DNA of 64,000 bases from assembly GCA_020347565.1 (NCBI GenBank), contig CP070732.1:657972-721971 (forward strand). Reading direction: 5' to 3'. Shown here one piece after another: positions 1-64,000 of the stretch (position 1 is its first letter; each line of letters starts with the position of its first letter). Origin of the DNA: Methanobacteriota archaeon. Lineage in GTDB: Archaea; Thermoplasmatota; Thermoplasmata; UBA10834. The notes below the pieces were generated by a model. It ran no database searches, was not told where the DNA came from, and worked only from the letters and a program-made list of their open reading frames with translations. The position numbers and the translations under genes are program-made.

Positions 1-2
1 TA

Positions 3-977
3 TTCGAACACTCCGCCATCGCCAAGGCGGGGCTGGACAGGATGCTCATGCGGGCTCTCGAAGGCATCCCTGGCGAAATGGACAACGTTCATTTCGTCCC
101 AGATGTCGACAAAGCCTTCTACCTCCACGCGAAGGTCACGCCGCTGCCGTCCGAGACGGGTGAAATAGAGTCAGCGTTGCTCGTGGCTTTGGACATGACC
201 TCCAACGTGCGCCTGCAGAGCCAGTTGGAGAGATCCTATGAGAAGCTGATACAGACCTATCAAGAGCTGGAGCGTGTCGCCAGGCTGAAGACGCAGTTCA
301 TAGACATAGTGTCTCACGAGCTGAGGACGCCGCTGACCGTGCTCCGGGGATACCTCGACCTTGTGGAGTCCGAGTGCCCATCGATAGCCGATCCGAAGCT
401 GTCGCAGAAGATGAAGACCATCCGCGCCAACGCAGACAAGTTGTACGCGCTTGTGGAGAGCATGCTGGACATCAGCCGCCTGGAGAAGGGGACGCTCCAG
501 ATCAGCCCTGAACCGACAAAGATCGACGCGCTGCTTGAAGAGGTCGTCAGGACGCGTGCACACGACGCCGTCGAGAAGCAGCAGTCTCTCTCGCTGGATG
601 TCGAGGGCCAGATACCGCTCATCATGGCCGACAGGAGGAGGATGCGGGATGTGCTCAACAACATAGTCGACAACGCGATGAAGTACACCCCAGAGAAGGG
701 CACGATTCACTTGGGCGCGAGGGACGAGGGCAAGTCAGTCCACATCTGGGTGAAGGACAACGGCGTGGGCATACCCCTGGAGAACCTGGGACGGATATTC
801 GACACCTTCCACATCGTCGCCAGCGACGACCTCTCGCACGAGGTGAACCGCATAGGGCTCAGCCTTGCGATATCGAAGGGCATCGTGGAGTCGCATGGAG
901 GGCGGATCTGGGTTGAGAGTCAGGTGGGCAAGGGCAGCGTGTTCCACATCGGCCTCCCGAAGGGAGCGATGAAGTAG
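3..977 (+). CDS. Sensor histidine kinase, 5'-truncated by the window edge
   Basis: The frame is already open at base 3 and reads as coding before the first Met at 42, so the true N-terminus lies outside the window. Counting from that Met, residues 1-60 look like the end of a PAS-type sensor domain and 60-85 form a coiled linker. The HisKA domain has the H-box SHELRTPL with phospho-acceptor His92. The HATPase_c domain shows an N-box (NNIVDNAMKY), a G1 box (DNGVGIP) and a G2-like segment (GLSLAISKGIVESHGG). It should autophosphorylate and pass phosphate to a response regulator. No receiver gene follows, so it looks like an orphan kinase. The missing N-terminal part may hold more PAS or GAF domains. 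Confidence 0.93.
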   Translation, partial: FEHSAIAKAGLDRMLMRALEGIPGEMDNVHFVPDVDKAFYLHAKVTPLPSETGEIESALLVALDMTSNVRLQSQLERSYEKLIQTYQELERVARLKTQFIDIVSHELRTPLTVLRGYLDLVESECPSIADPKLSQKMKTIRANADKLYALVESMLDISRLEKGTLQISPEPTKIDALLEEVVRTRAHDAVEKQQSLSLDVEGQIPLIMADRRRMRDVLNNIVDNAMKYTPEKGTIHLGARDEGKSVHIWVKDNGVGIPLENLGRIFDTFHIVASDDLSHEVNRIGLSLAISKGIVESHGGRIWVESQVGKGSVFHIGLPKGAMK

Positions 978-992
978 GTTTCTAATAGTCCT
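978..992 (+). promoter_or_regulatory. Possible TATA element for the EamA permease
   Basis: An A/T-rich stretch containing TCTAATAG lies about 30-40 bases before the ATG at 1019, just after the kinase stop. The position suits a short-leader archaeal promoter, but the match is weak. Confidence 0.3.
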
Positions 993-1018
993 TCACGTTC
1001 TCAGCCACGATACAGGAC

Positions 1019-1921
1019 ATGGAACGCAAGAGAGCCGTCATGCTGACCGCCATCGCGAGCCTGATCTGGGGCACCTCGTTCCCAGGCGTCAAGTGGGGCC
1101 TCGGATACGCGGGCAACGACTTCCTGTTCCTGTGGCTGAGGTTCCTCGTGGCCTCGGCGGTCACGCTCTCGATAGTCGTGGCGATGAAGAAGTTCCAGCT
1201 CCGTCTGCTGAGGAGGCCGGAGCTATGGGCGGTTGGCGGCCTCAACACCGCCGGCTTCTCGGCGCAGTACGTCGGGCTAAACTACACCACGGCGTCTAAG
1301 ACGGCTTTGCTCATCGACATCAACGTCGTCGCCGTGGCGATAATCTCGTACTTCGTCTTCGCCGAGCGTCTGGGCCGGAGGCAATCCGTCGGTGTCGCCG
1401 CCGGGCTGATCGGCGTGGTGCTCTTGACGGGGGAGGGCGGGGTATCATGGAGCGAATCCGAGTTCGTCGGAGATATCACCGTCTTCCTTGCGGGGTGGCT
1501 CTGGGCGTTCTTCATCGTCATGAACAAGAAGCTGCTGACCAGGCACAACGCGATCGAATTGAGCACCGGGGCAATAGTCACCTCAATGGTCTGGCTGCTC
1601 TTGCCCTTGGGGCTCGTGGCAGCCACCGGAGCGGACCTCACGATTGAGCCGCGCGGGTGGGCCAGCATCGTCTACCTCGGGATATTCTGCACGTCGATAG
1701 CGACACTGCTGTGGGCGATGGGCCTCCAGGGCGTCTCTGCGACCTCATCCGCCACCATAATGCTGCTGGAGATAATCACCGCCATCGCCATATCGATCGC
1801 CCTGCTCGAGGAGAGCCTGAGGGCCGTCGCGCTGGTCGGCGCCTCGTTCGTCCTCGTGGCGATATACCTGGTCTCTTCGGGCGAACGGCGCACCGACCTC
1901 GCGAGCGTCACACACACGTAG
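1019..1921 (+). CDS. EamA/DMT-family permease
   Basis: A 300-residue integral membrane protein with the two tandem EamA repeats (about residues 5-140 and 150-290) and ten predicted membrane segments of the drug/metabolite transporter superfamily. The N-terminal repeat carries the typical WGTSFPGVKWGL signature. Members export amino acids, nucleosides or other small metabolites across the cytoplasmic membrane; the substrate cannot be read from sequence. It begins 41 bases after the histidine kinase on the same strand and is followed by a convergent radical SAM gene, so it is probably transcribed alone or with the kinase. Confidence 0.9.
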   Translation: MERKRAVMLTAIASLIWGTSFPGVKWGLGYAGNDFLFLWLRFLVASAVTLSIVVAMKKFQLRLLRRPELWAVGGLNTAGFSAQYVGLNYTTASKTALLIDINVVAVAIISYFVFAERLGRRQSVGVAAGLIGVVLLTGEGGVSWSESEFVGDITVFLAGWLWAFFIVMNKKLLTRHNAIELSTGAIVTSMVWLLLPLGLVAATGADLTIEPRGWASIVYLGIFCTSIATLLWAMGLQGVSATSSATIMLLEIITAIAISIALLEESLRAVALVGASFVLVAIYLVSSGERRTDLASVTHT

Positions 1922-1946
1922 CAGCCCACCCTGCGAGTCCCGTCGG

Positions 1947-3479
1947 CTATGCCTTCGCCTTCTGCCTTCCGATCTCAAACGCGTGCGGCGGCTCCTCCAG
2001 TCCGGCCACGCCCTCCAGCGGGCTGACGCCCTCTTTCATGGTCTCCATGTAGGGTTTAAGCCTGCGCTGCATGTACCACGCGGCGAACTTCATCAGACGT
2101 GATTTCGCGCCGCTCATCCTGTTCTGGCTGAACAGCTCGTCCATGAGGATCCCGCTCCAGTGGAAGTCGTGGTCTATGCACTCGGCGAGCAGCATCCAGT
2201 GTTCCGGGAGCATCCCCTCGGGCGTGAAGAAGTCGCTCTCCGTCATCTCCCCAAGGGGCACGAAGAAGAGCGGTACGATGAGACTCTTGTACCGCCTGAG
2301 ATCCCTGACGAGCTCAAGCGTTCTGAGGACGTCGTCGGTCTGTTCGCCCGGCATTCCCAGCACCAGGGTGCCGCAGGCGACCCAGCCGTTGCCAGAGAGC
2401 AGCTTCATGCTCTCCCGAACGACCTCTGGCCAGTCCTCTGGGCTGAAGGGTTTCGCCTTGCCCTTCATGTGTCTGCTGACCAGACGCGAAGACCCCGTTT
2501 CGATCCCCGTCTGCGCGTAGATGTGCGCCCCGGTCCCGAGGCACTTGAGGAGGTCTGCGAGCTCCTCCTCGAGGTCCGGCCTGCTTAGGGCCGACGACAA
2601 GGCTATATGGCTAATGCCGATGTCGTCGGTGAGCTTCGTCGCCTCCGAGAACAGCCTCAGGACCTCGTCCTTGTCGGGCACGATCCCGTCGGCCTTGTAC
2701 CTGAGCACGTCCTCGGCATGGAGCGTGACCTTCGGCGAGTGCGGTATGTTCAGCCGTATCTCGTCCAGTATCTTCTCCAGGGGGACATGCCTCACCCTCC
2801 TCATGTTCGGGTTGCAGAACTCGCAGCCTCTGCCGCATCCCCTGCTCACCTCGACCGTGCCGTTTATCGTCGGTCCCCTCATAACCGGGACCTTCTCCAT
2901 CGGCACCGTTCCGCCGGAGACGGTGCCCGGGAGGGGCGCGCCCTCGAGGGCGTCCCTGAACAGCCTCGGCGCCACCAACTCGGCCTCCCCCTCCACGATG
3001 CAGTCTATGCCGAGTGAGGCCCTCACATTCGGGTCTGCCAGCTGCCAGACGCCAGGGCCGCCGACGATGACCCTCAGGTCGTCGGACCGCAGGGCCTCAT
3101 GGGTCAGGAGTTCGCGGAAGTAGTACGCGGTGTAGGGCTCCCTCCGGATGAGGCTTGAGAAGGTGCTGGATGCAGGGCCCTTGCCCAGGGGGTCCGAGGT
3201 GGTGACACCGACCACTCTGGTGTCGGAGTCGACCGCCTTCCTGATCCTCATCGGATGGACTATCTCGACGTCCTCCTCGGGGATGCCGGATTCGACGAGG
3301 ACGGCCTCGACCTTCCGCAGGCCTGCGGGGGCGGGGATGGCCGCGTTCCCGTTGCTCTTCGCGGGACAGAAGAGGCGAGCATAGAGCCATCTCGGGAGCA
3401 CACGCGGAAAACACGCCGCGAAGCCGATAAACTGACTGCCGTTGTATGTTGACATGAGCGTCTTGTCCGCTGTGAGCAC
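1947..3479 (-). CDS. Radical SAM protein with degenerate N-terminal B12-binding-like domain
   Basis: 510 residues from a GTG start; the frame is closed by TAG shortly upstream. Residues 50-180 resemble a B12-binding/Rossmann domain (VVGVTTSDP, VIVGGPG, IVEGEAE) but lack the DxHxxG cobalamin motif. A radical SAM domain follows with the 4Fe-4S motif CX3CX2C at Cys215, Cys219 and Cys222. The C-terminal half is the rest of the TIM barrel plus a helical tail. The N-terminus (VLTADKTLMSTYNG) resembles archaeal radical SAM proteins annotated only by family, so no reaction can be assigned. An internal ATG at 3455 is an alternative start. It lies alone on its strand, 182 bases downstream of MarC. Confidence 0.85.
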   Translation of the reverse strand: MLTADKTLMSTYNGSQFIGFAACFPRVLPRWLYARLFCPAKSNGNAAIPAPAGLRKVEAVLVESGIPEEDVEIVHPMRIRKAVDSDTRVVGVTTSDPLGKGPASSTFSSLIRREPYTAYYFRELLTHEALRSDDLRVIVGGPGVWQLADPNVRASLGIDCIVEGEAELVAPRLFRDALEGAPLPGTVSGGTVPMEKVPVMRGPTINGTVEVSRGCGRGCEFCNPNMRRVRHVPLEKILDEIRLNIPHSPKVTLHAEDVLRYKADGIVPDKDEVLRLFSEATKLTDDIGISHIALSSALSRPDLEEELADLLKCLGTGAHIYAQTGIETGSSRLVSRHMKGKAKPFSPEDWPEVVRESMKLLSGNGWVACGTLVLGMPGEQTDDVLRTLELVRDLRRYKSLIVPLFFVPLGEMTESDFFTPEGMLPEHWMLLAECIDHDFHWSGILMDELFSQNRMSGAKSRLMKFAAWYMQRRLKPYMETMKEGVSPLEGVAGLEEPPHAFEIGRQKAKA

Positions 3480-3537
3480 TATGGGTCTGCCTATGGTCTA
3501 TCCCCCCTGTCGAGGACCGCGTGAGCAGACGGGCACG

Positions 3538-3554
3538 GGCCGAATCGTTCGGCC
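3538..3554. other. Perfect 7-bp inverted repeat in the radical SAM leader
   Basis: GGCCGAA and TTCGGCC are separated by three bases, about 60 bases upstream of the radical SAM GTG. In RNA this would form a tight hairpin in the 5' leader. Its role is unknown. Confidence 0.5.
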
Positions 3555-3622
3555 TGTGCATCTCGTCCAGTTCGAACTCGTATTCAGAAGCAAACCCCGC
3601 GTATTTCATTCCTTCGTTCGCG

Positions 3623-3640
3623 GCGTTATATCAAGCATTA
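3623..3640 (-). promoter_or_regulatory. TATA-like promoter upstream of the radical SAM gene
   Basis: On the minus strand the stretch reads TAATGCTTGATATAAC, the most A/T-rich part of the gap between MarC and the radical SAM gene. If used, it gives a leader of roughly 120 bases containing the 3538-3554 hairpin. Confidence 0.4.
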
Positions 3641-3661
3641 ACATTGCGGTTCCGTGCGCCG

Positions 3662-4288
3662 CTACGCGAAGGTCGTCGTATAGTATCCCGTCACGCCATC
3701 GAGTATCATCTGTACGGCGTACGCCGAGGTTATCAGGCCCATGACGCGCGTGAGCGCCCGCGTGCCAGCGTTCCCGATGAGCCTGTACACTAGACCTACC
3801 TGCCACAGGATCGCCGCGGATATGGCCATGATGGCAAGCAGCGAGAGTATCACGAGGGGTATGTCCCCAGTGCCGGTCAGGACTATCACGACCGATATCG
3901 CGCCAGGCCCCGCAATCATCGGCGTCCCCAGCGGAACGAAGGCCACGTCCTCCGGGACGTGTTGCGACGCTTCGGCCTCCTCGACGCCCTTCCTCCTGGA
4001 CCTCGGGGCGTCCCCTTCGTACAGCATCGACACGCCTATCACGAGCAGCAGCAGCCCCCCGGTGATCATGAGCGCGTCGATGGACACGGACAGGTAGTCA
4101 AGCACCGCTTTACCTACCAGGGCGAACGCCAGGAGGAGGGCCGTGGCGAACACGATGGAGTACCGGAGGGTCTTGGCTCTGTCGCGCTCAGCCATGCTCC
4201 TCGTCATAACGAGATAGATGGGCATGACGCCGAAGGGGTCTATCACCACGAACATCGGTATGAATATGAGCAGGAACTCGTCCAACAT
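3662..4288 (-). CDS. MarC-family integral membrane protein
   Basis: A MarC/NAAT-family membrane protein of 208 residues and about six membrane segments, starting MLDEFLLIFIPMFVVIDPFG. Family hallmarks are the DPFG motif in the first segment and the PLGTPMIAGPGAIS loop. The family was once linked to multiple antibiotic resistance, but its function is unsettled; amino-acid or small-solute export has been suggested. I chose ATG 4288 because the first membrane segment begins there, which matches family length. The frame stays open to a GTG at 4375, but those 29 residues look non-native and would touch the divergent M20 gene. The 87-base gap left is long enough for divergent promoters. Confidence 0.85.
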   Translation of the reverse strand: MLDEFLLIFIPMFVVIDPFGVMPIYLVMTRSMAERDRAKTLRYSIVFATALLLAFALVGKAVLDYLSVSIDALMITGGLLLLVIGVSMLYEGDAPRSRRKGVEEAEASQHVPEDVAFVPLGTPMIAGPGAISVVIVLTGTGDIPLVILSLLAIMAISAAILWQVGLVYRLIGNAGTRALTRVMGLITSAYAVQMILDGVTGYYTTTFA

Positions 4289-4375
4289 CGCGACGAGAGC
4301 TGCTTGCAGGTATTTCTCACATTGCATCGCCCCGCAAACCTCATTATCGCACCGACTCATTGGCTGCGCGATCAC

Positions 4376-5818
4376 ATGTCAGGCGAGTACGATTGTGAGC
4401 GGGTCTTCCGCAAGGTCGACCGGGACAAGAGCAGGCACGTTGCGAGGGTGAGGCGCCTGCTGAAGCAGCCGAGCTCCAGCCAGGAGGACATCGGCATCGA
4501 CGAGTGCGCCGAACTGGTCGGCAGGCTGTACAGGGAGGTCGGATGCGAGAAGGTGAAGGTCGTCGGCACGAAGGGCAACCCAATCGTGTACGGAGAGTGC
4601 AAAGGCGACTCCGACAGGACGCTCCTGGCATACTTCATGTACGACACGATGCCATTCAACGAGCCCGGCTGGAAGCATCCAGCGATGGGCGCGAAGCTCG
4701 TGGACATGAGGCTCGCGTCCGGCAAGGTTAAGGCCATCGTGAACCGCGGGGCCGACAACACCAAGGGCCCTTTGGCCGCGTTCCTGAACGCCGTGGACGC
4801 CTGCAACCGGGCGAACGGCCGACCGCCCGTGAACCTGATACTGGTCGCGGAGGGGGAGGAGGAGCTCGGAAGCCCAAGCCTCCCGGCGTACGTGAGGAAG
4901 GACCGCAAACGGCTGTCGAAGGCGGATGCGTGCTACTTCCCGTTCTTCGGTCAGGAGCAGGCGGGGGCGTGCTCGCACTTCCTGGGCGTGAAGGGCGTCG
5001 CCTATTTCGAGATGAACTGCAGCGGCAAGCGCTGGGGGCGCGGCCCTCAAGAGTTCGCGATACACAGCAGCAACAAGGCCTGGGTCGATAGCCCCGTGTG
5101 GAGGCTGGTGGACGCCCTCGGCACGATGACCACGGACTGCGGCAACAGGATACTCATCGACGGGTTCTACGATGACATAGCCCCGCCATCTGAGGAGGAC
5201 ATGGATCTCATACGCGACCTGGCGGGGAAGGTCGACGCTGCCGGGTTCAAGAAGACGATGAGGGTTAAGGAGTTCATGCTGCCGGAGGAGAACCGCGAGG
5301 ACCTGCTGAAGGCGTATACGTACGGCACCACGCTCAACATAGACGGCATATGGGGCGGGTACACGGAGAAGGGCTCCAAGACCGTCCTGCCGCACGAGGC
5401 GACGTGCAAGATAGATGTGAGGCTTGTGCCGAACCAGAAGAAGAGAGGCGTGCTCCCGCTCGTCAAGAAGCACCTGCAGAGGCACGGCTACGGCGACATA
5501 TCGGTGAAGGAGGTGGATACGGGGTACGACTGGTGCAGGACGAGCGTCGAGGCGCCCGTCGTGCAGGCGATGCTCCGGACCTACCGGGCCTACGGCCACG
5601 ACCCCACCATATGGCCGACGAGCGGAGGCGCCGTTCCGTTCTACGTCTTCAACCGCATACTGAAGCTCCCGTTCACCATGGGCGGGATAGGCCACAGCGC
5701 GCTGCCGCACAGCCCGAACGAGTACATGGTGGTCGAAGGCAACAGGAAGATCGCCTCGCTGACCGAGGCTGAGAAGTTCATGGTCAGCTTCCTGGACGAG
5801 TTCGCTCAGCAGCGTTGA
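4376..5818 (+). CDS. M20-fold metallohydrolase (ArgE/DapE/carnosinase superfamily) with altered metal ligands
   Basis: 480 residues aligning along their length with M20 peptidases of the carnosine-dipeptidase type. Conserved are the EGEEELGS segment (catalytic and ligand Glu near 162-163), an AIHSS dimer-domain His, and the C-terminal ALPHSPNE His. Three other canonical ligands appear changed. The His of the 'GHxD' motif is Met88 in FMYD. The bridging Asp before KG is Asn128 (GADNTKGP). The third-motif Asp falls on an aromatic in YFPFFG. This may be a subfamily with different metal use, or a non-peptidase. The start ATG at 4376 precedes the first residues that look native. Its 3' end overlaps the convergent GT4 gene by 13 bases. 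Confidence 0.8.
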   Translation: MSGEYDCERVFRKVDRDKSRHVARVRRLLKQPSSSQEDIGIDECAELVGRLYREVGCEKVKVVGTKGNPIVYGECKGDSDRTLLAYFMYDTMPFNEPGWKHPAMGAKLVDMRLASGKVKAIVNRGADNTKGPLAAFLNAVDACNRANGRPPVNLILVAEGEEELGSPSLPAYVRKDRKRLSKADACYFPFFGQEQAGACSHFLGVKGVAYFEMNCSGKRWGRGPQEFAIHSSNKAWVDSPVWRLVDALGTMTTDCGNRILIDGFYDDIAPPSEEDMDLIRDLAGKVDAAGFKKTMRVKEFMLPEENREDLLKAYTYGTTLNIDGIWGGYTEKGSKTVLPHEATCKIDVRLVPNQKKRGVLPLVKKHLQRHGYGDISVKEVDTGYDWCRTSVEAPVVQAMLRTYRAYGHDPTIWPTSGGAVPFYVFNRILKLPFTMGGIGHSALPHSPNEYMVVEGNRKIASLTEAEKFMVSFLDEFAQQR

Positions 5819-6936
5819 AGCGCTTCGCTGTACGCTGCCATCGTCCTGCTCGCAGCCTCGTCCCAAGAGTACCCGGCGACTCTCTCCCGGCCGGCCGCGC
5901 CCATGCGTTCCGCGAGGCCCTTGTCGAGCAGGACCGAGGCAATCCCGAGGCCGAGCCCCGCCACGTCCCCCGGCTCGACGAGTATGCCTTCGACGTCGTG
6001 CCTGACCAGCTCCGGCACGCCGCCGACCCTCGTCGCGACGACAGGCTTCGAGCACGCCATGGCCTCCATGAGCGAGAGTCCCCAACCCTCGTTCCGGGAG
6101 GGCAATACCACCACGTCGGCGTCGGCATAGAGCTGCAGCAGCGAGTCCTGGCTGACCGATCCGTGGAACTCGATGTTGCCCAGGACGCCGGCTCTCTGCG
6201 CAAGCAGCTCGAACCACTCGACCCTATCAACCCCCCGGAAGCCTGCCTTGGCCACCGCCCTTACCACCGCGCCGGGGACGCGGTCGAGGATGAAAGGCGT
6301 CGCGAGGACGAGGTACTCCAGGCCCTTGCGCGGCTCCAGTCCGCCCACGAAGAGCACGGTCGGCGCCTCTGATCGCCTCGGGGGCAGGCCTGCGAAGTCG
6401 TCGAGGTCGATGCCGTTGTGGATGACCTCCGAGTCGAGGCCGAATTCGCGTTCCAGGTTCGCCTTCCAGTACTCGGAGACGACGAACCTGCGGTCTGCGA
6501 GCTTGACGGCCCGTCTCTCGAACTCGAACAGCCGAGGCTCGGCGGAGTCGTCAACATGGTGCACGGTGCGGAAGACAGGCTTCTTCAGCGAGCCATCGCG
6601 CTTCATCCGCGCGAGCGACGTCCCGCCCACGCAATCCTGTGCGTGATAGATGTCGTGTCCGCGCGGGAGGCTATGGGAGTAGGCATCTATCATGTTCTCC
6701 AGTCTGGTGATTACGTCGCTGTCCCAGGCATAGGGCACCACGACGAATGGCACTCGCGTGTCCCTGAAATACCCACGAAGCGCCGACTCGTCGTCCTCCC
6801 GAGCGACCGAGTAAAGAGTCACTTCCGCCCCGGCCGTCGTCATGTGCTCCGAGAGCTTCAGAGCGTGGGCGACGCCTCCTCTCGCCCTCGTGCTGTACGT
6901 GAGCATCGCCACGCTCATGCTAGATCCGTCGTTCAT
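5806..6936 (-). CDS. GT4-family glycosyltransferase
   Basis: 376 residues with the GT-B fold of family 4. The N-terminal acceptor domain contains a GGVAHALKLSEHM segment. The C-terminal nucleotide-sugar domain carries the EX7E-like motif NEGWGLSLMEAMACSKPVVAT. It probably transfers a sugar from an activated donor to a cell-surface or storage glycan at the inner membrane face. I use ATG 6936 (an ATG at 6918 is also possible) because the open frame further upstream reads as Arg/Pro-rich non-coding sequence. It is convergent with the M20 gene, and the last codons overlap by 13 bases. No other glycan gene is adjacent. Confidence 0.88.
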   Translation of the reverse strand: MNDGSSMSVAMLTYSTRARGGVAHALKLSEHMTTAGAEVTLYSVAREDDESALRGYFRDTRVPFVVVPYAWDSDVITRLENMIDAYSHSLPRGHDIYHAQDCVGGTSLARMKRDGSLKKPVFRTVHHVDDSAEPRLFEFERRAVKLADRRFVVSEYWKANLEREFGLDSEVIHNGIDLDDFAGLPPRRSEAPTVLFVGGLEPRKGLEYLVLATPFILDRVPGAVVRAVAKAGFRGVDRVEWFELLAQRAGVLGNIEFHGSVSQDSLLQLYADADVVVLPSRNEGWGLSLMEAMACSKPVVATRVGGVPELVRHDVEGILVEPGDVAGLGLGIASVLLDKGLAERMGAAGRERVAGYSWDEAASRTMAAYSEALQRC

Positions 6937-7312
6937 GCAAAGCCTGTGATGCGAATCGAGTACTCGGACAAAACAGTTTCCCAGGCAGGTCCTGAAGGGG
7001 GACTGCGCACGCCGTCGGGCACGTCGGCGCGTTCCGAGAGCCGCGGGCGGAGGAGCTTCCGAAGCGTCCGCTCTTCGTATCTGGGAAACGTTATTAAGGC
7101 GTGCCGATTTATCCCCGTATCGAGGCGGTCGATCCATCCCCTTGGCGGCTGAGCATGGGACTCCGTTGCCGGGAGAGGACTGAAGCTGTGGATGGAATGG
7201 CTCATTGAAGGCGCGCGACACGACCCTGCGTGGGCTGCCCGGAGCGCCGTCGGCTGTCGGGAGGGTTTGCGCGTGCCATGACTCCGGTCAAACCTGCTTC
7301 AGACGGGGGCGA
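6937..7312. other. Divergent control region between GT4 and PEP synthase
   Basis: 376 bases without a convincing gene. The clearest promoter-like element is GAAACGTTATTAAGG at about 7084-7099 on the plus strand, which would leave a leader of nearly 200 bases for PEP synthase. Within that leader TCCATCC (7133-7139) and GGATGGA (7190-7196) can pair. An in-frame TTG at 7205 would extend PEP synthase, but the added residues look non-coding. Confidence 0.4.
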
Positions 7313-9757
7313 ATGATGCTCGATGGACCGAACGGACGACGCGAAGGAGCGAACGAGCATCTGCTATGGCTTGACCAGATCGGCATCAAGGATATCGCCA
7401 AGGTCGGAGGCAAGAACGCCTCGCTCGGCGAGATGCTCGGCAACCTAACGGAGAAGGGCATACGAGTGCCCGAAGGCTTCGCCGTCACGACCAAGGCCTT
7501 CAGGTGGTTCGTGGAGAACGCAGAGCTCGACGACAAGGTGAAGGAGACGCTCTCCGGCGTGGACCCGGACGACCCCGAGAAGGTGTCGGAGATGGGCCGG
7601 CGGATACGGAGCGCTTTCCTGGAAGCCGGGTTCCCGGCGGAGCTCGAGAGGGAGATCAAATACGGCTACTGGGAGCTGGGCAGGAGGCTCGGGCTGAAGA
7701 ACCCGAGCGTGGCGATTCGATCGAGCGCCACATCGGAGGATTCGGACGGCGCATCGTTCGCAGGCCAGCACGAGACGATACTGAACGTGCGCGGTCAGGG
7801 GGCGGTCCTCAAGGCGATCAGGCAGTGCTTCGCCAGCCTCTTCACCGACAGGGCGATCGCCTACAGGGCTCACAGGGGTTTCGAGCAGCTCGGGAACGCT
7901 CTCTCCGTCGGCGTCCAGCGGATGGTCAGAAGCGACCAGGCCTGCTCGGGCGTGATGTTCACACTGGACACCGAGAGCGGCTTCGACAAGGTCGTCTACA
8001 TAACCGGTTCATGGGGCTTAGGCGAGATGATCGTCCAGGGCGCGGTCAACCCCGACCAGTTCTACGTCTTCAAGCCTGCGCTCGGCAAGTTCGAGGACCC
8101 CATCGTCGAGAAGAAGCTCGGTGGCAAGCGGCAGAAGCTCGTGTACTCGTCCAAGGGGAACGGCATGATCGACCTCGAGGTCACCGAGCGCGACCGCAAG
8201 AGGTTCGTGCTCAACGACGACGAGATCGTTACCCTCGCCAAGTGGGCTTGCATGATCGAGGAGCACTACGGGAAGCCCATGGACATCGAGTGGGCCAAGG
8301 ACGGCGTGACCGGTGATCTGTACGTCGTCCAGGCGAGGCCGGAGACTGTCCACGCCGCCAGGGGCAAGGGCGAGCTCGAGACTTATGTCCTGGAGGAGCG
8401 TAGTGACGTGCTCGTATCGGGCGAGGCGGTCGGCAGCAAGATTGGGGCTGGCGTCGTCAATGTCCTCGAGAGCGCCTTCGAGATATCTGAATTCAGGAAG
8501 GGCGAGGTCTTGGTCACGGACAAGACGGACCCGGACTGGGAGCCCATCATGCGCATCGCGTCCGCGATCGTCACCGACAGGGGCGGCCGTACTTGCCATG
8601 CCGCGATAGTCTCACGGGAGCTGGGCATACCGTGCATCATCGGCACCGGCGATGGCACGAAGCAGCTCAGGGATGGCCAGAAGGTGACGGTGGACACCTC
8701 CGAGGGCGAGGGGCGCGTTTACGATGGCGTTCTGAGGTTCAGGGTGGACAAGAGGAACCTCAAGGCCATACCGGAGACGAAGACGAAGATATTCATGAAC
8801 GTGGCCGTCCCGGAGCACGTCTTCACGCAAGGCCAGATACCATGCGACGGCGTGGGCCTGGCACGCCTCGAGTTCATCATCGCGTCGCACATAGGCATCC
8901 ATCCGATGGCGCTGATCGAGTTCGAGAAGCTCCAGGCGATGGCCGCCGACGACCCCGAAGTCGCATCTATTGTCGCGAAGATCGACGACAGGACACAGGG
9001 GTACGAGGACAAGACGGAGTTCTTCCTCGACAGGCTCGCTTGGGGCGTCGGGAAGATCGCTGCGACGTTCTACCCGAAGGACGTCATCGTGAGGCTTTCG
9101 GACTTCAAGACCAACGAGTATGGCAACCTGCTCGGCGGGAGGCTCTACGAGCCCGTGGAGTACAACCCGATGATCGGCTGGCGCGGGGCCTCCCGGTACT
9201 ACGACCCCAAATTCAGCCCCGCGTTCGCACTCGAGTGCGCGGCGCTCAGGCGCGTGCGGGACCGAAAGGGACTGACGAACGTCAAGGTGATGGTGCCCTT
9301 CTGCAGGACGCCGGACGAGGGACGCAAGGTCATCAGGACGATGGCCGATTTCGGGCTCAAGCAAGGGGAGAACGACCTGGAGATATACGTGATGTGCGAG
9401 ATACCCAGCAATGTGATCATGGCCGAGGAGTTCGCGGAGGTGTTCGACGGGTTCTCGATAGGCTCAAACGACTTGACGCAGCTGACCCTCGGGCTGGACC
9501 GCGACTCCGAGCTGGTGTCGCACCTCTACGATGAGAGGAACCCCGCCGTCAAGAACCTCGTCGAGACGGTCGTGAGGACAGCGAAGGCGAAGGGCAGGAA
9601 GGTCGGGATATGCGGGCAGGCGCCATCGGATTTCCCTGAGTTCGCCGACTTCCTCGTGGAGCTGGGCATAGATAGCATGTCCCTTAACCCGGATACGGTC
9701 ATAGCCACCAAGCTGCGCGTTGCCGAGAAGGAGAAGTCCCTCGGCGTCGGGAAGTGA
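7313..9757 (+). CDS. ppsA: Phosphoenolpyruvate synthase (pyruvate, water dikinase)
   Basis: 814 residues. The N-terminal ATP-grasp domain starts at LLWLDQIGIKDIAKVGGKNASLG. The central swivelling domain carries the phospho-His motif GGRTCHAAIVSRELGIPC. The C-terminal PEP/pyruvate TIM barrel contains GSNDLTQLTLGLDRDS and the Cys-containing GICGQAPSD. It converts pyruvate, ATP and water to PEP, AMP and phosphate, feeding gluconeogenesis in a protein-using archaeon, and may run in reverse. Two adjacent ATGs (7313, 7316) fit the family N-terminus. It is monocistronic, with a T-tract after the stop. Confidence 0.95.
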   Translation: MMLDGPNGRREGANEHLLWLDQIGIKDIAKVGGKNASLGEMLGNLTEKGIRVPEGFAVTTKAFRWFVENAELDDKVKETLSGVDPDDPEKVSEMGRRIRSAFLEAGFPAELEREIKYGYWELGRRLGLKNPSVAIRSSATSEDSDGASFAGQHETILNVRGQGAVLKAIRQCFASLFTDRAIAYRAHRGFEQLGNALSVGVQRMVRSDQACSGVMFTLDTESGFDKVVYITGSWGLGEMIVQGAVNPDQFYVFKPALGKFEDPIVEKKLGGKRQKLVYSSKGNGMIDLEVTERDRKRFVLNDDEIVTLAKWACMIEEHYGKPMDIEWAKDGVTGDLYVVQARPETVHAARGKGELETYVLEERSDVLVSGEAVGSKIGAGVVNVLESAFEISEFRKGEVLVTDKTDPDWEPIMRIASAIVTDRGGRTCHAAIVSRELGIPCIIGTGDGTKQLRDGQKVTVDTSEGEGRVYDGVLRFRVDKRNLKAIPETKTKIFMNVAVPEHVFTQGQIPCDGVGLARLEFIIASHIGIHPMALIEFEKLQAMAADDPEVASIVAKIDDRTQGYEDKTEFFLDRLAWGVGKIAATFYPKDVIVRLSDFKTNEYGNLLGGRLYEPVEYNPMIGWRGASRYYDPKFSPAFALECAALRRVRDRKGLTNVKVMVPFCRTPDEGRKVIRTMADFGLKQGENDLEIYVMCEIPSNVIMAEEFAEVFDGFSIGSNDLTQLTLGLDRDSELVSHLYDERNPAVKNLVETVVRTAKAKGRKVGICGQAPSDFPEFADFLVELGIDSMSLNPDTVIATKLRVAEKEKSLGVGK

Positions 9758-9878
9758 GGGCGCCCGTCCGCGCTCCCCTGTCGTCACGGGCAACGTCGCA
9801 AAATCGTCAATCTATCAGTATCGATAATGATAACATTTATTAGCGCCGTCTGAATATAGGTCAAATATCCTCCCCCCA

Positions 9879-9884
9879 TTTTTT
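9879..9884 (+). terminator. Oligo-T tract downstream of ppsA
   Basis: Six T residues follow a C-rich stretch about 120 bases after the ppsA stop, in the convergent gap with the MFS gene. Archaeal RNA polymerase terminates at such tracts without needing a hairpin. Confidence 0.35.
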
Positions 9885-9927
9885 CCAGATAGCTCTCTTG
9901 AGGCGGTCTTTCCTTCCGAGCGTAAGC

Positions 9928-11139
9928 TCATGCGGCTGACGCCTTATCCTGCAGGACCTTCTCACGGTCGAGCGCTCTGCCCCACATGGCAAGCAGCGTC
10001 ACGGCTATCGGCGCGCTGAGTATCGCCAGGAGGAGAAGGCTGTTGATGAGCCCCCAGGCGGACGCGACGTAGCCTACGCAGACCTCGACCACGACGAGCA
10101 GCGCTGTGAAAGCGAATGTCGCAATCGCCATGATCGTCGACCTGTGCTCGGAGTCCACTCTCTGGTTTATGTATCCGTTTATTATCGGCCCCTGGATGCC
10201 TGCGACGACGTAGACAAGGTACTGCATGACGATCGCGACCGGCGACCTCACGATGAACACCACCAGGAAGGTCGCGAACACCGCGGCATAGAGGAACACG
10301 AGCGAGTACTTCTCGCCCAGGATGCTTTCGATTCTGCGGGAGCACAGGATGACCACTGCGGCGACTAGCAGGAATGTGGAGAACAGGATCCCAACCCAGA
10401 GGAAGCTGAGGTCGAGGTCCTCGTTCATGTATATCGACCGGAAGATGGCCATCACGTACACGCCTATCTCCACTACTATCTGGAACAGGATGAGTATGAT
10501 TATGATCCTGGAGTTGAGGACAGTCCGGAGTCCGACGCCGAAATGCGCCGTCATGGATGCCATCCTGCTCCTGTCCACCTTGGGCTCCTGAAGCAGGAAA
10601 ACCGTGAACGAGCCGACGATGGTTATCAGAGCCGCCGCGATCAGCGTGATCTCGAGGCGGCCGGTCACTTCGACGATGACCCCCGCGACTGCGCAGGCCG
10701 CGGCGCTCATGAAGTACATGACCACGGTCGCCGTCAGCATGACCTGGGTGAACTCGTTGGCCCTCTTGAGTTCGAGCAGCGTGTCGTAGACGAACGGTGT
10801 GTCCCCGCTGACGATGAAACACACTCCGAGCGCCCAAATGAAGTTCGACAACACGTACTGCCAGAAGTCCGTGCTCAGCCCGAAGGCCAGGACTCCGACG
10901 GCGAACAGTATCTCCCCCATGAAGAGGGCGGCCTTCCTGCCGTACTTGTCCCCGAAGAGGCCAGCGGGTATCTGGAACCCTATCATCGTGCCCCAGAAGG
11001 CGGCGTCGACCACAGTGATCAGGTAGAGGCTGTCAAGGTTCTCGTACGCCCAGAGCGTCCAGAAGGGCATCCACATCGTGAACGATGTCAGCGCCCTGAA
11101 AAGGTAGAACCTACGTATGCGGGAGTCCCCTTCCGCCAT
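9928..11139 (-). CDS. Major facilitator superfamily permease
   Basis: 403 residues with about twelve membrane segments. The loop GLFGDKYGRKAALF between segments 2 and 3 matches the MFS signature (G-x-L-x-D-x-x-G-R-K). This is a cytoplasmic-membrane secondary transporter; the substrate is not identifiable. The ATG at 11139 lies about 25 bases after a TATA box, so the mRNA may be leaderless. It is convergent with ppsA and is preceded on the same strand by a saccharopine-dehydrogenase-like gene 147 bases away. Confidence 0.9.
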   Translation of the reverse strand: MAEGDSRIRRFYLFRALTSFTMWMPFWTLWAYENLDSLYLITVVDAAFWGTMIGFQIPAGLFGDKYGRKAALFMGEILFAVGVLAFGLSTDFWQYVLSNFIWALGVCFIVSGDTPFVYDTLLELKRANEFTQVMLTATVVMYFMSAAACAVAGVIVEVTGRLEITLIAAALITIVGSFTVFLLQEPKVDRSRMASMTAHFGVGLRTVLNSRIIIILILFQIVVEIGVYVMAIFRSIYMNEDLDLSFLWVGILFSTFLLVAAVVILCSRRIESILGEKYSLVFLYAAVFATFLVVFIVRSPVAIVMQYLVYVVAGIQGPIINGYINQRVDSEHRSTIMAIATFAFTALLVVVEVCVGYVASAWGLINSLLLLAILSAPIAVTLLAMWGRALDREKVLQDKASAA

Positions 11140-11158
11140 GGCAACCCGTATGGCCCTC

Positions 11159-11170
11159 TGGATAAAAACC
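11159..11170 (-). promoter_or_regulatory. TATA box for the MFS gene
   Basis: The minus strand reads GGTTTTTATCC with its centre about 25 bases before the ATG at 11139, the spacing expected for a leaderless archaeal transcript. Confidence 0.55.
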
Positions 11171-11190
11171 TGATGGAAGCGACGCCCAGC

Positions 11191-11206
11191 CTCGCCTCTC
11201 GGCGAG
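11191..11206. other. Small GC-rich hairpin in the 11.2-kb gap
   Basis: CTCGCC and GGCGAG flank a four-base loop, between the stop of the saccharopine-dehydrogenase-like gene and the MFS promoter. It may end or process the upstream transcript. Confidence 0.35.
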
Positions 11207-11286
11207 CCTGTGAGGGGGAGGGGCTGAAGGCCCTGTCTGGCGGAACCGACTGCGTCAGCCTATGGCTGCGCTCTCGGCCTGATGGT

Positions 11287-12495
11287 TTAGAGCTTCTTCT
11301 CGATGCAGTTCATGCCGAACTCGGGAAGCATGTCGACGAAGGGCTTCGGGTCGAGCATCTCCGGCGGGAAGACGCCCCTGATGCCTATCTCGCCACGCGC
11401 GAACAATATGGCTCCTACCGCCAACGGCACGCCCACGGTGTACGCCGTGGCGCTGTGCTTGTACCTGTTCCAGCAGTCCTGGTGGTTCATGGACGTGTAG
11501 GCGTAGTATGCGACATCCTTGCCGTCCTTCACGCCCTTCGTTATCGTTCCTATGGCCATATCGCCCCTGGCCTTGTCACCGATGCTGGCAGGGTCTGGCA
11601 GGCATGCCGCGACGACGTCCCTCGGCGCCACCTTCTTGCCCTTAACGTCTATCTTGTTCGGGTTGTCCAGGCCCAGCTTGCCTATCGTCTTGATCGCGTC
11701 GACATAGTTGTCTCCGAGCGCGATCTTGAAGTCGCAGTAGTCGCAGCCCTTGCCGAGAACCTCGCCGATGTACGTCGGTAGAGTCTCCTGCTCCTCGTGG
11801 TCGACGTTGTAGATCGGCAGCGTCCCGACCGGATCCGGATAGTCGAAAATCTCTCGGCCGCTGAAGGGCGGAATCTTCGTATAGTGTCCATCCCTGTAGA
11901 CCATGGCGTCCATCAGGACCTCCTCGATCAGCGTCTCCGGCGACCACAGCGGGGCGAAGTCGTACCCCTCCACGTATCCGTTGTCGCCGTCCCTGACGAG
12001 TATCTCCTTGACTCGGTCCATACGGTCTGCTGCCATCCGGGCGAAGATGTTCGTTGCGCCCGGGTCGCATCCGATTCCGAGCATGCCAACAATCCCTGCC
12101 TTCTCGTACCTGTCCGTGTAGAGCTTGGCCTGCGTCTGCATTGGAGGCTCCTGGACTATCTCTCCGGGCTTCTCCTTCGACAGGAATATGTCGCTGGCCA
12201 TGTCGGCGTAGTTCGCCTTGGCCATCAGACAGGCGTCCATGATTCCGTAGTTGAAACGCGGTATGACGCAGTTGAGGATCAGGTCGATTCCCTTGAACGC
12301 CTCTGCCATGCCCTCGACGTCCGACGCGTCGACCTTCATCTTTGATATCTTGTCGTTCGATATCCTCTTCTCCATCCTCTCTGCCTTCTCGAGGTCGATG
12401 TCGGCGAGGACTATGCTGTCGAACTCTTCGCAACCCGCGAGAATCTCAGCCGCGACTGATCCCACTGCTCCTACTCCAAGAACCATTGTCTTCAT
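11287..12495 (-). CDS. Saccharopine-dehydrogenase-family oxidoreductase, copy 1
   Basis: 402 residues. The N-terminal Rossmann domain begins MKTMVLGVGAVGSVAAEIL with the NAD(P) glycine motif. It is followed by an acidic DADI-type segment (VLADIDLEKAERME) and a C-terminal saccharopine-dehydrogenase catalytic domain (GIGCDPGATNIFA, DPVGTLPIYNVDHEEQETLP). Relatives include saccharopine dehydrogenases and carboxynorspermidine synthases, all acting on a C-N bond between two amino-acid-like parts. The start at ATG 12495 places the nucleotide-binding motif at the N-terminus; the longer open frame upstream reads as non-coding. A paralogue lies at 42833-44014 behind the leu operon. Substrate is unknown. 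Confidence 0.82.
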   Translation of the reverse strand: MKTMVLGVGAVGSVAAEILAGCEEFDSIVLADIDLEKAERMEKRISNDKISKMKVDASDVEGMAEAFKGIDLILNCVIPRFNYGIMDACLMAKANYADMASDIFLSKEKPGEIVQEPPMQTQAKLYTDRYEKAGIVGMLGIGCDPGATNIFARMAADRMDRVKEILVRDGDNGYVEGYDFAPLWSPETLIEEVLMDAMVYRDGHYTKIPPFSGREIFDYPDPVGTLPIYNVDHEEQETLPTYIGEVLGKGCDYCDFKIALGDNYVDAIKTIGKLGLDNPNKIDVKGKKVAPRDVVAACLPDPASIGDKARGDMAIGTITKGVKDGKDVAYYAYTSMNHQDCWNRYKHSATAYTVGVPLAVGAILFARGEIGIRGVFPPEMLDPKPFVDMLPEFGMNCIEKKL

Positions 12496-12560
12496 CGTAC
12501 TCACACTCGCCCCGGAACCCCCCACTCGGCCAAGACCCGACGTTACCCCGATGGCGGGGG

Positions 12561-12572
12561 ATTTACTTAAAC
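12561..12572 (-). promoter_or_regulatory. TATA-like element for saccharopine-dehydrogenase-like copy 1
   Basis: The minus strand reads GAGTTTAAGTAAATCCC about 70 bases before the ATG at 12495. The predicted leader of about 40 bases begins after a short CCCCG/CGGGG hairpin. Confidence 0.4.
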
Positions 12573-12686
12573 TCGGCGAACACATTCGAGATGCGTACAG
12601 GTCAGCTGCCACCAGGACGAGACTCCTCGGCAAGAGCTTTTCCCGAGCCATCCCGCTCTTCTATTGTGTGGCATCGCTCCCTGGCG

Positions 12687-14579
12687 TTATGCGGCCTTCG
12701 TTCTGCGGAAGCTGGGGAACCTGTCCTCCTCCCTGTGCGGCATGAACATCGCCTTGGCGAACTCGGACTGAAAGCCCGGCTCCGAGGCAAGTTCGACGTA
12801 TTCCACCGCCTTCGAAAGCCTGTCCGCGAGGTCACGTGCTTCGACCGATTTCAGGGCCATCCTCGCCCCGGACCCCGCGGCGTTGCCGATGAATCTGATC
12901 CTTTCGACGGGGACATCTGGGTACATGCCGATGGCAATCGCGCTCGAGGCGTCTATGTATGTTCCGAATGCCCCTGCCGTGTAGATGGTCTCAATGCCCG
13001 AGTAGTCTATTCCGAGCCGTTTGACCAGGACGGACACACCGGTGAATATCGCAGACTTGGCCAGCTGTATCTCCTGTACGTCGGCCTGAGTTACCGTCAC
13101 ATCAGCGTCGCCCCCGGAGTCGTCCATGGTCGCCAGCACGAACTCCGGCCTGCCGTCCTCACCCGTGCGGATGCGCTCGCTGGTACTCCCAGAGGCGATC
13201 TTCCCGGAGCTCGATATCACCCCGCATCGCAGCATCTCCGCGATGGCGTCCACGATTCCCGACCCGCAGATGCCTCTTGGGGGTGCGTCGTCGACAGTTC
13301 TGAGGCGAACGTCGAGGGTGTCCGACTCGATCGACACGCGTTCAATCGCCCCAGTGGATGCCCTCATTCCATGTCTTATGTGTGCGCCCTCGAAAGCTGG
13401 GCCAGAGGCGCAGGAGCAGCCGAGGAGCCTGTCCTTGTTCCCCACGATTATCTCCGTGTTCGTTCCTATGTCGATCATCATCCCGATGCCGCCGTCGGCG
13501 TGCAGCCCCGACGACAAGAGCACTGCGACAGCGTCAGCCCCCACGAACCCTGCTATGTTCGGCAGCGAGCTCACCTTGCCGAACGGGTAGATCTCCATTC
13601 CGATGTGTGCGGGGTCGACGGAGATGGCCGCCCTTACTGCTGGCGCGTACGGCGCCGCCGCAAGGTGCTCGGGGGGAATTCCGAAGAATATGTGATGCAT
13701 CGCCGTGTTCCCAACTACCATGACTTCCATGACGTCGTTCAGGTCCTTGCTAGCGTCTTCGCAAAGCGTCCGAAGCATCTGGTTGAGGGTCGAGATCACC
13801 GCCCCGTGCAATCTCTCCAGCCCGTCCGCGTTGCTGGCGGCGTAGGTTATCCGTGACATGACATCCTCGCCGAACGGTATCTGTGGATTCGGCTCGCTCA
13901 AATGCGCGAGCGTCTTCCCTGACGTGAGGTCAATCAAGTAGACGGCGATCTTCGTTGTCCCCACATCCGCTGCTGCTCCCAGCAGCTCGCCGGACGTATC
14001 CCCTGGGTCGACCCTGATCAGCTCCTCCCCCCTGAACAGCGTCACCGTCGTCTCCCATGACTTCTCCCTGAGGGCTCTCGGCATGTTCCTGTGAACGCCG
14101 TGCGAGAGGCTCGCTGTGATTGCAGCCTCGGAGTTCAGTATGTCCAACAGCCTGTCATCGTCCGCCCTGATATCCATCAGCGTGGCGGGCGGCATACGCA
14201 GCACGATCTTGCGCAGAGCTGGCTTCAACGCGACCTCGGGCTCGGCTCCGGAGGCGAGCAGCCTGTGGTGTCCTCTCAGGCTGCCTTCGGGAACCGTGAC
14301 GACGATGTCACCCTCCGAGACCACCTCGGCCTGGCACGCGAGCCTCATGCCGGATGTGATCTCTGTGGCGGTCAGAACCTTTGCTTCCGCCGCGGTGACC
14401 GCAGTCAGTCTGTCCATGCCCTCGACGACGCGCACCCTGCATTTGCCGCAACTCCCCGCCCCGCCGCAGATGGACTCGAGGGGGACACCGGTCCCGCCGG
14501 CGATAGCCAGGAGCGTGGAGCCAGCACGGGTGTCGGCCTTCTTCCCGATCGGTTGGAATCTCGTCGTTGCTTCGGACAT
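12687..14579 (-). CDS. RACo/RamA-type reductive activator of corrinoid proteins
   Basis: 630 residues. The N-terminal plant-type [2Fe-2S] ferredoxin domain has Cys38, Cys44, Cys47 and Cys82 in the spacing CX5CX2C...C. A linker leads into a C-terminal DUF4445 ASKHA-type ATPase domain (AAADVGTTKIAVYLIDL, MMIDIGTNTEIIVGN, CASGPAFEGAHI). This is the RACo architecture: ATP-driven one-electron reduction of inactive Co(II)-corrinoid to Co(I). Methanogen RamA does the same job but carries a 4Fe-4S ferredoxin module, so RACo is the closer match. It is the activator expected for the corrinoid protein at 22572-23204, although nearly 8 kb away on the opposite strand. A promoter sits close upstream. Confidence 0.9.
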   Translation of the reverse strand: MSEATTRFQPIGKKADTRAGSTLLAIAGGTGVPLESICGGAGSCGKCRVRVVEGMDRLTAVTAAEAKVLTATEITSGMRLACQAEVVSEGDIVVTVPEGSLRGHHRLLASGAEPEVALKPALRKIVLRMPPATLMDIRADDDRLLDILNSEAAITASLSHGVHRNMPRALREKSWETTVTLFRGEELIRVDPGDTSGELLGAAADVGTTKIAVYLIDLTSGKTLAHLSEPNPQIPFGEDVMSRITYAASNADGLERLHGAVISTLNQMLRTLCEDASKDLNDVMEVMVVGNTAMHHIFFGIPPEHLAAAPYAPAVRAAISVDPAHIGMEIYPFGKVSSLPNIAGFVGADAVAVLLSSGLHADGGIGMMIDIGTNTEIIVGNKDRLLGCSCASGPAFEGAHIRHGMRASTGAIERVSIESDTLDVRLRTVDDAPPRGICGSGIVDAIAEMLRCGVISSSGKIASGSTSERIRTGEDGRPEFVLATMDDSGGDADVTVTQADVQEIQLAKSAIFTGVSVLVKRLGIDYSGIETIYTAGAFGTYIDASSAIAIGMYPDVPVERIRFIGNAAGSGARMALKSVEARDLADRLSKAVEYVELASEPGFQSEFAKAMFMPHREEDRFPSFRRTKAA

Positions 14580-14610
14580 CCTGCCCGGATGGGTGAGCAG
14601 TACAACGACT

Positions 14611-14623
14611 GATATAGTTTCCC
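14611..14623 (-). promoter_or_regulatory. BRE/TATA promoter of the corrinoid activator gene
   Basis: The minus strand reads GGGAAACTATATC: a purine-rich BRE followed by a TATA box, about 36 bases before the ATG at 14579. A leader of about ten bases is predicted. Confidence 0.55.
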
Positions 14624-14809
14624 GCTTCTCGTCTTCGTCGTCCGCGTCGATTGCTCAAATGCACTGGGGAGACGCCGCATCTAAAGAGCCCTCCGGGAAA
14701 AGGTTATGATGGAAGAAGACATTACAATCACTTCGATGGGCTTCGCGGGTCTTGAGATCCTTGCCCTGGGGAATGTGGGAGGCTGACGCTCAACAACAGA
14801 GAATTCGAT

Positions 14810-17326
14810 GTGTGCGCTAGTTGTGGAACGAAGAAAGTGTTAACGGACATCAGACCAGGAAGAATCGCATTTGCATCCGCTCTGACGGTTATTTTTGCCA
14901 TTTCAATGGTGCAGCATGTTCCTCAGGCGGCAGATGCTGACGGAACAACGTCGACATTGCGCATAGGCATAGTGCAATCGGTCGACAGCCTGAACCCGTT
15001 CATAGGAGTGAACGACAACGCCTACATCTTCTACGGGCTGGTCTACGACTACCTCATATGCTTGGACGAGGACCTTCAGCCCAAGCCCAACCTCGCCACG
15101 AGCTGGAGCATAGTCGACGACTACGAACCCTATGGCTCAGTGTGGCAGTACAACCTTTCGCACAACGCTTACTGGCACGACGGCGAACCCGTGAACGCGG
15201 ACGACGTCGTCTTCACCTTCGAATACCAGATAGGCGACAAGTGGGTCACCATGTGGGCCTACCAGCCGTACACGCTTCTGGTTGACCACGTGGAGAAGGT
15301 GGATGAGTTCACGATTCGTCTGTTCTTCGCCAAAGAGGGCGAACCAGTGACGTGTTCTTTCGGCGACAGCCTGATGATGCCAATCATCCCCGAGCACATA
15401 TGGCGCGACATACACTACGTCGACGCCGCATTTGGCTACGAGAACCCGTTCCCGATCGGGTCCGGACCGTTCAAGTGCACGGAGCAGACATACGACGAAT
15501 ACCTGCGAGGGGACAGGATGATCCTGTACCCGCACGATCGCTACCACGGCGGTCCAGATTACGGGAATGAAGTACAGTTCGACAGGCTGATACTCGAATC
15601 CTACCTCGAACCTACCGCCCTCCTTGCCGACCTTCAGAGAGGCGCGATCGACCTGGCGCAGTTCGATGCCCCGACCTTCTCGAACCTCCTTACCTGGCTC
15701 GACAGGAACCCCACTGACAAGATCCACACGCACGCCAGCCCCAAGTGTACCGGCTTCTCCGTGGAGCTCGGTGTCTGCATGAACCCGCCCGCCGCGTCGC
15801 CAGAGACGAACCACCTGAGGCTCGACCCGACGGTGCGGATGGCGATGGCGCACTCCACGGACAAGCAGTTCATAGTCGACTACATATACCGCGGCTACGC
15901 CGATATCGGCTCGACGATATGCTCGCCGGTCTATGACTACTGGTACTGGGAGCCCACCGGAGACGAGATCTACGAGTACGACATCGACCTGGCGAACCAG
16001 CTGCTCGACGATGCGGGATACCTGTGGAATGACGCCCACACGATCCGGTATGCGCCCTTTGGCCACCCGTGGAACGTCGAGGCCAACGACAAGGAACTCG
16101 AGTTCGAGATCATAGTCGAGCAGGAGATAATCGAGGACCGCGCGGTCGCCGCGTTCCTCGTGGAAGAGTACGCGAAGATAGGCATCAAGCTCGTGCCGAT
16201 ATACGTCGACCCCGCCCTGTGGGGCACCATCGTGTACGGCGGCGTTTTCGACCTAACGTTGACATACTGGAGCGGCGACCCCGACCCGAACTACATCCTG
16301 TACACCCAGACGACCGAGGCGCTCTCCGGATGGTCGGAGAACTGGTACTCCAACGCCGAGTACGACGAGAACTACAGCGCCTCAGTCCTCGAGACCGACC
16401 CTGAGGAGAGGCTGGTATACGTCGAGAACTGCCAGAGGCACATGTACCGCGACAACGCCTTCATCGTCTACGCATATCCGTACGAGTGCACTGCATGGAG
16501 GACGGACAGGTTCTCCGGCTGGGGCGACTGGGAGGCGCACCCAGGGAGGGCGCTATCCAACTTCTGGACGGCGAACGATCTCTACTTCGACCTCGCCCCG
16601 CTGTCTTCGGACGAGGCGCCGTTCGTAATACTCGACAATGTCGCGGGCCCGGCTGGCACAAGCCTCGAGGTTACCGCGTATGCGGAGGACCCTGAGGGCG
16701 TCGAGATGGAGTACCTGCTTGACTTCGGCGACGGTGCCAACGTGACCGGCACGGTCCCCGACGATGGGGAGATTGCGGTCTCGCACACGTTCTCCGCGCC
16801 GGGTCAATACAACACTAGCCTGACGGTGTCGGATGGCAACACGGGGACCAGACAGGGGTCTACGGCCACAATCATCGGGCCTGGCGGAAACGCTCCACCG
16901 TCGAATCTGAGAATCGCACCTTCTGCAGTCAAGGGCGAGCCCGACGTGGAGATGACTTTCACCATATCTGGCAAGGACTACGAAGGCGACCCCGTCTCCG
17001 CGGACGTGGAGTTCGGAGAGGTCGGATCGCACTCCGCGTCCTTCACTGGAACCTCCACTGGCTTCACGGACCAGGCGACTGAGACCTTCACCGACACAGG
17101 CGACTATCCGATAACCCTCACGGCTAACGACACGCACAACGAGACCGTCGTCACGTTGGTGTTGACCATCGCCGAACCCGAGGAGGGGGACGGCGGACTG
17201 CCGGTGGCGCTCATGCTGGGAATAGCAGCCGTCGTCGTGGTTGCTGTCGCGGCGGTCGTCGTCATTATGTGGCGCAAGAAGGGCCGTCCGAAGAAGGAGG
17301 ATGAGGAAGAGGTGCGTCTGCCGTAG
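14810..17326 (+). CDS. Membrane-anchored peptide-type solute-binding protein (SBP family 5) with PKD domain
   Basis: 838 residues. A signal/anchor segment (about 20-40) precedes a family-5 extracellular solute-binding domain (about 48-590: RIGIVQSVDSLNPFIGVND, AYWHDGEPVNADDVVFTFEY). Then come one clear PKD domain (about 610-690) and a second Ig-like domain (about 700-790). A C-terminal membrane helix rich in Ala/Val ends in a basic tail. The two-anchor layout suits an archaeal cell without periplasm. It should deliver oligopeptides or similar solutes to the permeases that follow. The start taken is the GTG at 14810; GTG 14837 is possible. No ATPase genes follow. Confidence 0.88.
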   Translation: MCASCGTKKVLTDIRPGRIAFASALTVIFAISMVQHVPQAADADGTTSTLRIGIVQSVDSLNPFIGVNDNAYIFYGLVYDYLICLDEDLQPKPNLATSWSIVDDYEPYGSVWQYNLSHNAYWHDGEPVNADDVVFTFEYQIGDKWVTMWAYQPYTLLVDHVEKVDEFTIRLFFAKEGEPVTCSFGDSLMMPIIPEHIWRDIHYVDAAFGYENPFPIGSGPFKCTEQTYDEYLRGDRMILYPHDRYHGGPDYGNEVQFDRLILESYLEPTALLADLQRGAIDLAQFDAPTFSNLLTWLDRNPTDKIHTHASPKCTGFSVELGVCMNPPAASPETNHLRLDPTVRMAMAHSTDKQFIVDYIYRGYADIGSTICSPVYDYWYWEPTGDEIYEYDIDLANQLLDDAGYLWNDAHTIRYAPFGHPWNVEANDKELEFEIIVEQEIIEDRAVAAFLVEEYAKIGIKLVPIYVDPALWGTIVYGGVFDLTLTYWSGDPDPNYILYTQTTEALSGWSENWYSNAEYDENYSASVLETDPEERLVYVENCQRHMYRDNAFIVYAYPYECTAWRTDRFSGWGDWEAHPGRALSNFWTANDLYFDLAPLSSDEAPFVILDNVAGPAGTSLEVTAYAEDPEGVEMEYLLDFGDGANVTGTVPDDGEIAVSHTFSAPGQYNTSLTVSDGNTGTRQGSTATIIGPGGNAPPSNLRIAPSAVKGEPDVEMTFTISGKDYEGDPVSADVEFGEVGSHSASFTGTSTGFTDQATETFTDTGDYPITLTANDTHNETVVTLVLTIAEPEEGDGGLPVALMLGIAAVVVVAVAAVVVIMWRKKGRPKKEDEEEVRLP

Positions 17327-17403
17327 ACCTCGCCGTGAGAAGCCGGCTGAAGGTACTATCGATGCGCGGAGAAGCACAGCAGCGGACTGCAGGGTGAGTG
17401 TGG

Positions 17404-18384
17404 ATGCCATCTAGCTTCCGGACGTATTTCCTGAAGAGGACATTCTACGTCTTCATATCGATAGTGCTCATCCTGAGCTTCAACTTCTTCCTCTTCCGAG
17501 TGATGCCCGGCGACGTCACACACATTATAATTCCAAAGAATCCGACGAACGAGACCGTCGAGCGTCTGACGGAGTACTACGGACTCGATGAGCCGCTCGT
17601 GGTCCAGTACTTGATCTACATGAAGCAGACGTTCACTGGAGATTTCGGTGAAAGCATCAATTATCGCAGAGGTGCCCCCGTCGAGGACGTCCTATCCTCG
17701 CACATCGTGAAGACCGTCGTCCTCGTGGGCGCCGGCACGATCATAGCGATAGGCTTAGGGATGATCTTCGGGCGCGAGGCAGCATGGAGGCGTGGCACGG
17801 CCTTCGACCGCGTCGGCGGGGCATTCTTCCTAGTGTTCTACTGCATACCGACATTCCTGTTCGCCCTGGTGCTAGTCACGCTCTTCGCCCAGTACGTTCC
17901 AGGATGGCCTATCGAAGGCGAGTTCAGCGCGGACTACGATTCGTACGGCATCCTCGGCAAGTTCTGGGATAGAACGATTCACGTCTTACTGCCGCTTCTG
18001 GCTCTGGTAATCGAATCGATCGCGGCGTTCTCCATAATCACCAGGAGCTCGCTTATGGACGTGCTGACGGAAGAATACATGGTCACTGCGGTGGCCAAGG
18101 GCCTGAAGGGCCGACAGATACTGAGGAACCATGCTATGCCCAATGCGATGCTCCCGGTCGTGACGGTCATCGCGATGAACGTCGGCTGGATCCTCAGCGG
18201 GGCCATCATGATCGAGATCATCTTCTCGTATCAGGGCCTGGGCTACCTGATGTGGATGGCGGTGATAGGCTATGACTACCCGCTGATACAGGCGGCGTTC
18301 CTCTTGGAGGCTGTCGCCGTTATAGTCGCGAATTTCATCGCGGACATCACGCTGTTCAAGCTTGACCCGAGGTTGAAAATTTGA
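17404..18384 (+). CDS. ABC importer permease, DppB/OppB type
   Basis: 326 residues and about six membrane segments of the peptide/nickel importer permease family. The cytoplasmic EAA-like loop reads EYMVTAVAKGLKGRQILRNHAM. It forms half of the membrane channel with the next gene product. I use ATG 17404 because GGGTGA at 17392-17397 lies six bases before it; a GTG at 17398 overlaps that site. The gap to the binding-protein gene is 77 bases, and only 11 bases separate its stop from the next start, so the three genes form one operon. Confidence 0.9.
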   Translation: MPSSFRTYFLKRTFYVFISIVLILSFNFFLFRVMPGDVTHIIIPKNPTNETVERLTEYYGLDEPLVVQYLIYMKQTFTGDFGESINYRRGAPVEDVLSSHIVKTVVLVGAGTIIAIGLGMIFGREAAWRRGTAFDRVGGAFFLVFYCIPTFLFALVLVTLFAQYVPGWPIEGEFSADYDSYGILGKFWDRTIHVLLPLLALVIESIAAFSIITRSSLMDVLTEEYMVTAVAKGLKGRQILRNHAMPNAMLPVVTVIAMNVGWILSGAIMIEIIFSYQGLGYLMWMAVIGYDYPLIQAAFLLEAVAVIVANFIADITLFKLDPRLKI

Positions 18385-18395
18385 GGAGGCTCTGA

Positions 18396-20177
18396 ATGAA
18401 CTTGCTTTGCGGGACACGAATGCACTCCGTGTGTCACCAATCGGGGAAGGGCGTGTCAGCAGGGAAGACGCTCACTGTGGCCTTTGTCCTTGCCTTTGCC
18501 GTTGCTGGTTTGGTCACGCTTCCAACAGTGGAACCTACGCAGGAGTGCAGCCCGTCTGGAGTCGCAGACGCGCTCAGAATGACTTCCCTCGCGACCATAG
18601 CTCAGGGCGAGACTCCCAAGGCGGACGCCGGCGGGAACCGGACGGCGTTTGTCGGAGCGATTGTCAGCTTCGACGGCTCGGACTCCACGGATGACTTCGG
18701 GATAGTCAACTACACCTGGACTGTCGAGGACGACGGCGTACACACGCTCTACGGCGCCGTCGTGAACTACACCTTCTGGACGGCCGGCAACTTCACCGTC
18801 TCGCTGAACGTGACCGACGACGACGGCCACTGGGACACCGACGTGATCAATGTCGCCGTCGTACCGGACACAGAGCCTCCCGTCGCACGAGGAGGGAACA
18901 GAATCGTCCTCGTCGGGACCCTGGTCCCCCTCAACGCTACCCTGAGCACAGACAACGCCAGAATCGTCAACTACACATGGGAGTTCGAGTACGACAGGGA
19001 GGACCTCGTGCTCTTCGGTGAGGTCGCGCCGTTCTGGTTCAACAGGAGCGGCACCTACGACATCCTGCTCACCGTCACGGACGCCTCCGGATGGACCAAC
19101 AGCACCACGGTCATCGTACAGGTCAACAAGGAGGCCACATGGCTCTCCGAGAACTGGTTCAGGCTGACTGCCACAGTCATCATCCTAGCCGTGGCGACAT
19201 GGGTGTCCGTTACCAGGTACAGGAAGAACAAGGCGCTGGTTACGAAGACCGATATCGAGAAGCTACACCTCCAGTTGAAGAACTCGAAGAAGGTCTGGTC
19301 GATCTTCAGGGCGAACAGGATCGGCATGACAGGGTTCATCGCGTTATGGATATTCGTCGTCATCGCACTAGCCGCGCCCTGGCTTTCGACCGTTCGGGAC
19401 CCGAACGTCTCGGACAACTTCGAGCCGAATGTCCACGCAGACGAATGGGTGAACCCGTTGCCGCCGTCGATGACGCCATCTCCATATACCGACCAGCTCC
19501 ACCCGCTGGGGACGGACCACAAGGGTGGGGACATTTGGAGCTTGACAATGTACGGAGCGAGGGCTTCCCTGATCGTCGGGCTTGTGGCCGCCGGCATATC
19601 AGCCGTCATGGGCGCGCTGATAGGTCTCGCGGCGGGCTACTTCAGCAGAATGGCCGACGAGGTGCTTATGAGGGCGACGGACTTCTTCCTCGTGCTCCCG
19701 TGGTTCCCGTTGATGATCGTCATGATGGCCATCCTCGGCAGGGATTTCATATGGATCATCGTCGTGATAGGCATAACCAGCTGGCCGTCCACCGCAAGGA
19801 TTGTGAGGGCCCAGGTGCTGACGGTGAAGGAACGCCAGTTCATCGAGAGGGCGAGGGCGATAGGCGCAGGTGACAGCCACATCATAGTGAAGCACATAAT
19901 GCCGAACGTGATGCCGCTGATCTTCGCCAACACGGTGCTTCTCATCTCTCTCGCGATCTTCTCCGAGGCGTTCCTCGATTTCTTCGGGCTCGGCGACCCG
20001 GACGTGATAAGCTGGGGTGCGATGCTCGAGGGCGCGTACCACTTCGGCGCCTTCTACCAGGGCGCATGGTGGTACATCCTGCCACCAGGGCTGTGCATTC
20101 TGGGCATGGTGTTGTCGTTCTCGTTGGTGGGCTACGCGCTGGACGACATCCTGAACCCCAAACTCAGAAGAAGATAG
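18396..20177 (+). CDS. ABC importer permease, DppC/OppC type, with two N-terminal PKD domains
   Basis: 593 residues, about twice the usual DppC length. Residues 23-43 are a signal-anchor helix and 74-155 a first PKD domain (DAGGNRTAFVGAIVSFDGSD, then NFTVSLNVTDDDG). Residues 160-245 form a second PKD-like domain (GTYDILLTVTDASG), and 255-273 a membrane helix. From about 305 on lies a complete DppC permease with the EAA loop FIERARAIGAGDSHIIVKHIMP. The start is well supported: GAGGAGG at 18383-18389 lies six bases upstream and overlaps the preceding stop, so the fusion is not an annotation artefact. The PKD pair would sit outside the cell and could dock the PKD-bearing binding protein. Confidence 0.9.
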   Translation: MNLLCGTRMHSVCHQSGKGVSAGKTLTVAFVLAFAVAGLVTLPTVEPTQECSPSGVADALRMTSLATIAQGETPKADAGGNRTAFVGAIVSFDGSDSTDDFGIVNYTWTVEDDGVHTLYGAVVNYTFWTAGNFTVSLNVTDDDGHWDTDVINVAVVPDTEPPVARGGNRIVLVGTLVPLNATLSTDNARIVNYTWEFEYDREDLVLFGEVAPFWFNRSGTYDILLTVTDASGWTNSTTVIVQVNKEATWLSENWFRLTATVIILAVATWVSVTRYRKNKALVTKTDIEKLHLQLKNSKKVWSIFRANRIGMTGFIALWIFVVIALAAPWLSTVRDPNVSDNFEPNVHADEWVNPLPPSMTPSPYTDQLHPLGTDHKGGDIWSLTMYGARASLIVGLVAAGISAVMGALIGLAAGYFSRMADEVLMRATDFFLVLPWFPLMIVMMAILGRDFIWIIVVIGITSWPSTARIVRAQVLTVKERQFIERARAIGAGDSHIIVKHIMPNVMPLIFANTVLLISLAIFSEAFLDFFGLGDPDVISWGAMLEGAYHFGAFYQGAWWYILPPGLCILGMVLSFSLVGYALDDILNPKLRRR

Positions 20178-20248
20178 ACGTCGCGAACCGCTGGTAAGCG
20201 ATGTGTTCCGCGTGGTCGGCCCCGGGCCAGGCTGTTGCGGCAGCAATG

Positions 20249-21136
20249 TCACTTCTTCGCCGTCTCGAAGGAGCTCTGCCATTTCCTGTAGAACTTCAGG
20301 TAATCCATCGCGAACTTGTCCTCGCCCCAAAAGAGCTTCGAAGCGCTGAGCGCGAAGCCCATCTCGGGGTCGCTCGGGTTGCCTATGAAGCAGCTCATTC
20401 CCTCGCCGGCGCACATCAGCATGAACGCGGCGTTGAGCTTCGGCCTCGCAGGCAGCCCGAAGGAGGCGTTGCTGAGTCCGAGGGTCGTGTTGACGCCGTA
20501 CTTCTCCGTGACGGTCCTTATCGTGTCGAGGGTCGCCATCGCGCCGCTGTCGGAAGTGCCACAGGCCAGCGCGACGCAGTCGATGATGATGTTCTTCCGG
20601 TCCATCCCGGCCTTCTCGGCCTGGTCGATGATCTTTCCAGCTATCTCGACCCTCTTCTCCGATGTTGTGGGTATCCCAGCGTCGTCTATCGTCAACCCCA
20701 CGAGCGCCACGTCGTACCCCGCCGCGAGCGGGATCACGACCTCCATCCGCTTCTCCTCGCCCGTCGTCGAGTTGATGCCAGGGCGGCCCCTGACGGCCTT
20801 CAGCGCCTCCGTGAGCACCGCAGGGTCCGACGTGTCGATCCATATCGGGACGTCCACGGCGTCCTGGACTATCCTGAGCGCCTCAAGCATCGCATGCTTC
20901 TCGTCTATCCCGGGCACGCCGACGTTGATGTCGAGCACGTCCGCGCCGTTCTCGACCTGCTTCCTCGCCTCTCCGTCGAGGACGTCGAACTCCCCGGCTT
21001 TCAGCTTCTCAATCAACGCCTTGCGGTTCGTCGGGTTGATCCTCTCGCCCACTATCACAGGCGTCTTGGTCGCTCCGATTTTGACCGTTCTGGCGGTTCC
21101 CTTCAGCTCGATAACAGGCACATTAGCACGTGGCAT
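20249..21136 (-). CDS. Methyl-tetrahydropterin:corrinoid methyltransferase (MtgA/AcsE-like)
   Basis: 295 residues of the pterin-binding TIM-barrel family (MeTr/AcsE, MtgA). Recognisable segments are VIVGERINPTNRK, the DGEARKQVENGADVLDINVG strand, a VPIWIDTSDP strand and TLGLSNASFGLPARP, which corresponds to the GLSNVSFG pterin-site motif of MeTr. It moves a methyl group between methyl-Co(III) corrinoid and a tetrahydropterin; whether folate or methanopterin cannot be told. In bacterial glycine-betaine demethylation MtgA takes the methyl group from corrinoid protein MtgC, and here the MtgC-like gene is 1.4 kb away. GGAAGGA precedes the ATG. It is divergent from corA. Confidence 0.88.
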   Translation of the reverse strand: MPRANVPVIELKGTARTVKIGATKTPVIVGERINPTNRKALIEKLKAGEFDVLDGEARKQVENGADVLDINVGVPGIDEKHAMLEALRIVQDAVDVPIWIDTSDPAVLTEALKAVRGRPGINSTTGEEKRMEVVIPLAAGYDVALVGLTIDDAGIPTTSEKRVEIAGKIIDQAEKAGMDRKNIIIDCVALACGTSDSGAMATLDTIRTVTEKYGVNTTLGLSNASFGLPARPKLNAAFMLMCAGEGMSCFIGNPSDPEMGFALSASKLFWGEDKFAMDYLKFYRKWQSSFETAKK

Positions 21137-21339
21137 TTCCGTCCTTCCTCAAGCCGGACAATGCCTCGGCGAAGAAAAAGGTTTCGTCCTGGCGCCAGAG
21201 GCACGCCCAAGGCGCTTCGACCGCCGGTCCAGGTCGTTCCCATCGCCGCGACGGAAGGAATCATGACTCAGAACGACGATTCGTCCCTTCGAGATAGCTT
21301 GCTGGAGGCAGTCCTACGAAGCTGAAGCCCACCACGGTC

Positions 21340-22404
21340 ATGAGGTCCGCGTTCCGGCTCCCCAGACACCACTCCAAGAAGACAGGGACCCCGCCAGGGA
21401 CGCTCATATACACGGGTGAGAAGAAGGTCGACAAGGCGAGGATATCGATCATGGAGTACGACTCTTCCGAGTACTCTGAGCGCGTGGTCGAGGACTTCGA
21501 ATCGTGCCTTCCCATCAAGGAGAAGCCGACGGTGACCTGGCTCAACGTCGTCGGCCTGAGCGATATCGGGATGCTCGAGCGGCTCGGGAAGGAGTTCGGG
21601 CTTCACCCCCTCGTCCTGGAGGACATCCTGAACGTCCACCAGAGGCCTAAGCTCGAGGACTTCGGCGATTTCGTTTTCATAGTCCTGAGGATGGCGTGCC
21701 ACGACGGCGAGGCTGGGGAGCTGAGGATGGAGCAGATGAGCATCATACTCACCGAGGACTGCGTCATCACGTTCCAGGAGACGGAAGCCAACGTGTTCGA
21801 TGACATACGCAAGCGGATAAGGGAACCCAAGGGCAAGATGAGGAGGATGGGCGCAGACTACCTGGCATATGCGCTCATCGACGCCATAGTGGACGGCTAC
21901 TTCATCATCCTGGATTACCTGGGCCAGCGTACGGAGGCGCTCGAGATGGAGCTCGTATCGGACCCCGTCCCCGAGACGCTGCACGAGATCTACAGGCTCA
22001 AACGCGACATGATCTTCCTGCGCAGGTCCGTGTGGCCGCTCCGCGAGGCCATCTCCGCGCTGGACAGGGGAGGGAGCAGCCTCATTCGCGAAGGTACGGA
22101 GCTGTACCTGAGGGACCTGTACGACCACACGATCCGGGTCATCGACGCCGTGGAGTCCATCCGCGATGTGGTCACAGGGATGCTCGACGTCTACCTGTCC
22201 AGCGTGAGCAACAAGATGAATGAGGTGATGAAGGTGCTGACGATCATCGCGACGATATTCATACCGCTCAGCTTCCTCGCGGGCGTCTACGGCATGAACT
22301 TCGAGGACATGCCCGAGCTCGGGTGGGCTCACGCCTATCCCGTCCTGCTCGCGGCGATGGCCATCGTCGGCATCGCGATGGTTGTCTACTTCAGAATGAA
22401 GTGA
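21340..22404 (+). CDS. corA: CorA-family divalent metal (Mg2+/Co2+) channel
   Basis: 354 residues. A large cytoplasmic N-terminal domain is followed by a long stalk helix and two C-terminal membrane helices, with the family's pore motif as YGMNF near residue 320 (GVYGMNFEDMPELG). It forms pentameric channels for Mg2+ and sometimes Co2+ or Ni2+. Its position between the MtgA-like and corrinoid-protein genes raises the possibility that it supplies cobalt, but that is inference. The ATG at 21340 starts about 20 residues before clear family similarity; a later start cannot be excluded. Confidence 0.9.
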   Translation: MRSAFRLPRHHSKKTGTPPGTLIYTGEKKVDKARISIMEYDSSEYSERVVEDFESCLPIKEKPTVTWLNVVGLSDIGMLERLGKEFGLHPLVLEDILNVHQRPKLEDFGDFVFIVLRMACHDGEAGELRMEQMSIILTEDCVITFQETEANVFDDIRKRIREPKGKMRRMGADYLAYALIDAIVDGYFIILDYLGQRTEALEMELVSDPVPETLHEIYRLKRDMIFLRRSVWPLREAISALDRGGSSLIREGTELYLRDLYDHTIRVIDAVESIRDVVTGMLDVYLSSVSNKMNEVMKVLTIIATIFIPLSFLAGVYGMNFEDMPELGWAHAYPVLLAAMAIVGIAMVVYFRMK

Positions 22405-22435
22405 TGGCTCTGACGACTCCAGGCCCCCCGGCGGG

Positions 22436-22452
22436 CAGAAACCTTAATTAGG
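22436..22452 (+). promoter_or_regulatory. BRE/TATA promoter of the corrinoid protein-mttB operon
   Basis: GCAGAAACCTTAATTAG sits just after the corA stop: a purine-rich BRE then TATA-like CTTAATTA. It predicts transcription from about 22473 and a leader near 100 bases before ATG 22572. Confidence 0.5.
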
Positions 22453-22571
22453 GAATGGCGTATGCGGTTTCGATTCGGAAGGAATTCCAGAAATGCCGCG
22501 AACAAGGGTCTTTCTTCCGAGCCCAGGTCCCAAGGAACACGGTTCCAGGGAACACAAGGGGGTACACACCA

Positions 22572-23204
22572 ATGGAAGAAATCGTGACACGGCTGAAGAA
22601 CGCTGTGATAAACTACGAGATGGAGACCATCGCCGATCTCGCCAAGGAGGTTGTTGATTCAGGCGTCGATCCGCTGGTCGCCATAGAGGAAGGCTTGGCA
22701 CAAGGCATTAAGACCGTTGGCGAGAAGTTCGGAAAGGGGGAGATCTTCCTGCCCGAACTCGTCATGGGGGCCGAGGCTATGAAGGCTGCCCTGGCCGTGC
22801 TCGAGCCGGCCGTCCCTTCGGGGAAGCACCGTGCGACGCTCGGCAAGGTCCTCATCGGCACCGTTCAGGACGATATCCACGAGATCGGGAAGAACCTCGT
22901 GTCGACGATGCTCTCGTCGAACGGGTTCGAGGTGGTCGACCTCGGAGTGAACGTTCCATCGGAGGACTTCGTCAAGAAGGCCGCTGAGATCAAACCGAAC
23001 ATCTTGGCAATGTCGGCGCTCATGACGACGACGATGCCGAGGATGGGCGAGGTCATCGCTCCTCTGAAGAAGGAAGACCCATCGGTGAAGACGATCGTCG
23101 GAGGCGCCCCCGTGACCGACGTCTACGCGAAGGAAGTCGGCGCGGACGGCTACAGCGGCGATGCGTCCGGGGCAGTGGACTCTGCGAAGAAGCTGGTCGG
23201 GTGA
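22572..23204 (+). CDS. Methyltransferase corrinoid protein (MtgC/MttC-like)
   Basis: 210 residues, the usual length for the family. A four-helix cap domain (about 1-88) precedes a B12-binding Rossmann domain with the cobalt-ligand motif DxHxxG as Asp101-Ile-His103-Glu-Ile-Gly106, then GFEVVDLGVNVP and later IVGGAPV. It carries the methyl group on cobalt between the MttB-type methyltransferases and the MtgA-like enzyme. The frame is open to 22455, but the family N-terminus matches ATG 22572. Its stop overlaps the GTG of the first mttB gene (GTGA), so the two are translationally coupled and probably form a functional pair. Confidence 0.92.
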   Translation: MEEIVTRLKNAVINYEMETIADLAKEVVDSGVDPLVAIEEGLAQGIKTVGEKFGKGEIFLPELVMGAEAMKAALAVLEPAVPSGKHRATLGKVLIGTVQDDIHEIGKNLVSTMLSSNGFEVVDLGVNVPSEDFVKKAAEIKPNILAMSALMTTTMPRMGEVIAPLKKEDPSVKTIVGGAPVTDVYAKEVGADGYSGDASGAVDSAKKLVG

Positions 23205-24679
23205 GCGCCGTGAGCTACGGCATTGCGCGCGGGATACGCTTCCAGATCCTGAGCGAGGAGGACCTCGACAGGATCCACTGGGGCACGCTGCACATACTCG
23301 AGAAGGTCGGCGTACAGGTCGACAGCCCCACGTGCAGGAAGCTGCTCAAGGAGAACGGATGCGAGATAGACGAGAAGGCCAGGTCGGCAAGGATACCTTC
23401 GCACCTCGTCGAGGAGGCGCTGTCCAAGAAGAAGTCGGCGATAACCCTCGCCGCGAGGGACAGGAGCTACGACGCGCGACTGGACCTCAACCACAGCTAC
23501 ATGTGCGCCAACGGCAACGGCGCTGTGGCGGTTGACTTCGAGACGGGCGAGCGCAGGAACTCGACGAAGAAGGACCTCGTGGATTCCACGAGAATCTGCG
23601 ACGCGCTCCCGAACGTGCACATCCACTGGCCGATGGTCAGCTCGACGGACATGCCCGCATCGGTCGTGCACCTGCACGACCTCGAGGCCTCGCTGAACAA
23701 CACCGGGAAGCACGTAATGTACGAGACGGGCGTGACCCTCGAGGATGCGAAGAACCTCACCGCGATGGGCTACGCCGCCGCTGGAGGCGAGAAGGAGTAC
23801 CGCAGGAGGCCGATAACCTCGTGCCTCCAGTGCACTTACGCTCCGTTGCAGCATGACGCCGGCGTCATGGACGCGAGCCTCGAGTTCGCCAGGAACGGCG
23901 TGCCGCTGGTGTTCTTCTGCATGCCGCAGCCGGGCGCGACGGGCCCTGCCTCGCTGGTCGGTTCCGTCGTGGTCGGCAACGCTGAGGTGCTGAGCGCTCT
24001 GGTGATGACTCAACTGTCCTCCCCGGGGGCAGCGGTCATCTACGGGCTGGGCATCGCCCCGCTCGACATGAAGACCACCGTCCGTGCCGGGGGCAGTCCC
24101 GAGCACGCAATATGCTCCGCGATGGGCACGGAGATGGCCCACTACTACGGCATGCCGTCGTGCGTCGGCGTCTCCGGGACGGCCAAGGAGCCGGGCATCC
24201 AGGCGGCGATCGAGACCTACACGGGCTGCGTCGGTCCGCTGCTGGCGGGTGCAGACCTCATGTGCGGCATAGGGCTGCTGGAGGACTCCAGCTGCCTGTA
24301 CCTCGAGCAGGTCGTCATCGACGACGAGATCGTCGGCGCGATCGCGAGGCTGATACGCGGCGAGTGGGCGGACGACGAGACGCTCGCGCTGGACGTCATC
24401 GAGAAGGTCGGCATAGGTAAGGACTACCTCGCGCAGAAGCACACGATGCAGTTCCTGAGGACGGACCACTTCATGCCTTCCCTGATCGACAGGCGCTCGG
24501 AGGACACATGGTCGACAACTGGCAAGAAGACCATGAGGGACTCCGCGAGGGAGAAGGTGAAGGAGATCCTCGGCAAGCACGAGGTCAAGCCGCTGTCCGA
24601 TGAGGTCAACAAGGATCTCGCAGCCATGATCAAGAAGGCCGAGAAGCCGATGTGGGGCGGCGAGAGCCGCGTCGAGTAG
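23201..24679 (+). CDS. MttB-superfamily corrinoid methyltransferase without pyrrolysine, copy 1
   Basis: 492 residues of the trimethylamine-methyltransferase (MttB/MtgB) TIM-barrel superfamily. Signature stretches are FFCMPQPGATGPASLVGSVV, LGIAPLDMKTTVRAGG and the C-terminal QKHTMQFLRTDHFMPSLIDR. The frame is full length with no in-frame amber, so no pyrrolysine is required. By analogy with bacterial MtgB it probably demethylates glycine betaine or another quaternary amine and methylates the co-encoded corrinoid protein; the exact substrate is open. It starts at GTG 23201 inside the corrinoid-protein stop, with GTG 23210 as an alternative. Confidence 0.9.
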   Translation: MSAVSYGIARGIRFQILSEEDLDRIHWGTLHILEKVGVQVDSPTCRKLLKENGCEIDEKARSARIPSHLVEEALSKKKSAITLAARDRSYDARLDLNHSYMCANGNGAVAVDFETGERRNSTKKDLVDSTRICDALPNVHIHWPMVSSTDMPASVVHLHDLEASLNNTGKHVMYETGVTLEDAKNLTAMGYAAAGGEKEYRRRPITSCLQCTYAPLQHDAGVMDASLEFARNGVPLVFFCMPQPGATGPASLVGSVVVGNAEVLSALVMTQLSSPGAAVIYGLGIAPLDMKTTVRAGGSPEHAICSAMGTEMAHYYGMPSCVGVSGTAKEPGIQAAIETYTGCVGPLLAGADLMCGIGLLEDSSCLYLEQVVIDDEIVGAIARLIRGEWADDETLALDVIEKVGIGKDYLAQKHTMQFLRTDHFMPSLIDRRSEDTWSTTGKKTMRDSAREKVKEILGKHEVKPLSDEVNKDLAAMIKKAEKPMWGGESRVE

Positions 24680-24709
24680 ACAGATGCGCGCGCGAAACCT
24701 GAATACGGG

Positions 24710-24733
24710 CCAGGCAGGGCGACGCCCGCCTGG
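24710..24733 (+). terminator. Strong hairpin between the two mttB genes
   Basis: CCAGGC-A-GGGC, loop GAC, then GCCCGCCTGG forms ten base pairs with one bulged A, 30 bases after the first mttB stop. A T-rich stretch follows. It may partly terminate or process the transcript so that copy 2 is expressed at a different level. Confidence 0.45.
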
Positions 24734-24828
24734 GCCCCGCAAACTGTATTTCTTTGAATCACACGGCCGGATTGTGAGGTTCAGATGCTTTCCTGGGTGA
24801 ACGCTGGGACCGACGAAGGGGATGCGAA

Positions 24829-26271
24829 ATGGCCAACTCGATAAGGATCAGATGCAGGAGGGACGTCCTCGACTCCGATGGCGTCCGGCGCATACGCTAC
24901 GCTGCTCTGGAGATACTGGAGCGGACCGGCGTGACCGTGAAGAGCAAAAGGGCGCAGAGGCTGCTTGTCGATGCCGGATGCGACCTGGACGAGAAAAGTG
25001 CAACCGTCAGGATGCCTCCGTCCGTGGTCGAGGGGTGTGTCCGGCGCAAGAAGAGGAGCGTGACTCTCCACGGACGGACGCCCGCACATGACGCCCGGCT
25101 CGACGGCGGTCACGTGCACGTCTGCAGCGACGGCAACGGCACCATGGCGAAGGACTTCGACACGGGCGAGAGGCGCATCTCGCGGAAGGAGGACGTCGCC
25201 AGGGCCGCTCTCGTGTCCGACGCGCTCGAGGGGCACGGGGTCAACTGGCCCAGCGTGACGTCGCAGGACGTGGCTGCAGGCACGCGTCACATACACGACC
25301 TCCAGGCGTCGCTTGAGAACACGGAGAAGCACATCACGCTCGCTACCAACACCACCGAATGGGAGGTGGAGGATGTGCTGGCGATCGCTGCCGCCCAGGC
25401 GGGAGGGGCGGACGAGTTCGCCAGGAGGCCGTTCATATCCTCGATCCACACAAGCTCATCACCGCTCCAGATAGAGGCCGATGGCATGGACGCAGGTTTC
25501 GTCGCCGCGGATGGTGGCATGCCGATATGCTTCTACGTCATGCCGGGACCAGGAGCGACAGGTCCGGTCACGCTGGCGGGGTCCGTCGCCGTCGCCGTCG
25601 CAGAGGCGCTCGCGGGCAACACGATCATTCAGCTTCACAGGCCGGGCACCGCCTTCGTCTTCTCATGTGGGATGGCCGTACTGGACATGAAGGCGTCCAT
25701 GCGTGCGGGCGGAGGGCCGGAGCACGGGCTGACGTCCGCGGCGTTCACGCAGATGGCTCACAGCATGGGGTTCCCCGCCCTCGCGGGAGGGTTCGTGACG
25801 ACATCTAAGGAGCCCGACCAGCAGGCGGCGTACGAGAAGTTCGCCAGCGCTGTGACGCCCATCCTGGCGGGGGCGGACATGATAGCGGGTATAGGGCTCC
25901 TCGAGGATTGCAGGACCGTGTGGCTGGAGCAGATGGTGATAGACGACGAGATCTCTCGCATCATCGGGCGCATGGCACAGGGCGTCGAGGTAGACGACGA
26001 GTCCCTGGCGGTCGACGTTGTGGACCGTGTGGGGCCTGGGAGGGACTTCCTGGGGCAGCGGCACACGATGGAGCGATTCCGGACGGAGCACTTCATGCCG
26101 ATCATATCAGACAGATCCTCGTGGGACTCCTGGGTACAGAGCGGCTCGAAATCCATCCTGGACAGGGCGCGCGAGCGGGTCAGGGGGATACTGGACGAGC
26201 ATTCCGTCGAGCCCATCAGAGACGAGGTTGGAGAGACGGTGGCGGAGCTGATAGAGAGGCGGCGGAGATGA
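24829..26271 (+). CDS. MttB-superfamily corrinoid methyltransferase without pyrrolysine, copy 2
   Basis: 480 residues, clearly paralogous to the preceding gene over the whole length. Shared stretches include FYVMPGPGATGPVTLAGSVA, CGMAVLDMKASMRAGG, TTSKEPDQQAAYEK and RHTMERFRTEHFMP. No in-frame amber is present. Differences in barrel loops suggest a different methyl donor. It has no corrinoid protein of its own and presumably shares that at 22572. The ATG at 24829 is preceded by a G-rich stretch; the 149-base gap from copy 1 contains a hairpin and a T-rich promoter-like segment near 24738-24760, so it may also be transcribed alone. The convergent Lrp gene ends 18 bases downstream. Confidence 0.9.
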   Translation: MANSIRIRCRRDVLDSDGVRRIRYAALEILERTGVTVKSKRAQRLLVDAGCDLDEKSATVRMPPSVVEGCVRRKKRSVTLHGRTPAHDARLDGGHVHVCSDGNGTMAKDFDTGERRISRKEDVARAALVSDALEGHGVNWPSVTSQDVAAGTRHIHDLQASLENTEKHITLATNTTEWEVEDVLAIAAAQAGGADEFARRPFISSIHTSSSPLQIEADGMDAGFVAADGGMPICFYVMPGPGATGPVTLAGSVAVAVAEALAGNTIIQLHRPGTAFVFSCGMAVLDMKASMRAGGGPEHGLTSAAFTQMAHSMGFPALAGGFVTTSKEPDQQAAYEKFASAVTPILAGADMIAGIGLLEDCRTVWLEQMVIDDEISRIIGRMAQGVEVDDESLAVDVVDRVGPGRDFLGQRHTMERFRTEHFMPIISDRSSWDSWVQSGSKSILDRARERVRGILDEHSVEPIRDEVGETVAELIERRRR

Positions 26272-26289
26272 CTCGCTGGGGCCCGGGTC

Positions 26290-26727
26290 CTACTCCTTCA
26301 CCGTTGCGAACGAGGCGCACGTGAGCGTCCTTGCCACGCCCTTTACGTCCCTGAGTCGATCGACGACCAGCCGGCCGATGTCCTCCATGCTCGCACCCCG
26401 GACCTTGAGCAGCATGTCGTACTCGCCGGATATGAGATGAACCTCGAACATGCCCGGGATGTTCGCTATGTCCTCTGCGGTCTCACGCTGCGATGTCCCA
26501 GAGGAATGGTCGAACTGCGCGAGTATGAACGCCGTGACCCCGAGCCCGACCTCGCGGTAGTCCGGTATGGCCGTGTACTTCCTTATGACTCCCTTCCTCT
26601 CCATCCTCGCTATGCGGTCGTGCACCGTGGCGCGGGGTATGTCCAGCTCCCTGGCGATTGCCTTCGTGGTCCTTCGGGAGTCCTCCGTGAGCTGCCCCAG
26701 GATCGCCGTGTCCTTCTCGTCCAACAT
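26290..26727 (-). CDS. Lrp/AsnC-family transcriptional regulator
   Basis: 145 residues. The N-terminal AsnC-type helix-turn-helix has LDEKDTAILGQLTEDSRRTT and IPRATVHDRIARMERKGVI. The C-terminal RAM/AsnC effector-binding domain contains a VHLISGEYDMLLKVRG strand-loop. These regulators form octamers on DNA and respond to amino acids. The upstream gap shared with the divergent asparagine synthetase gene holds two dyads, so autoregulation and control of that gene are likely. Because it is convergent with mttB copy 2 and shares no promoter with it, control of the methyltransferases is only a possibility. Confidence 0.93.
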   Translation of the reverse strand: MLDEKDTAILGQLTEDSRRTTKAIARELDIPRATVHDRIARMERKGVIRKYTAIPDYREVGLGVTAFILAQFDHSSGTSQRETAEDIANIPGMFEVHLISGEYDMLLKVRGASMEDIGRLVVDRLRDVKGVARTLTCASFATVKE

Positions 26728-26737
26728 ATCCCGTCAT

Positions 26738-26824
26738 TATGACGATAATAGTATATGAATATTGTCATATCTCGGATTCTAGCCGTGAATTTGGAAGAAA
26801 ATGCCAAATACAGGGCCGAGATAT
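26738..26824. promoter_or_regulatory. Divergent operator region with two inverted repeats (Lrp / asparagine synthetase)
   Basis: Bases 26738-26769 form a 32-base imperfect palindrome with TATGAC/GTCATA ends, 12 of 16 positions matching between arms. It overlaps the A/T-rich lrp promoter. A second, perfect 9-bp inverted repeat, ATATCTCGG (26767-26775) and CCGAGATAT (26816-26824), shares its left arm with the end of the first. The arrangement fits cooperative binding of an Lrp-type octamer. Confidence 0.6.
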
Positions 26825-26845
26825 CGTTCAATCGGTGAGATCGAC

Positions 26846-27766
26846 ATGCAGCGGACCGTGAGGCGCCTGAAGGACGCCAAGATGACGCACATACTCAGGG
26901 TTCAGAGCGCCGCGCTCAAGGCGATACACGACTACATGTACGAGAGCGATGTGGTACAGGCCATGCCCGTCGTCCTCTCGCCGGAGACGGACCCGCTTGA
27001 CCACCCGCATTTCGACGCTTCGGTCGAGTACTACGGCCAGCGGCTTCATCTCACGAAGAGCATGATATTCCACAAGCAGCTCGCGCTGCTGAACGGGGGC
27101 TTCGACAAGATATACTTCATGTCCCCAAACGTGAGGCTGGAGGAGGGCGGCCTGGGAGGTACGGGCAGGCACCTGTTCGAGTTCACGCAGGTCGATATAG
27201 AGCTCAAGGAGAAGTCAAAGGAGGAGTTCATGGCCGTCGTGGATGGCATGATCGCCAGCGTGTTCGCCTTCGTCATCCGGGAGTGCGAGGACGACCTCAG
27301 GGCCCTGGGGAGGGAGCTGAGGGTGCCCGAGCTGCCCCTGAAGGTGTACGAGTCGGAGGAGCTGAGGGCGAGGTACGGGGACGGCTTCGAGTCCGCGGCC
27401 TCCCTGAAAGAAAAGGACCCCTTCTGGATCACCAACTTCAAGCGCGAATTCTACGACAAGGAGGACAGCGTGCGCAAGGGTTACTATCACAACTACGACG
27501 TCTTCTGGCCCGAGGGCTACGGCGAGGCGTTGTCCGGGGGGGAGAGGGAGTTCGAGTACGAGAACATCGTCCGCAAGATGACCGAGCGGAAGACCGACAT
27601 GGACTCCTACAGGAAGTACCTCGAGGCGGCCCGCGGCGGTCTGATCCCGCGTACCGTCGGGGGCGGCCTGGGCATCGAGAGGATGGTGCGGTTCCTGACG
27701 GGGCAGGAGCATGTGAGAGATGTGGCCCTCTTCCCCAGAGTGCCGGGCGAACACATCGAGTTCTGA
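26846..27766 (+). CDS. Archaeal asparagine synthetase related to asparaginyl-tRNA synthetase
   Basis: 306 residues containing only a class II aminoacyl-tRNA-synthetase catalytic core. Motif 2 region is HLFEFTQVDIE and motif 3 is GGGLGIERMVRFLTG; there is no anticodon-binding OB domain. This is the AsnRS-derived asparagine synthetase described in Pyrococcus, making Asn from Asp, ATP and ammonia. The start is set by GGTGAGATC at 26834-26842 just before ATG 26846; the extra 15 codons upstream look non-native. It is divergent from the Lrp gene with a shared operator, consistent with feedback control by an amino acid. Confidence 0.85.
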   Translation: MQRTVRRLKDAKMTHILRVQSAALKAIHDYMYESDVVQAMPVVLSPETDPLDHPHFDASVEYYGQRLHLTKSMIFHKQLALLNGGFDKIYFMSPNVRLEEGGLGGTGRHLFEFTQVDIELKEKSKEEFMAVVDGMIASVFAFVIRECEDDLRALGRELRVPELPLKVYESEELRARYGDGFESAASLKEKDPFWITNFKREFYDKEDSVRKGYYHNYDVFWPEGYGEALSGGEREFEYENIVRKMTERKTDMDSYRKYLEAARGGLIPRTVGGGLGIERMVRFLTGQEHVRDVALFPRVPGEHIEF

Positions 27767-27815
27767 CATCGGATGCTGGGACGAGAGGCGCGGCGACGGT
27801 GTAGAGAAGGGCGCC

Positions 27816-28745
27816 TCAATCGACGTTCTCGACCCTCGCCCCGCTGCCTGGTACTGTCACGAAGGACTCCGATTCCATCCCTGAGGACTCGGAAAGCGCA
27901 CGTACCATGGCCGTCCTCACCTCGGGAGCGTACGATTCTGAAGTTATCGCGAAGATCGCGGGGCCAGAACCGGCGAGCGACACGCCCAAAGCACCGGACT
28001 TCAGCGCCTGCTCCTTGACCGAGTCGTATCCCGGGACGAGGGCCTTGCGATACGGAACGGAGAGCCTGTCGTCCAGATGTGCGCACACGCCTGCGATGTC
28101 CTTTCGGGCCATGGCGTCTATCAGTCCCGAGGCGAGAGACATGTTGTACACTGCGTCCTCTATGGGGATCTCCGATGGGAGCACTGCTCTCGCCTTCCTC
28201 GTCTCAACGGCGACATCGGGCAGCAGGACGACTATGCTGAAGTCTGGCGGTTTCAGGCGCAGTATCCTGTTCGAGCGAGGGTCGGATACGGCGGTGAAGC
28301 CTCCGTACAATGCGGCGGCGACGTTGTCGTAATGCTTCGTCCCGGACACGAGCTCTTCCCCCATCGCGGCCGCTTCCAGGACGAGCTGCCTGTCATCGAC
28401 GCCGAGAATCGCCGCCATGGCAAGAGCCCCGCCCACCGACGAGGCGGCGCTGCTGCCTATGCCGCTGCCTGGCTTCATGCCCTTAACGACCGTCATATCG
28501 AAGCCCTCATCATCGCGGCCGGAGAGTTCGGCCAGCCTGGATGCCGCGTGGGACGAGCAGTTCTCCTCGGGCTCTTCCGGCAAGGTGTGGCCGCCCTCGA
28601 CCTTCACAGACCTCGCGCCGTCGCCCGCCGCTCTGATGCGGATCCTGTCGACGGGAGACTCCATGCACAGGCCGAAGGAATCGAACCCCGGGCCGAAATT
28701 GGCGATCGTCGCCGGAGAAGTCACTTCTGCCCTCTCGAACCTCAA
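27816..28745 (-). CDS. thrB: Homoserine kinase
   Basis: 309 residues of the GHMP kinase family. The N-terminus SPATIANFGPGFDSFGLCM is characteristic of homoserine kinase, the ATP-binding motif is PGSGIGSSAASSVGGA, and the C-terminal motif is GVSLAGSGPAIFAI. It phosphorylates homoserine for threonine synthase, whose gene is divergent and begins 174 bases away. A TATA box gives a leader of about a dozen bases. Placement opposite thrC-hom-lysC makes a complete divergent threonine unit apart from aspartate-semialdehyde dehydrogenase. Confidence 0.93.
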   Translation of the reverse strand: MRFERAEVTSPATIANFGPGFDSFGLCMESPVDRIRIRAAGDGARSVKVEGGHTLPEEPEENCSSHAASRLAELSGRDDEGFDMTVVKGMKPGSGIGSSAASSVGGALAMAAILGVDDRQLVLEAAAMGEELVSGTKHYDNVAAALYGGFTAVSDPRSNRILRLKPPDFSIVVLLPDVAVETRKARAVLPSEIPIEDAVYNMSLASGLIDAMARKDIAGVCAHLDDRLSVPYRKALVPGYDSVKEQALKSGALGVSLAGSGPAIFAITSESYAPEVRTAMVRALSESSGMESESFVTVPGSGARVENVD

Positions 28746-28780
28746 GTGCTACACCTGGATGATGTGCATATCATGTCGGC

Positions 28781-28790
28781 ATATAAAACC
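28781..28790 (-). promoter_or_regulatory. TATA box of thrB
   Basis: The minus strand reads GGTTTTATAT, a near-consensus archaeal TATA box about 40 bases before the thrB ATG. Confidence 0.6.
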
Positions 28791-28863
28791 ACACGCACCG
28801 AGGACCGCCCAGGGCGAAGGGCCAGCTGACACTGGCTCCCCCGGGCGCCGCCTGCCAGAGCTG

Positions 28864-28880
28864 CGAAGGGCTTATATGTT
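28864..28880 (+). promoter_or_regulatory. BRE/TATA promoter of thrC-hom-lysC-ilvD
   Basis: CGAAGGGCTTATATGTT places a BRE-like purine stretch before CTTATAT, about 45 bases upstream of the thrC start. It is back to back with the thrB promoter, 75 bases apart. Confidence 0.6.
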
Positions 28881-28919
28881 TCACAGCCATAGCAGGCGCA
28901 GTCTCTGTGGGGAAGGCCT

Positions 28920-30155
28920 GTGGTGACTTACGAGATAAGGTGCATCGAGTGCGGCGAGAGCCATGACCCGACCAGGCCTGCCTATGCATGCACTTCCTGC
29001 GGCGGCCTCCTCGAGGCCGTCATAGACGAGAAAGAAGCCGCACAGGCGCTCGACGAAGGGGCGTTCCGGGATAGGCCGCTGTCCGTCTGGAGGTACAGGG
29101 AGGCGATACCTGTCGACGACATATCCAAGGTCGCGTCGCTGAGGGAGGGCGGGACGCCGCTGATCAGGTGCAGGAGGCTCGGGGAGGAATTCGGCCTCGA
29201 GAGCCTATGGATCAAGTTCGACGGGACGAACCCCACAGGGTCGTTCAAGGACAGAGGGATGACCGTCGGCGTCACGAAGGCGCTGGAGCTCGGTATGACG
29301 ACCGTCGCGTGCGCTTCCACGGGCAACACGTCGGCGTCCCTCGCCGCGTACGCCGCTCTGGCGGACCTCGACTGCGTCGTACTGATACCAGAGGGCAACG
29401 TTGCTCTCGGCAAGCTGGCCCAGGCGATGATGCACGGAGCCGATGTACTGTCCGTAAGGGGCAACTTCGACCAGGCCCTCGACGTCGTCATGGAGGCGTC
29501 GGAGAAGCTCGGACTGTACGTCCTGAACTCAGTCAACCCGTTCAGGATCGAGGGGCAGAAGACCGCGGCCTATGAGATATGCGATCAGCTGAAGGGCGTC
29601 ACGCCAGAGGCGCTCTACATACCCGTCGGAAACGGCGGCAACTCGGTGGCCTACTGGAAGGGCTTCAAGGAGTACGATTCCATGGACCTCACGTCCGGGT
29701 GCCCGACGATGAGAGGCATCCAGGCGGAGGGAGCGGCACCCATCGCCGCGATGTTCGAGGAGGGCTCCGACCACATGAAGCCGGTCGAAGAGCCCGAAAC
29801 CGTCGCGACGGCCATCAGGATCGGTAACCCCGCCAACTGGAAGAAGACCGTGCGCGCGCTGAAGGAGTCCGGAGGTCACGCCTCGACCGTCACCGACGAT
29901 GAGATACTGGAAGCGCAGAAGTTCATGGCGCGACTGGAGGGGATATTCCCTGAGCCCGCGGGAGCGGCCGCATTGGCTGGGCTCATCAAAGACGTAGAGG
30001 AAGACCTCGCCGACAGGTCAGCCGTCACCGTCTGCGTTTCCACCGGCCACGGGCTGAAGGACCCTGACACAGCGATAAGGCAGAGCGCAGAGCCGAGGAC
30101 GATCGAGGCGTCCGTCGAGGCGCTCTCGAAGCTGTTGGGAGGCGACGGCCGATGA
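28920..30155 (+). CDS. thrC: Threonine synthase with N-terminal zinc ribbon
   Basis: 411 residues. An N-terminal zinc-ribbon-like segment (CIEC...CTSC, Cys8, 11, 24, 27) precedes a fold-type II PLP domain with the cofactor Lys in GSFKDRGMTVG and a phosphate loop in VGNGGNSV. It converts O-phosphohomoserine to threonine. GTG at 28920 is taken as start, immediately followed by a second GTG. Its stop overlaps the hom start (ATGA), showing a coupled operon. Confidence 0.94.
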   Translation: MVTYEIRCIECGESHDPTRPAYACTSCGGLLEAVIDEKEAAQALDEGAFRDRPLSVWRYREAIPVDDISKVASLREGGTPLIRCRRLGEEFGLESLWIKFDGTNPTGSFKDRGMTVGVTKALELGMTTVACASTGNTSASLAAYAALADLDCVVLIPEGNVALGKLAQAMMHGADVLSVRGNFDQALDVVMEASEKLGLYVLNSVNPFRIEGQKTAAYEICDQLKGVTPEALYIPVGNGGNSVAYWKGFKEYDSMDLTSGCPTMRGIQAEGAAPIAAMFEEGSDHMKPVEEPETVATAIRIGNPANWKKTVRALKESGGHASTVTDDEILEAQKFMARLEGIFPEPAGAAALAGLIKDVEEDLADRSAVTVCVSTGHGLKDPDTAIRQSAEPRTIEASVEALSKLLGGDGR

Positions 30156-31165
30156 GGCTGGCGCTCATCGGCTTCGGGGTCGTCGGACAGAGCTTCGCCG
30201 AGATCGTGTCCGCGCAGTCAGCCGAGCTTTCCCGAACCTACGGGTTGAGGCCGAGGATTGTGGCCATCGTCGACAGCAAGGGTGCCGCCGTGTCACCGGG
30301 AGGGGTAGACCTGCCATCGGCGCTCAGGGCCAAGAAGGACTCCCGATCGCTTGGAGGGCTGGGCGGCGTGTACCGAGAGGGCATGAGCGCGATCGATGTC
30401 ATTAGGGAGGTCGACTGCGAGGTCGTCGTGGAGGCGACGCCCAGCGACCTCACCAAAGGCGAGCCCGGCCTTGGCCATGTGAGGGCGGCGATGAAGGAGG
30501 CGAGGCACGTGATCTGCGTGAACAAAGGACCCCTCGCCCTGGCGATGCCGGCGCTCATAGAGCTCGCCGGCCACAACGGAGTAATATTCAAGTTCAGCGG
30601 CACCGTCGGCGGCGGGACGCCCGTTCTGGACCTCGCGAAGAAGTGCCTCGAGGGCTGCACCATCGACTCCATCAGAGGCATACTGAACGGCACCTGCAAC
30701 TACATCCTGACCAAGATGTCCTCGGAGGGCGTAGACATGAAGGATGCCCTGTCGGAGGCCCAGCGCCTCGGATACGCGGAAGCCGATCCCACGGCGGACG
30801 TGGAGGGGCTCGACAGCGCCTGCAAGCTGGTCATCACGTCGAACTATGTCCTCGGAACCAGCATGTCGATACGCGATGTCGACGTGACCGGGATAACCGG
30901 GGTCACGATGGAGGACATATCCTCCGCGGCCTCCGAGGACAAGGCGGTCAAGCTAATAGGGCACGTCGGAGACGGCGCCAGGGTGGCGCCTGAGACGATA
31001 CCGCTCACCCACCCTCTGAACGTGTCCGGCACCTTCAACGCCATCACCTTCGACACGGACCCGGCTGGAGAGATAACGCTGGTGGGTAAGGGCGCGGGCG
31101 GAAGGGAGACGGCTAGCTCAGTATTGAGGGACCTCATTGAGATCAGACAGGACTTCGCGAAGTAG
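30152..31165 (+). CDS. hom: Homoserine dehydrogenase
   Basis: 337 residues. The N-terminal NAD(P) fold has GFGVVGQSFAEI, and the catalytic domain contains NGTCNYILTKM and EAQRLGYAEADPTADVEGLD, both diagnostic of homoserine dehydrogenase. There is no ACT domain, so it is the short, probably threonine-insensitive form. It reduces aspartate semialdehyde to homoserine. It overlaps thrC by four bases and is followed by lysC after 30 bases. Confidence 0.94.
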   Translation: MRLALIGFGVVGQSFAEIVSAQSAELSRTYGLRPRIVAIVDSKGAAVSPGGVDLPSALRAKKDSRSLGGLGGVYREGMSAIDVIREVDCEVVVEATPSDLTKGEPGLGHVRAAMKEARHVICVNKGPLALAMPALIELAGHNGVIFKFSGTVGGGTPVLDLAKKCLEGCTIDSIRGILNGTCNYILTKMSSEGVDMKDALSEAQRLGYAEADPTADVEGLDSACKLVITSNYVLGTSMSIRDVDVTGITGVTMEDISSAASEDKAVKLIGHVGDGARVAPETIPLTHPLNVSGTFNAITFDTDPAGEITLVGKGAGGRETASSVLRDLIEIRQDFAK

Positions 31166-31195
31166 GTGGAGAGGGGGCATCTCGGAGGATCGACG

Positions 31196-32605
31196 ATGAA
31201 GATCGTGATGAAGTTCGGCGGCGTGAGCGTGGCTGACGGCGAGAGCATGAAGCGGGTCGGCGAGATAGTGAACCGTTTCCGCGGAGAGGGACATCAGCTC
31301 GTCGTCGTGACGTCGGCGATGCACAACGTGACGGACTCGCTCCTGGACATTGCGGCCAAGGCCGGCAAGGGCCAGAGGGACCTCGTCCTTGAGTTCGTGG
31401 ACGAGACCAGGAGGAGGCACGCGGAGAGCGCCAAGACAGCGATCGCCGACAGTGAGGCGCTCGACGAGACGCTCCAGGCGATCGAGTCCAAGTGCGAGGA
31501 CCTGAAGAACATCCTCCTTGGTGTGGCGCACATCGGGGAACTCACTCCCAGGTCAAAGGACTTCGTGATAGGATATGGCGAACGCTTCTCTGCGCCGATA
31601 CTGCGCGGCGTCCTGAGGGACCTGGGCATCGAGTCCGAGGCGCTCACAGGCGGAGAGGCGGGGATAGTCACCGACGACCACTTCGGAGGTGCCGAGCCGC
31701 TTATGAACGTGACGACGCTGGAGGTGCGGCAGGTCATAGATCCGATGCTCGAGAAGGGCGTCATACCCGTCGTGAGCGGTTTCATCGCATCGACGCAGGA
31801 AGGCACGCAGACTACGCTCGGAAGGGGAGGCTCCGACTTCACGGCGTCCATCATCGGCGCCGCCATCAGGGCAGACGAGGTCTGGGTATGGAAGGACGTG
31901 GAGGGGCTCATGACGGCAAACCCGAAGATGGTCCCGGACGCGAGGATGATAGACCGCATATCGTTCTCGGAGGCGATGGAGCTCGCACACTTCGGCGCCC
32001 AGGTCATTCATCCGAAGGCGTTGGAGAGCGCTGCCAGGTTCCAGCTGCCGTTCCGGGTCAAGAGCCTGTCCAGGCCGGACGGCGGGGGCACGCTCATCGT
32101 CAAGGAGGTCAAGGTCAAGGACGGCGATGTCGTCAAGGCGATAACGAACATAGACGATGTGGACCTCATCACCGTCAGCGGCGCGAGCATGGTGGGCACG
32201 CCCCGGCTGGCGGCCCGGGTCCTGGACATACTCACGGACGAGGATGTCGATGTGCTCATGATCTCCCAGAGCTCATCCGAGGAGAACATCACGCTTGCGA
32301 TACCGAAGGACGACGGCTCGCGCGCACAGAACGCCCTCGAGCTTTCGCTGCTCGGATCGAAGCAGGTGCGGGAGGTCTCGATCGAGGCGGGGCTGAGCAT
32401 CGTCGCGGTCGTGGGCGCGGGAATGAAGGGCACGCCTGGCGTCGCGGCACGTGTCTTCCGCACGATGGCGGAGAACTCCGTCAACATACGCGCCATAGCC
32501 CAGGGCTCGTCCGAGCTGAACATATCGTTCATAATAAGGAAGCATGACGCCGCGGGCGCGGTCAAGGCGCTGCACGACGACTTCAGGCTGGGTGAGGCCG
32601 GATGA
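31196..32605 (+). CDS. lysC: Aspartate kinase
   Basis: 469 residues. The amino-acid kinase domain begins KIVMKFGGVSVADGESMKR and contains GRGGSDFTASIIGAAI. Two C-terminal ACT domains (about 320-465) suggest feedback by lysine or threonine. It phosphorylates aspartate at the head of the Thr/Met/(Lys) pathway. GGAGGATC at 31184-31191 sets the start at ATG 31196. The usual KFGGTSV motif reads KFGGVSV. Its stop overlaps the ilvD ATG (ATGA). No aspartate-semialdehyde dehydrogenase gene is in the window. Confidence 0.94.
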   Translation: MKIVMKFGGVSVADGESMKRVGEIVNRFRGEGHQLVVVTSAMHNVTDSLLDIAAKAGKGQRDLVLEFVDETRRRHAESAKTAIADSEALDETLQAIESKCEDLKNILLGVAHIGELTPRSKDFVIGYGERFSAPILRGVLRDLGIESEALTGGEAGIVTDDHFGGAEPLMNVTTLEVRQVIDPMLEKGVIPVVSGFIASTQEGTQTTLGRGGSDFTASIIGAAIRADEVWVWKDVEGLMTANPKMVPDARMIDRISFSEAMELAHFGAQVIHPKALESAARFQLPFRVKSLSRPDGGGTLIVKEVKVKDGDVVKAITNIDDVDLITVSGASMVGTPRLAARVLDILTDEDVDVLMISQSSSEENITLAIPKDDGSRAQNALELSLLGSKQVREVSIEAGLSIVAVVGAGMKGTPGVAARVFRTMAENSVNIRAIAQGSSELNISFIIRKHDAAGAVKALHDDFRLGEAG

Positions 32606-34281
32606 CGAAGGAGTCCGTGACATACCGAAGCGACGCAATAAAGAGGGGGCGCTCGAGGGCTGCCGCAAGGGGACTGCTGCGGGCGATCGGCATGGGAGAC
32701 GGCGATTTCGACAAGCCGCTGGTCGCCGTTGCAAACTCGTTCAACACGATCGTCCCAGGGCACATACACATGGACAAGCTCGTCATCGAGGTCAGGAGGG
32801 GCATAGAGGATGCCGGCGGCTTCGCCTACGAGTTCGGCGTTCCCGCCATATGCGACGGCGTCGCGATGGGGCTTCCCGGCATGCGTTACTCGCTGCCGTC
32901 GAGGGAGATCGTTGCCGACGCCGTCGAGTCGATGGTGGAATCGCACCAGGCGGACGGCTGGGTCGGCGTTACCAACTGCGACAAGATAACTCCAGGCATG
33001 CTGATGGCGTGCGGCAGGGTGAACATACCGTCGGTGATGCTCACCGCGGGGCCGATGATGCCTGGAGAGTACAAGGACCGCAGGCTCGATGTCATATCGA
33101 TATTCGAGGCCGTCGGCGAGCTGGCGGCGGGTAAGATAACGAATGACGACTTCGCCGAGATAGAGAAGCGTGCGTGTCCTGGAGCAGGATCGTGCGCGGG
33201 CCTGTTCACCGCCAATACCATGGCGTGCCTGACGGAGGCGCTGGGACTGAGCATCCCTGGATGCGCCACGGTGCACGCGATCACCGAGCGCAAGATGAAG
33301 ATGGCCTATGAGACCGGCAAGCTGTCCGTCGATCTGGTGAGGAAGGGCCTGAAGCCCAGGGATATCGTCACGGGCAGGAGCTTCGAGAACGCGCTCAGGA
33401 TCGACAACGCGATAGGCGGCTCGACGAACACGTGCCTTCATCTCATCGCCGTCGCGAGGGAGTTCGGCGTCGCCCTGGACCTCGACACCTTCGATGCCAT
33501 ATCCCGAGCGACGAAGCACATCGTCGCCCTCAGACCCGGGGGAAAGCACTTCATGATCGACCTCGACAACGCCGGAGGGATACCCGCGGTGATGTCAGTA
33601 ATGTCTTCCTCACTGAACGATGAGGCGACGGTCTCAGGGAAGAGCGTGAAGGAAATCGCAGCTGGGGCCAAGGTGATGGACGAGGATGTCATCAGAGGCC
33701 TTGACAAGGTATATCACGAGGAGGGCGGTATAGCCATCCTGAGGGGAAACCTCGCAGAAGAGGGCTGCGTGGTCAAGCAGTCCGCAGTCGTGGACTCGAT
33801 GAGGAGATTCGAGGGACCGGCTCGCGTGTTCGATTCCGAGGAGGAAGCGTCGAAGGCTATGCTTACCGGACGCGTCAACAAGGGCGATGCTGTAATAGTC
33901 CGATACCAGGGCCCAAAGGGGGCTCCGGGGATGCCAGAGATGCTCGGGCCGACTTCGATACTCACGGGCCTGGGCCTGAGCGAGCACGTCGCACTCGTCA
34001 CGGATGGCAGGTTCTCGGGAGGCACGAGAGGACTGTGCGTAGGCCATGTGGCTCCGGAGGCGTTCTCCGGCGGAGGACTCGCTGCGGTGCGGGACGGCGA
34101 CATCATCAGGGTCAACCTCGACGAGAGAGAGATCGAGGTCCTGATGTCACAGAAGGAGATGAAGGCCCGGATCAAGCAGGCGAAGGCGCCCTCAAAGAAG
34201 CTGCACGGATACCTGCAGCGGTACCGAGGTAGCGTGCGCTCTGCCAGCGAAGGAGCCGTTCTCAGTTCTGATAGCAGATAG
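32602..34281 (+). CDS. ilvD: Dihydroxy-acid dehydratase
   Basis: 559 residues of the IlvD/Edd family. Fe-S cysteines appear in VTNCDKITPGM and CPGAGSCAGLFTANTM. Other signatures are the conserved GGSTNTCLHL stretch and the C-terminal TDGRFSGGTRGLCVGHVAPEA. It dehydrates dihydroxyvalerate intermediates of Val and Ile synthesis. Its place at the end of the Thr operon makes sense because threonine is the precursor of isoleucine. The last 15 or so residues are Ser-rich and less conserved. Confidence 0.95.
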   Translation: MTKESVTYRSDAIKRGRSRAAARGLLRAIGMGDGDFDKPLVAVANSFNTIVPGHIHMDKLVIEVRRGIEDAGGFAYEFGVPAICDGVAMGLPGMRYSLPSREIVADAVESMVESHQADGWVGVTNCDKITPGMLMACGRVNIPSVMLTAGPMMPGEYKDRRLDVISIFEAVGELAAGKITNDDFAEIEKRACPGAGSCAGLFTANTMACLTEALGLSIPGCATVHAITERKMKMAYETGKLSVDLVRKGLKPRDIVTGRSFENALRIDNAIGGSTNTCLHLIAVAREFGVALDLDTFDAISRATKHIVALRPGGKHFMIDLDNAGGIPAVMSVMSSSLNDEATVSGKSVKEIAAGAKVMDEDVIRGLDKVYHEEGGIAILRGNLAEEGCVVKQSAVVDSMRRFEGPARVFDSEEEASKAMLTGRVNKGDAVIVRYQGPKGAPGMPEMLGPTSILTGLGLSEHVALVTDGRFSGGTRGLCVGHVAPEAFSGGGLAAVRDGDIIRVNLDEREIEVLMSQKEMKARIKQAKAPSKKLHGYLQRYRGSVRSASEGAVLSSDSR

Positions 34282-34391
34282 CGATATACCTCGTACTGGA
34301 ACCCGCAGCTAGAGGGCCACTCACTGAAGGACGACACGACCGCAAGTCTGAAATAGCGCCAGCTTCTTCATGAGACCTGGGCAAGGGGGAA

Positions 34392-37007
34392 ATGCGGATG
34401 AGATTCTTCAGTCCATCTAGTCGAAGATTGTGTGTATTGGCCGTCACGTTTGCCGTCGTCGTCTTCGCCTTACCGTCGATGGTGTCCAGCCCAAACGGGG
34501 CAATTGTGACGAGCGCAGAGGAGAGCGTTGACGTCGACAGGAGATTCACAGTCGGGGTTTCTGAATTGTATGTAGACACACTGAACCCGATCACACTCAC
34601 GAGACCCAGCGAATGGATGGCAGTGTTTCCGTGCTACAGCGCGCTATTACAGTATGATGACAGGATGGAAATCGACGGGGACCTCGCGCGCTTCTGGAGC
34701 GTAGACGGCCCGACCTGGCACTTCGAACTCGTGGACAACGCCTACTTCGTCGACCCCTTGGATCCGACGAACATGAGCCACCCTGTGACTGCGTCCGACG
34801 TGATCTTCACATACTCGGTCGTCCGGAACGTGTCCGGCATTCATCCGTTGGGAGCGCCCAATCCGGAGGTGACTTTCGAGTTGTCATCGACGGGGCCGTA
34901 CGACGTGAGCATCGAACTGAATCAGTCATACGCGCCCATTGTCAGCTCGCTGGTGTCAATACCGATATTGCCAGAGTACATCTGGGAAGCAGTCGACCCG
35001 TTGAGTTTCGAGAACAACCCCCCAATTGGCTCAGGGCCGTTCTACTATGCAACGGACGGACTCCCGGAGAGCGGTGAGGTCGTGCTCGAAAGGAATCCGA
35101 TCTGGTACATGGAGGACGAGAGGGGATGGAAGCCGAGAACGGACAGCTGGGTGCTGAAGGAATGCGGATCGTGGGACTGGGCGTTCTCGGCCCTTACGGA
35201 CGGCGAAGTAGACTTCATGATCGACCTGCCCAGAGACCTGTTTCTCGACGAGATCCCACTGTATCCGGAACTGGTAGGCTTCGGGCACACCGGTGGCTTC
35301 GTGTACGAATTCAACCTGAACCAGATGACCGATGAGATGAGGGACGCCTTGGGTGGGCCATTCAGCCAAGGGACGAACAATCAGCTGCTGTTGAACCAAA
35401 CCGTCAAGATGGCCATGGCCATGTGCGTCGACAAGGATGCCTTCGTTCTCGATGTATTGGACGGTTGCGGAGTGGAGGCAGACTCACTCGTACCGCTGGC
35501 TAACCCATGGCACTACGCGTACGGAGAGGCCCCGGAGGAGGAGCTGATACCTTTTGACACCGACGGCGCAAGGGCGATGTTGACGGCAGCCGGATGGGTC
35601 TACGACAAGTATGGGAACCCAGCGACTTCCGAGACCGTCCCCCTCTGCAAGGCAGGGGGCTCGGACGTGCTCAGCTTCCGGTTCGCCACGATAGATACAG
35701 AGCAAGAATGGATAGACGGTTCAATGCTCATCAAAGGATGGTGTGCGGAAGCCGGAATCGAGCTGGATGTCTGGGTACATTCAGTTAGCGAGATGAATTC
35801 CATATGGTATTGCGCTGATTACGATGTATGGCTCTGGGATTGGATCTTTGGCCTTGCGAGCGACCCCTCGGACATACTCAGCCTGATGACCACAGATGAG
35901 ATAGGGTCGTGGAGTGACTGCTTCTGGAGCAACTCCACCTATGACGCCCTCTACAACGAATCCCTCGTGGAGATGGATGGCGATGTCCGAAGGGGCATAG
36001 TCAACGAGATGCAGGCGATGCTGTACGAGGACGCTTCTTGCCAATGTGTTGCGTACCGGGACGACCTGTACGCCGCGAACGTCACGGATTGGTGCAACTA
36101 CGGTGATCTCGAGGCAGACCACATGCTGCTCCCGGACGTCACGCCGACATGGCTGTCCCTCAGAATACACCCGACAGACAACCACGCGCCCGTCGTCCAG
36201 GTCGACCCTTGCTTCGAAGGCTGCCTCGGGGAGGGCACAGCGGTCACGGCGACGATATGGGATGACGACCCCACGACAGACCTGGAGTACAGATGGTTCT
36301 GGGGCGACGGGACGTCGACCGATTGGATAGTCGGAGACAGCGGCCTCTCGTCGCACCTGTACTCCGTACCGGGCGAGTACACCGCGTACGTGGCCGCGAG
36401 AGAGGCCTCCTCGTCGAACGGCTACGACGACTACTTCATGACTTCGAACAGGACTACCATGATCATCCACGAGGCCGGAACGTCGTACGACCTGGAGCTC
36501 GTTGCCGGCTGGAATCTCATCACCGTGCCGCTGGTGAATCACAGCTACGAGGCGAGCACGCTCGAACTGTCTGCGGGCGATATGATATCGAGATGGGACC
36601 CGGAAACACAAACATACGACAAGAACTACATCGTCGGCATCTCTGCCTCCGGCTCCGACTTCGCCATTGAGCCAAGCTGGTCCTACTGGATCTTCTCGGG
36701 CACGACGAAGTCACTGACGTTGTGGGGGGACGCTCCCTCGGGCACGCAGAGCAGGAATATCACGGTCCCTCCTGGGGGCGGATGGGTCCAGATCGGACTT
36801 GCATCGCTGAGGACGGATCTGTGGGCTAGCGACGTTGTGGACATGTACGACCCACCGTTGCTGGAGATGGTGTCGCGGTGGAACGCCGACACGCAGACCT
36901 ACGACAACTACGTCGTTGAGTTCGGCCTGATAGACTTCCAACTGAATCCCGGAGACGGACTGTGGCTGTATGTCGGAGTGAACGGCGAGCTATCCTATGA
37001 GCCGTAG
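34392..37007 (+). CDS. Secreted solute-binding protein (SBP family 5) with PKD domain and C-terminal tandem repeat
   Basis: 871 residues. A signal peptide (about 1-42) is followed by a family-5 solute-binding domain (about 50-580; SHPVTASDVIFTYSVV, NNPPIGSGPFYYATDG) and a PKD-like domain (about 595-685). The C-terminal region has two copies of a domain beginning GWNLITVP / GWVQIGLA and sharing (I/V)SRW..(E/A)DTQTYD then a W.Y/W.F.G strand. Unlike the protein at 14810 it lacks a C-terminal membrane anchor. No permease or ATPase lies next to it, so it may serve the permeases at 17-20 kb or act as a lone peptide scavenger. AAGGGGGA precedes the ATG. Confidence 0.85.
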   Translation: MRMRFFSPSSRRLCVLAVTFAVVVFALPSMVSSPNGAIVTSAEESVDVDRRFTVGVSELYVDTLNPITLTRPSEWMAVFPCYSALLQYDDRMEIDGDLARFWSVDGPTWHFELVDNAYFVDPLDPTNMSHPVTASDVIFTYSVVRNVSGIHPLGAPNPEVTFELSSTGPYDVSIELNQSYAPIVSSLVSIPILPEYIWEAVDPLSFENNPPIGSGPFYYATDGLPESGEVVLERNPIWYMEDERGWKPRTDSWVLKECGSWDWAFSALTDGEVDFMIDLPRDLFLDEIPLYPELVGFGHTGGFVYEFNLNQMTDEMRDALGGPFSQGTNNQLLLNQTVKMAMAMCVDKDAFVLDVLDGCGVEADSLVPLANPWHYAYGEAPEEELIPFDTDGARAMLTAAGWVYDKYGNPATSETVPLCKAGGSDVLSFRFATIDTEQEWIDGSMLIKGWCAEAGIELDVWVHSVSEMNSIWYCADYDVWLWDWIFGLASDPSDILSLMTTDEIGSWSDCFWSNSTYDALYNESLVEMDGDVRRGIVNEMQAMLYEDASCQCVAYRDDLYAANVTDWCNYGDLEADHMLLPDVTPTWLSLRIHPTDNHAPVVQVDPCFEGCLGEGTAVTATIWDDDPTTDLEYRWFWGDGTSTDWIVGDSGLSSHLYSVPGEYTAYVAAREASSSNGYDDYFMTSNRTTMIIHEAGTSYDLELVAGWNLITVPLVNHSYEASTLELSAGDMISRWDPETQTYDKNYIVGISASGSDFAIEPSWSYWIFSGTTKSLTLWGDAPSGTQSRNITVPPGGGWVQIGLASLRTDLWASDVVDMYDPPLLEMVSRWNADTQTYDNYVVEFGLIDFQLNPGDGLWLYVGVNGELSYEP

Positions 37008-37108
37008 TGCCCAGAATCAGTGGCTACGGTCGTCAGAGTGACGACGGCGATTGGGGGACTCAGATCGAGTTCTGAGAACCTTGAGGAGTGGACATCGTGA
37101 TGGATAGA

Positions 37109-37960
37109 TCACTCGCCGTTCTCGACCCAGCCCTCGGCCTTCTTGTACGATCCGAGCACCTTCACGAATGCCCCGGACTTCAGGAGACCGCCTACCGCAG
37201 CGTTACAGTTGGCGTCCTCCATGCCGCCGTCGAAGTCGGCGTAGAACACGTACACCCAGGGCTTGTTCCTCCTCGGGCGTGACTCCAGCTTCGACAGGTT
37301 GACGTCTCTCGATGCGAACTCGCCCATCGCCCTGTGCAGTGCCCCTGGGACATTCTTCGTCGCGAATACGATGGAGGTCTTGTTGGCACCCTCTACCGGA
37401 GCGGGGTTCTTCTCGAGGACAAAGAAGCGGGTGTAGTTCTCCACCTCGCTCTGAATATCCTCCTTTAGTATCTTGAGGCCGTAGACGCTCGCGGCCCTTC
37501 TGCTCGCGATGGCCGCCTGGTCCTTCCTTCCCGACTCTGCTACGATTCTCGCGCTTCCCGCGGTGTCGTACGCAGGTATCAAACGCCAGCGCGTATAGGT
37601 CTGAAGGAACCTGCGGCACTGTCCGAGCGCCTGGGGATGGCTGAGTACCTCAGCTATCGTCGACAGTTCCGCCTCGCTGTGCGACATGAGGCAATGCTTG
37701 ACGGGAACGATGACCTCGCCAGAAACAGACAGGTCGTGATCGAGCAGCAGGTCGTTCACCTGAGTCACACTGCCCTCTATTGAGTTCTCCACCGGGGCGA
37801 CTGCGTGGGACGCCTCTTCGTGCTCCACGGCCTCGAAGGCCGACTTGAAATCGGGGCACGGCTTGGTCTCGACCCCGTTTCCGAAGTACTTGAAGCACGC
37901 GTCTTCGGAATACGCTCCGCGTTCCCCCTGGAAAGCGACCAACCTCTTCGCCTTCGACAT
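37109..37960 (-). CDS. pheA: Prephenate dehydratase with ACT domain
   Basis: 283 residues. The catalytic domain starts VAFQGERGAYSEDA and contains VAPVENSIEGSV and NYTRFFVLE, with the TRF motif of prephenate dehydratases. The C-terminal ACT domain ends with KLESRP, the phenylalanine-binding ESRP motif, so feedback inhibition by Phe is expected. It makes phenylpyruvate from prephenate. ATG 37960 matches the family start; the open frame upstream crosses the divergent promoter region and is not coding. It is monofunctional, with no chorismate mutase domain. Confidence 0.93.
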   Translation of the reverse strand: MSKAKRLVAFQGERGAYSEDACFKYFGNGVETKPCPDFKSAFEAVEHEEASHAVAPVENSIEGSVTQVNDLLLDHDLSVSGEVIVPVKHCLMSHSEAELSTIAEVLSHPQALGQCRRFLQTYTRWRLIPAYDTAGSARIVAESGRKDQAAIASRRAASVYGLKILKEDIQSEVENYTRFFVLEKNPAPVEGANKTSIVFATKNVPGALHRAMGEFASRDVNLSKLESRPRRNKPWVYVFYADFDGGMEDANCNAAVGGLLKSGAFVKVLGSYKKAEGWVENGE

Positions 37961-38070
37961 GGTAGCCCGGCGTACATCGAACGACCTATTTCTATCCTTC
38001 CCAGCCCGTGACGCGCTCCGAGGCGTTGTACACAAGTGTCCTGTGGCTGACCCCGAGCTATGAATATTCC

Positions 38071-38090
38071 CCCACAAAGATTTATATTGG
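38071..38090 (+). promoter_or_regulatory. TATA promoter of the leu operon (possibly shared with pheA)
   Basis: CACAAAGATTTATATTGG has a BRE-like stretch and a TTTATATT box at 38081-38088; transcription would start near 38110. On the minus strand the same bases read AATATAAATC and could serve pheA. Confidence 0.55.
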
Positions 38091-38157
38091 TGCAGCACAT
38101 GCTCAGTTCCGACCTCGCCGAACACGGCGGGGCTGCATCGCGCTGGAGAGGCTGTGA

Positions 38158-38223
38158 ATGAAGCATGACACATCGACCGGACCGCTGCTTCTGCTGCCCT
38201 TGGGGCTGCTCATTCTAGCCTGA
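38158..38223 (+). CDS. Putative leucine leader peptide (21 codons) upstream of leuA
   Basis: A short ORF within the leu mRNA leader encodes 21 residues, eight of them Leu: a run of four at 10-13, then 15, 17, 18 and 20, in a Leu-Leu-Ile-Leu-Ala ending. A good ribosome-binding site, GGAGAGG at 38145-38151, lies six bases before the ATG. The stop is 35 bases before the leuA ATG. GAAGCA at 38160-38165 can pair with TGCTTC at 38186-38191, and GCCC/GGGC within the Leu codons can also pair. This is the layout of bacterial leu attenuator peptides, but a clear terminator hairpin was not found, so the function is inference. Confidence 0.5.
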   Translation: MKHDTSTGPLLLLPLGLLILA

Positions 38224-38258
38224 GTGCTGTGCATCGCTGAATTTTGGAGAGTGTTCCG

Positions 38259-39899
38259 ATGTCGACACAATCCCCTAGTGAGAAATCTGGACAGGAAGGC
38301 GAAGGCGGCTTCAAGATCCCCGACAAGGGGGTCTTCGTGAGTGAATACAACAAGAAGATACTGCGCGCGACGCGCATGCCCGAGAGGGTCAAGATACTCG
38401 ACACGACCCTGAGGGACGGCGAGCAGACGCCCAACGTGGCGCTTTCCATCGACGACAAGGTCAAGATAGCCCAGGCGCTGGACGAGCTGGGCGTGGACAT
38501 CATCGAGGCGGGCTTCCCCATCAACTCCGAGGGCGAGGCCGAGGCGGTGAAGAGGATCGCCTCGTCCGGCCTGAGGAGTGAGATATGCGCCCTCTGCAGG
38601 GCCAACAAGGTTGATGTGGACGCCGCGATAGGCGCGGGCGTGGACTCGGCCCACATATTTCTCGCGACGTCAAAGGTGCACCTCGAGAAGAAGCTGAAGA
38701 TCAGCAAGGACGAGGCCGTCGAGAAGGCCGTGACGGCTGTCCAGTACGCCAAGGACCACGGCCTCGTGACCGAGTTCAGCTGCGAGGACGCCACGAGGAC
38801 AGACCTCGAGTTTCTGCATGAGGTGCACAAGGCCATCGAGGAAGTCGGTGTGGAAAGGATAGACATTCCAGACACGGTAGGCGTGATGACGCCTCCCGCG
38901 ATGACCGAGTTCGTCTCGGAGATCAGGAGCAAGACCAAGGTGCCGCTCGCGGTGCACTGCCACGACGACTTCGGGCTGTCTGTCGCGAACTCCCTCGCGG
39001 GCGTCAGAGGCGGCGCGGAAGAGGTCCATGTCACCATGAACGGCCTCGGTGAGAGGGCGGGGAACGCCGCCCTCGAGGAGGTCGTCATGGCGCTTCAGGC
39101 GTTCTACGGCATGAAGACGGGCATCAACACGCGCAAGCTCGCGTTCGTGTCCAGGCTCGTGTCGCAGCTCACGGGCATCGCCGTCCAGCCGAACAAGGCT
39201 ATCGTGGGCGAGAACGCGTTCTCGCACGAGGCGGGCATCCATGTGCACGGCATCCTGAGCGAGAGCTCTACCTACGAGCCCATGCGTCCAGAGATAGTCG
39301 GCAAGGAGCGCAGCATAGTGTTGGGCAAGCATTCAGGCCATCACGCCATCGATAGCAGGCTGAAGGAGTACGGCATCACGCTCGAGAAGGAGCAGATGAA
39401 GGAGCTCGTGAAGCGCGTCAAGAAGTACGCGGAATCGGGCAAGAAGCTCGACGACGCAGAGCTGTTCGCTGTCGCGTACGACATACTCGGCCAGGAGACC
39501 GAGCCCGTGATAAGGCTCGAGGAGTTCACGGCGTTCACGGGCCTCAATTTCACGCCCACCGCGACGGTCGTGCTCAACATCGATGGCGACGTGAGGCGCG
39601 CGTCCGAGACGGGCGTGGGCCCGATCGACGCCAGCCTGAGCGCCATGAGGAGCGCCGTGTCCAAGAGCATCGTGCTCAGGCAGTACAGGCTCGAGGCGAT
39701 TACCGGCGGGTCCAACGCCCTGTGCGAGGTGACCGTCAAGCTCGGCGACACGGAGAACCCGAGCATAATCTCCCTCGGGAAGAGCGTCGGCTCGGACATC
39801 GTAACCACCAGCGTGGACGCGACCGTCGAGGCGCTGAACAGGCTGTGGGTGTGCAAGCTCACTATGAACGGCAAGGACGGCGGCAGGAAAGTCTATTGA
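38259..39899 (+). CDS. leuA: 2-isopropylmalate synthase-type enzyme (LeuA/CimA/AksA family)
   Basis: 546 residues. The HMGL-like TIM barrel has LDTTLRDGEQTPNVALS and the metal motif HCHDDFG; a linker leads to the C-terminal LeuA dimer/regulatory domain (about 400-545). It condenses acetyl-CoA with 2-oxoisovalerate; relatives making citramalate or homocitrate look alike. The downstream leuCDB genes and the leucine-rich leader favour leucine synthesis. ATG 38259 is used with GGAG about nine bases upstream; a TTG at 38244 is in frame. A leucine-binding C-terminal domain implies feedback inhibition. Confidence 0.88.
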   Translation: MSTQSPSEKSGQEGEGGFKIPDKGVFVSEYNKKILRATRMPERVKILDTTLRDGEQTPNVALSIDDKVKIAQALDELGVDIIEAGFPINSEGEAEAVKRIASSGLRSEICALCRANKVDVDAAIGAGVDSAHIFLATSKVHLEKKLKISKDEAVEKAVTAVQYAKDHGLVTEFSCEDATRTDLEFLHEVHKAIEEVGVERIDIPDTVGVMTPPAMTEFVSEIRSKTKVPLAVHCHDDFGLSVANSLAGVRGGAEEVHVTMNGLGERAGNAALEEVVMALQAFYGMKTGINTRKLAFVSRLVSQLTGIAVQPNKAIVGENAFSHEAGIHVHGILSESSTYEPMRPEIVGKERSIVLGKHSGHHAIDSRLKEYGITLEKEQMKELVKRVKKYAESGKKLDDAELFAVAYDILGQETEPVIRLEEFTAFTGLNFTPTATVVLNIDGDVRRASETGVGPIDASLSAMRSAVSKSIVLRQYRLEAITGGSNALCEVTVKLGDTENPSIISLGKSVGSDIVTTSVDATVEALNRLWVCKLTMNGKDGGRKVY

Positions 39900-39938
39900 C
39901 CACGTGACGAATCGGGTCGGCAACTGAGGTGACTCGCT

Positions 39939-41192
39939 TTGAGCAAGACCATCGCCGAGAAGATCCTATCCAGCAAGAGCGGGAAGGACGTGCGGGCAGG
40001 GGACATAGCGGAGGCCAGCGTGGACTATGTCATGGTCAACGACATCACCGGTCCCGCCGCTTTCGACGAGTTCGAAGAGCTGTGCGCGCCGCTCATGCGG
40101 GACAGGGTCGTACTCGTACCGGACCACTACGTGCCCAACAAGGACGTCGCGTCCGCGAAGCAGGCCAAGAGGATGCGCGACTTCGCCCGGAAGCACGCCG
40201 TTGAACATTACTTCGAGGTGGGCAGCGGGGGCGTGTGCCACCAGGTCATGATAGAGGAGGGCTTCGCAGCTCCGGGGAGGCTCATCGTCGGCGCCGACTC
40301 GCACACATGCTCCTACGGCGCCCTCGGGGCGTTCGCCACGGGCATAGGCAGCACAGAGGCGGCGACGGTCTTCGCCCGCGGCGTCCTTTGGTTTAAGGTC
40401 CCCGAGTCAATGCGATTCACGGTCGACGGCGAGCTCGGCAGGCACGTGATGGGCAAGGATGTGATATTGACGATCATCGGCGACATAGGCGTTGAGGGGG
40501 CGCTGTACAGGTCGATGGAGGTCGACGGCACGTCGGTATCCGCGCTCTCGCTGTCCGACCGCATAACTATATCCAACATGGGCATCGAGGCCGGAGCGAA
40601 GGCGTGCGTGATACCTCCGGACGGAAAGGTGCGCGACTACCTTTCGGGGAGGGTGCGCGGAAGCTACGACGTCGTCGCTGCCGACGCGGACGCAGTCTAC
40701 GCGGATTCGAGGGAGTACGACGGAGCGGATATCGTGCCGGTCGTCGCGAAGCCTCATCTTCCCAGCAACGTAGCCCCTGCCAGCGAAGTCGGTGTCGAGA
40801 TAGACCAGGCGTATCTGGGCTCGTGCACGAACGGCAGGATCGAGGACCTCAGGGTGGGCGCGGAGATACTCAAGGGGCGCAGGGTGAAGGACGGCGTTCG
40901 CATGATAGTCGTACCGGCATCCAAGAAGGTGATGGAGCAGGCGATCGAGGATGGACTCGTGAAGACCTTCATGGATGCTGGAGCGTTCGTCTCGGGCCCC
41001 ACTTGCGGCGCGTGCCTCGGGGGCTACATGGGCGTCCTCGCACCGGGCGAGAGGTGCGTTAGCAGCACGAACCGCAACTTCGTGGGACGCATGGGGGACA
41101 AGGACTCCGAAGTGTACCTTGCCAGCCCGGCGGTCGTCGCGGCGAGCGCGGTGGCGGGCAGGGTGGCAGACCCGTCGGAGGTGGTCGGCTGA
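39939..41192 (+). CDS. leuC: 3-isopropylmalate dehydratase large subunit
   Basis: 417 residues, the archaeal-type length. Aconitase-fold Fe-S cysteines appear in GSCTNGRIEDLR and GPTCGACLGG; SHTCSYGALGAFATGIGSTE is typical of the family. With the small subunit it isomerises 2- to 3-isopropylmalate. The start is TTG 39939, supported by an excellent Shine-Dalgarno TGAGGTGACT at 39925-39934 five bases before. Its stop TGA shares a base with the leuD ATG. Related homoaconitases cannot be excluded by sequence alone. Confidence 0.9.
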   Translation: MSKTIAEKILSSKSGKDVRAGDIAEASVDYVMVNDITGPAAFDEFEELCAPLMRDRVVLVPDHYVPNKDVASAKQAKRMRDFARKHAVEHYFEVGSGGVCHQVMIEEGFAAPGRLIVGADSHTCSYGALGAFATGIGSTEAATVFARGVLWFKVPESMRFTVDGELGRHVMGKDVILTIIGDIGVEGALYRSMEVDGTSVSALSLSDRITISNMGIEAGAKACVIPPDGKVRDYLSGRVRGSYDVVAADADAVYADSREYDGADIVPVVAKPHLPSNVAPASEVGVEIDQAYLGSCTNGRIEDLRVGAEILKGRRVKDGVRMIVVPASKKVMEQAIEDGLVKTFMDAGAFVSGPTCGACLGGYMGVLAPGERCVSSTNRNFVGRMGDKDSEVYLASPAVVAASAVAGRVADPSEVVG

Positions 41193-41686
41193 TGTCGTCC
41201 ATCAAGGGCAGGGCCTGGACCTTCGGGGACAACGTCGACACCGACCAGATCATACCGGCCGAGTACTTGGTCACGATGGACAGAGCCACTCTCGCGAAGC
41301 ACGCGTTCGCGAAGGTCAGGCCGGACTTCGCGGAGCGTGTCGCGGCCGGAGACGTCGTCGTCGCGGGCAGGAACTTCGGGTGCGGGTCGAGCAGGGAGCA
41401 CGCGCCGAGGGCGCTTCAGGGAGCGGGCGTGTCGTGCGTCGTCGCGAAGTCGTTCGCCCGCATATTCTTCAGGAACGCGATAAACATAGGCCTGCCCGTG
41501 GTCGAGGCGGACATAGAGGTCTCGGAGGGCGACGAGGTCAGCGTCGACCTGAAGTCCGGCACGCTGGTCAATGAGAGTTCAGGCAAGAAGCTCGAGTTCA
41601 GGGGATACCCGCCCTTCGTGATGATGCTGGTCGACAAAGGGGGGCTCATCCCATACACCAAGGAGATGCTCGGATGCACAGAGTAG
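41192..41686 (+). CDS. leuD: 3-isopropylmalate dehydratase small subunit
   Basis: 164 residues, the aconitase swivel domain as a separate protein. It contains FGDNVDTDQIIPAEYL and NFGCGSSREHAPRALQ, both diagnostic of archaeal-type LeuD. It pairs with the LeuC subunit. The ATG overlaps the leuC stop (TGATG) and its 3' end overlaps leuB by 13 bases, so all three are translationally linked. Confidence 0.93.
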   Translation: MSSIKGRAWTFGDNVDTDQIIPAEYLVTMDRATLAKHAFAKVRPDFAERVAAGDVVVAGRNFGCGSSREHAPRALQGAGVSCVVAKSFARIFFRNAINIGLPVVEADIEVSEGDEVSVDLKSGTLVNESSGKKLEFRGYPPFVMMLVDKGGLIPYTKEMLGCTE

Positions 41687-42798
41687 CTGTGATCCCTGGC
41701 GACGGGATCGGCCCCGAGGTGGTCGAGCAGGCGAGAAGGGTGCTCGACGTCGTCACCGAACGCTGCGGCGTATCGCTCGACTTCGAGGAGTTCGACCTCG
41801 GCGCGGCGCATTACCTTGAGACGGGAGAGGTCATCTCCGACGAGACGATAGGGCGGCTCGAGGGGAAGGATGCGATACTGCTCGGTGCTCTCGGCGATCC
41901 CAGGGTGAGACCGGGGGTGCTCGAGAAGGGCATACTCCTGAGGTTGCGGTTCCATTTCGATGAGTACGTGAACCTGAGGCCGGTGACGCTGTACGACGGA
42001 ATCCCATCGGCATTGGCTGGAGACTCGCGCGCCGTGAACATGAGGTTCGTTCGGGAGAACACGGAGGACTTCTATGTCGGCCTTGGAGGACGGACGACGC
42101 AGAGGTCATCGGAGGAGGAGCTGCTGCTGAAGCGAACGGCGTACGAGGCCAAGTTCGATGTGGGGATAGAGCTGGAGGGCTCCGAGGAGCTCGCATACCA
42201 GATTGGCGTCATAACCAGAGGTGGCGCGCGCAGGGTGATGGATTACGCCTTCTCGCTCGCAAGGTCCAAGGGCGTAGACCTGGTGACCTCGGTTGACAAG
42301 GCCAACGTCCTCACCGAGATGTACGGTCTGTGGCGTGAGGAGGTTCTGGCGGCGTCGACCAAGTACGGTATCGATGTGGAGTTCCAGTACGTCGACGCCG
42401 TAGCGCTGCATATGGTGAGGGCCCCTGCGCGGTTCAAGCTGCTCGTGACACCGAACCTGTTCGGCGACATCCTGACGGACCTGGGAGCCGCCCTCCAGGG
42501 CGGGCTCGGGTTTGCACCTTCGGGCAACATCAACCCTGAGGGAGTGAGTATGTTCGAGCCGGTCCATGGCTCAGCACCGGACATCGCGGGTCTGGGCCTG
42601 GCGAACCCCGTCGGCGCCGTCCTGTCGTCCGCCCTCATGCTCGACACGTTAGGGTACGAAGAGGCGGCGGATGCGATCGAGCAGGCGACGCGTGCAGTGC
42701 TCGGCGACGGGAAGCACAGGACGCCGGACACAGGGGGCACCACATCCACGACCCAGATGGGGGACGCCATCGTGGCCAGGCTGAGAGAGACGGGTTGA
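41674..42798 (+). CDS. leuB: 3-isopropylmalate dehydrogenase-type enzyme
   Basis: 374 residues of the isocitrate/isopropylmalate dehydrogenase family: VIPGDGIGPEVVEQA at the N-terminus, the substrate-binding region VRENTEDFYVG, and GDILTDLGAALQGGLG and EPVHGSAPDIAG near the C-terminus. It oxidatively decarboxylates 3-isopropylmalate with NAD. Its start lies inside leuD, a 13-base overlap. Operon context supports the leucine role over homoisocitrate or tartrate dehydrogenase, which share the fold. Confidence 0.9.
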   Translation: MHRVAVIPGDGIGPEVVEQARRVLDVVTERCGVSLDFEEFDLGAAHYLETGEVISDETIGRLEGKDAILLGALGDPRVRPGVLEKGILLRLRFHFDEYVNLRPVTLYDGIPSALAGDSRAVNMRFVRENTEDFYVGLGGRTTQRSSEEELLLKRTAYEAKFDVGIELEGSEELAYQIGVITRGGARRVMDYAFSLARSKGVDLVTSVDKANVLTEMYGLWREEVLAASTKYGIDVEFQYVDAVALHMVRAPARFKLLVTPNLFGDILTDLGAALQGGLGFAPSGNINPEGVSMFEPVHGSAPDIAGLGLANPVGAVLSSALMLDTLGYEEAADAIEQATRAVLGDGKHRTPDTGGTTSTTQMGDAIVARLRETG

Positions 42799-42832
42799 AA
42801 TAGTGGCAACGGAATCCGAGACAGGTGAAAGG

Positions 42833-44014
42833 ATGAAGGTGTTGGTGGTAGGAGCATCCGGGCAGATAGGAGCGATGAGCGTAAGCGACCTTGTGGCAAG
42901 CTACAAGGCCGATGTGGTCGCGGCCGACATAGACCTCCGCAGGGTGAAGGAAGTCGCCAAATCGACGAATCCTAACAGGGTCACGCCAATCGACCTCGAC
43001 GCCAGAGACGCGAAGGCGATGGCGAAGGCCCTGAAAGGCGTGGACGTCGTGATGAACTCTGCGTGGTACGAGCTGAACATGGATATAATGAACGCGGCAA
43101 TCAAGGCCGGGGTCCACTACACGGACCTCGGAGGCTTCTACGACGGCACGCTTAGGCAACTCAAGCTGACGAAGAAGGCGAAGGACGCGGGCGTCACGTG
43201 CGTCCTCGGCATAGGCAGCACGCCAGGCATCACAAACGTCTGCGGCGCTGCGGGGGCCGACAGACTCGACTCCGTGAAGGACATACTGATCTACTGCACG
43301 TGGGGGACGAAGGCTGAGAGCACGCAGGCGGGGATGCCAGCGTATTCCATCAGAACCGTCCTTGACGAGATGACGCAGGAGCCCGGGATCGTCGAGAACG
43401 GCAGGAAGAAGAAGGTGCCCATCCTGTCCGGCGAGACGTCCGTCGTCATGCCCGAGCCGTCGGGCGAGGTGGTGGCTCACTACATCAAGCATTCCGAGCC
43501 CGCGACGATGGCGGACTTCATAGGCAAGGGCACAAAGCACGTCAGCTTCAGGATCGGCTTCCCAGACACCGACTTCGCGACGTTCAAGACGTTGGCGGAG
43601 CTGGGCTTCGCGAGCGAGAAGCCGCTAGACATCGGCGGCGGGTGCAAGTGCTCCCCCAAGGACTACATCACGGCCATGTACACCGACGCCGTCGCGAACG
43701 CCAGGAAGTCGACGGAGGCGGTCGACGAGTACGACTACCTCAGGGTGGACGTGACGGGCAGGAAGGACCGCCTGCCCGCGAGATGCACTTACTTGGTGCG
43801 CACATGGAACGACCGCAAGACCGGGCTGTCCTCCGCAAGGGACACCTCCGTCCCGCCGTCGATAACCGCCAACTGGCTGGCGACCGGCAAGATCAAGGAG
43901 CGGGGAGTCCTCCCGCCCGAGGCGTGCATCGACCCGAAGCCGTTCTTCAGGGAGCTGGGCAAGAGAAAGATCCGGGTCGATGAGGAGATGCAGGTCTCGT
44001 CCAAATTCTATTGA
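42833..44014 (+). CDS. Saccharopine-dehydrogenase-family oxidoreductase, copy 2
   Basis: 393 residues, paralogous to the gene at 11287-12495. The N-terminus KVLVVGASGQIGAMSVSDL is an NAD(P)-binding glycine motif. The catalytic domain has LGIGSTPGITNVCGAAGAD, and the tail GVLPPEACIDPKPFFRELGKR parallels GVFPPEMLDPKPFVDMLPEF of copy 1. AGGTGA at 42823-42828 favours ATG 42833 over an upstream GTG at 42803. It begins 34 bases after leuB and should be co-transcribed with the leu genes. That association hints at an amino-acid role (lysine or polyamine branch), but the substrate is not known. Confidence 0.82.
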   Translation: MKVLVVGASGQIGAMSVSDLVASYKADVVAADIDLRRVKEVAKSTNPNRVTPIDLDARDAKAMAKALKGVDVVMNSAWYELNMDIMNAAIKAGVHYTDLGGFYDGTLRQLKLTKKAKDAGVTCVLGIGSTPGITNVCGAAGADRLDSVKDILIYCTWGTKAESTQAGMPAYSIRTVLDEMTQEPGIVENGRKKKVPILSGETSVVMPEPSGEVVAHYIKHSEPATMADFIGKGTKHVSFRIGFPDTDFATFKTLAELGFASEKPLDIGGGCKCSPKDYITAMYTDAVANARKSTEAVDEYDYLRVDVTGRKDRLPARCTYLVRTWNDRKTGLSSARDTSVPPSITANWLATGKIKERGVLPPEACIDPKPFFRELGKRKIRVDEEMQVSSKFY

Positions 44015-44102
44015 CCGGTGTGGGTGCGAACGCGTCCTCTGAAGACATCGTTCATTCCGATTACGCAGCGGGCGCGAGGCAGGTGCTCCGATGGGGGATT
44101 TG

Positions 44103-44130
44103 CGCATAATTATAAGTACGCATATATCGA
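44103..44130 (+). promoter_or_regulatory. A/T-rich promoter of the 44-kb gene
   Basis: CATAATTATAAG and CATATATCG sit 35-60 bases before the ATG at 44163. GAGGTGAT at 44152-44159 is a strong ribosome-binding site. Confidence 0.55.
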
Positions 44131-44162
44131 TTTGAAGCAAAACAGAGCAAAGAGGTGATGGG

Positions 44163-45581
44163 ATGTCACAGCATGTTGCGCAGCTGCCGAAGCAGAAGGC
44201 AGAGGATATCGGCGAGTTCCTGACGAACAACGTGTCGAGGGCGGTGGTGTACGCCCTTATGCACAAGCAGCCCATGACGAGGCGAGAGATAGAGAAGAGC
44301 CCGCTGACGAACTCGATGAGGCGATTGTCGCTCAGCGCGCAGACGAGGGAGCTGAAGGACAAGAGCACCATTCAGATGCGCACGCTCCTCGCCAAAGGCG
44401 TCGACTGCGGCGTGCTCGTGCCGCTGACATCCAAGAGGCAGAACTACTACTTCCTCAACTCGGACCTCAGGATCGAGCCAGTGCCCATCAGGGAGTCGGC
44501 CGAGGATGAGGAGGACGTGTCGCTGAAGGTCTTCGCCGACAGATCGTTCGCCCACGCCCCGGGCCAAGCGGTCCTGCCCTCCTGGGGCACGGCAGCCGAC
44601 AGCACGATCCTCCCGGTGCCGTACGTCGATTCGCCCAAGTCGCTGGTGATATGGCTCGGCTGGATGACGACGAGGACCAGGAGACAGATACTCGCATACA
44701 TAAACGAGAACGGGCCGACGAAGAGGCCAAAGCTGAGGGGCGACTTAGGCTTCTGGGCCGACAGGATCGTCGCCAAGGAGGGGCTGCCGTCCAATGTGTT
44801 GGAGCGGGTGGACGGCCGCATAAAGTACCAGTTCTCGACATTCTCGTTCTCGAAGCTGAAAGTGAAGGCGGAGGCGGAGGGAAAGAAGAGGTCCTGGACC
44901 AGCTTCCCCCCGTCATTCTGGCTGACGAGGACCTATGAGCCGCTCAGATGCGTATCGGGAGCGTCCGGGTATCTCGACGAGGGAAGACTCCAGAAGACCC
45001 CCATGGCGATCCTCGAGGAGCTGGCCGAGGGCAACCCGACGATAAACGACCGCGGCCGCAAGGACTTCCTGGAGGTCAACTTCCTGGAGCGCATGAGCTT
45101 CTATGCCGTCTATCACTCTGGAGGCGAAGAGGCGACGAGGATATCGTCCGAATCCCTCGTCCCGGAGAAGGTCACGTTCAACTCGCCAGAGCACCCGCTG
45201 GTATGGATATCCACCACGGACGAGGAGCACGCCAATGCGAGGGTCGATTTCAGGCACGAGGCGGCCATGATGCTCCGCTCTAAGAAGAGCAAGGAGGAGC
45301 AGGTGGAGTTCCTCGAGGAGATGCTGAAGAGGATTGCCAGGGAGAGGATCGGCGTGCGCCTCCAGGAGCACGAGAAGCTCCTGACGAAGGACCTTGACAG
45401 GCTGCGGGTCGAGTCGTACGGCCTCGGATCCGGCTCCATCTCCGCGGTGGCGGACCTCGAACTGGACCGGGAGTCGCTGGCGCTGGAGAAGAAGTACTTC
45501 GAGAAGTTCATGGACATACTCGTCCCAGGGGCCATCGAGAAGGCGCCCCAAGCCGAGGATGGACCGGGTGAAGACGGGTAG
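44163..45581 (+). CDS. Protein of unknown function, possible winged-helix N-terminus
   Basis: 472 residues; I do not recognise the family. Residues 15-85 look like a winged helix-turn-helix (VVYALMHKQPMTRREIEKSP, then a basic helix and LLAKGVDCGVLVPL). Residues 160-230 may be a second such unit (TRTRRQILAYINENGPTKRPKL). The C-terminal third is charged and helical with coiled-coil character (about 375-460). No signal peptide or membrane segment is seen. It has its own strong promoter and Shine-Dalgarno site and lies between the leu operon and a convergent ATP-cone gene. A DNA-binding regulator is possible but unproven. Confidence 0.75.
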   Translation: MSQHVAQLPKQKAEDIGEFLTNNVSRAVVYALMHKQPMTRREIEKSPLTNSMRRLSLSAQTRELKDKSTIQMRTLLAKGVDCGVLVPLTSKRQNYYFLNSDLRIEPVPIRESAEDEEDVSLKVFADRSFAHAPGQAVLPSWGTAADSTILPVPYVDSPKSLVIWLGWMTTRTRRQILAYINENGPTKRPKLRGDLGFWADRIVAKEGLPSNVLERVDGRIKYQFSTFSFSKLKVKAEAEGKKRSWTSFPPSFWLTRTYEPLRCVSGASGYLDEGRLQKTPMAILEELAEGNPTINDRGRKDFLEVNFLERMSFYAVYHSGGEEATRISSESLVPEKVTFNSPEHPLVWISTTDEEHANARVDFRHEAAMMLRSKKSKEEQVEFLEEMLKRIARERIGVRLQEHEKLLTKDLDRLRVESYGLGSGSISAVADLELDRESLALEKKYFEKFMDILVPGAIEKAPQAEDGPGEDG

Positions 45582-45678
45582 GACCCGTGGACAAGAGGAC
45601 TCGTCAATGGGTTTGGGGGGCCGGCGACCCTTGTCCGCCGACCCCACGGGCTGGCTCAGGCCCTGAGCCCGCGACCGT

Positions 45679-46161
45679 TCACTTGGAGAACTTGACGTCC
45701 AAGCGAACTCCTTCCTGCGCTCCGAGCTTCTCCAGGTCCGACCGGTTCACCTGGATCTCGCTCATGCTGAGGTCTGGCATGGCCTCGACCTGCATCCTGG
45801 ACTCCTTGCCCTTGTGCCTCACTAGGACATGCTCGCCAGACCTTGCCTCGTGCTCCCTCAGCAGCTCCTCGTTCAGGCGGGCGACGCCCGACTTCGTCTC
45901 GGAGGACGCGCGGATCCGCAGCATCTCGGTGGACCTGTAGGCGCCGGAAAGCGTCGAGCTCTCCTGCCTCAGCTCCTCCGCTACCTTCTTCCGGATCTCC
46001 TCGGAAGACATCTCGTCCTGCGGCTGTATCCGCTGCGAAACCCTCTTCACCACCTCCGGGGACGCGCCGGCCCTCCGGATCGACTCCTCGAGTTTGCGCC
46101 TGTCGAACTCCTCGAGCTTCCCGGAGCGCTTCCGCACTTGTGCCGTCTCCTCACCCCCCAA
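45679..46161 (-). CDS. Stand-alone ATP-cone domain protein
   Basis: 160 residues. Residues 9-95 match an ATP-cone (VRKRSGKLEEFDRRKLEESIRRAGASPE), the nucleotide-sensing module of NrdR and ribonucleotide reductases. No NrdR zinc ribbon and no reductase are attached. Residues 100-160 form a separate small beta-rich domain (VLVRHKGKESRMQVEAMPDL, EIQVNRSDLEKLGAQEGV) of unknown role. The start is uncertain: TTG 46161 or GTG 46137. It may be a nucleotide-responsive regulator. It is convergent with the unknown gene and divergent from the aminotransferase. Confidence 0.75.
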   Translation of the reverse strand: MGGEETAQVRKRSGKLEEFDRRKLEESIRRAGASPEVVKRVSQRIQPQDEMSSEEIRKKVAEELRQESSTLSGAYRSTEMLRIRASSETKSGVARLNEELLREHEARSGEHVLVRHKGKESRMQVEAMPDLSMSEIQVNRSDLEKLGAQEGVRLDVKFSK

Positions 46162-46363
46162 TATTCTAGCGGTCCGTGCGACTTAGTTCTTTCGTCCCGA
46201 GCCAGTCATTTGAATTCTCCCTTTGTCATTCTTTAAGCCGAGAGGGGCACAGGGGGCCAGGCGTAAACCACGGCGCGCAAAGGCGGCCTTCGACATGCGG
46301 AGCCGCGGTGCCGGCGACGCGTCGTCCCGCGGCGGCAAAGCGAACATCATATGGCCGTACACA

Positions 46364-46375
46364 CGAACGATTAAT
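46364..46375 (+). promoter_or_regulatory. BRE/TATA promoter of the aminotransferase
   Basis: CGAACGATTAATG lies about 30 bases before ATG 46402, giving an almost leaderless transcript. Confidence 0.5.
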
Positions 46376-46401
46376 GTACGGAACTGTGCATCTGGACACC
46401 G

Positions 46402-47526
46402 ATGTTCCCGAGAAGGGTGGCGTCCCTCCGGTTCTCCGGCATCAGGAAGCTGTTCGAAGCGGCCCCGGCGGGAGCCATAAACCTCGGCCTCGGCGAGCCG
46501 GACATCCAGCCGCCGAAGGAGATGGTCGAGGCGTTCAAGACGGCGCTGGACAACGGCATGAACAAGTACGGACCCAGCGCGGGCATAATGGACCTGAGGA
46601 AGGCGATCGCGAACAACCTGAAGAGCTACAGGAGGGATGTGCACTGGGAGAACATCATCGTCACCGCTGGCGCGACAGAGGGGATGAGGATAGCATGCGA
46701 GACGATTATAGGGGAAGGGGACGAGGCGCTCGTGCCCAATCCAGGGTTCATAATATACGGCCCTGACGTCGCCCTTGCAGGCGGGAGGGCGGTCGACTAC
46801 TCGCTGACCTCGGAGAACGGCTTCTGTCCGGACCCTGACGAGATACAGTCGCTCATCACCCCGAGGACGCAGGCGATCATACTGAACAGTCCGTCCAACC
46901 CGACGGGCGCGGTGTATCCGGACGATGTGATAAAAGCCATATGCGACATCGCCACCGAGCGGGACCTGTACATCCTCTCCGACGAGGTCTACCACAACTT
47001 CGTCTACGAGGGGAAGCACGTGTCACCCGCGAGATACCATGACGACACGATAATCGTCAACTCATTCTCCAAGTCGCTGGCCACTACAGGCTGGCGTATA
47101 GGCTACGTCGCCACGTCGAAGGAGATCGTGGAGCAGCTGGCGAAGGTGCAGTACTACACCCTCGCGTGCCCACCCACTGCGACGCAGTACGCTGTCCTGG
47201 AGGGGATGAAGATAAGGAAGGCCTTCAGGGCCGCGATGCTCGAAGAGTTCAGGGAGAGGAGGGACCTCGCCATGAGGAAGCTCTCGGAGATACCCTCGTT
47301 CGAAACGCCGCTCGTCCAGGGCGCCTTCTACGTCTTCCCCAGATACTCTCAGAGGATCGCTTCGGAGGAATATGCGAGGAAGCTGCTGTCCGCAGGTGTG
47401 ATCTGCGCCCCTGGCACGGCCTTCGGGGCCAAGGGTGAGGGACACCTCCGCTTCTCCTACGCCAACTCGAAGGAGAACATAGCCGAGGCGCTGGACATAG
47501 TACGCGATGTCGCCGGGAAGCTCTGA
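46402..47526 (+). CDS. Class I/II pyridoxal-phosphate aminotransferase
   Basis: 374 residues of the aspartate-aminotransferase superfamily. The PLP lysine lies in NSFSKSLATTGWRIGY; other signatures are LGLGEPDIQPPKE, NSPSNPTGAVY and the C-terminal GHLRFSYANS with the carboxylate-binding Arg. It moves amino groups between amino acids and 2-oxo acids; Asp, Ala or aromatic substrates are all possible. ATG 46402 fits the family N-terminus and the promoter spacing. It is followed after 53 bases by a flippase gene with its own promoter. Confidence 0.92.
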   Translation: MFPRRVASLRFSGIRKLFEAAPAGAINLGLGEPDIQPPKEMVEAFKTALDNGMNKYGPSAGIMDLRKAIANNLKSYRRDVHWENIIVTAGATEGMRIACETIIGEGDEALVPNPGFIIYGPDVALAGGRAVDYSLTSENGFCPDPDEIQSLITPRTQAIILNSPSNPTGAVYPDDVIKAICDIATERDLYILSDEVYHNFVYEGKHVSPARYHDDTIIVNSFSKSLATTGWRIGYVATSKEIVEQLAKVQYYTLACPPTATQYAVLEGMKIRKAFRAAMLEEFRERRDLAMRKLSEIPSFETPLVQGAFYVFPRYSQRIASEEYARKLLSAGVICAPGTAFGAKGEGHLRFSYANSKENIAEALDIVRDVAGKL

Positions 47527-47548
47527 GGCCAGGCCTCCTCGACATCAG

Positions 47549-47557
47549 CCTTATATC
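47549..47557 (+). promoter_or_regulatory. TATA box of the flippase gene
   Basis: CCTTATATC is centred 27 bases before ATG 47580, the spacing of a leaderless archaeal mRNA. Confidence 0.55.
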
Positions 47558-47579
47558 GACACCAGGGTAATCGGGGGGC

Positions 47580-49175
47580 ATGCCTGAGCGGGGGGACGGC
47601 GCGGGCGTAGGGGCCAGAAGGCTCATGAGCCCCAAGGCGGCCTTGGCAGTCGCCAACAACGTCATCGGGGCGCTGCTTGGCACCACAGCCCTCATCTTCA
47701 TCGCCAAGGACATGGGGGCCAGCGTGCTTGGCGTGCTGGGCTTCGGGCTCTCAACGATCGGGATACTCAGCTTCCTGTCGGACTTCGGAGTCGGCTCGGT
47801 GCACATACGCCAGATGAACCTCGGCGGCGACAAGGCGAAATGCATCGGCGCATACGCCGTCATCAAGCTCGTACTCCTGTTCGTCTTCGTGGGCATCACG
47901 CTCGTGATTATAGAGATGTGGAAGGACGGCTCGGCGGGGGGCCTGATGCCTACCGATGCGCTGATGATCCCGACGCTGACGGACACGATGTACGTCTTCC
48001 TCGTGTACTACGTGCTCCTCGGCATCAGCCAGATAGCAACGCACACCTTCGACGCCCTCGGCCAGGACGCAAAGGTGCACGTCCCCGCGCTCCTCGAGCT
48101 GGTAGTCAGGGTGTCCTTCGTCGTTTACATCGCGACCTCGCCGCTCGGATCGAGCACGAACGGTGCTGCGCTCCTCGCGTCCGCCTATGCGGCAGGGATG
48201 ATATCGTCCATGCTGCTGACGGCTGTGCTCATGCGCAGCCACCGCGTGTCCATGCCCGACAGGCTGACCCTGACGAACTACCTGCGCTCCCTGGCACCTG
48301 TCTTCCTCGTATCCGTCATAATCATAGTGGACCTGTACCTCGACAAGGCCATCGTCGGATACTACTGGGGGGAGCACGAGCTCGGCCTGTACTTCGGCGT
48401 GCAGCGGATCGCCATATTCGTCGGCGTGTTCTCCCTCGCCGTCTCCACCCTCATCCTGCCGTCCGTGACGACATACTTCATCCGCCGGGACGTCACCGCC
48501 AGTTGGGACGTCGTCAACCAGGCGGAGAGGTACGTGTCCGTCGTCGTGATCCCGACAGCGGCGTTCTACCTGCTGTACGGCACGGACATACTGCGCGTAT
48601 TCCTGACAGAGGAGTTCGTCGCCGCCGTCCTATCCATGGACCTCTTGGTTATGGCGAGCGCCGTCGTCGCCCTCGTGCTGCCGCTGCGTTCGGTGATCGC
48701 CGGCATCGGAAGGCCCGTGACGCTGTTCGCCATAGGGCTAGTAGGCCTGCTGCTGCAGCTCGCGCTCCTGCTCGTGCTCGTGCCAGAGGAGTTCCTGGGG
48801 TTCGAGACGGCTGGCATGGGCAGGCGGGGAGCGGCGGCAGCGCTCCTCATGTGCTCAATATACTACTTCTTCGCCCTGAGGTACATGGCATGGAGGATTA
48901 CGAGAATCGTGCCGTACTCGCACTCGTTCAAGCACCTCCTCAGCGCCATCACGATGATCGGGGCGATGTACGTCGTCGACTGGGTGTTCGTGCCAGTGAT
49001 AGACTGGCTCTGGCTCATCCTCCTCGCCGTCGTCGGCCTGTTCGCCTACGCTTTCTCCGCGTACTTCATGGGTGAGCTGGAGCGGTCGGACTACAAGTAC
49101 TTCAAGGAGATGCTGAACCCGCATGGCACGTTCGAGTACGTCGTGAGGGAGCTCGTGGGCAAACGCGGACAGTGA
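47580..49175 (+). CDS. Polysaccharide/lipid-linked oligosaccharide flippase (MATE-like, Wzx type)
   Basis: 531 residues with about fourteen membrane segments of the MOP/polysaccharide-export superfamily. The N-terminal segment AALAVANNVIGALLGTTALIFIAKDMGASVLGVLGF and the FLSDFGVGSVHIR loop are typical. It probably flips lipid-linked sugars across the membrane for surface glycans or protein glycosylation. A glycan operon lies 3 kb further on. The first 15 residues are Gly/Arg-rich, so an internal start is possible, but the promoter spacing supports 47580. Confidence 0.88.
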   Translation: MPERGDGAGVGARRLMSPKAALAVANNVIGALLGTTALIFIAKDMGASVLGVLGFGLSTIGILSFLSDFGVGSVHIRQMNLGGDKAKCIGAYAVIKLVLLFVFVGITLVIIEMWKDGSAGGLMPTDALMIPTLTDTMYVFLVYYVLLGISQIATHTFDALGQDAKVHVPALLELVVRVSFVVYIATSPLGSSTNGAALLASAYAAGMISSMLLTAVLMRSHRVSMPDRLTLTNYLRSLAPVFLVSVIIIVDLYLDKAIVGYYWGEHELGLYFGVQRIAIFVGVFSLAVSTLILPSVTTYFIRRDVTASWDVVNQAERYVSVVVIPTAAFYLLYGTDILRVFLTEEFVAAVLSMDLLVMASAVVALVLPLRSVIAGIGRPVTLFAIGLVGLLLQLALLLVLVPEEFLGFETAGMGRRGAAAALLMCSIYYFFALRYMAWRITRIVPYSHSFKHLLSAITMIGAMYVVDWVFVPVIDWLWLILLAVVGLFAYAFSAYFMGELERSDYKYFKEMLNPHGTFEYVVRELVGKRGQ

Positions 49176-49193
49176 CGCCTCCCAGCCCAGTTC

Positions 49194-49203
49194 GTTTTAT
49201 AGG
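49194..49203 (+). promoter_or_regulatory. TATA box of hutI
   Basis: GTTTTATAGG lies about 29 bases before ATG 49228, predicting a leaderless mRNA. Confidence 0.5.
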
Positions 49204-49227
49204 ATAGCAGCCGAATTAGGGCGACGT

Positions 49228-50508
49228 ATGGTGCAGGCTTTGGATGACGAGTTCGTGATAGTCCATGCTGCCGAGCTGCTGACGATGCGCGGCCCGTGCA
49301 GAGCCAGGACAAGGGAGGAGATGTCCGAGCTCTCGATCATCGAGGACGGCGCGGTGTATGTCCGCGACGGACACATCCGCGCGGTGGGCGAGACGCCGGC
49401 GATCCTCAGGGAGCACGGCTCCCGTGGGCTGGACAGGCACGACGCCTCGGGAAAGGTGGTGATGCCGGGGTTCGTGGACCCGCACACGCATGTCGTCTTC
49501 GCGGGCTCCCGCGAGTCCGAGCTGCGCATGAAGATCGACGGAAAGGACTACCTGGACATCCTCAGGGAGGGGGGAGGCATACTCCGGACCGTGAGGGACA
49601 CGAGGGCGGCCGCGGCGGACGAGCTATTCGCGCAGTCGGCCACGAGGTTGAAGACGATGATGTCCCACGGCACGACTACCGCCGAGGCGAAGTCCGGCTA
49701 CGGTCTCGACAAGCGCACGGAGCTGAGGATGCTTGAGACGGTGAAGCGCTTGGGCGAGGAGCTGCCCATCGACCTTGTGCCGACCTATCTCGGTGCCCAT
49801 GTCGTCCCGCCGGAGTTCTCCGGCGACCCCGACGGATACGTGCAGTTCATCATCGACGAGGTGCTGCTCGACCTCCCAGCGACGGGGCTCGCGAGGTTCT
49901 GCGACGTGTTCTGCGAGGAGGGCGCGTTCGACGCGCGGCAGTCCCGGAAGGTGTTGCTCGCGGCGAAGGCGATGGGACTGGAGCCGAAGGTGCACGCTGA
50001 CGAGTTCGGACACACGGGAGGAGCGGAGCTCGCCGCGGAGGTGGGCGCCGTGTCCGCTGACCATCTCGCGAGGCCGTCCGACGACGGCATCATGGCCATG
50101 GCGAGGAAGTGCGTGGTGGGTGTGCTCCTGCCAGGGACGCCTTTCTCGTCCATGACGGGCGACTACGCGGAGGCGAGGAGGCTCATAGACCTCGGCGTGC
50201 CCGTGGCGCTCGCGACCGACCTCAACCCAAACTGCTGGAACCCGTCGATGCAGCTCGCAATCACGCTCGCATGCTACAACATGAAGATGCGGCCCGAGGA
50301 GGCTCTCATGGCGTCCACGATGAACGCCGCGGCCGCGATCGGTATGGAGACGTCCGTGGGCTCGATAGACATCGGCAAGAAGGCCGACCTGCTCGTCCTG
50401 GACGTGCCGAACCACGTGAGCATACCGTACCGCATGGGCATCAACCTGTGCGAACTTGTACTCAAAGATGGCAGGCCGCTGCGCTCGGAACCCGTGTCGA
50501 TGGCCTAG
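49228..50508 (+). CDS. hutI: Imidazolonepropionase
   Basis: 426 residues of the amidohydrolase superfamily. Metal ligands appear in MPGFVDPHTHVVFAGSRE and KVHADEFGHTGGAELA; AEAKSGYGLDKRTELRML and ALATDLNPNCWNPSMQ are specific to HutI. It hydrolyses imidazolonepropionate to formiminoglutamate in histidine breakdown. No hutH, hutU or hutF lies nearby, so the pathway genes are dispersed or the enzyme has another role. A perfect hairpin lies 40 bases after the stop. Confidence 0.93.
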   Translation: MVQALDDEFVIVHAAELLTMRGPCRARTREEMSELSIIEDGAVYVRDGHIRAVGETPAILREHGSRGLDRHDASGKVVMPGFVDPHTHVVFAGSRESELRMKIDGKDYLDILREGGGILRTVRDTRAAAADELFAQSATRLKTMMSHGTTTAEAKSGYGLDKRTELRMLETVKRLGEELPIDLVPTYLGAHVVPPEFSGDPDGYVQFIIDEVLLDLPATGLARFCDVFCEEGAFDARQSRKVLLAAKAMGLEPKVHADEFGHTGGAELAAEVGAVSADHLARPSDDGIMAMARKCVVGVLLPGTPFSSMTGDYAEARRLIDLGVPVALATDLNPNCWNPSMQLAITLACYNMKMRPEEALMASTMNAAAAIGMETSVGSIDIGKKADLLVLDVPNHVSIPYRMGINLCELVLKDGRPLRSEPVSMA

Positions 50509-50547
50509 GCCGTAGAACGGTCACGTCCAGGACAATCGGCCCGGGAG

Positions 50548-50578
50548 GCGACGAGGGCGACGGATGCGCCCTCGTCGC
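50548..50578 (+). terminator. Perfect 12-bp hairpin after hutI
   Basis: GCGACGAGGGCG, a seven-base loop, then CGCCCTCGTCGC. It starts 40 bases after the hutI stop and has no following T-run, so it may protect the 3' end rather than terminate directly. Confidence 0.55.
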
Positions 50579-50722
50579 AGCCGAACTGCTGCGCTGGAAC
50601 GCACACGGGGTCGACCCAGTGTCCTACTCGCCGTGTCTGATGGAGAGATCCGCCGTCCCTCGGAGTTGGAGGGCATGCGCTGCGAAGAGCAAAGCCTCTT
50701 CCCGAGCTAGCTACATCGCGCG

Positions 50723-51919
50723 CTATCCCGCAGCCAGCAGGTTGTACTGCGTCAGGAACTCCGGCCAGGATGTATCGACAGCGAAAGAAGTCCACAAGGC
50801 GTAGTTCTCCGCACTGTTGCTCCATGCATCGTGGATCGCCCAGAGTATCGAAAGACCAGTGCTGTCTGCCTTCCTCTCAGGGTTATAGACATAGAGGATC
50901 GCCTCGTCGATGCAGTCCATCATCGTCTGGATAGCCTCCGCAAGTTCGGTGTCCTCGGCAACCGAATCCAGAGCCAGCAGGTGTCTGCCAAGGTCGACCA
51001 TGTCGGCCTGGTAATGGCTCACGCACGATACACTGCTGCTGTCCCTGAGCGCGGACTTGTAGTCCGTCAGGTGCTCGGGGAGGCCTTCCAGCATACCCTC
51101 GGTCCAATCGTCGATAGCATCAATTCCGTCAAGGATTACGCTGACATCTATGACCCCGAGCGTGGCAAACCATGCCCACTCGTTCTCGGAGTAGTGCGCT
51201 GCCCAACCGTCGACCATGTCGAAGGCCACATCGATCGCCGTCTTCTCTGGATCCAAAGCCAGCGGCGTGAACATCAAGTCATAGGGGAAGCCGTCGTAGT
51301 CGACGAGCTCCTCCGATGCGACCATCAAATCCACCAACTCCGACGCTGCCGCCTCATAGGCCGTCTCGATGCAAGCACACATGCACGCGTCAAACCCGAG
51401 GATGTCGATGTCTACGCCAGCGCCTACTATGGCCTCGCGCATCTCGATGGGCCTTATCTGGTCGCCGCTTGTGGAATCATGGCAGAATCCCCTCCAAGCG
51501 CCTCCGTGGTCCCACGCGATTACTGCCAGATTCTCTGCCTCACACCGGACGCTGACGTCTTCGAGGAACCACTGGAAGGTAGCCCCGTCTCCGAAGTTCT
51601 TCTCGGGCAACGTTTCCAGAACGACCGCCTCTCCCCCGTCGATCTCCACGATCTGCGTCTCGCTCGTGCTCATGATATCAACATAGGCGATGAATTCGAC
51701 GCTTTCGCTCTGCGGTATGTTCAGGAGCATCGCGAGGCTTCCATCACCCCAGTAGGGCTCAAGATTGTTGTCGGCACAGACGTATATCGCGACCGTCCAC
51801 GCATTCTCCGTGAACGGTTTTCCATTCTGCTTTCCGGACGACGCTCCTGAGATGGCCAGAAGGCACACCACGGTTATCGCCATGAAAGAGCTGATTGCCC
51901 GCTTCGCTATGATTTTCAT
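50723..51919 (-). CDS. Secreted clostripain-like (C11) cysteine peptidase, copy 1
   Basis: 398 residues from ATG 51919, which has a GGGGGG stretch upstream; an in-frame ATG at 51961 overlaps the promoter. A signal peptide (about 1-28) is followed by a caspase-fold C11 domain with the catalytic His in IAWDHGGAW and Cys in GFDACMCACIE. C11 peptidases usually cut after Arg or Lys and self-process at an internal site; such a site is not evident here. There is no C-terminal anchor. Secreted clostripains have been reported in MBG-D archaea as part of protein scavenging. A paralogue is at 55186-56382. Confidence 0.87.
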   Translation of the reverse strand: MKIIAKRAISSFMAITVVCLLAISGASSGKQNGKPFTENAWTVAIYVCADNNLEPYWGDGSLAMLLNIPQSESVEFIAYVDIMSTSETQIVEIDGGEAVVLETLPEKNFGDGATFQWFLEDVSVRCEAENLAVIAWDHGGAWRGFCHDSTSGDQIRPIEMREAIVGAGVDIDILGFDACMCACIETAYEAAASELVDLMVASEELVDYDGFPYDLMFTPLALDPEKTAIDVAFDMVDGWAAHYSENEWAWFATLGVIDVSVILDGIDAIDDWTEGMLEGLPEHLTDYKSALRDSSSVSCVSHYQADMVDLGRHLLALDSVAEDTELAEAIQTMMDCIDEAILYVYNPERKADSTGLSILWAIHDAWSNSAENYALWTSFAVDTSWPEFLTQYNLLAAG

Positions 51920-51972
51920 CCCCCCGTGTTCAGCGCTCCAATGGGCGACTGACCATCCCAAATCGTCAGCAC

Positions 51973-51982
51973 GCTATAAAGA
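51973..51982 (-). promoter_or_regulatory. TATA box of C11 peptidase copy 1
   Basis: The minus strand reads TCTTTATAGC about 58 bases before ATG 51919. Confidence 0.5.
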
Positions 51983-52212
51983 ATCGCGTCTGCCAGACGC
52001 TCCGTTCTTGACGGCGTGAACCGTGCAACTGTATGCCGTGGGATCCGCTTCGACAGTGGAGGGCATCAGGTCGGAACGGCGTGCAATGATGGAAGAACAT
52101 CGCGACGGCAGCCATTCGCCTTCGCAGCGCCAGCTGGGAGGCTTCGTTCGACGGGCAGGGGACAGGCGACTTGAGCGCCTCAGAACCGCAGGCGCCACAC
52201 GGCTCACAGCAA

Positions 52213-52229
52213 GGGTTATATATATATCC
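52213..52229 (+). promoter_or_regulatory. Strong TATA promoter of the glycan operon
   Basis: GGGTTATATATATATCC is the clearest TATA box in the window, about 80 bases before ATG 52302. Confidence 0.6.
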
Positions 52230-52301
52230 TGAAAGGCATTCATCGCGGCTGAGGGCGGAGCGGGGCAGCGCCGCTGGGCTGGTTAGGCCAAGGCGAGAGG
52301 T

Positions 52302-53342
52302 ATGGTTTCTGTTTGCATGTTGACGGAACTGGACAGCTACCGCAGGTTCGTCCCGTACAAGAACCCCGGAGGGATGGGGACTAACGCGCCGATGGTCGCC
52401 AAAGAACTCGAGCGGCTGGGGTGCAGAGTCTACTTCAACAAGCCTAGGGAGGAGTACGACGTCCTTCATGTCCACAGCCCGCTCCCCAACTCGTTCGTGT
52501 GGGCCCTCAGGAGGAGGCTCGCACACAGGCCGCTGGTCGTCCACGGCAGACACCTGCCGGAGCTGGTCAAGGGAGGGTTCGTCGGCGGGAGTCTGTTCTA
52601 CCCGTTCGTCAGGGGATACTCGAGGTTGTTCTACAACCTTGGCGATGTCGTCCTCGGCGCGACCCCATACGTCGCGAAGGCATTGGCCCGGGACGGCGTG
52701 AAGGGCCCCTTCCGAACGATACCCAACGGCATCAACCGAGAGGTCTTCACCCGGGACGAGGTCAAGGGAGCCGCGTTCAGGAAGAGACTCGGCATAGGAG
52801 AAGAGCAGAGGGTCGTCGTCACGGTCGGACTTCGCATACCGAGGAAGGGCGTCGATACCTTCGTCAACGTGGCGCGCAATCTCCAGGACCGGAACGACAT
52901 CAGATTCGTGTGGGTCGGCGCGTCTGAAATGCTTCTCGAGGACGCGCTGGACGAGTCGCCGCCGGACAACGTCGTGTTTCCAGGACACGTGCCCTTCGAG
53001 GACATCGTGGGCGTGTACTCGTCTGCTGACCTGTTCATCTTCCCGACACGTGCCGAGAGCTACGGCAACGCGATGCTCGAGGCTGCGAGCTGCGGGTGCC
53101 CGCTGCTCATCAGGGACATACCGGTCTACGAGGACTGGGTCGTCGAAGGACGACACTGCCTGAAGGCCCGTAGCGATGACGATTTCGCGCGCAAGGTCGA
53201 ATCGCTGTTGGACGACGACGCTCTGAGGCGGCGGATGATTGGAGGCGCGCGTGGGCTCGCGGAGGAGCACGATATCAGGAGGGCCGCCGAGATGCTGAAG
53301 GGACTGTACGAGGAACTTGCGTCCGGGAGGCCGCGGTCATGA
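52302..53342 (+). CDS. GT4-family glycosyltransferase
   Basis: 346 residues with the GT-B fold. The N-terminal domain has YRRFVPYKNPGGMGTNAPMV. The C-terminal donor domain has VTVGLRIPRKGVDTFVNVA and the EX7E motif region AESYGNAMLEAASCGCPLL. It probably transfers a hexose or N-acetylhexosamine to a lipid carrier or glycan. GCGAGAGG precedes the ATG. Its stop overlaps the next start (ATGA), and a flippase lies 3 kb upstream, so a surface-glycan or glycolipid role is likely. Confidence 0.9.
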   Translation: MVSVCMLTELDSYRRFVPYKNPGGMGTNAPMVAKELERLGCRVYFNKPREEYDVLHVHSPLPNSFVWALRRRLAHRPLVVHGRHLPELVKGGFVGGSLFYPFVRGYSRLFYNLGDVVLGATPYVAKALARDGVKGPFRTIPNGINREVFTRDEVKGAAFRKRLGIGEEQRVVVTVGLRIPRKGVDTFVNVARNLQDRNDIRFVWVGASEMLLEDALDESPPDNVVFPGHVPFEDIVGVYSSADLFIFPTRAESYGNAMLEAASCGCPLLIRDIPVYEDWVVEGRHCLKARSDDDFARKVESLLDDDALRRRMIGGARGLAEEHDIRRAAEMLKGLYEELASGRPRS

Positions 53343-53935
53343 TAGGCGAGGAGATCATCGACTTCTTCGCGTCCCTTGGAGATGTGGGTATGATACTCGC
53401 GCTCGTCGCCATCATACTGCTGGACGGCACGGGCTTCCCCACGCTGCCAGAGGTGTGGATGGTCTGGATCTACGGCGTGCACTTCGACTCGTTCGGCTGG
53501 GCCATCTTGCTCATCTTGGTCTCGAGCGTCGCCAGCCTCGGTGGCAACTTCATACTGTACTCGATAGTGAAGCTGATAGGCATGCCGAGGAGGGCGAAGA
53601 AGGTGATGATGAAGTACACCAACTTCCTGATCGTCAGCGACGAACGGCTGCTGCTGCTCAACCGCGTCGCGCCGCTCGTGCCCTACACCGGCGCGTTCAT
53701 GGCCGTCTGCAACTGGAACATCAAGAAGTGCGCGTTCTACCTCATCATAGGCGCGATGGCGAAGGCGTCGGTCGTGATCGCCCTGGCCTGGCTGAGCTAC
53801 GACAACCTCAAACAGGAGATAGCGCCGTGGGTGGCCCTCATCGCGGTGATCATCGTGCTGCTCATAAGCCTCGCTGCATCCGTGACCTACCGCAGGAGGA
53901 AATTCGGCGAGGAGGTGGCCCCACGATCTCAGTAG
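53339..53935 (+). CDS. DedA-like (VTT-domain) membrane protein
   Basis: 198 residues with four to five membrane segments. The early re-entrant-like segment VAIILLDGTGFPTLPEVWMVWIYG and the RVAPLVPYTGAFMAVCNW motif resemble the DedA/SNARE-associated family; related proteins are lipid scramblases or flippases. It may help recycle the lipid carrier used by the neighbouring glycosyltransferases. It overlaps the GT4 gene by four bases, and its 3' end contains the ribosome-binding site and start of the next gene. Confidence 0.82.
   Translation: MIGEEIIDFFASLGDVGMILALVAIILLDGTGFPTLPEVWMVWIYGVHFDSFGWAILLILVSSVASLGGNFILYSIVKLIGMPRRAKKVMMKYTNFLIVSDERLLLLNRVAPLVPYTGAFMAVCNWNIKKCAFYLIIGAMAKASVVIALAWLSYDNLKQEIAPWVALIAVIIVLLISLAASVTYRRRKFGEEVAPRSQ
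53911..53925 (+). promoter_or_regulatory. Shine-Dalgarno and ACG start of the GT2-GtrA gene
   Basis: GGAGGTG (53911-53917) is followed after five bases by ACG ATC TCA GTA GTC. No ATG, GTG or TTG is in frame near the expected N-terminus. Homologues begin Met-Ile-Ser-Val-Val-Ile-Pro-Thr, so ACG sits exactly where ATG should be. Confidence 0.6.
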
Positions 53936-55029
53936 TCATCCCCACCTACAACGAGAAGCCCAACCTGCGGGAGCTCGTCTCGAGGATCGACGCCGCCTGC
54001 CGAGAAAAGGGCATGGAAGCGGAGATGGTCATAGTCGACGACAACAGCCCAGACGGCACCGGCGACGCTGCCGAGGAGCTCGGCAAGGAGTTCAACGTCA
54101 AGGTCGTCCACCGAGAGGGCAAGCTGGGTCTGTCGACGGCGGTGCTCGAGGGGTTCGAGACGGCCACGGGGGACGTGCTCGTCGTAATGGACGCGGACCT
54201 CAGCCACCCACCGGAGAAGGTGCCGGAGCTCGCGGAGAAGATAGTGTCGGGCGAGGCAGGGATGGCCGTCGGAAGCAGATACGTCGAGGGCGGCCGGGTG
54301 GAGAACTGGCCATTGCACAGAAGACTCGTGTCCAGGGGTGCGACGCTCCTCGCGAGATGGCTCACGGACGTCAAGGACCCGATGTCGGGGTTCTTCGCCA
54401 TCAACCGGTCCGTCATCGAGGGCGTGGAGCTCGACCCTGTCGGCTACAAGATAGGCCTCGAGATACTGGTCAAAGGCAGATACGACGACGTCGTCGAGGT
54501 GCCCATTACCTTCGCGGACAGGAAGGCCGGAAGCAGCAAACTGGGCGCCTCGGTGTACCTGAAGTACATCGACCACTGCACGCGCCTGTACGAGCACAAC
54601 AGGCCCTGGCTCGCGAGATACATCAAGTTCGCGTTCATCGGTGGCATAGGAGCCCTGATCAACCTTGCGGTGCTGTGGACTTCGGTCGAGATATTCTTCG
54701 TCCACTACCTGTGGGCGGCGGTGATCGCCTTCGTCGTGGCCGACACGAACAACTACATATGGAACAGATGGTGGACGTTCCGGTCCAAAGGCAAGGTCCA
54801 CGTCCAATACGGCCAGTTCCTCCTGGTCAGCCTGGACGGGCTGATGCTGAACCTGATCATACTCAAGGCCATCGTCGAAGACATAATGCCCGCGCTCGGC
54901 ATTGGTGAGGACCGCGCGAGCGTGTTCCTGGTGGTCGCTCAGTTGATAGCGATCTTCCTCGTCAGCATATTCAACTTCATGGCGAACTCTCTCTGGACAT
55001 TTCACGCGGACATCAGGAGAGGCTCCTAG
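53923..55029 (+). CDS. Dolichol-phosphate sugar transferase (GT2) fused to GtrA-like membrane domain
   Basis: 368 residues from an apparent ACG start. Residues 1-235 are a GT2 domain of the DPM1/polyprenol-phosphate type (ISVVIPTYNEKPNLREL, VDDNSPDGTGDAA, VVMDADLSHPPEKVP, KDPMSGFFAI). Residues 240-360 are a four-helix GtrA domain (FAFIGGIGALINLAVLW, WNRWWTFRSK). It makes polyprenol-phosphate sugars for glycosylation outside the cell. The only in-frame GTG upstream (53827) would overlap the DedA-like gene by over 100 bases with implausible sequence. Confidence 0.85.
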   Translation, partial: TISVVIPTYNEKPNLRELVSRIDAACREKGMEAEMVIVDDNSPDGTGDAAEELGKEFNVKVVHREGKLGLSTAVLEGFETATGDVLVVMDADLSHPPEKVPELAEKIVSGEAGMAVGSRYVEGGRVENWPLHRRLVSRGATLLARWLTDVKDPMSGFFAINRSVIEGVELDPVGYKIGLEILVKGRYDDVVEVPITFADRKAGSSKLGASVYLKYIDHCTRLYEHNRPWLARYIKFAFIGGIGALINLAVLWTSVEIFFVHYLWAAVIAFVVADTNNYIWNRWWTFRSKGKVHVQYGQFLLVSLDGLMLNLIILKAIVEDIMPALGIGEDRASVFLVVAQLIAIFLVSIFNFMANSLWTFHADIRRGS

Positions 55030-55185
55030 AACGGCCAGCTACAGCTCGGAACCGGCTCGCCGTCGAGGACGTGTTCTTCGCACTCCAAGCGCGTATCGGC
55101 GTCTCGATGTTGCCACGTCAAGCACCCTGGGATGCCGTGAGGCGGCGCGTGCGTGATGAGCTCTCACCCCGCCGCGGAGGCTTGC

Positions 55186-56382
55186 TCAGATCAGGTCGAC
55201 GTCGTAGTAGACTTCCAGGAACTGCAGCCAGCCGTTGTCAGGGAAGTCGAAGGTCGTGTAACTCTCGAACATGCCAGCGCAGGCTACCGTCAGGAAGTTG
55301 GCAGATTGTGGGAAGAGTATCCCCAGACCCAGGTAGTTGAAGTTCTCACTCTTCATGGTGAGCCCCATCTCGGGCACGGCCCTCGAATAGACGTCCATGA
55401 ACTCGAGCGCCTCCGACCTCACATCCGAGCTGGCGGGCGCCGTGTCGGCAATCGCCTGCACAAGAGAGGGCAGGTCGATTCTGCCGGCGCTCTGGGAGCC
55501 CCAAGGGATGACCGCGCTAGCCCGGGCAGACTTCACCATGTCCCTGTACGAGTCGATGTCGGCCTCGAGGGCCTCGAGGAGGTCGCCGAACTCGGATGCC
55601 AGCGCTTCGACTTCGCCGAGGTCTATCACCGACTGCGTCGTGAGCATCTCCACCTCGTACGGCGACTGCATGAACAATTCCTGGAACTCTTGCACGCAGA
55701 CGAGCGACAGGTCCAGAGGGGACATGTCGGGGTCATCCATAAGCCGCTCGAGTATCTTATCGTAAGGGAACCCCCTGTAGCCGATGTAGCTCTCGCTTGC
55801 GACGAGATACTGGGTGTCGAGGTTCTTGGCGTATTCGTAGGCCACTTCTATCTGGCCTATCGAGCATTCGTCCATCGCAAGCACATCGACCGTGTGGTCC
55901 TTCAGCACGTCTATCAGCTCGTGATGCGTGAGCCAATCGCTCCCTCCTTCGGGGGTGGTGTCATCCACGCCAACACCCGCGGTCGGGCTGCCGTGGTCCC
56001 AGAAGAAAATCAGCGTATGGTCCGCAGGATACTCGTCCTCCGCGTAGGTCACGAAATCCTCGAACACGCCGGGATCGCCGGTGTTGACCTCCTCGCCGTT
56101 GTGCTCGTACGGCAGAAGCGTCATGCTCCCCGGCTCGATGTAGTACAGATAGGCGACATCGTCGAGCTTGTCCATGAACACTATGACATTCACCTTGTCG
56201 CTGGAACCAACGGCCATGAATTCATCGAGGTCCGTCTGGGTCAACTCGTTGAGATTGTTGTCGGCCTGCAGATACACGAGGATGTTCCAGTAGTCGTCTC
56301 CCTGGTCGTCCTCGGCAATCGTCGCATTCCCAACGGCTGAGAGTGCGAACACAAGCGCGAGAACGGCACACATCGATTTCAT
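55186..56382 (-). CDS. Secreted clostripain-like (C11) cysteine peptidase, copy 2
   Basis: 398 residues. A signal peptide (about 1-22) is followed by a C11 domain: catalytic His in FFWDHGSP and Cys in AMDECSIGQIEV, with WNILVYLQADNNLNE at the start of the fold and SESYIGYRGFPYDKILE after the Cys. It is clearly related to copy 1 (both share ADNNLE/ADNNLN and GFPYD) but diverged, so substrate preference may differ. It has no membrane anchor and is probably released or loosely held at the cell surface. It faces the end of the glycan operon and has an A/T-rich promoter near 56443. Confidence 0.87.
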   Translation of the reverse strand: MKSMCAVLALVFALSAVGNATIAEDDQGDDYWNILVYLQADNNLNELTQTDLDEFMAVGSSDKVNVIVFMDKLDDVAYLYYIEPGSMTLLPYEHNGEEVNTGDPGVFEDFVTYAEDEYPADHTLIFFWDHGSPTAGVGVDDTTPEGGSDWLTHHELIDVLKDHTVDVLAMDECSIGQIEVAYEYAKNLDTQYLVASESYIGYRGFPYDKILERLMDDPDMSPLDLSLVCVQEFQELFMQSPYEVEMLTTQSVIDLGEVEALASEFGDLLEALEADIDSYRDMVKSARASAVIPWGSQSAGRIDLPSLVQAIADTAPASSDVRSEALEFMDVYSRAVPEMGLTMKSENFNYLGLGILFPQSANFLTVACAGMFESYTTFDFPDNGWLQFLEVYYDVDLI

Positions 56383-56868
56383 CGTACTTGAAGTCAGTCT
56401 CGCTCCCCCCTAATGTAGGCTGAGGAGGGGCATGAAGACGCTACTCTTTAGAATTTCCCCCATGAACCGCGTGGTCAAGCACCGTCCTACGCCGACAACG
56501 TCGTTAATTCAGCATCTGACGTTAACGGCAACCTGCGCGTGCAGTAAGAGCTCTCAGAGAGGCACGCACTGCCCTGCGGCAATGTGCGGCAAACGCAAGG
56601 CCTCCGTACCAGTCTAGGGCATGCGCGGTTGGTGGGATCGGCGACGGCTTGGGCAGACGGCAAGATGATGGGACCGCGTGCCCATCATCTTGACTGAGCC
56701 TGAAACTAGAAGTCCATTTCAGACGAGTCCGTCGTCGACGATTTGGCCGAAGACGGTGATCGTGAAAGGGAGCGCCACCGGAGGAGCGGATGAAGGATAT
56801 CCCTCTACTTCGCGCAAGCATGGGTTCATAAACCAGTGCGACTCTCAGGTGTGTGAGGCTGTTGCGAC
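56383..56868. other. 486-base gap with a promoter and an isolated hairpin
   Basis: The left end holds a minus-strand promoter-like stretch (GGGGGAAATTCTAAAG, 56444-56459) for C11 copy 2. A perfect 12-bp hairpin lies at 56661-56692. Short open frames here lack coding character. No TATA box of quality was found for the threonine dehydratase. Confidence 0.4.
56661..56692. repeat. Perfect 12-bp inverted repeat, orphan hairpin
   Basis: CAAGATGATGGG, eight-base spacer, CCCATCATCTTG. It lies 279 bases from C11 copy 2 and 176 from the next gene, so it is not an obvious terminator of either. A small structured RNA or a protein-binding dyad are both possible. Confidence 0.55.
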
Positions 56869-57822
56869 TTGAACATCAGCGCGATCGAAGTGCTCAAGGC
56901 GCGCAAGGCTCTTGCAGGCATCGTCGACAGGACGCCGTTGACTCGCTCCGACGGCCTGAGCGACCTGTCGGGGGCCGAGGTGTATGTGAAGTGGGAGAAC
57001 CTGCAACGAACGGGCTCCTACAAGGTACGTGGGGCGCTCTACAGGATGAGCCTCCTCTCACCGGATGAGAAGAGCAGGGGCGTGATCACCACCTCTGCGG
57101 GCAACTGGGCCCTCGGAGTCGCCCTTGGCGCCAAGAGCCTTGGCATCGATGCGACAATATGCGTCCCCGAGAACACGCCGAAGGTGAAGATCGGCAAATG
57201 CGAAGCGCTCGGTGCCGAGGTCGTGCTCCACGGTAGGTACTTCGACGAGTCGTTTGCGCACTGTCAGAAGCTCGCGGATGAGAGCGGCAAGACCTACGTC
57301 TCTGGAACCGAGGACTTCAGCGTGATGGCGGGCCACGGCACGGTGGGGATGGAGATGCTCGAGGACCTCCCGGACATCGAGACCATCGTGTGCCCCGTCG
57401 GCGGAGGTGGCCTCCTGACGGGGATCGCCGCCTGGGCTAAAGCGGTGAACCCTGCCATCAGGATCATAGGCGTGCAGTCGACTGCGGCGTACACGCTTCA
57501 CGAGTGCTACAAGTCGAAGAGGCTGTTGGAGGTCCCCGTCCCCGCCACGATCTGTGAAGGGCTCGCTGGCGGCATCGTTCAGCTCAACCTGGACCTCGCC
57601 CTCAAGTACTTCGACGACGTCGTGCTTGCGGAAGAGGAGAAGCTGAAGGATGCCATCGTATGGATGATGAGGAACGAACGGCACATAGTCGAGGGGGCTG
57701 CCGTCGTTGGCCCGGCCGCAATCATGCAGAAGAAGCTCAGGCTCGCCGAGGGGGAAAGGGTCGGCGTCGTTGTTTCGGGCGGCAACATCGATCTCGAGTG
57801 GCTTGCGACATCCGAAGCCTGA
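56869..57822 (+). CDS. Threonine dehydratase-like PLP enzyme
   Basis: 317 residues of fold type II, lacking a regulatory ACT domain (TdcB-like). The PLP lysine is in RTGSYKVRGALYRM and the phosphate loop is PVGGGGLLTGIA. It likely deaminates threonine or serine, giving 2-oxobutyrate for isoleucine or for energy. The motif usually read SAGNHAQG is SAGNWALG, and GSFK is GSYK, so activity or substrate may be shifted. TTG at 56869 is the best start, with GTGAGG upstream; GTG 56890 is an alternative. It stands alone. Confidence 0.85.
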   Translation: MNISAIEVLKARKALAGIVDRTPLTRSDGLSDLSGAEVYVKWENLQRTGSYKVRGALYRMSLLSPDEKSRGVITTSAGNWALGVALGAKSLGIDATICVPENTPKVKIGKCEALGAEVVLHGRYFDESFAHCQKLADESGKTYVSGTEDFSVMAGHGTVGMEMLEDLPDIETIVCPVGGGGLLTGIAAWAKAVNPAIRIIGVQSTAAYTLHECYKSKRLLEVPVPATICEGLAGGIVQLNLDLALKYFDDVVLAEEEKLKDAIVWMMRNERHIVEGAAVVGPAAIMQKKLRLAEGERVGVVVSGGNIDLEWLATSEA

Positions 57823-58127
57823 TGCCTCGTTCTATGCCCCACTTCATTCCTGAACGGCGCCGTGACAGCTCCACATGGTTTGCATCATCATTATAGACGG
57901 GCAAGGAGTTTGAGAAGTAGTCTATCTCGGTGCCCAAGCCACGAAGCTCGGGAATGGCCTGATTTCACACCCCAAAGCAGACTCAGAGCCTGTTCTGGTT
58001 TCCCAGTCGGTGCAGCTGAGCATTCCAGAGAATGCCAAAGGGGGGTACGAGAACGTGGGCGAAGAGGCTTCGATAGGTGGTGTTAGTGTAATATGCCAAG
58101 ACAGCCATCCCTTCCCGGCAAGATGCC
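57823..58127. other. 305-base gap containing repeat copy 1
   Basis: No gene seen. Bases 57893-57957 hold one degenerate copy of the dispersed repeat. The rest shows no convincing promoter or structure. Confidence 0.4.
57893..57957 (+). repeat. Dispersed repeat, copy 1 (partial)
   Basis: The core TTGAGAAGTAGTCTATCTCGG matches 18 of 21 bases with copy 3 near 63705. Similarity continues weakly for another 25 bases. It lies about 70 bases after the threonine dehydratase stop. Confidence 0.5.
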
Positions 58128-59054
58128 ATGTCAGAGAAACCGCTATTAATCCAACGCCTTGAGCAAAGCGGTTGCTTCGGAGGCATTGTCTCAGCCAAGC
58201 ATTTGGAGGAGCTCGGCGCGGAGATCAACTCGTTGCACCGCAAGGGGCTTCTCGACAAGGGTCTCTGCCGAGAGTATGCAGGTCCGCATTTCTCCCCGAG
58301 ACTGCCTCGGAGGCTTCCAAACGCGAAGTCTCTGATTGTAGTCTCCGTGCCTCAGCCCATGATACGCGCGACTTTCCATTCGGAGGGACTTTCCGTGCGA
58401 GTCGTCGTACCTCCCACATACTTCGACGCACACAAGATAATCTGGCGAGCCAGGAACGAGTTGAAGAAGGCTTTCTATCCCGACCAGTACAGGCTCGTGA
58501 GGGGCGCCCTGCCTGTCAAGCTCCTTGCGGTCAGGAGCGGCCTGGCCCGATACGGAAGAAACAACATCACATACATACCGAGGTACGGCAGCTTCCACCG
58601 TCTGACGGCGTTCTTTTCCGATTATGACAGCCCCATCGATTACTGGCGGGACAAGGAGGCGCTTCCGTTGTGTGCGAAGTGCGATGAGTGCGTCAAGGCC
58701 TGCCCCACCGGTGCCATCCGGAAGGACAGGTTCTTGATACGGGCCGAGAAATGCCTGACTTATCTGAACGAGAGGGACGCGAGACATGAGTTTCCAGAAT
58801 GGGTGGACCCCTCGGCCCACAACTCCATCATCGGTTGCATGCGTTGTCAAATGGCTTGCCCCTATGACAAGAAGGCAGCTGATCGGTGCGAAGACCGAGG
58901 AGAGTTCAGTGAGGAAGAGACCGCATACCTCCTCCGAGGAGAGTTCAGCGGAGAGAAGGCCGCGAAGATGGAGAGGAAGCTCGGAAGCCTCGGCCTAAGC
59001 CTGAGCATATTCCCGAGGAACCTGAAGGCACTGATCGACAAACCGTCCCGGTAG
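58128..59054 (+). CDS. QueG-like double [4Fe-4S] protein
   Basis: 308 residues related to epoxyqueuosine reductase. The N-terminal DUF1730-like domain contains GLARYGRNNITYIPRYGSF, matching the GLGWIGKN...GS stretch of QueG. Two 4Fe-4S clusters are indicated by CAKCDECVKACPTGAI and KCLTYLNE plus GCMRCQMACPYDK. QueG proteins use cobalamin. Archaea make archaeosine, not queuosine, so another reduction is likely. It lacks the C-terminal HEAT repeat of longer QueG forms and stands alone; the ATG at 58128 fits the first conserved helix. Confidence 0.83.
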   Translation: MSEKPLLIQRLEQSGCFGGIVSAKHLEELGAEINSLHRKGLLDKGLCREYAGPHFSPRLPRRLPNAKSLIVVSVPQPMIRATFHSEGLSVRVVVPPTYFDAHKIIWRARNELKKAFYPDQYRLVRGALPVKLLAVRSGLARYGRNNITYIPRYGSFHRLTAFFSDYDSPIDYWRDKEALPLCAKCDECVKACPTGAIRKDRFLIRAEKCLTYLNERDARHEFPEWVDPSAHNSIIGCMRCQMACPYDKKAADRCEDRGEFSEEETAYLLRGEFSGEKAAKMERKLGSLGLSLSIFPRNLKALIDKPSR

Positions 59055-59427
59055 CCGCCATCCGGAGTTGTCTTGAGCGCAAGAAGCGGGGGTCAAATCT
59101 GAGGGATGAGTCTTTCTCGGTGCTAGAGTCGCGAGAATGAAGTCCAGCGAGTGTCAAAGGTCCTGAGTTGATAGGGATGCACCGTGAGAAGACGCCATAG
59201 TGACGGACCGAGAAGAGGAGTCTGGTAGGAGCATAGCTCGTAGCCGAGGTTGCCAGATGCAACCCCGCCCAGCTGTCGAAACAAGCTATCGACGACGAAC
59301 GCTGCGTAGGAATCCACGAAGAATCATTGCGAAATCCATTCCGATTCTTGCCTTCGCAGAGCGCCCATCTCTCGTGCTGCAGAAAATCTATCTGTGAAGA
59401 GCCATATCGCCCAACGGGGACAGCCAA
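59055..59427. other. 373-base gap containing repeat copy 2
   Basis: Bases 59098-59205 form the best copy of the dispersed repeat. The minus strand here and at 63.7 kb can be read as similar short peptides ending at the same point, perhaps a decayed coding fragment. Nothing else is recognisable. Confidence 0.4.
59098..59205 (+). repeat. Dispersed repeat, copy 2
   Basis: The first block, TCTGAGGGATGAGTCTTTC followed by TCGGTGCTAGAGTCGCG, and a second block, GATGCACCGTGAGAAGACGC, occur in the same order and at the same spacing (77 versus 76 bases) as in copy 3. Confidence 0.6.
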
Positions 59428-59688
59428 ATGACGCACGCAGAGAAGACGATTACGCCGAGGAAGAGACTGATTCGCTTCACGGAATTCTTCGTGGTAGGCC
59501 TGGTGATGGGTATTTCGGAGGACCTGATGGCGATACACTTCGCGACTGCGGAAACCATTACCATCCATATCGTCGTCATAGCATCCATAGTTTCGCTGCC
59601 CTTCGCCTTTTTCAGCGAGCTAATCGTTGATCATCCTGACTTCTGGCCTCACGTTCTGGGGAAACTGAAGGTGGAGACGAGCCAGTGA
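59428..59688 (+). CDS. Small membrane protein of unknown function
   Basis: 86 residues with G/C-rich third codon positions like the confirmed genes, so probably real. A basic N-terminus (TPRKRLIRF) is followed by two membrane segments (FFVVGLVMGISEDLMAI and ITIHIVVIASIVSLPFAFF) and a short polar tail. I do not recognise a named family. A GGGGAC stretch precedes the ATG. It may be a small transporter subunit or regulator. Confidence 0.6.
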   Translation: MTHAEKTITPRKRLIRFTEFFVVGLVMGISEDLMAIHFATAETITIHIVVIASIVSLPFAFFSELIVDHPDFWPHVLGKLKVETSQ

Positions 59689-59830
59689 ACCCGTGAAGGG
59701 GCCGTCGACCTTGATTGAACACAGGCCAATCGGTCTCTCTGGTTCAGAATGCGCTCTTTCGCGGTCGAATTCCTATGGGAAAGGTCATAGGGCGGTGACT
59801 CGGACTGGACAGGGAGAAAGCGAGGAACAA

Positions 59831-60430
59831 TCATCGCAGCCGTTTCTGTGACCGTAATTGCAGCGCGGCTATCTCTTTGTGACGGTAGCATTCGAGCAGG
59901 TGGTCATTGACCATTCCAATCGCCTGCATGTACGCGTAGCATATGGTAGGACCAACGAATCTGAACCCTTTCTTGACAAGGTCTGAGCTCATCATCTTGG
60001 CCTCGGGTGTGGAAACCGGGATCTGGGCAGGGCTCTTCCACATGTTGCAGATGGGATTTCCGTCTACGTAGGACCATATGTAGGAATCGAAGCTTCCATA
60101 CTCCTTTTGAATGGCTAGCAAGGCTCTCGCATTGGCCACAGCGGACTCTATCTTTCGGGGGTTGCGGACAATCCCTGGATCTGCTAGCAACTTCTCGACC
60201 TTCCTGTTGTCAAATGCGGCAACCTTGTCAGGGCTGAAGCCCGCAAATGCTCGCCTGTAATTCTCCCGCTTGTTCAGAATCGTCTTCCAGCTCAGACCTG
60301 CCTGGGCTCCTTCGAGCACCAAGAACTCGAATAGTTTCTGGTCGTCATGAACAGGCACACCCCACTCCTTGTCATGATATTCGAGGTAGAGTGGGTCATT
60401 GGGGTCCGCCCATGGGCATCTCTTCTTCAT
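59831..60430 (-). CDS. tag: DNA-3-methyladenine glycosylase I
   Basis: 199 residues. The N-terminus CPWADPNDPLYLEYHDKEWGVPVHDDQKLFEFLVLEGAQAGLSW is diagnostic of the Tag family, including the zinc-binding Cys and His; the C-terminal partners appear in GMVNDHLLECYRH. It removes 3-methyladenine from alkylated DNA. AGGAGATC lies directly upstream of the ATG on the minus strand. Archaeal Tag is uncommon and may have been acquired from bacteria. The surrounding DNA looks less GC-rich than the first 50 kb. Confidence 0.95.
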   Translation of the reverse strand: MKKRCPWADPNDPLYLEYHDKEWGVPVHDDQKLFEFLVLEGAQAGLSWKTILNKRENYRRAFAGFSPDKVAAFDNRKVEKLLADPGIVRNPRKIESAVANARALLAIQKEYGSFDSYIWSYVDGNPICNMWKSPAQIPVSTPEAKMMSSDLVKKGFRFVGPTICYAYMQAIGMVNDHLLECYRHKEIAALQLRSQKRLR

Positions 60431-60604
60431 TCGATCTCCTGGAGTAATAGCCCCAGAGGGGTTAATCGTTTCTTGGAGATAAACGGCGACGACGACCTGA
60501 TCCGGATACTGGATGCGAGGGAGAAGGATGGCCAGTGTCGAGGTGTAAGCCCGGCCCTACGAAAAGGCCAAGGGGGCGAATGTCATACTTGAATCGGCGA
60601 TGTC

Positions 60605-61054
60605 ATGATTACCCTGCGCGATGACGTCCACATCAACGCCTCACCAGAGGACATCTTCGATTGGTTCGAAAACCTGGACAAGAACTACAAAGAATGGCAT
60701 CAGGATCACGTCAAATGGGTATTCCTCAATGGATTCCACGAGGGATCCAAATGCTATTGCGAGGAACTGATGCACGGAAGGCTTCACAAGATGAAAGGGA
60801 GAATTACCAAGCTGAGGAAGAACCGACTTGTGGAATTCGAGTTTAGCTTCCCGACTTCTCTGATTTGCCCCGGAGGTTCGTTCATCATCGAGCCTGAAGG
60901 GATGGGGAGCACCTTCACAGCGACGCTCTCTTTCAGATTGACGGGTGTCTTCTCGAGATTTGCCAAGAAGAGGATGGATTCCGTGAAGAATCATATGAAG
61001 GAGGAGGGACAGAGCCTCAGGAGAATCTTGGAAGACGCAAACTCCGCAGACTGA
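60605..61054 (+). CDS. SRPBCC-family (START-like) protein
   Basis: 149 residues with the helix-grip fold of polyketide cyclase/SRPBCC proteins: an initial strand (DDVHINASPEDIFDWF), a central beta-sheet (GRITKLRKNRLVEFEFSF) and a long C-terminal helix (RMDSVKNHMKEEGQSLRRIL). These proteins bind hydrophobic ligands; the ligand is unknown. No signal peptide. The gene is isolated; codon use is less GC-biased than in the biosynthetic operons. Confidence 0.75.
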   Translation: MITLRDDVHINASPEDIFDWFENLDKNYKEWHQDHVKWVFLNGFHEGSKCYCEELMHGRLHKMKGRITKLRKNRLVEFEFSFPTSLICPGGSFIIEPEGMGSTFTATLSFRLTGVFSRFAKKRMDSVKNHMKEEGQSLRRILEDANSAD

Positions 61055-61411
61055 GACATCTACTGCGTTTGGAGGGTGAAACGGGATTTTGCGTCTAGCT
61101 CGGCGCTGGAATCGCGGAACGGGATTCTTGCCAATCGTCACGGTCAAAGTCGACTCGTTTCAGATGCGTATCGTGCGAATCGCCTTCATCTGCAGCCCAT
61201 TGGACGGAGCCTCTCCCTATATCAAGAAGATCCTGCTTGACAGTGACTATGTATGTTCACTCGTCGTCGGAAATCGCACCGAAGGCTCGAAATTCGGATG
61301 CAAGGCTTTTGTGGCCTTAATGAGTTTCCTAGAATAGGGTATCGGGATGGACTCCTGCAACGAGGACTGGAATTCATCTGTACCCAACAGGAGATGGAAG
61401 CGGTGATTCTC
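61055..61411. other. 357-base gap with repeat copy 4
   Basis: A degenerate repeat copy lies at 61087-61127. A plus-strand frame at 61089-61337 could encode 82 residues but has no ribosome-binding site or recognisable similarity, so it is not called. CCCTATATC at about 61216 is a possible promoter for the M28 gene. Confidence 0.4.
61087..61127 (+). repeat. Dispersed repeat, copy 4 (degenerate)
   Basis: GTCTAGCTCGGCGCTGGAATCGCG matches 18 of 24 bases of the copy 2 core and lies 33 bases after the SRPBCC stop. Confidence 0.4.
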
Positions 61412-63568
61412 GTGAGAAGGATTCTGGTGTTGGCACTGTGTTTGTCGTTAGCGGGGGTATCGTTGCTCCCCAGCTTGATGGAGCTTCGGATCATCAAGGA
61501 GACCTCGATAAGCGGAGGTCCATCTGGCGGCATGACACCTGAGGAACTGGCATTGCTGAGCGAAATCGATGTAGACAACGCCTGGGCGCATATGGAATAT
61601 CTGGGAAGCCTCGGTGAAAAAGCAGCTGGAAGCCCTCTGGAGTTATCCGCCCAGCAATACGTCTACGACGAGATGACGAGCATGGACCTCGATGGACTCG
61701 AGATGGAGCCTTTCCCCACATCGAGTTGGTCGCAGAACGGAACTACGATGAGCATTACCTCGCCTGTAGTGGAGGACATCCCAGCTGCGACCTACGGCGG
61801 CTGTTATTCTATCTGGGGAACTGAGGATGGCGTTCCCTACTATTTCGGGAATTCGAATGGCGGCAAGACCCTTGTCGCCCAAGTGGTGGACGTCGGACGA
61901 GGAACCCTGGTCGAACTCGATGCAATAGGTGACTTGAACGGGGCGATCGCGCTCGTGCAGAGAGACGACTTTGTGATCCCGTATCCGACGGTCGCGATCG
62001 AGGAGATTGCGCTTCACGGGGCGTCGGCCGCAGTCTTCTACGGCTACTACCAGCAGTATCCGGTGGCAGACGGCATCAAGCAGGATAGTGTCGGAGGCTC
62101 GCTGCCCTCCTTCTCGATATCCAGAGATTCAGCCCAACGAATCATGGATTTGATGGTGAGCGACCCCGTGACCCTCCAGATAGACGGGTCGGTGGACCTG
62201 CACTCGGTCGAGTATGGGCAATCCGCGAACGTTGTTGGCTATCTGAACGGTTCGGTCCATCCCGATGAGTACATAGTATTCTCGGCTCACGTCGACACTT
62301 GGTGGTTTGGGACCAATGACGACTGTTCAGGAGTGGCAGCAGTGATCGAGTTCGCCAGGCTTTTCTCAGAGGCGAGAGCCAACGGGACCTACGTGAACGA
62401 ACGGACATTGGTGTTCTGCTCATTCGCCGCCGAAGAATCAGGAGGACCCTCCGACTGGTACGGTTGGATTGTCGGATCGTACGAATTCGTGATAGCTCAT
62501 CCGGAGATCGCCGATGGCCTCGTGTTGCACCTGAACGCGGACATGATTGGGTCTGAGAAGACGCAGGGAATCTATTGGCTGGAGAACTCATGGGAGATCA
62601 ACGACTTCGTGAAGAAGGCCATCTCGGATTCCAGCGTAGATGCTACGTGGTGCTACCCTATGTACTCGTACACCGACTCGTGGTCGTTCACCGCGATAGC
62701 TGGCGGCTCATCCATTTGGGCAGCATATGTTGAGGACAGCGAAGCGTACTACCACACTCAGCTGGATGACATATCGCAATCCAGCCTGGAGTCCATGATT
62801 GATATGCTCGACCTCCTTGGCCTCATGGCGATAAGGTCGGATCTTGCTCTCGTGCTCCCGATCGACTTCCTGCCCACGGTGAATTGGCTATCCACCAACT
62901 TCAAGTCTCAGGCGCCTTCAGTCCCCTCCGAAGCCGAACTCTTTGACCGCGCGAATACGGCGCTGAGGGACCTGAAGGATGAAGTAATCGCAGTCAACAT
63001 CTATGCGAATGATCTACGCGACGCCTACGATGATGCCGAAACAGATGAGGAGCGGGCGCTGATTGCTGCGGAGGCTGCGATCCTCAACGACGCATTGACC
63101 GACGCCCGTCGAGTCATCAACAGATGGTCGATCGGCCAAGGCGGTTCGATGGGATCCTGGGATACCTTTGTCCGTACGGCTCAGCATGTTCACGACTACA
63201 TCGGTCTGGAAGATGCTATCGGCGATTTATCAAGTGGCTCCACGAACAACGCTCTCGCTGCGCTACAGAGCATCTACACAATGGATTGGGCCCCGTTGTG
63301 CAGTCTTGAGACATACGAGCTAGTCATGAGCTGGATGATAAACGACGAGATGTACTGGGCCGACGATTTCGATCAGCAGCAAGCGTACTTGAATGTCTAT
63401 TGGATCTACTTGGGGCTGCAGAACGAGACACTCACCAACAGCGAAGCACAGCTCATTCTTGAGAATATGAGGGACGACCTCCTGATTCCGTGGTTACAGG
63501 AGGACCTGCTTACTCTCGAGTGGGCGTGGACGGAGGCGTCAGGCATCCTAGCTTCGGTTCAAAGTTGA
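61412..63568 (+). CDS. Secreted M28-family metallopeptidase with PA domain
   Basis: 718 residues. A signal peptide (ILVLALCLSLAGVSLLPS) is followed by an M28 domain with an inserted PA domain (about residues 115-260). Zinc ligands are the His and Asp of SAHVDTWWFG...NDDCSG, Glu-Glu in FAAEESG, Asp in LNADMIGSE, and the late His in YYHTQLDD. The C-terminal 200 residues resemble the helical dimer domain of glutamate carboxypeptidase II. It probably releases amino acids from peptides outside the cell. GGTGAT at 61402-61407 favours GTG 61412; ATG 61394 is also in frame. Confidence 0.88.
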   Translation: MRRILVLALCLSLAGVSLLPSLMELRIIKETSISGGPSGGMTPEELALLSEIDVDNAWAHMEYLGSLGEKAAGSPLELSAQQYVYDEMTSMDLDGLEMEPFPTSSWSQNGTTMSITSPVVEDIPAATYGGCYSIWGTEDGVPYYFGNSNGGKTLVAQVVDVGRGTLVELDAIGDLNGAIALVQRDDFVIPYPTVAIEEIALHGASAAVFYGYYQQYPVADGIKQDSVGGSLPSFSISRDSAQRIMDLMVSDPVTLQIDGSVDLHSVEYGQSANVVGYLNGSVHPDEYIVFSAHVDTWWFGTNDDCSGVAAVIEFARLFSEARANGTYVNERTLVFCSFAAEESGGPSDWYGWIVGSYEFVIAHPEIADGLVLHLNADMIGSEKTQGIYWLENSWEINDFVKKAISDSSVDATWCYPMYSYTDSWSFTAIAGGSSIWAAYVEDSEAYYHTQLDDISQSSLESMIDMLDLLGLMAIRSDLALVLPIDFLPTVNWLSTNFKSQAPSVPSEAELFDRANTALRDLKDEVIAVNIYANDLRDAYDDAETDEERALIAAEAAILNDALTDARRVINRWSIGQGGSMGSWDTFVRTAQHVHDYIGLEDAIGDLSSGSTNNALAALQSIYTMDWAPLCSLETYELVMSWMINDEMYWADDFDQQQAYLNVYWIYLGLQNETLTNSEAQLILENMRDDLLIPWLQEDLLTLEWAWTEASGILASVQS

Positions 63569-63885
63569 CGGGCGGCCTCCTCAGTTCAGCGATACGCCGA
63601 GGACATCGGTAGGCGAGAGCGCCAGCAAGAAGAGCCTGGCCACTACCGATCTCAAACCCTGACGACCGCACACCCAAGAATGAGCTAATGAACGGAAGAG
63701 AGGTCTGAGAAGGAGTCTATCTTGGAGTCATAATCGCGGAATTGGATGATGGCTAGCCAACCAGGTGTGAATCAGGCTCTGATGCGCCGTGGTAAGAGGC
63801 CAAAGAAGTGGGGAGCACAGACGACTTGAGCACTTCGGACTGCTTCCTGAGTCCGACCCAAGACCGACATCTCTGTCAGAGAGAA
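63569..63885. other. 317-base convergent gap with repeat copy 3
   Basis: It lies between two converging M28 genes. Apart from the repeat at 63704-63810 I see no gene or terminator. Confidence 0.45.
63704..63810 (+). repeat. Dispersed repeat, copy 3
   Basis: TCTGAGAAGGAGTCTATC and AATCGCGGAATTGGATG, then GATGCGCCGTGGTAAGAGGC 76 bases from the start of the core. The same two blocks occur in copy 2. Confidence 0.6.
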
Positions 63886-64000
63886 CTACGAACAGACGTA
63901 GTCGATGATTGCGGCCGCTTCCAGCCAAGCCCATTCTAGCTTCAGTAGGTCCACTTCGACCCATGGTATCAACTCACCGCGTCTGATCTCATCGAGAGCG
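63886..64000 (-). CDS. C-terminal end of a second M28-type peptidase, cut by the window edge
   Basis: The minus strand is open from the window end to a TAG at 63886-63888, giving 37 residues. They include ELIPWVEVDLLKLEWAWLEA, which aligns with LLIPWLQEDLLTLEWAWTEA at the C-terminus of the M28 peptidase at 61412-63568, and both end a dozen or so residues later. This is the 3' end of a paralogous gene running in the opposite direction; the catalytic part lies outside the window. Confidence 0.8.
   Translation of the reverse strand, partial: ALDEIRRGELIPWVEVDLLKLEWAWLEAAAIIDYVCS

Follow-up and report, generated by a model that had tools for sequence, protein, structure and literature searches.

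What serves as the start codon of a glycosyltransferase gene whose expected first position is occupied by ACG? The gene lies in a 64,000 nt window of CP070732.1, the single 1.97 Mb contig of an archaeal genome (here G000) whose nearest named relatives are metagenome-assembled genomes of Thermoplasmata or Euryarchaeota, e.g. CP070748.1. A preliminary description of the window had reported that a Shine-Dalgarno (SD) sequence, GGAGGTG, ends five bases before ACG and that no ATG, GTG or TTG, the codons referred to here as canonical, is found in frame where the protein must begin. Direct reading of the sequence bore out both statements. GGAGGTG is followed by a 5 nt spacer, GCCCC, and then by ACG, after which the frame continues ATC TCA GTA GTC ATC CCC; from ACG it comprises 368 codons and ends in a TAG stop at 55027-55029. 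The closest in-frame canonical codon upstream is 32 codons away, within an overlapping gene, and the first downstream is an ATG at codon index 30. The features of the locus are:

53911-53917, + strand: SD sequence GGAGGTG, matching the 16S tail (duplex -14.9 kcal/mol, aligned spacing 3 nt)
53923-53925, + strand: ACG, the putative start codon, present in 13/16 orthologues, none of which has a canonical codon here
53923-55029, + strand: GT2-GtrA glycosyltransferase, dolichol-phosphate-mannose-synthase-like (PF00535, PF04138; PDB 5mlz)
53339-53935, + strand: small membrane-protein gene upstream (DedA-like by eye only), in the +1 frame relative to GT2 and overlapping it by 13 nt

The Pfam matches (PF00535, 128 bits; PF04138, 87 bits) correspond to a GT2 catalytic domain and a GtrA/DPMS membrane domain. 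Both are shared with the closest solved relative, the dolichol monophosphate mannose synthase 5mlz (E 1e-85), to which the alignment begins at codon 2. From its domains, the protein is predicted to be a dolichol-phosphate sugar synthase.

An orthologue of the GT2-GtrA gene was found in 18 of the 21 genomes of the order, with 62-100% identity, and the 5' end is present in 16 of them. Loci L034-L047, which mostly duplicate the genomes of L005-L019, were excluded from these counts. Codon 1 is ACG in 13 of the 16, GCG in two (L007 and L013) and AAG in one (L015, where a CTG lies two codons upstream at normal SD spacing), and ATG, GTG or TTG in none. In seven (L010, L014, L015, L016, L017, L018 and L019), the frame contains no canonical codon from its preceding stop to codon 1, and in the other nine the nearest upstream canonical codon is 32 or 45 codons away, inside the neighbouring gene. 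In 73 of 76 GT2 homologues from outside the order, the stretch from the upstream stop to codon 1 contains a canonical codon, two lack one there, and one reaches a contig edge; at the GT2 start column itself, a canonical codon appears only in such more distant homologues (L022/L049). Among the outside-order homologues without a canonical codon back to the stop are L025 (G081) and L027 (G149), of family f18 in the same class, in which an ATT or CTG that follows a G-rich stretch may be the start.

The conservation of ACG extends to the codon itself. When the 90 four-fold degenerate columns with at least 11 identical residues among the 16 orthologues were compared, column 1 was the only one with a single codon (13/13 ACG); the median share of the top codon was 0.56, and ACG makes up 42% of the other Thr codons in these genes. 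Codon 2 is also well conserved (ATC in 14, ATA in one and GTC in one). The preliminary description had left open whether ACG is used or is an ATG that was miscalled or had recently mutated, and had proposed comparison with orthologous loci as a check. That comparison lends good support to the use of ACG. As the same ACG is present in 12 other genomes of the order, a miscall or recent mutation is excluded for practical purposes and has next to no probability.

GGAGGTG is a perfect match to the anti-SD, as the 16S tail of the same genome is GGATCACCTCCT. The aligned spacing of 3 nt in the window is close to the median of 4 nt for canonical starts common to G000 and G002. A strong SD is present in all 16 orthologues (-9.1 to -15.4 kcal/mol), and its spacing to codon 1 is 3-6 nt in 15 of them. 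The mean share of canonical genes that lie within 1 nt of the observed spacing was 0.45 for codon 1, compared with 0.14, 0.04 and 0.006 for codons 2, 4 and 5, respectively; the spacing fits codon 1 and does not fit the other three.

The upstream gene at 53339-53935 had no Pfam match at E 0.001, only weak sub-threshold ones. Its own start and the stop of the preceding gene (52302-53342) form an ATGA overlap at 53339-53342, and the operon therefore uses tight stop-start overlaps. In L012 and L013 the likely start of the upstream gene is CTG, where orthologues have TTG or ATG. At its other end, the C at 53924 doubles as a base of the upstream gene's Arg codon CGA, which a T at this position would convert to TGA. 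Such a CGA encloses the middle C in 10 of the 13 genomes with ACG and in the two with GCG. Part of the conservation of ACG may thus stem from the overlapping gene, yet L005, L014 and L018 are free of this constraint and still have ACG. The sequence is compatible with a possible origin of ACG from an ancestral ATGA stop-start overlap by a single T-to-C change; if true, this would have added 3-4 residues to the upstream protein and weakened the GT2 start at once.

ACG also exchanges with canonical starts in other genes. A comparison between G000 (602 kb) and G002 (800 kb) yielded 175 reciprocal pairs in true frame, and ACG stood at the SD-supported start column of at least one partner in five of them (2.9%): GT2, HypD, an ATP-cone-like gene, a permease and CorA. 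This figure was obtained by hand from discordant pairs and homologues across the order, a procedure by which ACG/ACG pairs are easily missed. Besides GT2, three of these genes lie in the window:

45679-46146, - strand: ATP-cone-like gene, probable ACG start at 46144-46146, ACG in 6/15 orthologues
17404-18384, + strand: ABC transporter permease (PF00528), ATG in the window, where G002 and G010 have ACG at this column
21316-22404, + strand: CorA gene (PF01544), probable ACG start at 21316-21318

For HypD, the start column in the 20 loci with 5' ends (21 in all) is ATG in 15, GTG in one and ACG in four (G000, G012, G008 and G018), and the tree requires at least three changes at the start codon. 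The ATP-cone-like gene, so named from a weak match to anaerobic ribonucleotide reductase, is more varied: 15 loci with 5' ends (16 in all) include six with ACG, four with ATG, three with TTG, one with CTG and one with another codon, and in two of those with ACG (L332 and L337) no canonical codon occurs from the upstream stop to codon 40. Among the 10 nearest orthologues of the permease, two have ACG and eight ATG, a count that leaves out the other 20 of 30 loci, which are more distant or have a shifted or unreported start column; in L227 (G010) the ACG immediately follows a TAA stop. The five CorA orthologues have ACG (G000), ATC (L200 in G006) and ATG (three). An ATG without an SD is found 8 codons further into CorA, and all four genomes with an ACG in HypD likewise have an ATG 8 codons further in.

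A stricter automatic tally found an SD-supported canonical column in 79 of the 175 pairs. The codon was canonical in both partners in 63 and another canonical codon was nearby in 10, while the remaining six had ACG (three), GTC, CTG and GTA (one each); the GTA row is the ATP-cone gene and the GTC row looks internal. In a control pair taken from a different Thermoplasmata family (G032/G074; GC 39 and 44%), 53 pairs gave 20 SD-supported columns, none with ACG, but 20 columns are insufficient to demonstrate that the order is different. A further pair, G051/G067, shared only two orthologues and was unusable as a control. The start of aIF1 is ATG in 17 of 17 genomes of the order, and the comparison thus does not yield ACG everywhere. 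A tally of codons that follow any SD, made without orthologues, was dominated by chance and was discarded. Three candidate genes were also rejected: TrpG, which has an ATG directly before the ACG, and HypF and the pair A_-_386470, which have shared or adjacent canonical starts.

Other codons were seen in similar positions. CTG is the likely start, with TTG or ATG in orthologues, of the G000 ORF A_-_401869 (hisG-like by eye) and of the G002 orthologues of A_+_552500 and A_+_507118; thus, non-canonical starts in the order are not confined to ACG. ATC in the G006 CorA (L200) and ATT in the G002 orthologue of A_+_151536 occupy SD-supported columns where orthologues have ATG. In G000, a permease at 781827(-) and a membrane ORF at 735797(-) have CTG-ACG or ACG-ATA after a strong SD, with no canonical codon nearby.

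Three further explanations of the GT2 start were weighed. Translation could begin at a neighbouring codon, either ATC at codon 2 or, where present, GTG at codon index 3 or 4. The codon 2 counts given above are in keeping with this, as are the ATC at the CorA start column of G006 and the GTG that 14 of the 16 orthologues have at one of these two indices. However, these GTG codons are poorly spaced from the SD and are missing from the window genome and L013, the spacing shares favour codon 1 over codons 2, 4 and 5, and the alignment with GT2 homologues of solved structure begins at codon 2, so that we consider a neighbouring start improbable. A programmed -1 frameshift that joins the upstream and GT2 proteins into one would be consistent with the overlap of the two genes in the appropriate frame in 13 of 16 genomes and with the runs of 4-9 G that precede ACG in 12 of 16. 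The window genome has no such run, the relative frame is different in L014 and L015, a TGA interrupts the GT2 frame three codons 5' of ACG in L010, L016, L017 and L019, and in L018 the upstream gene stops before ACG. As the GT2 frame is not open from the slip site in four genomes and the upstream frame falls short of GT2 in L018, the fusion was rejected as very unlikely indeed.

C-to-U editing of the mRNA, which would convert ACG to AUG and GCG to GUG before translation, was also considered, and 15 of the 16 GT2 codons are ACG or GCG, one such step from a canonical start. We know of no mRNA editing of this type in archaea, and count this against it. The bases that flank ACG vary from gene to gene, and editing would not account for the ATC, ATT and CTG starts that these genomes also have. 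ACG to AUG editing is known in chloroplasts (PMC9845219, in excerpt), and the edited plant starts described there likewise read ACG at the DNA level. Unlike them, the archaeal ACG is preceded by a strong SD and is accompanied by non-canonical starts that are not of the C-to-U kind; editing would leave no sign in the DNA. We regard editing as quite improbable.

Near-cognate (non-AUG) starts are a known kind, found in prokaryotes in, for example, the AUU of infC. Some animal-virus proteins reportedly start at ACG, e.g. Sendai virus C', with an ordinary Met initiator tRNA as would be the case here; C' relies on eukaryotic scanning with no SD, whereas the GT2 gene has an SD. Features common to the GT2 start, the infC AUU and ACG reporters in Escherichia coli (PMC6925171, in excerpt) are that the start is SD-driven, one base from AUG and expected to be weak. 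The GT2 case differs in its middle-base mismatch, the type one would least expect in a start codon, in its conservation across an order and in the exchange with ATG in several genes. In the open-access literature, a body that excludes most subscription papers, we found no report of ACG starts in archaea or of a conserved one that exchanges with ATG. Gene finders usually accept ATG, GTG and TTG, and where they are limited to these, N-termini in the order would be set wrongly or genes overlooked. Exchange of ACG and ATG within one lineage, in genes like hypD, also makes archaeal start selection, with respect to SD strength, aIF1 and aIF2, directly testable.

The reading we prefer, and hold to be very probable from the sequence comparisons, is that ACG at 53923 is the working start of the GT2-GtrA gene, driven by its SD and tolerated across this Thermoplasmata order, where several genes show ACG in exchange with ATG, GTG and TTG and where GT2 has retained it. 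Counting against this reading are the GCG and AAG at codon 1 in two and one of the 16 orthologues, which are not good near-cognates (though the AAG genome has its upstream CTG), the poorly spaced GTG codons of GT2, and the ATG codons further into CorA and HypD. The strong SD would position the 30S subunit at ACG, where the ordinary Met initiator tRNA would be accepted even though its middle pair is a C-A mismatch. The product would begin with Met; its translation would probably be weak and probably coupled to that of the overlapping gene upstream. In the excerpted E. coli reporter data (PMC6925171), a group of codons that includes ACG gave 0.1-1.5% of ATG, and low GT2 output is therefore to be expected; it is plausible that ACG limits GT2 expression. 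The ACG of GT2 probably dates back to the ancestor of the order and has been maintained from there, in part perhaps by virtue of the overlap with the upstream gene. A broader proposal, to which we give an even chance, is that ACG serves the order as a regular fourth start codon, in some 2-3% of genes, owing to an initiation machinery that accepts the middle C-A pair, and that in GT2 it provides a fixed low-output setting in an overlapping operon.

The tRNA that we take to be the initiator of this genome, from features associated with initiators, is of the ordinary type with a CAU anticodon, and no initiator tRNA with CGU or another anticodon was seen among the tRNA genes examined. Loss of aIF1 was rejected as a cause, as aIF1 was found in 17 of the 21 genomes of the order. 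Several tRNA genes of G000 (L145, L147, L149, L152, L156, L161, L163, L165, L166 and L167) are unusually long (95-113 nt) and apparently contain introns, and the elongator Met tRNA is among these.
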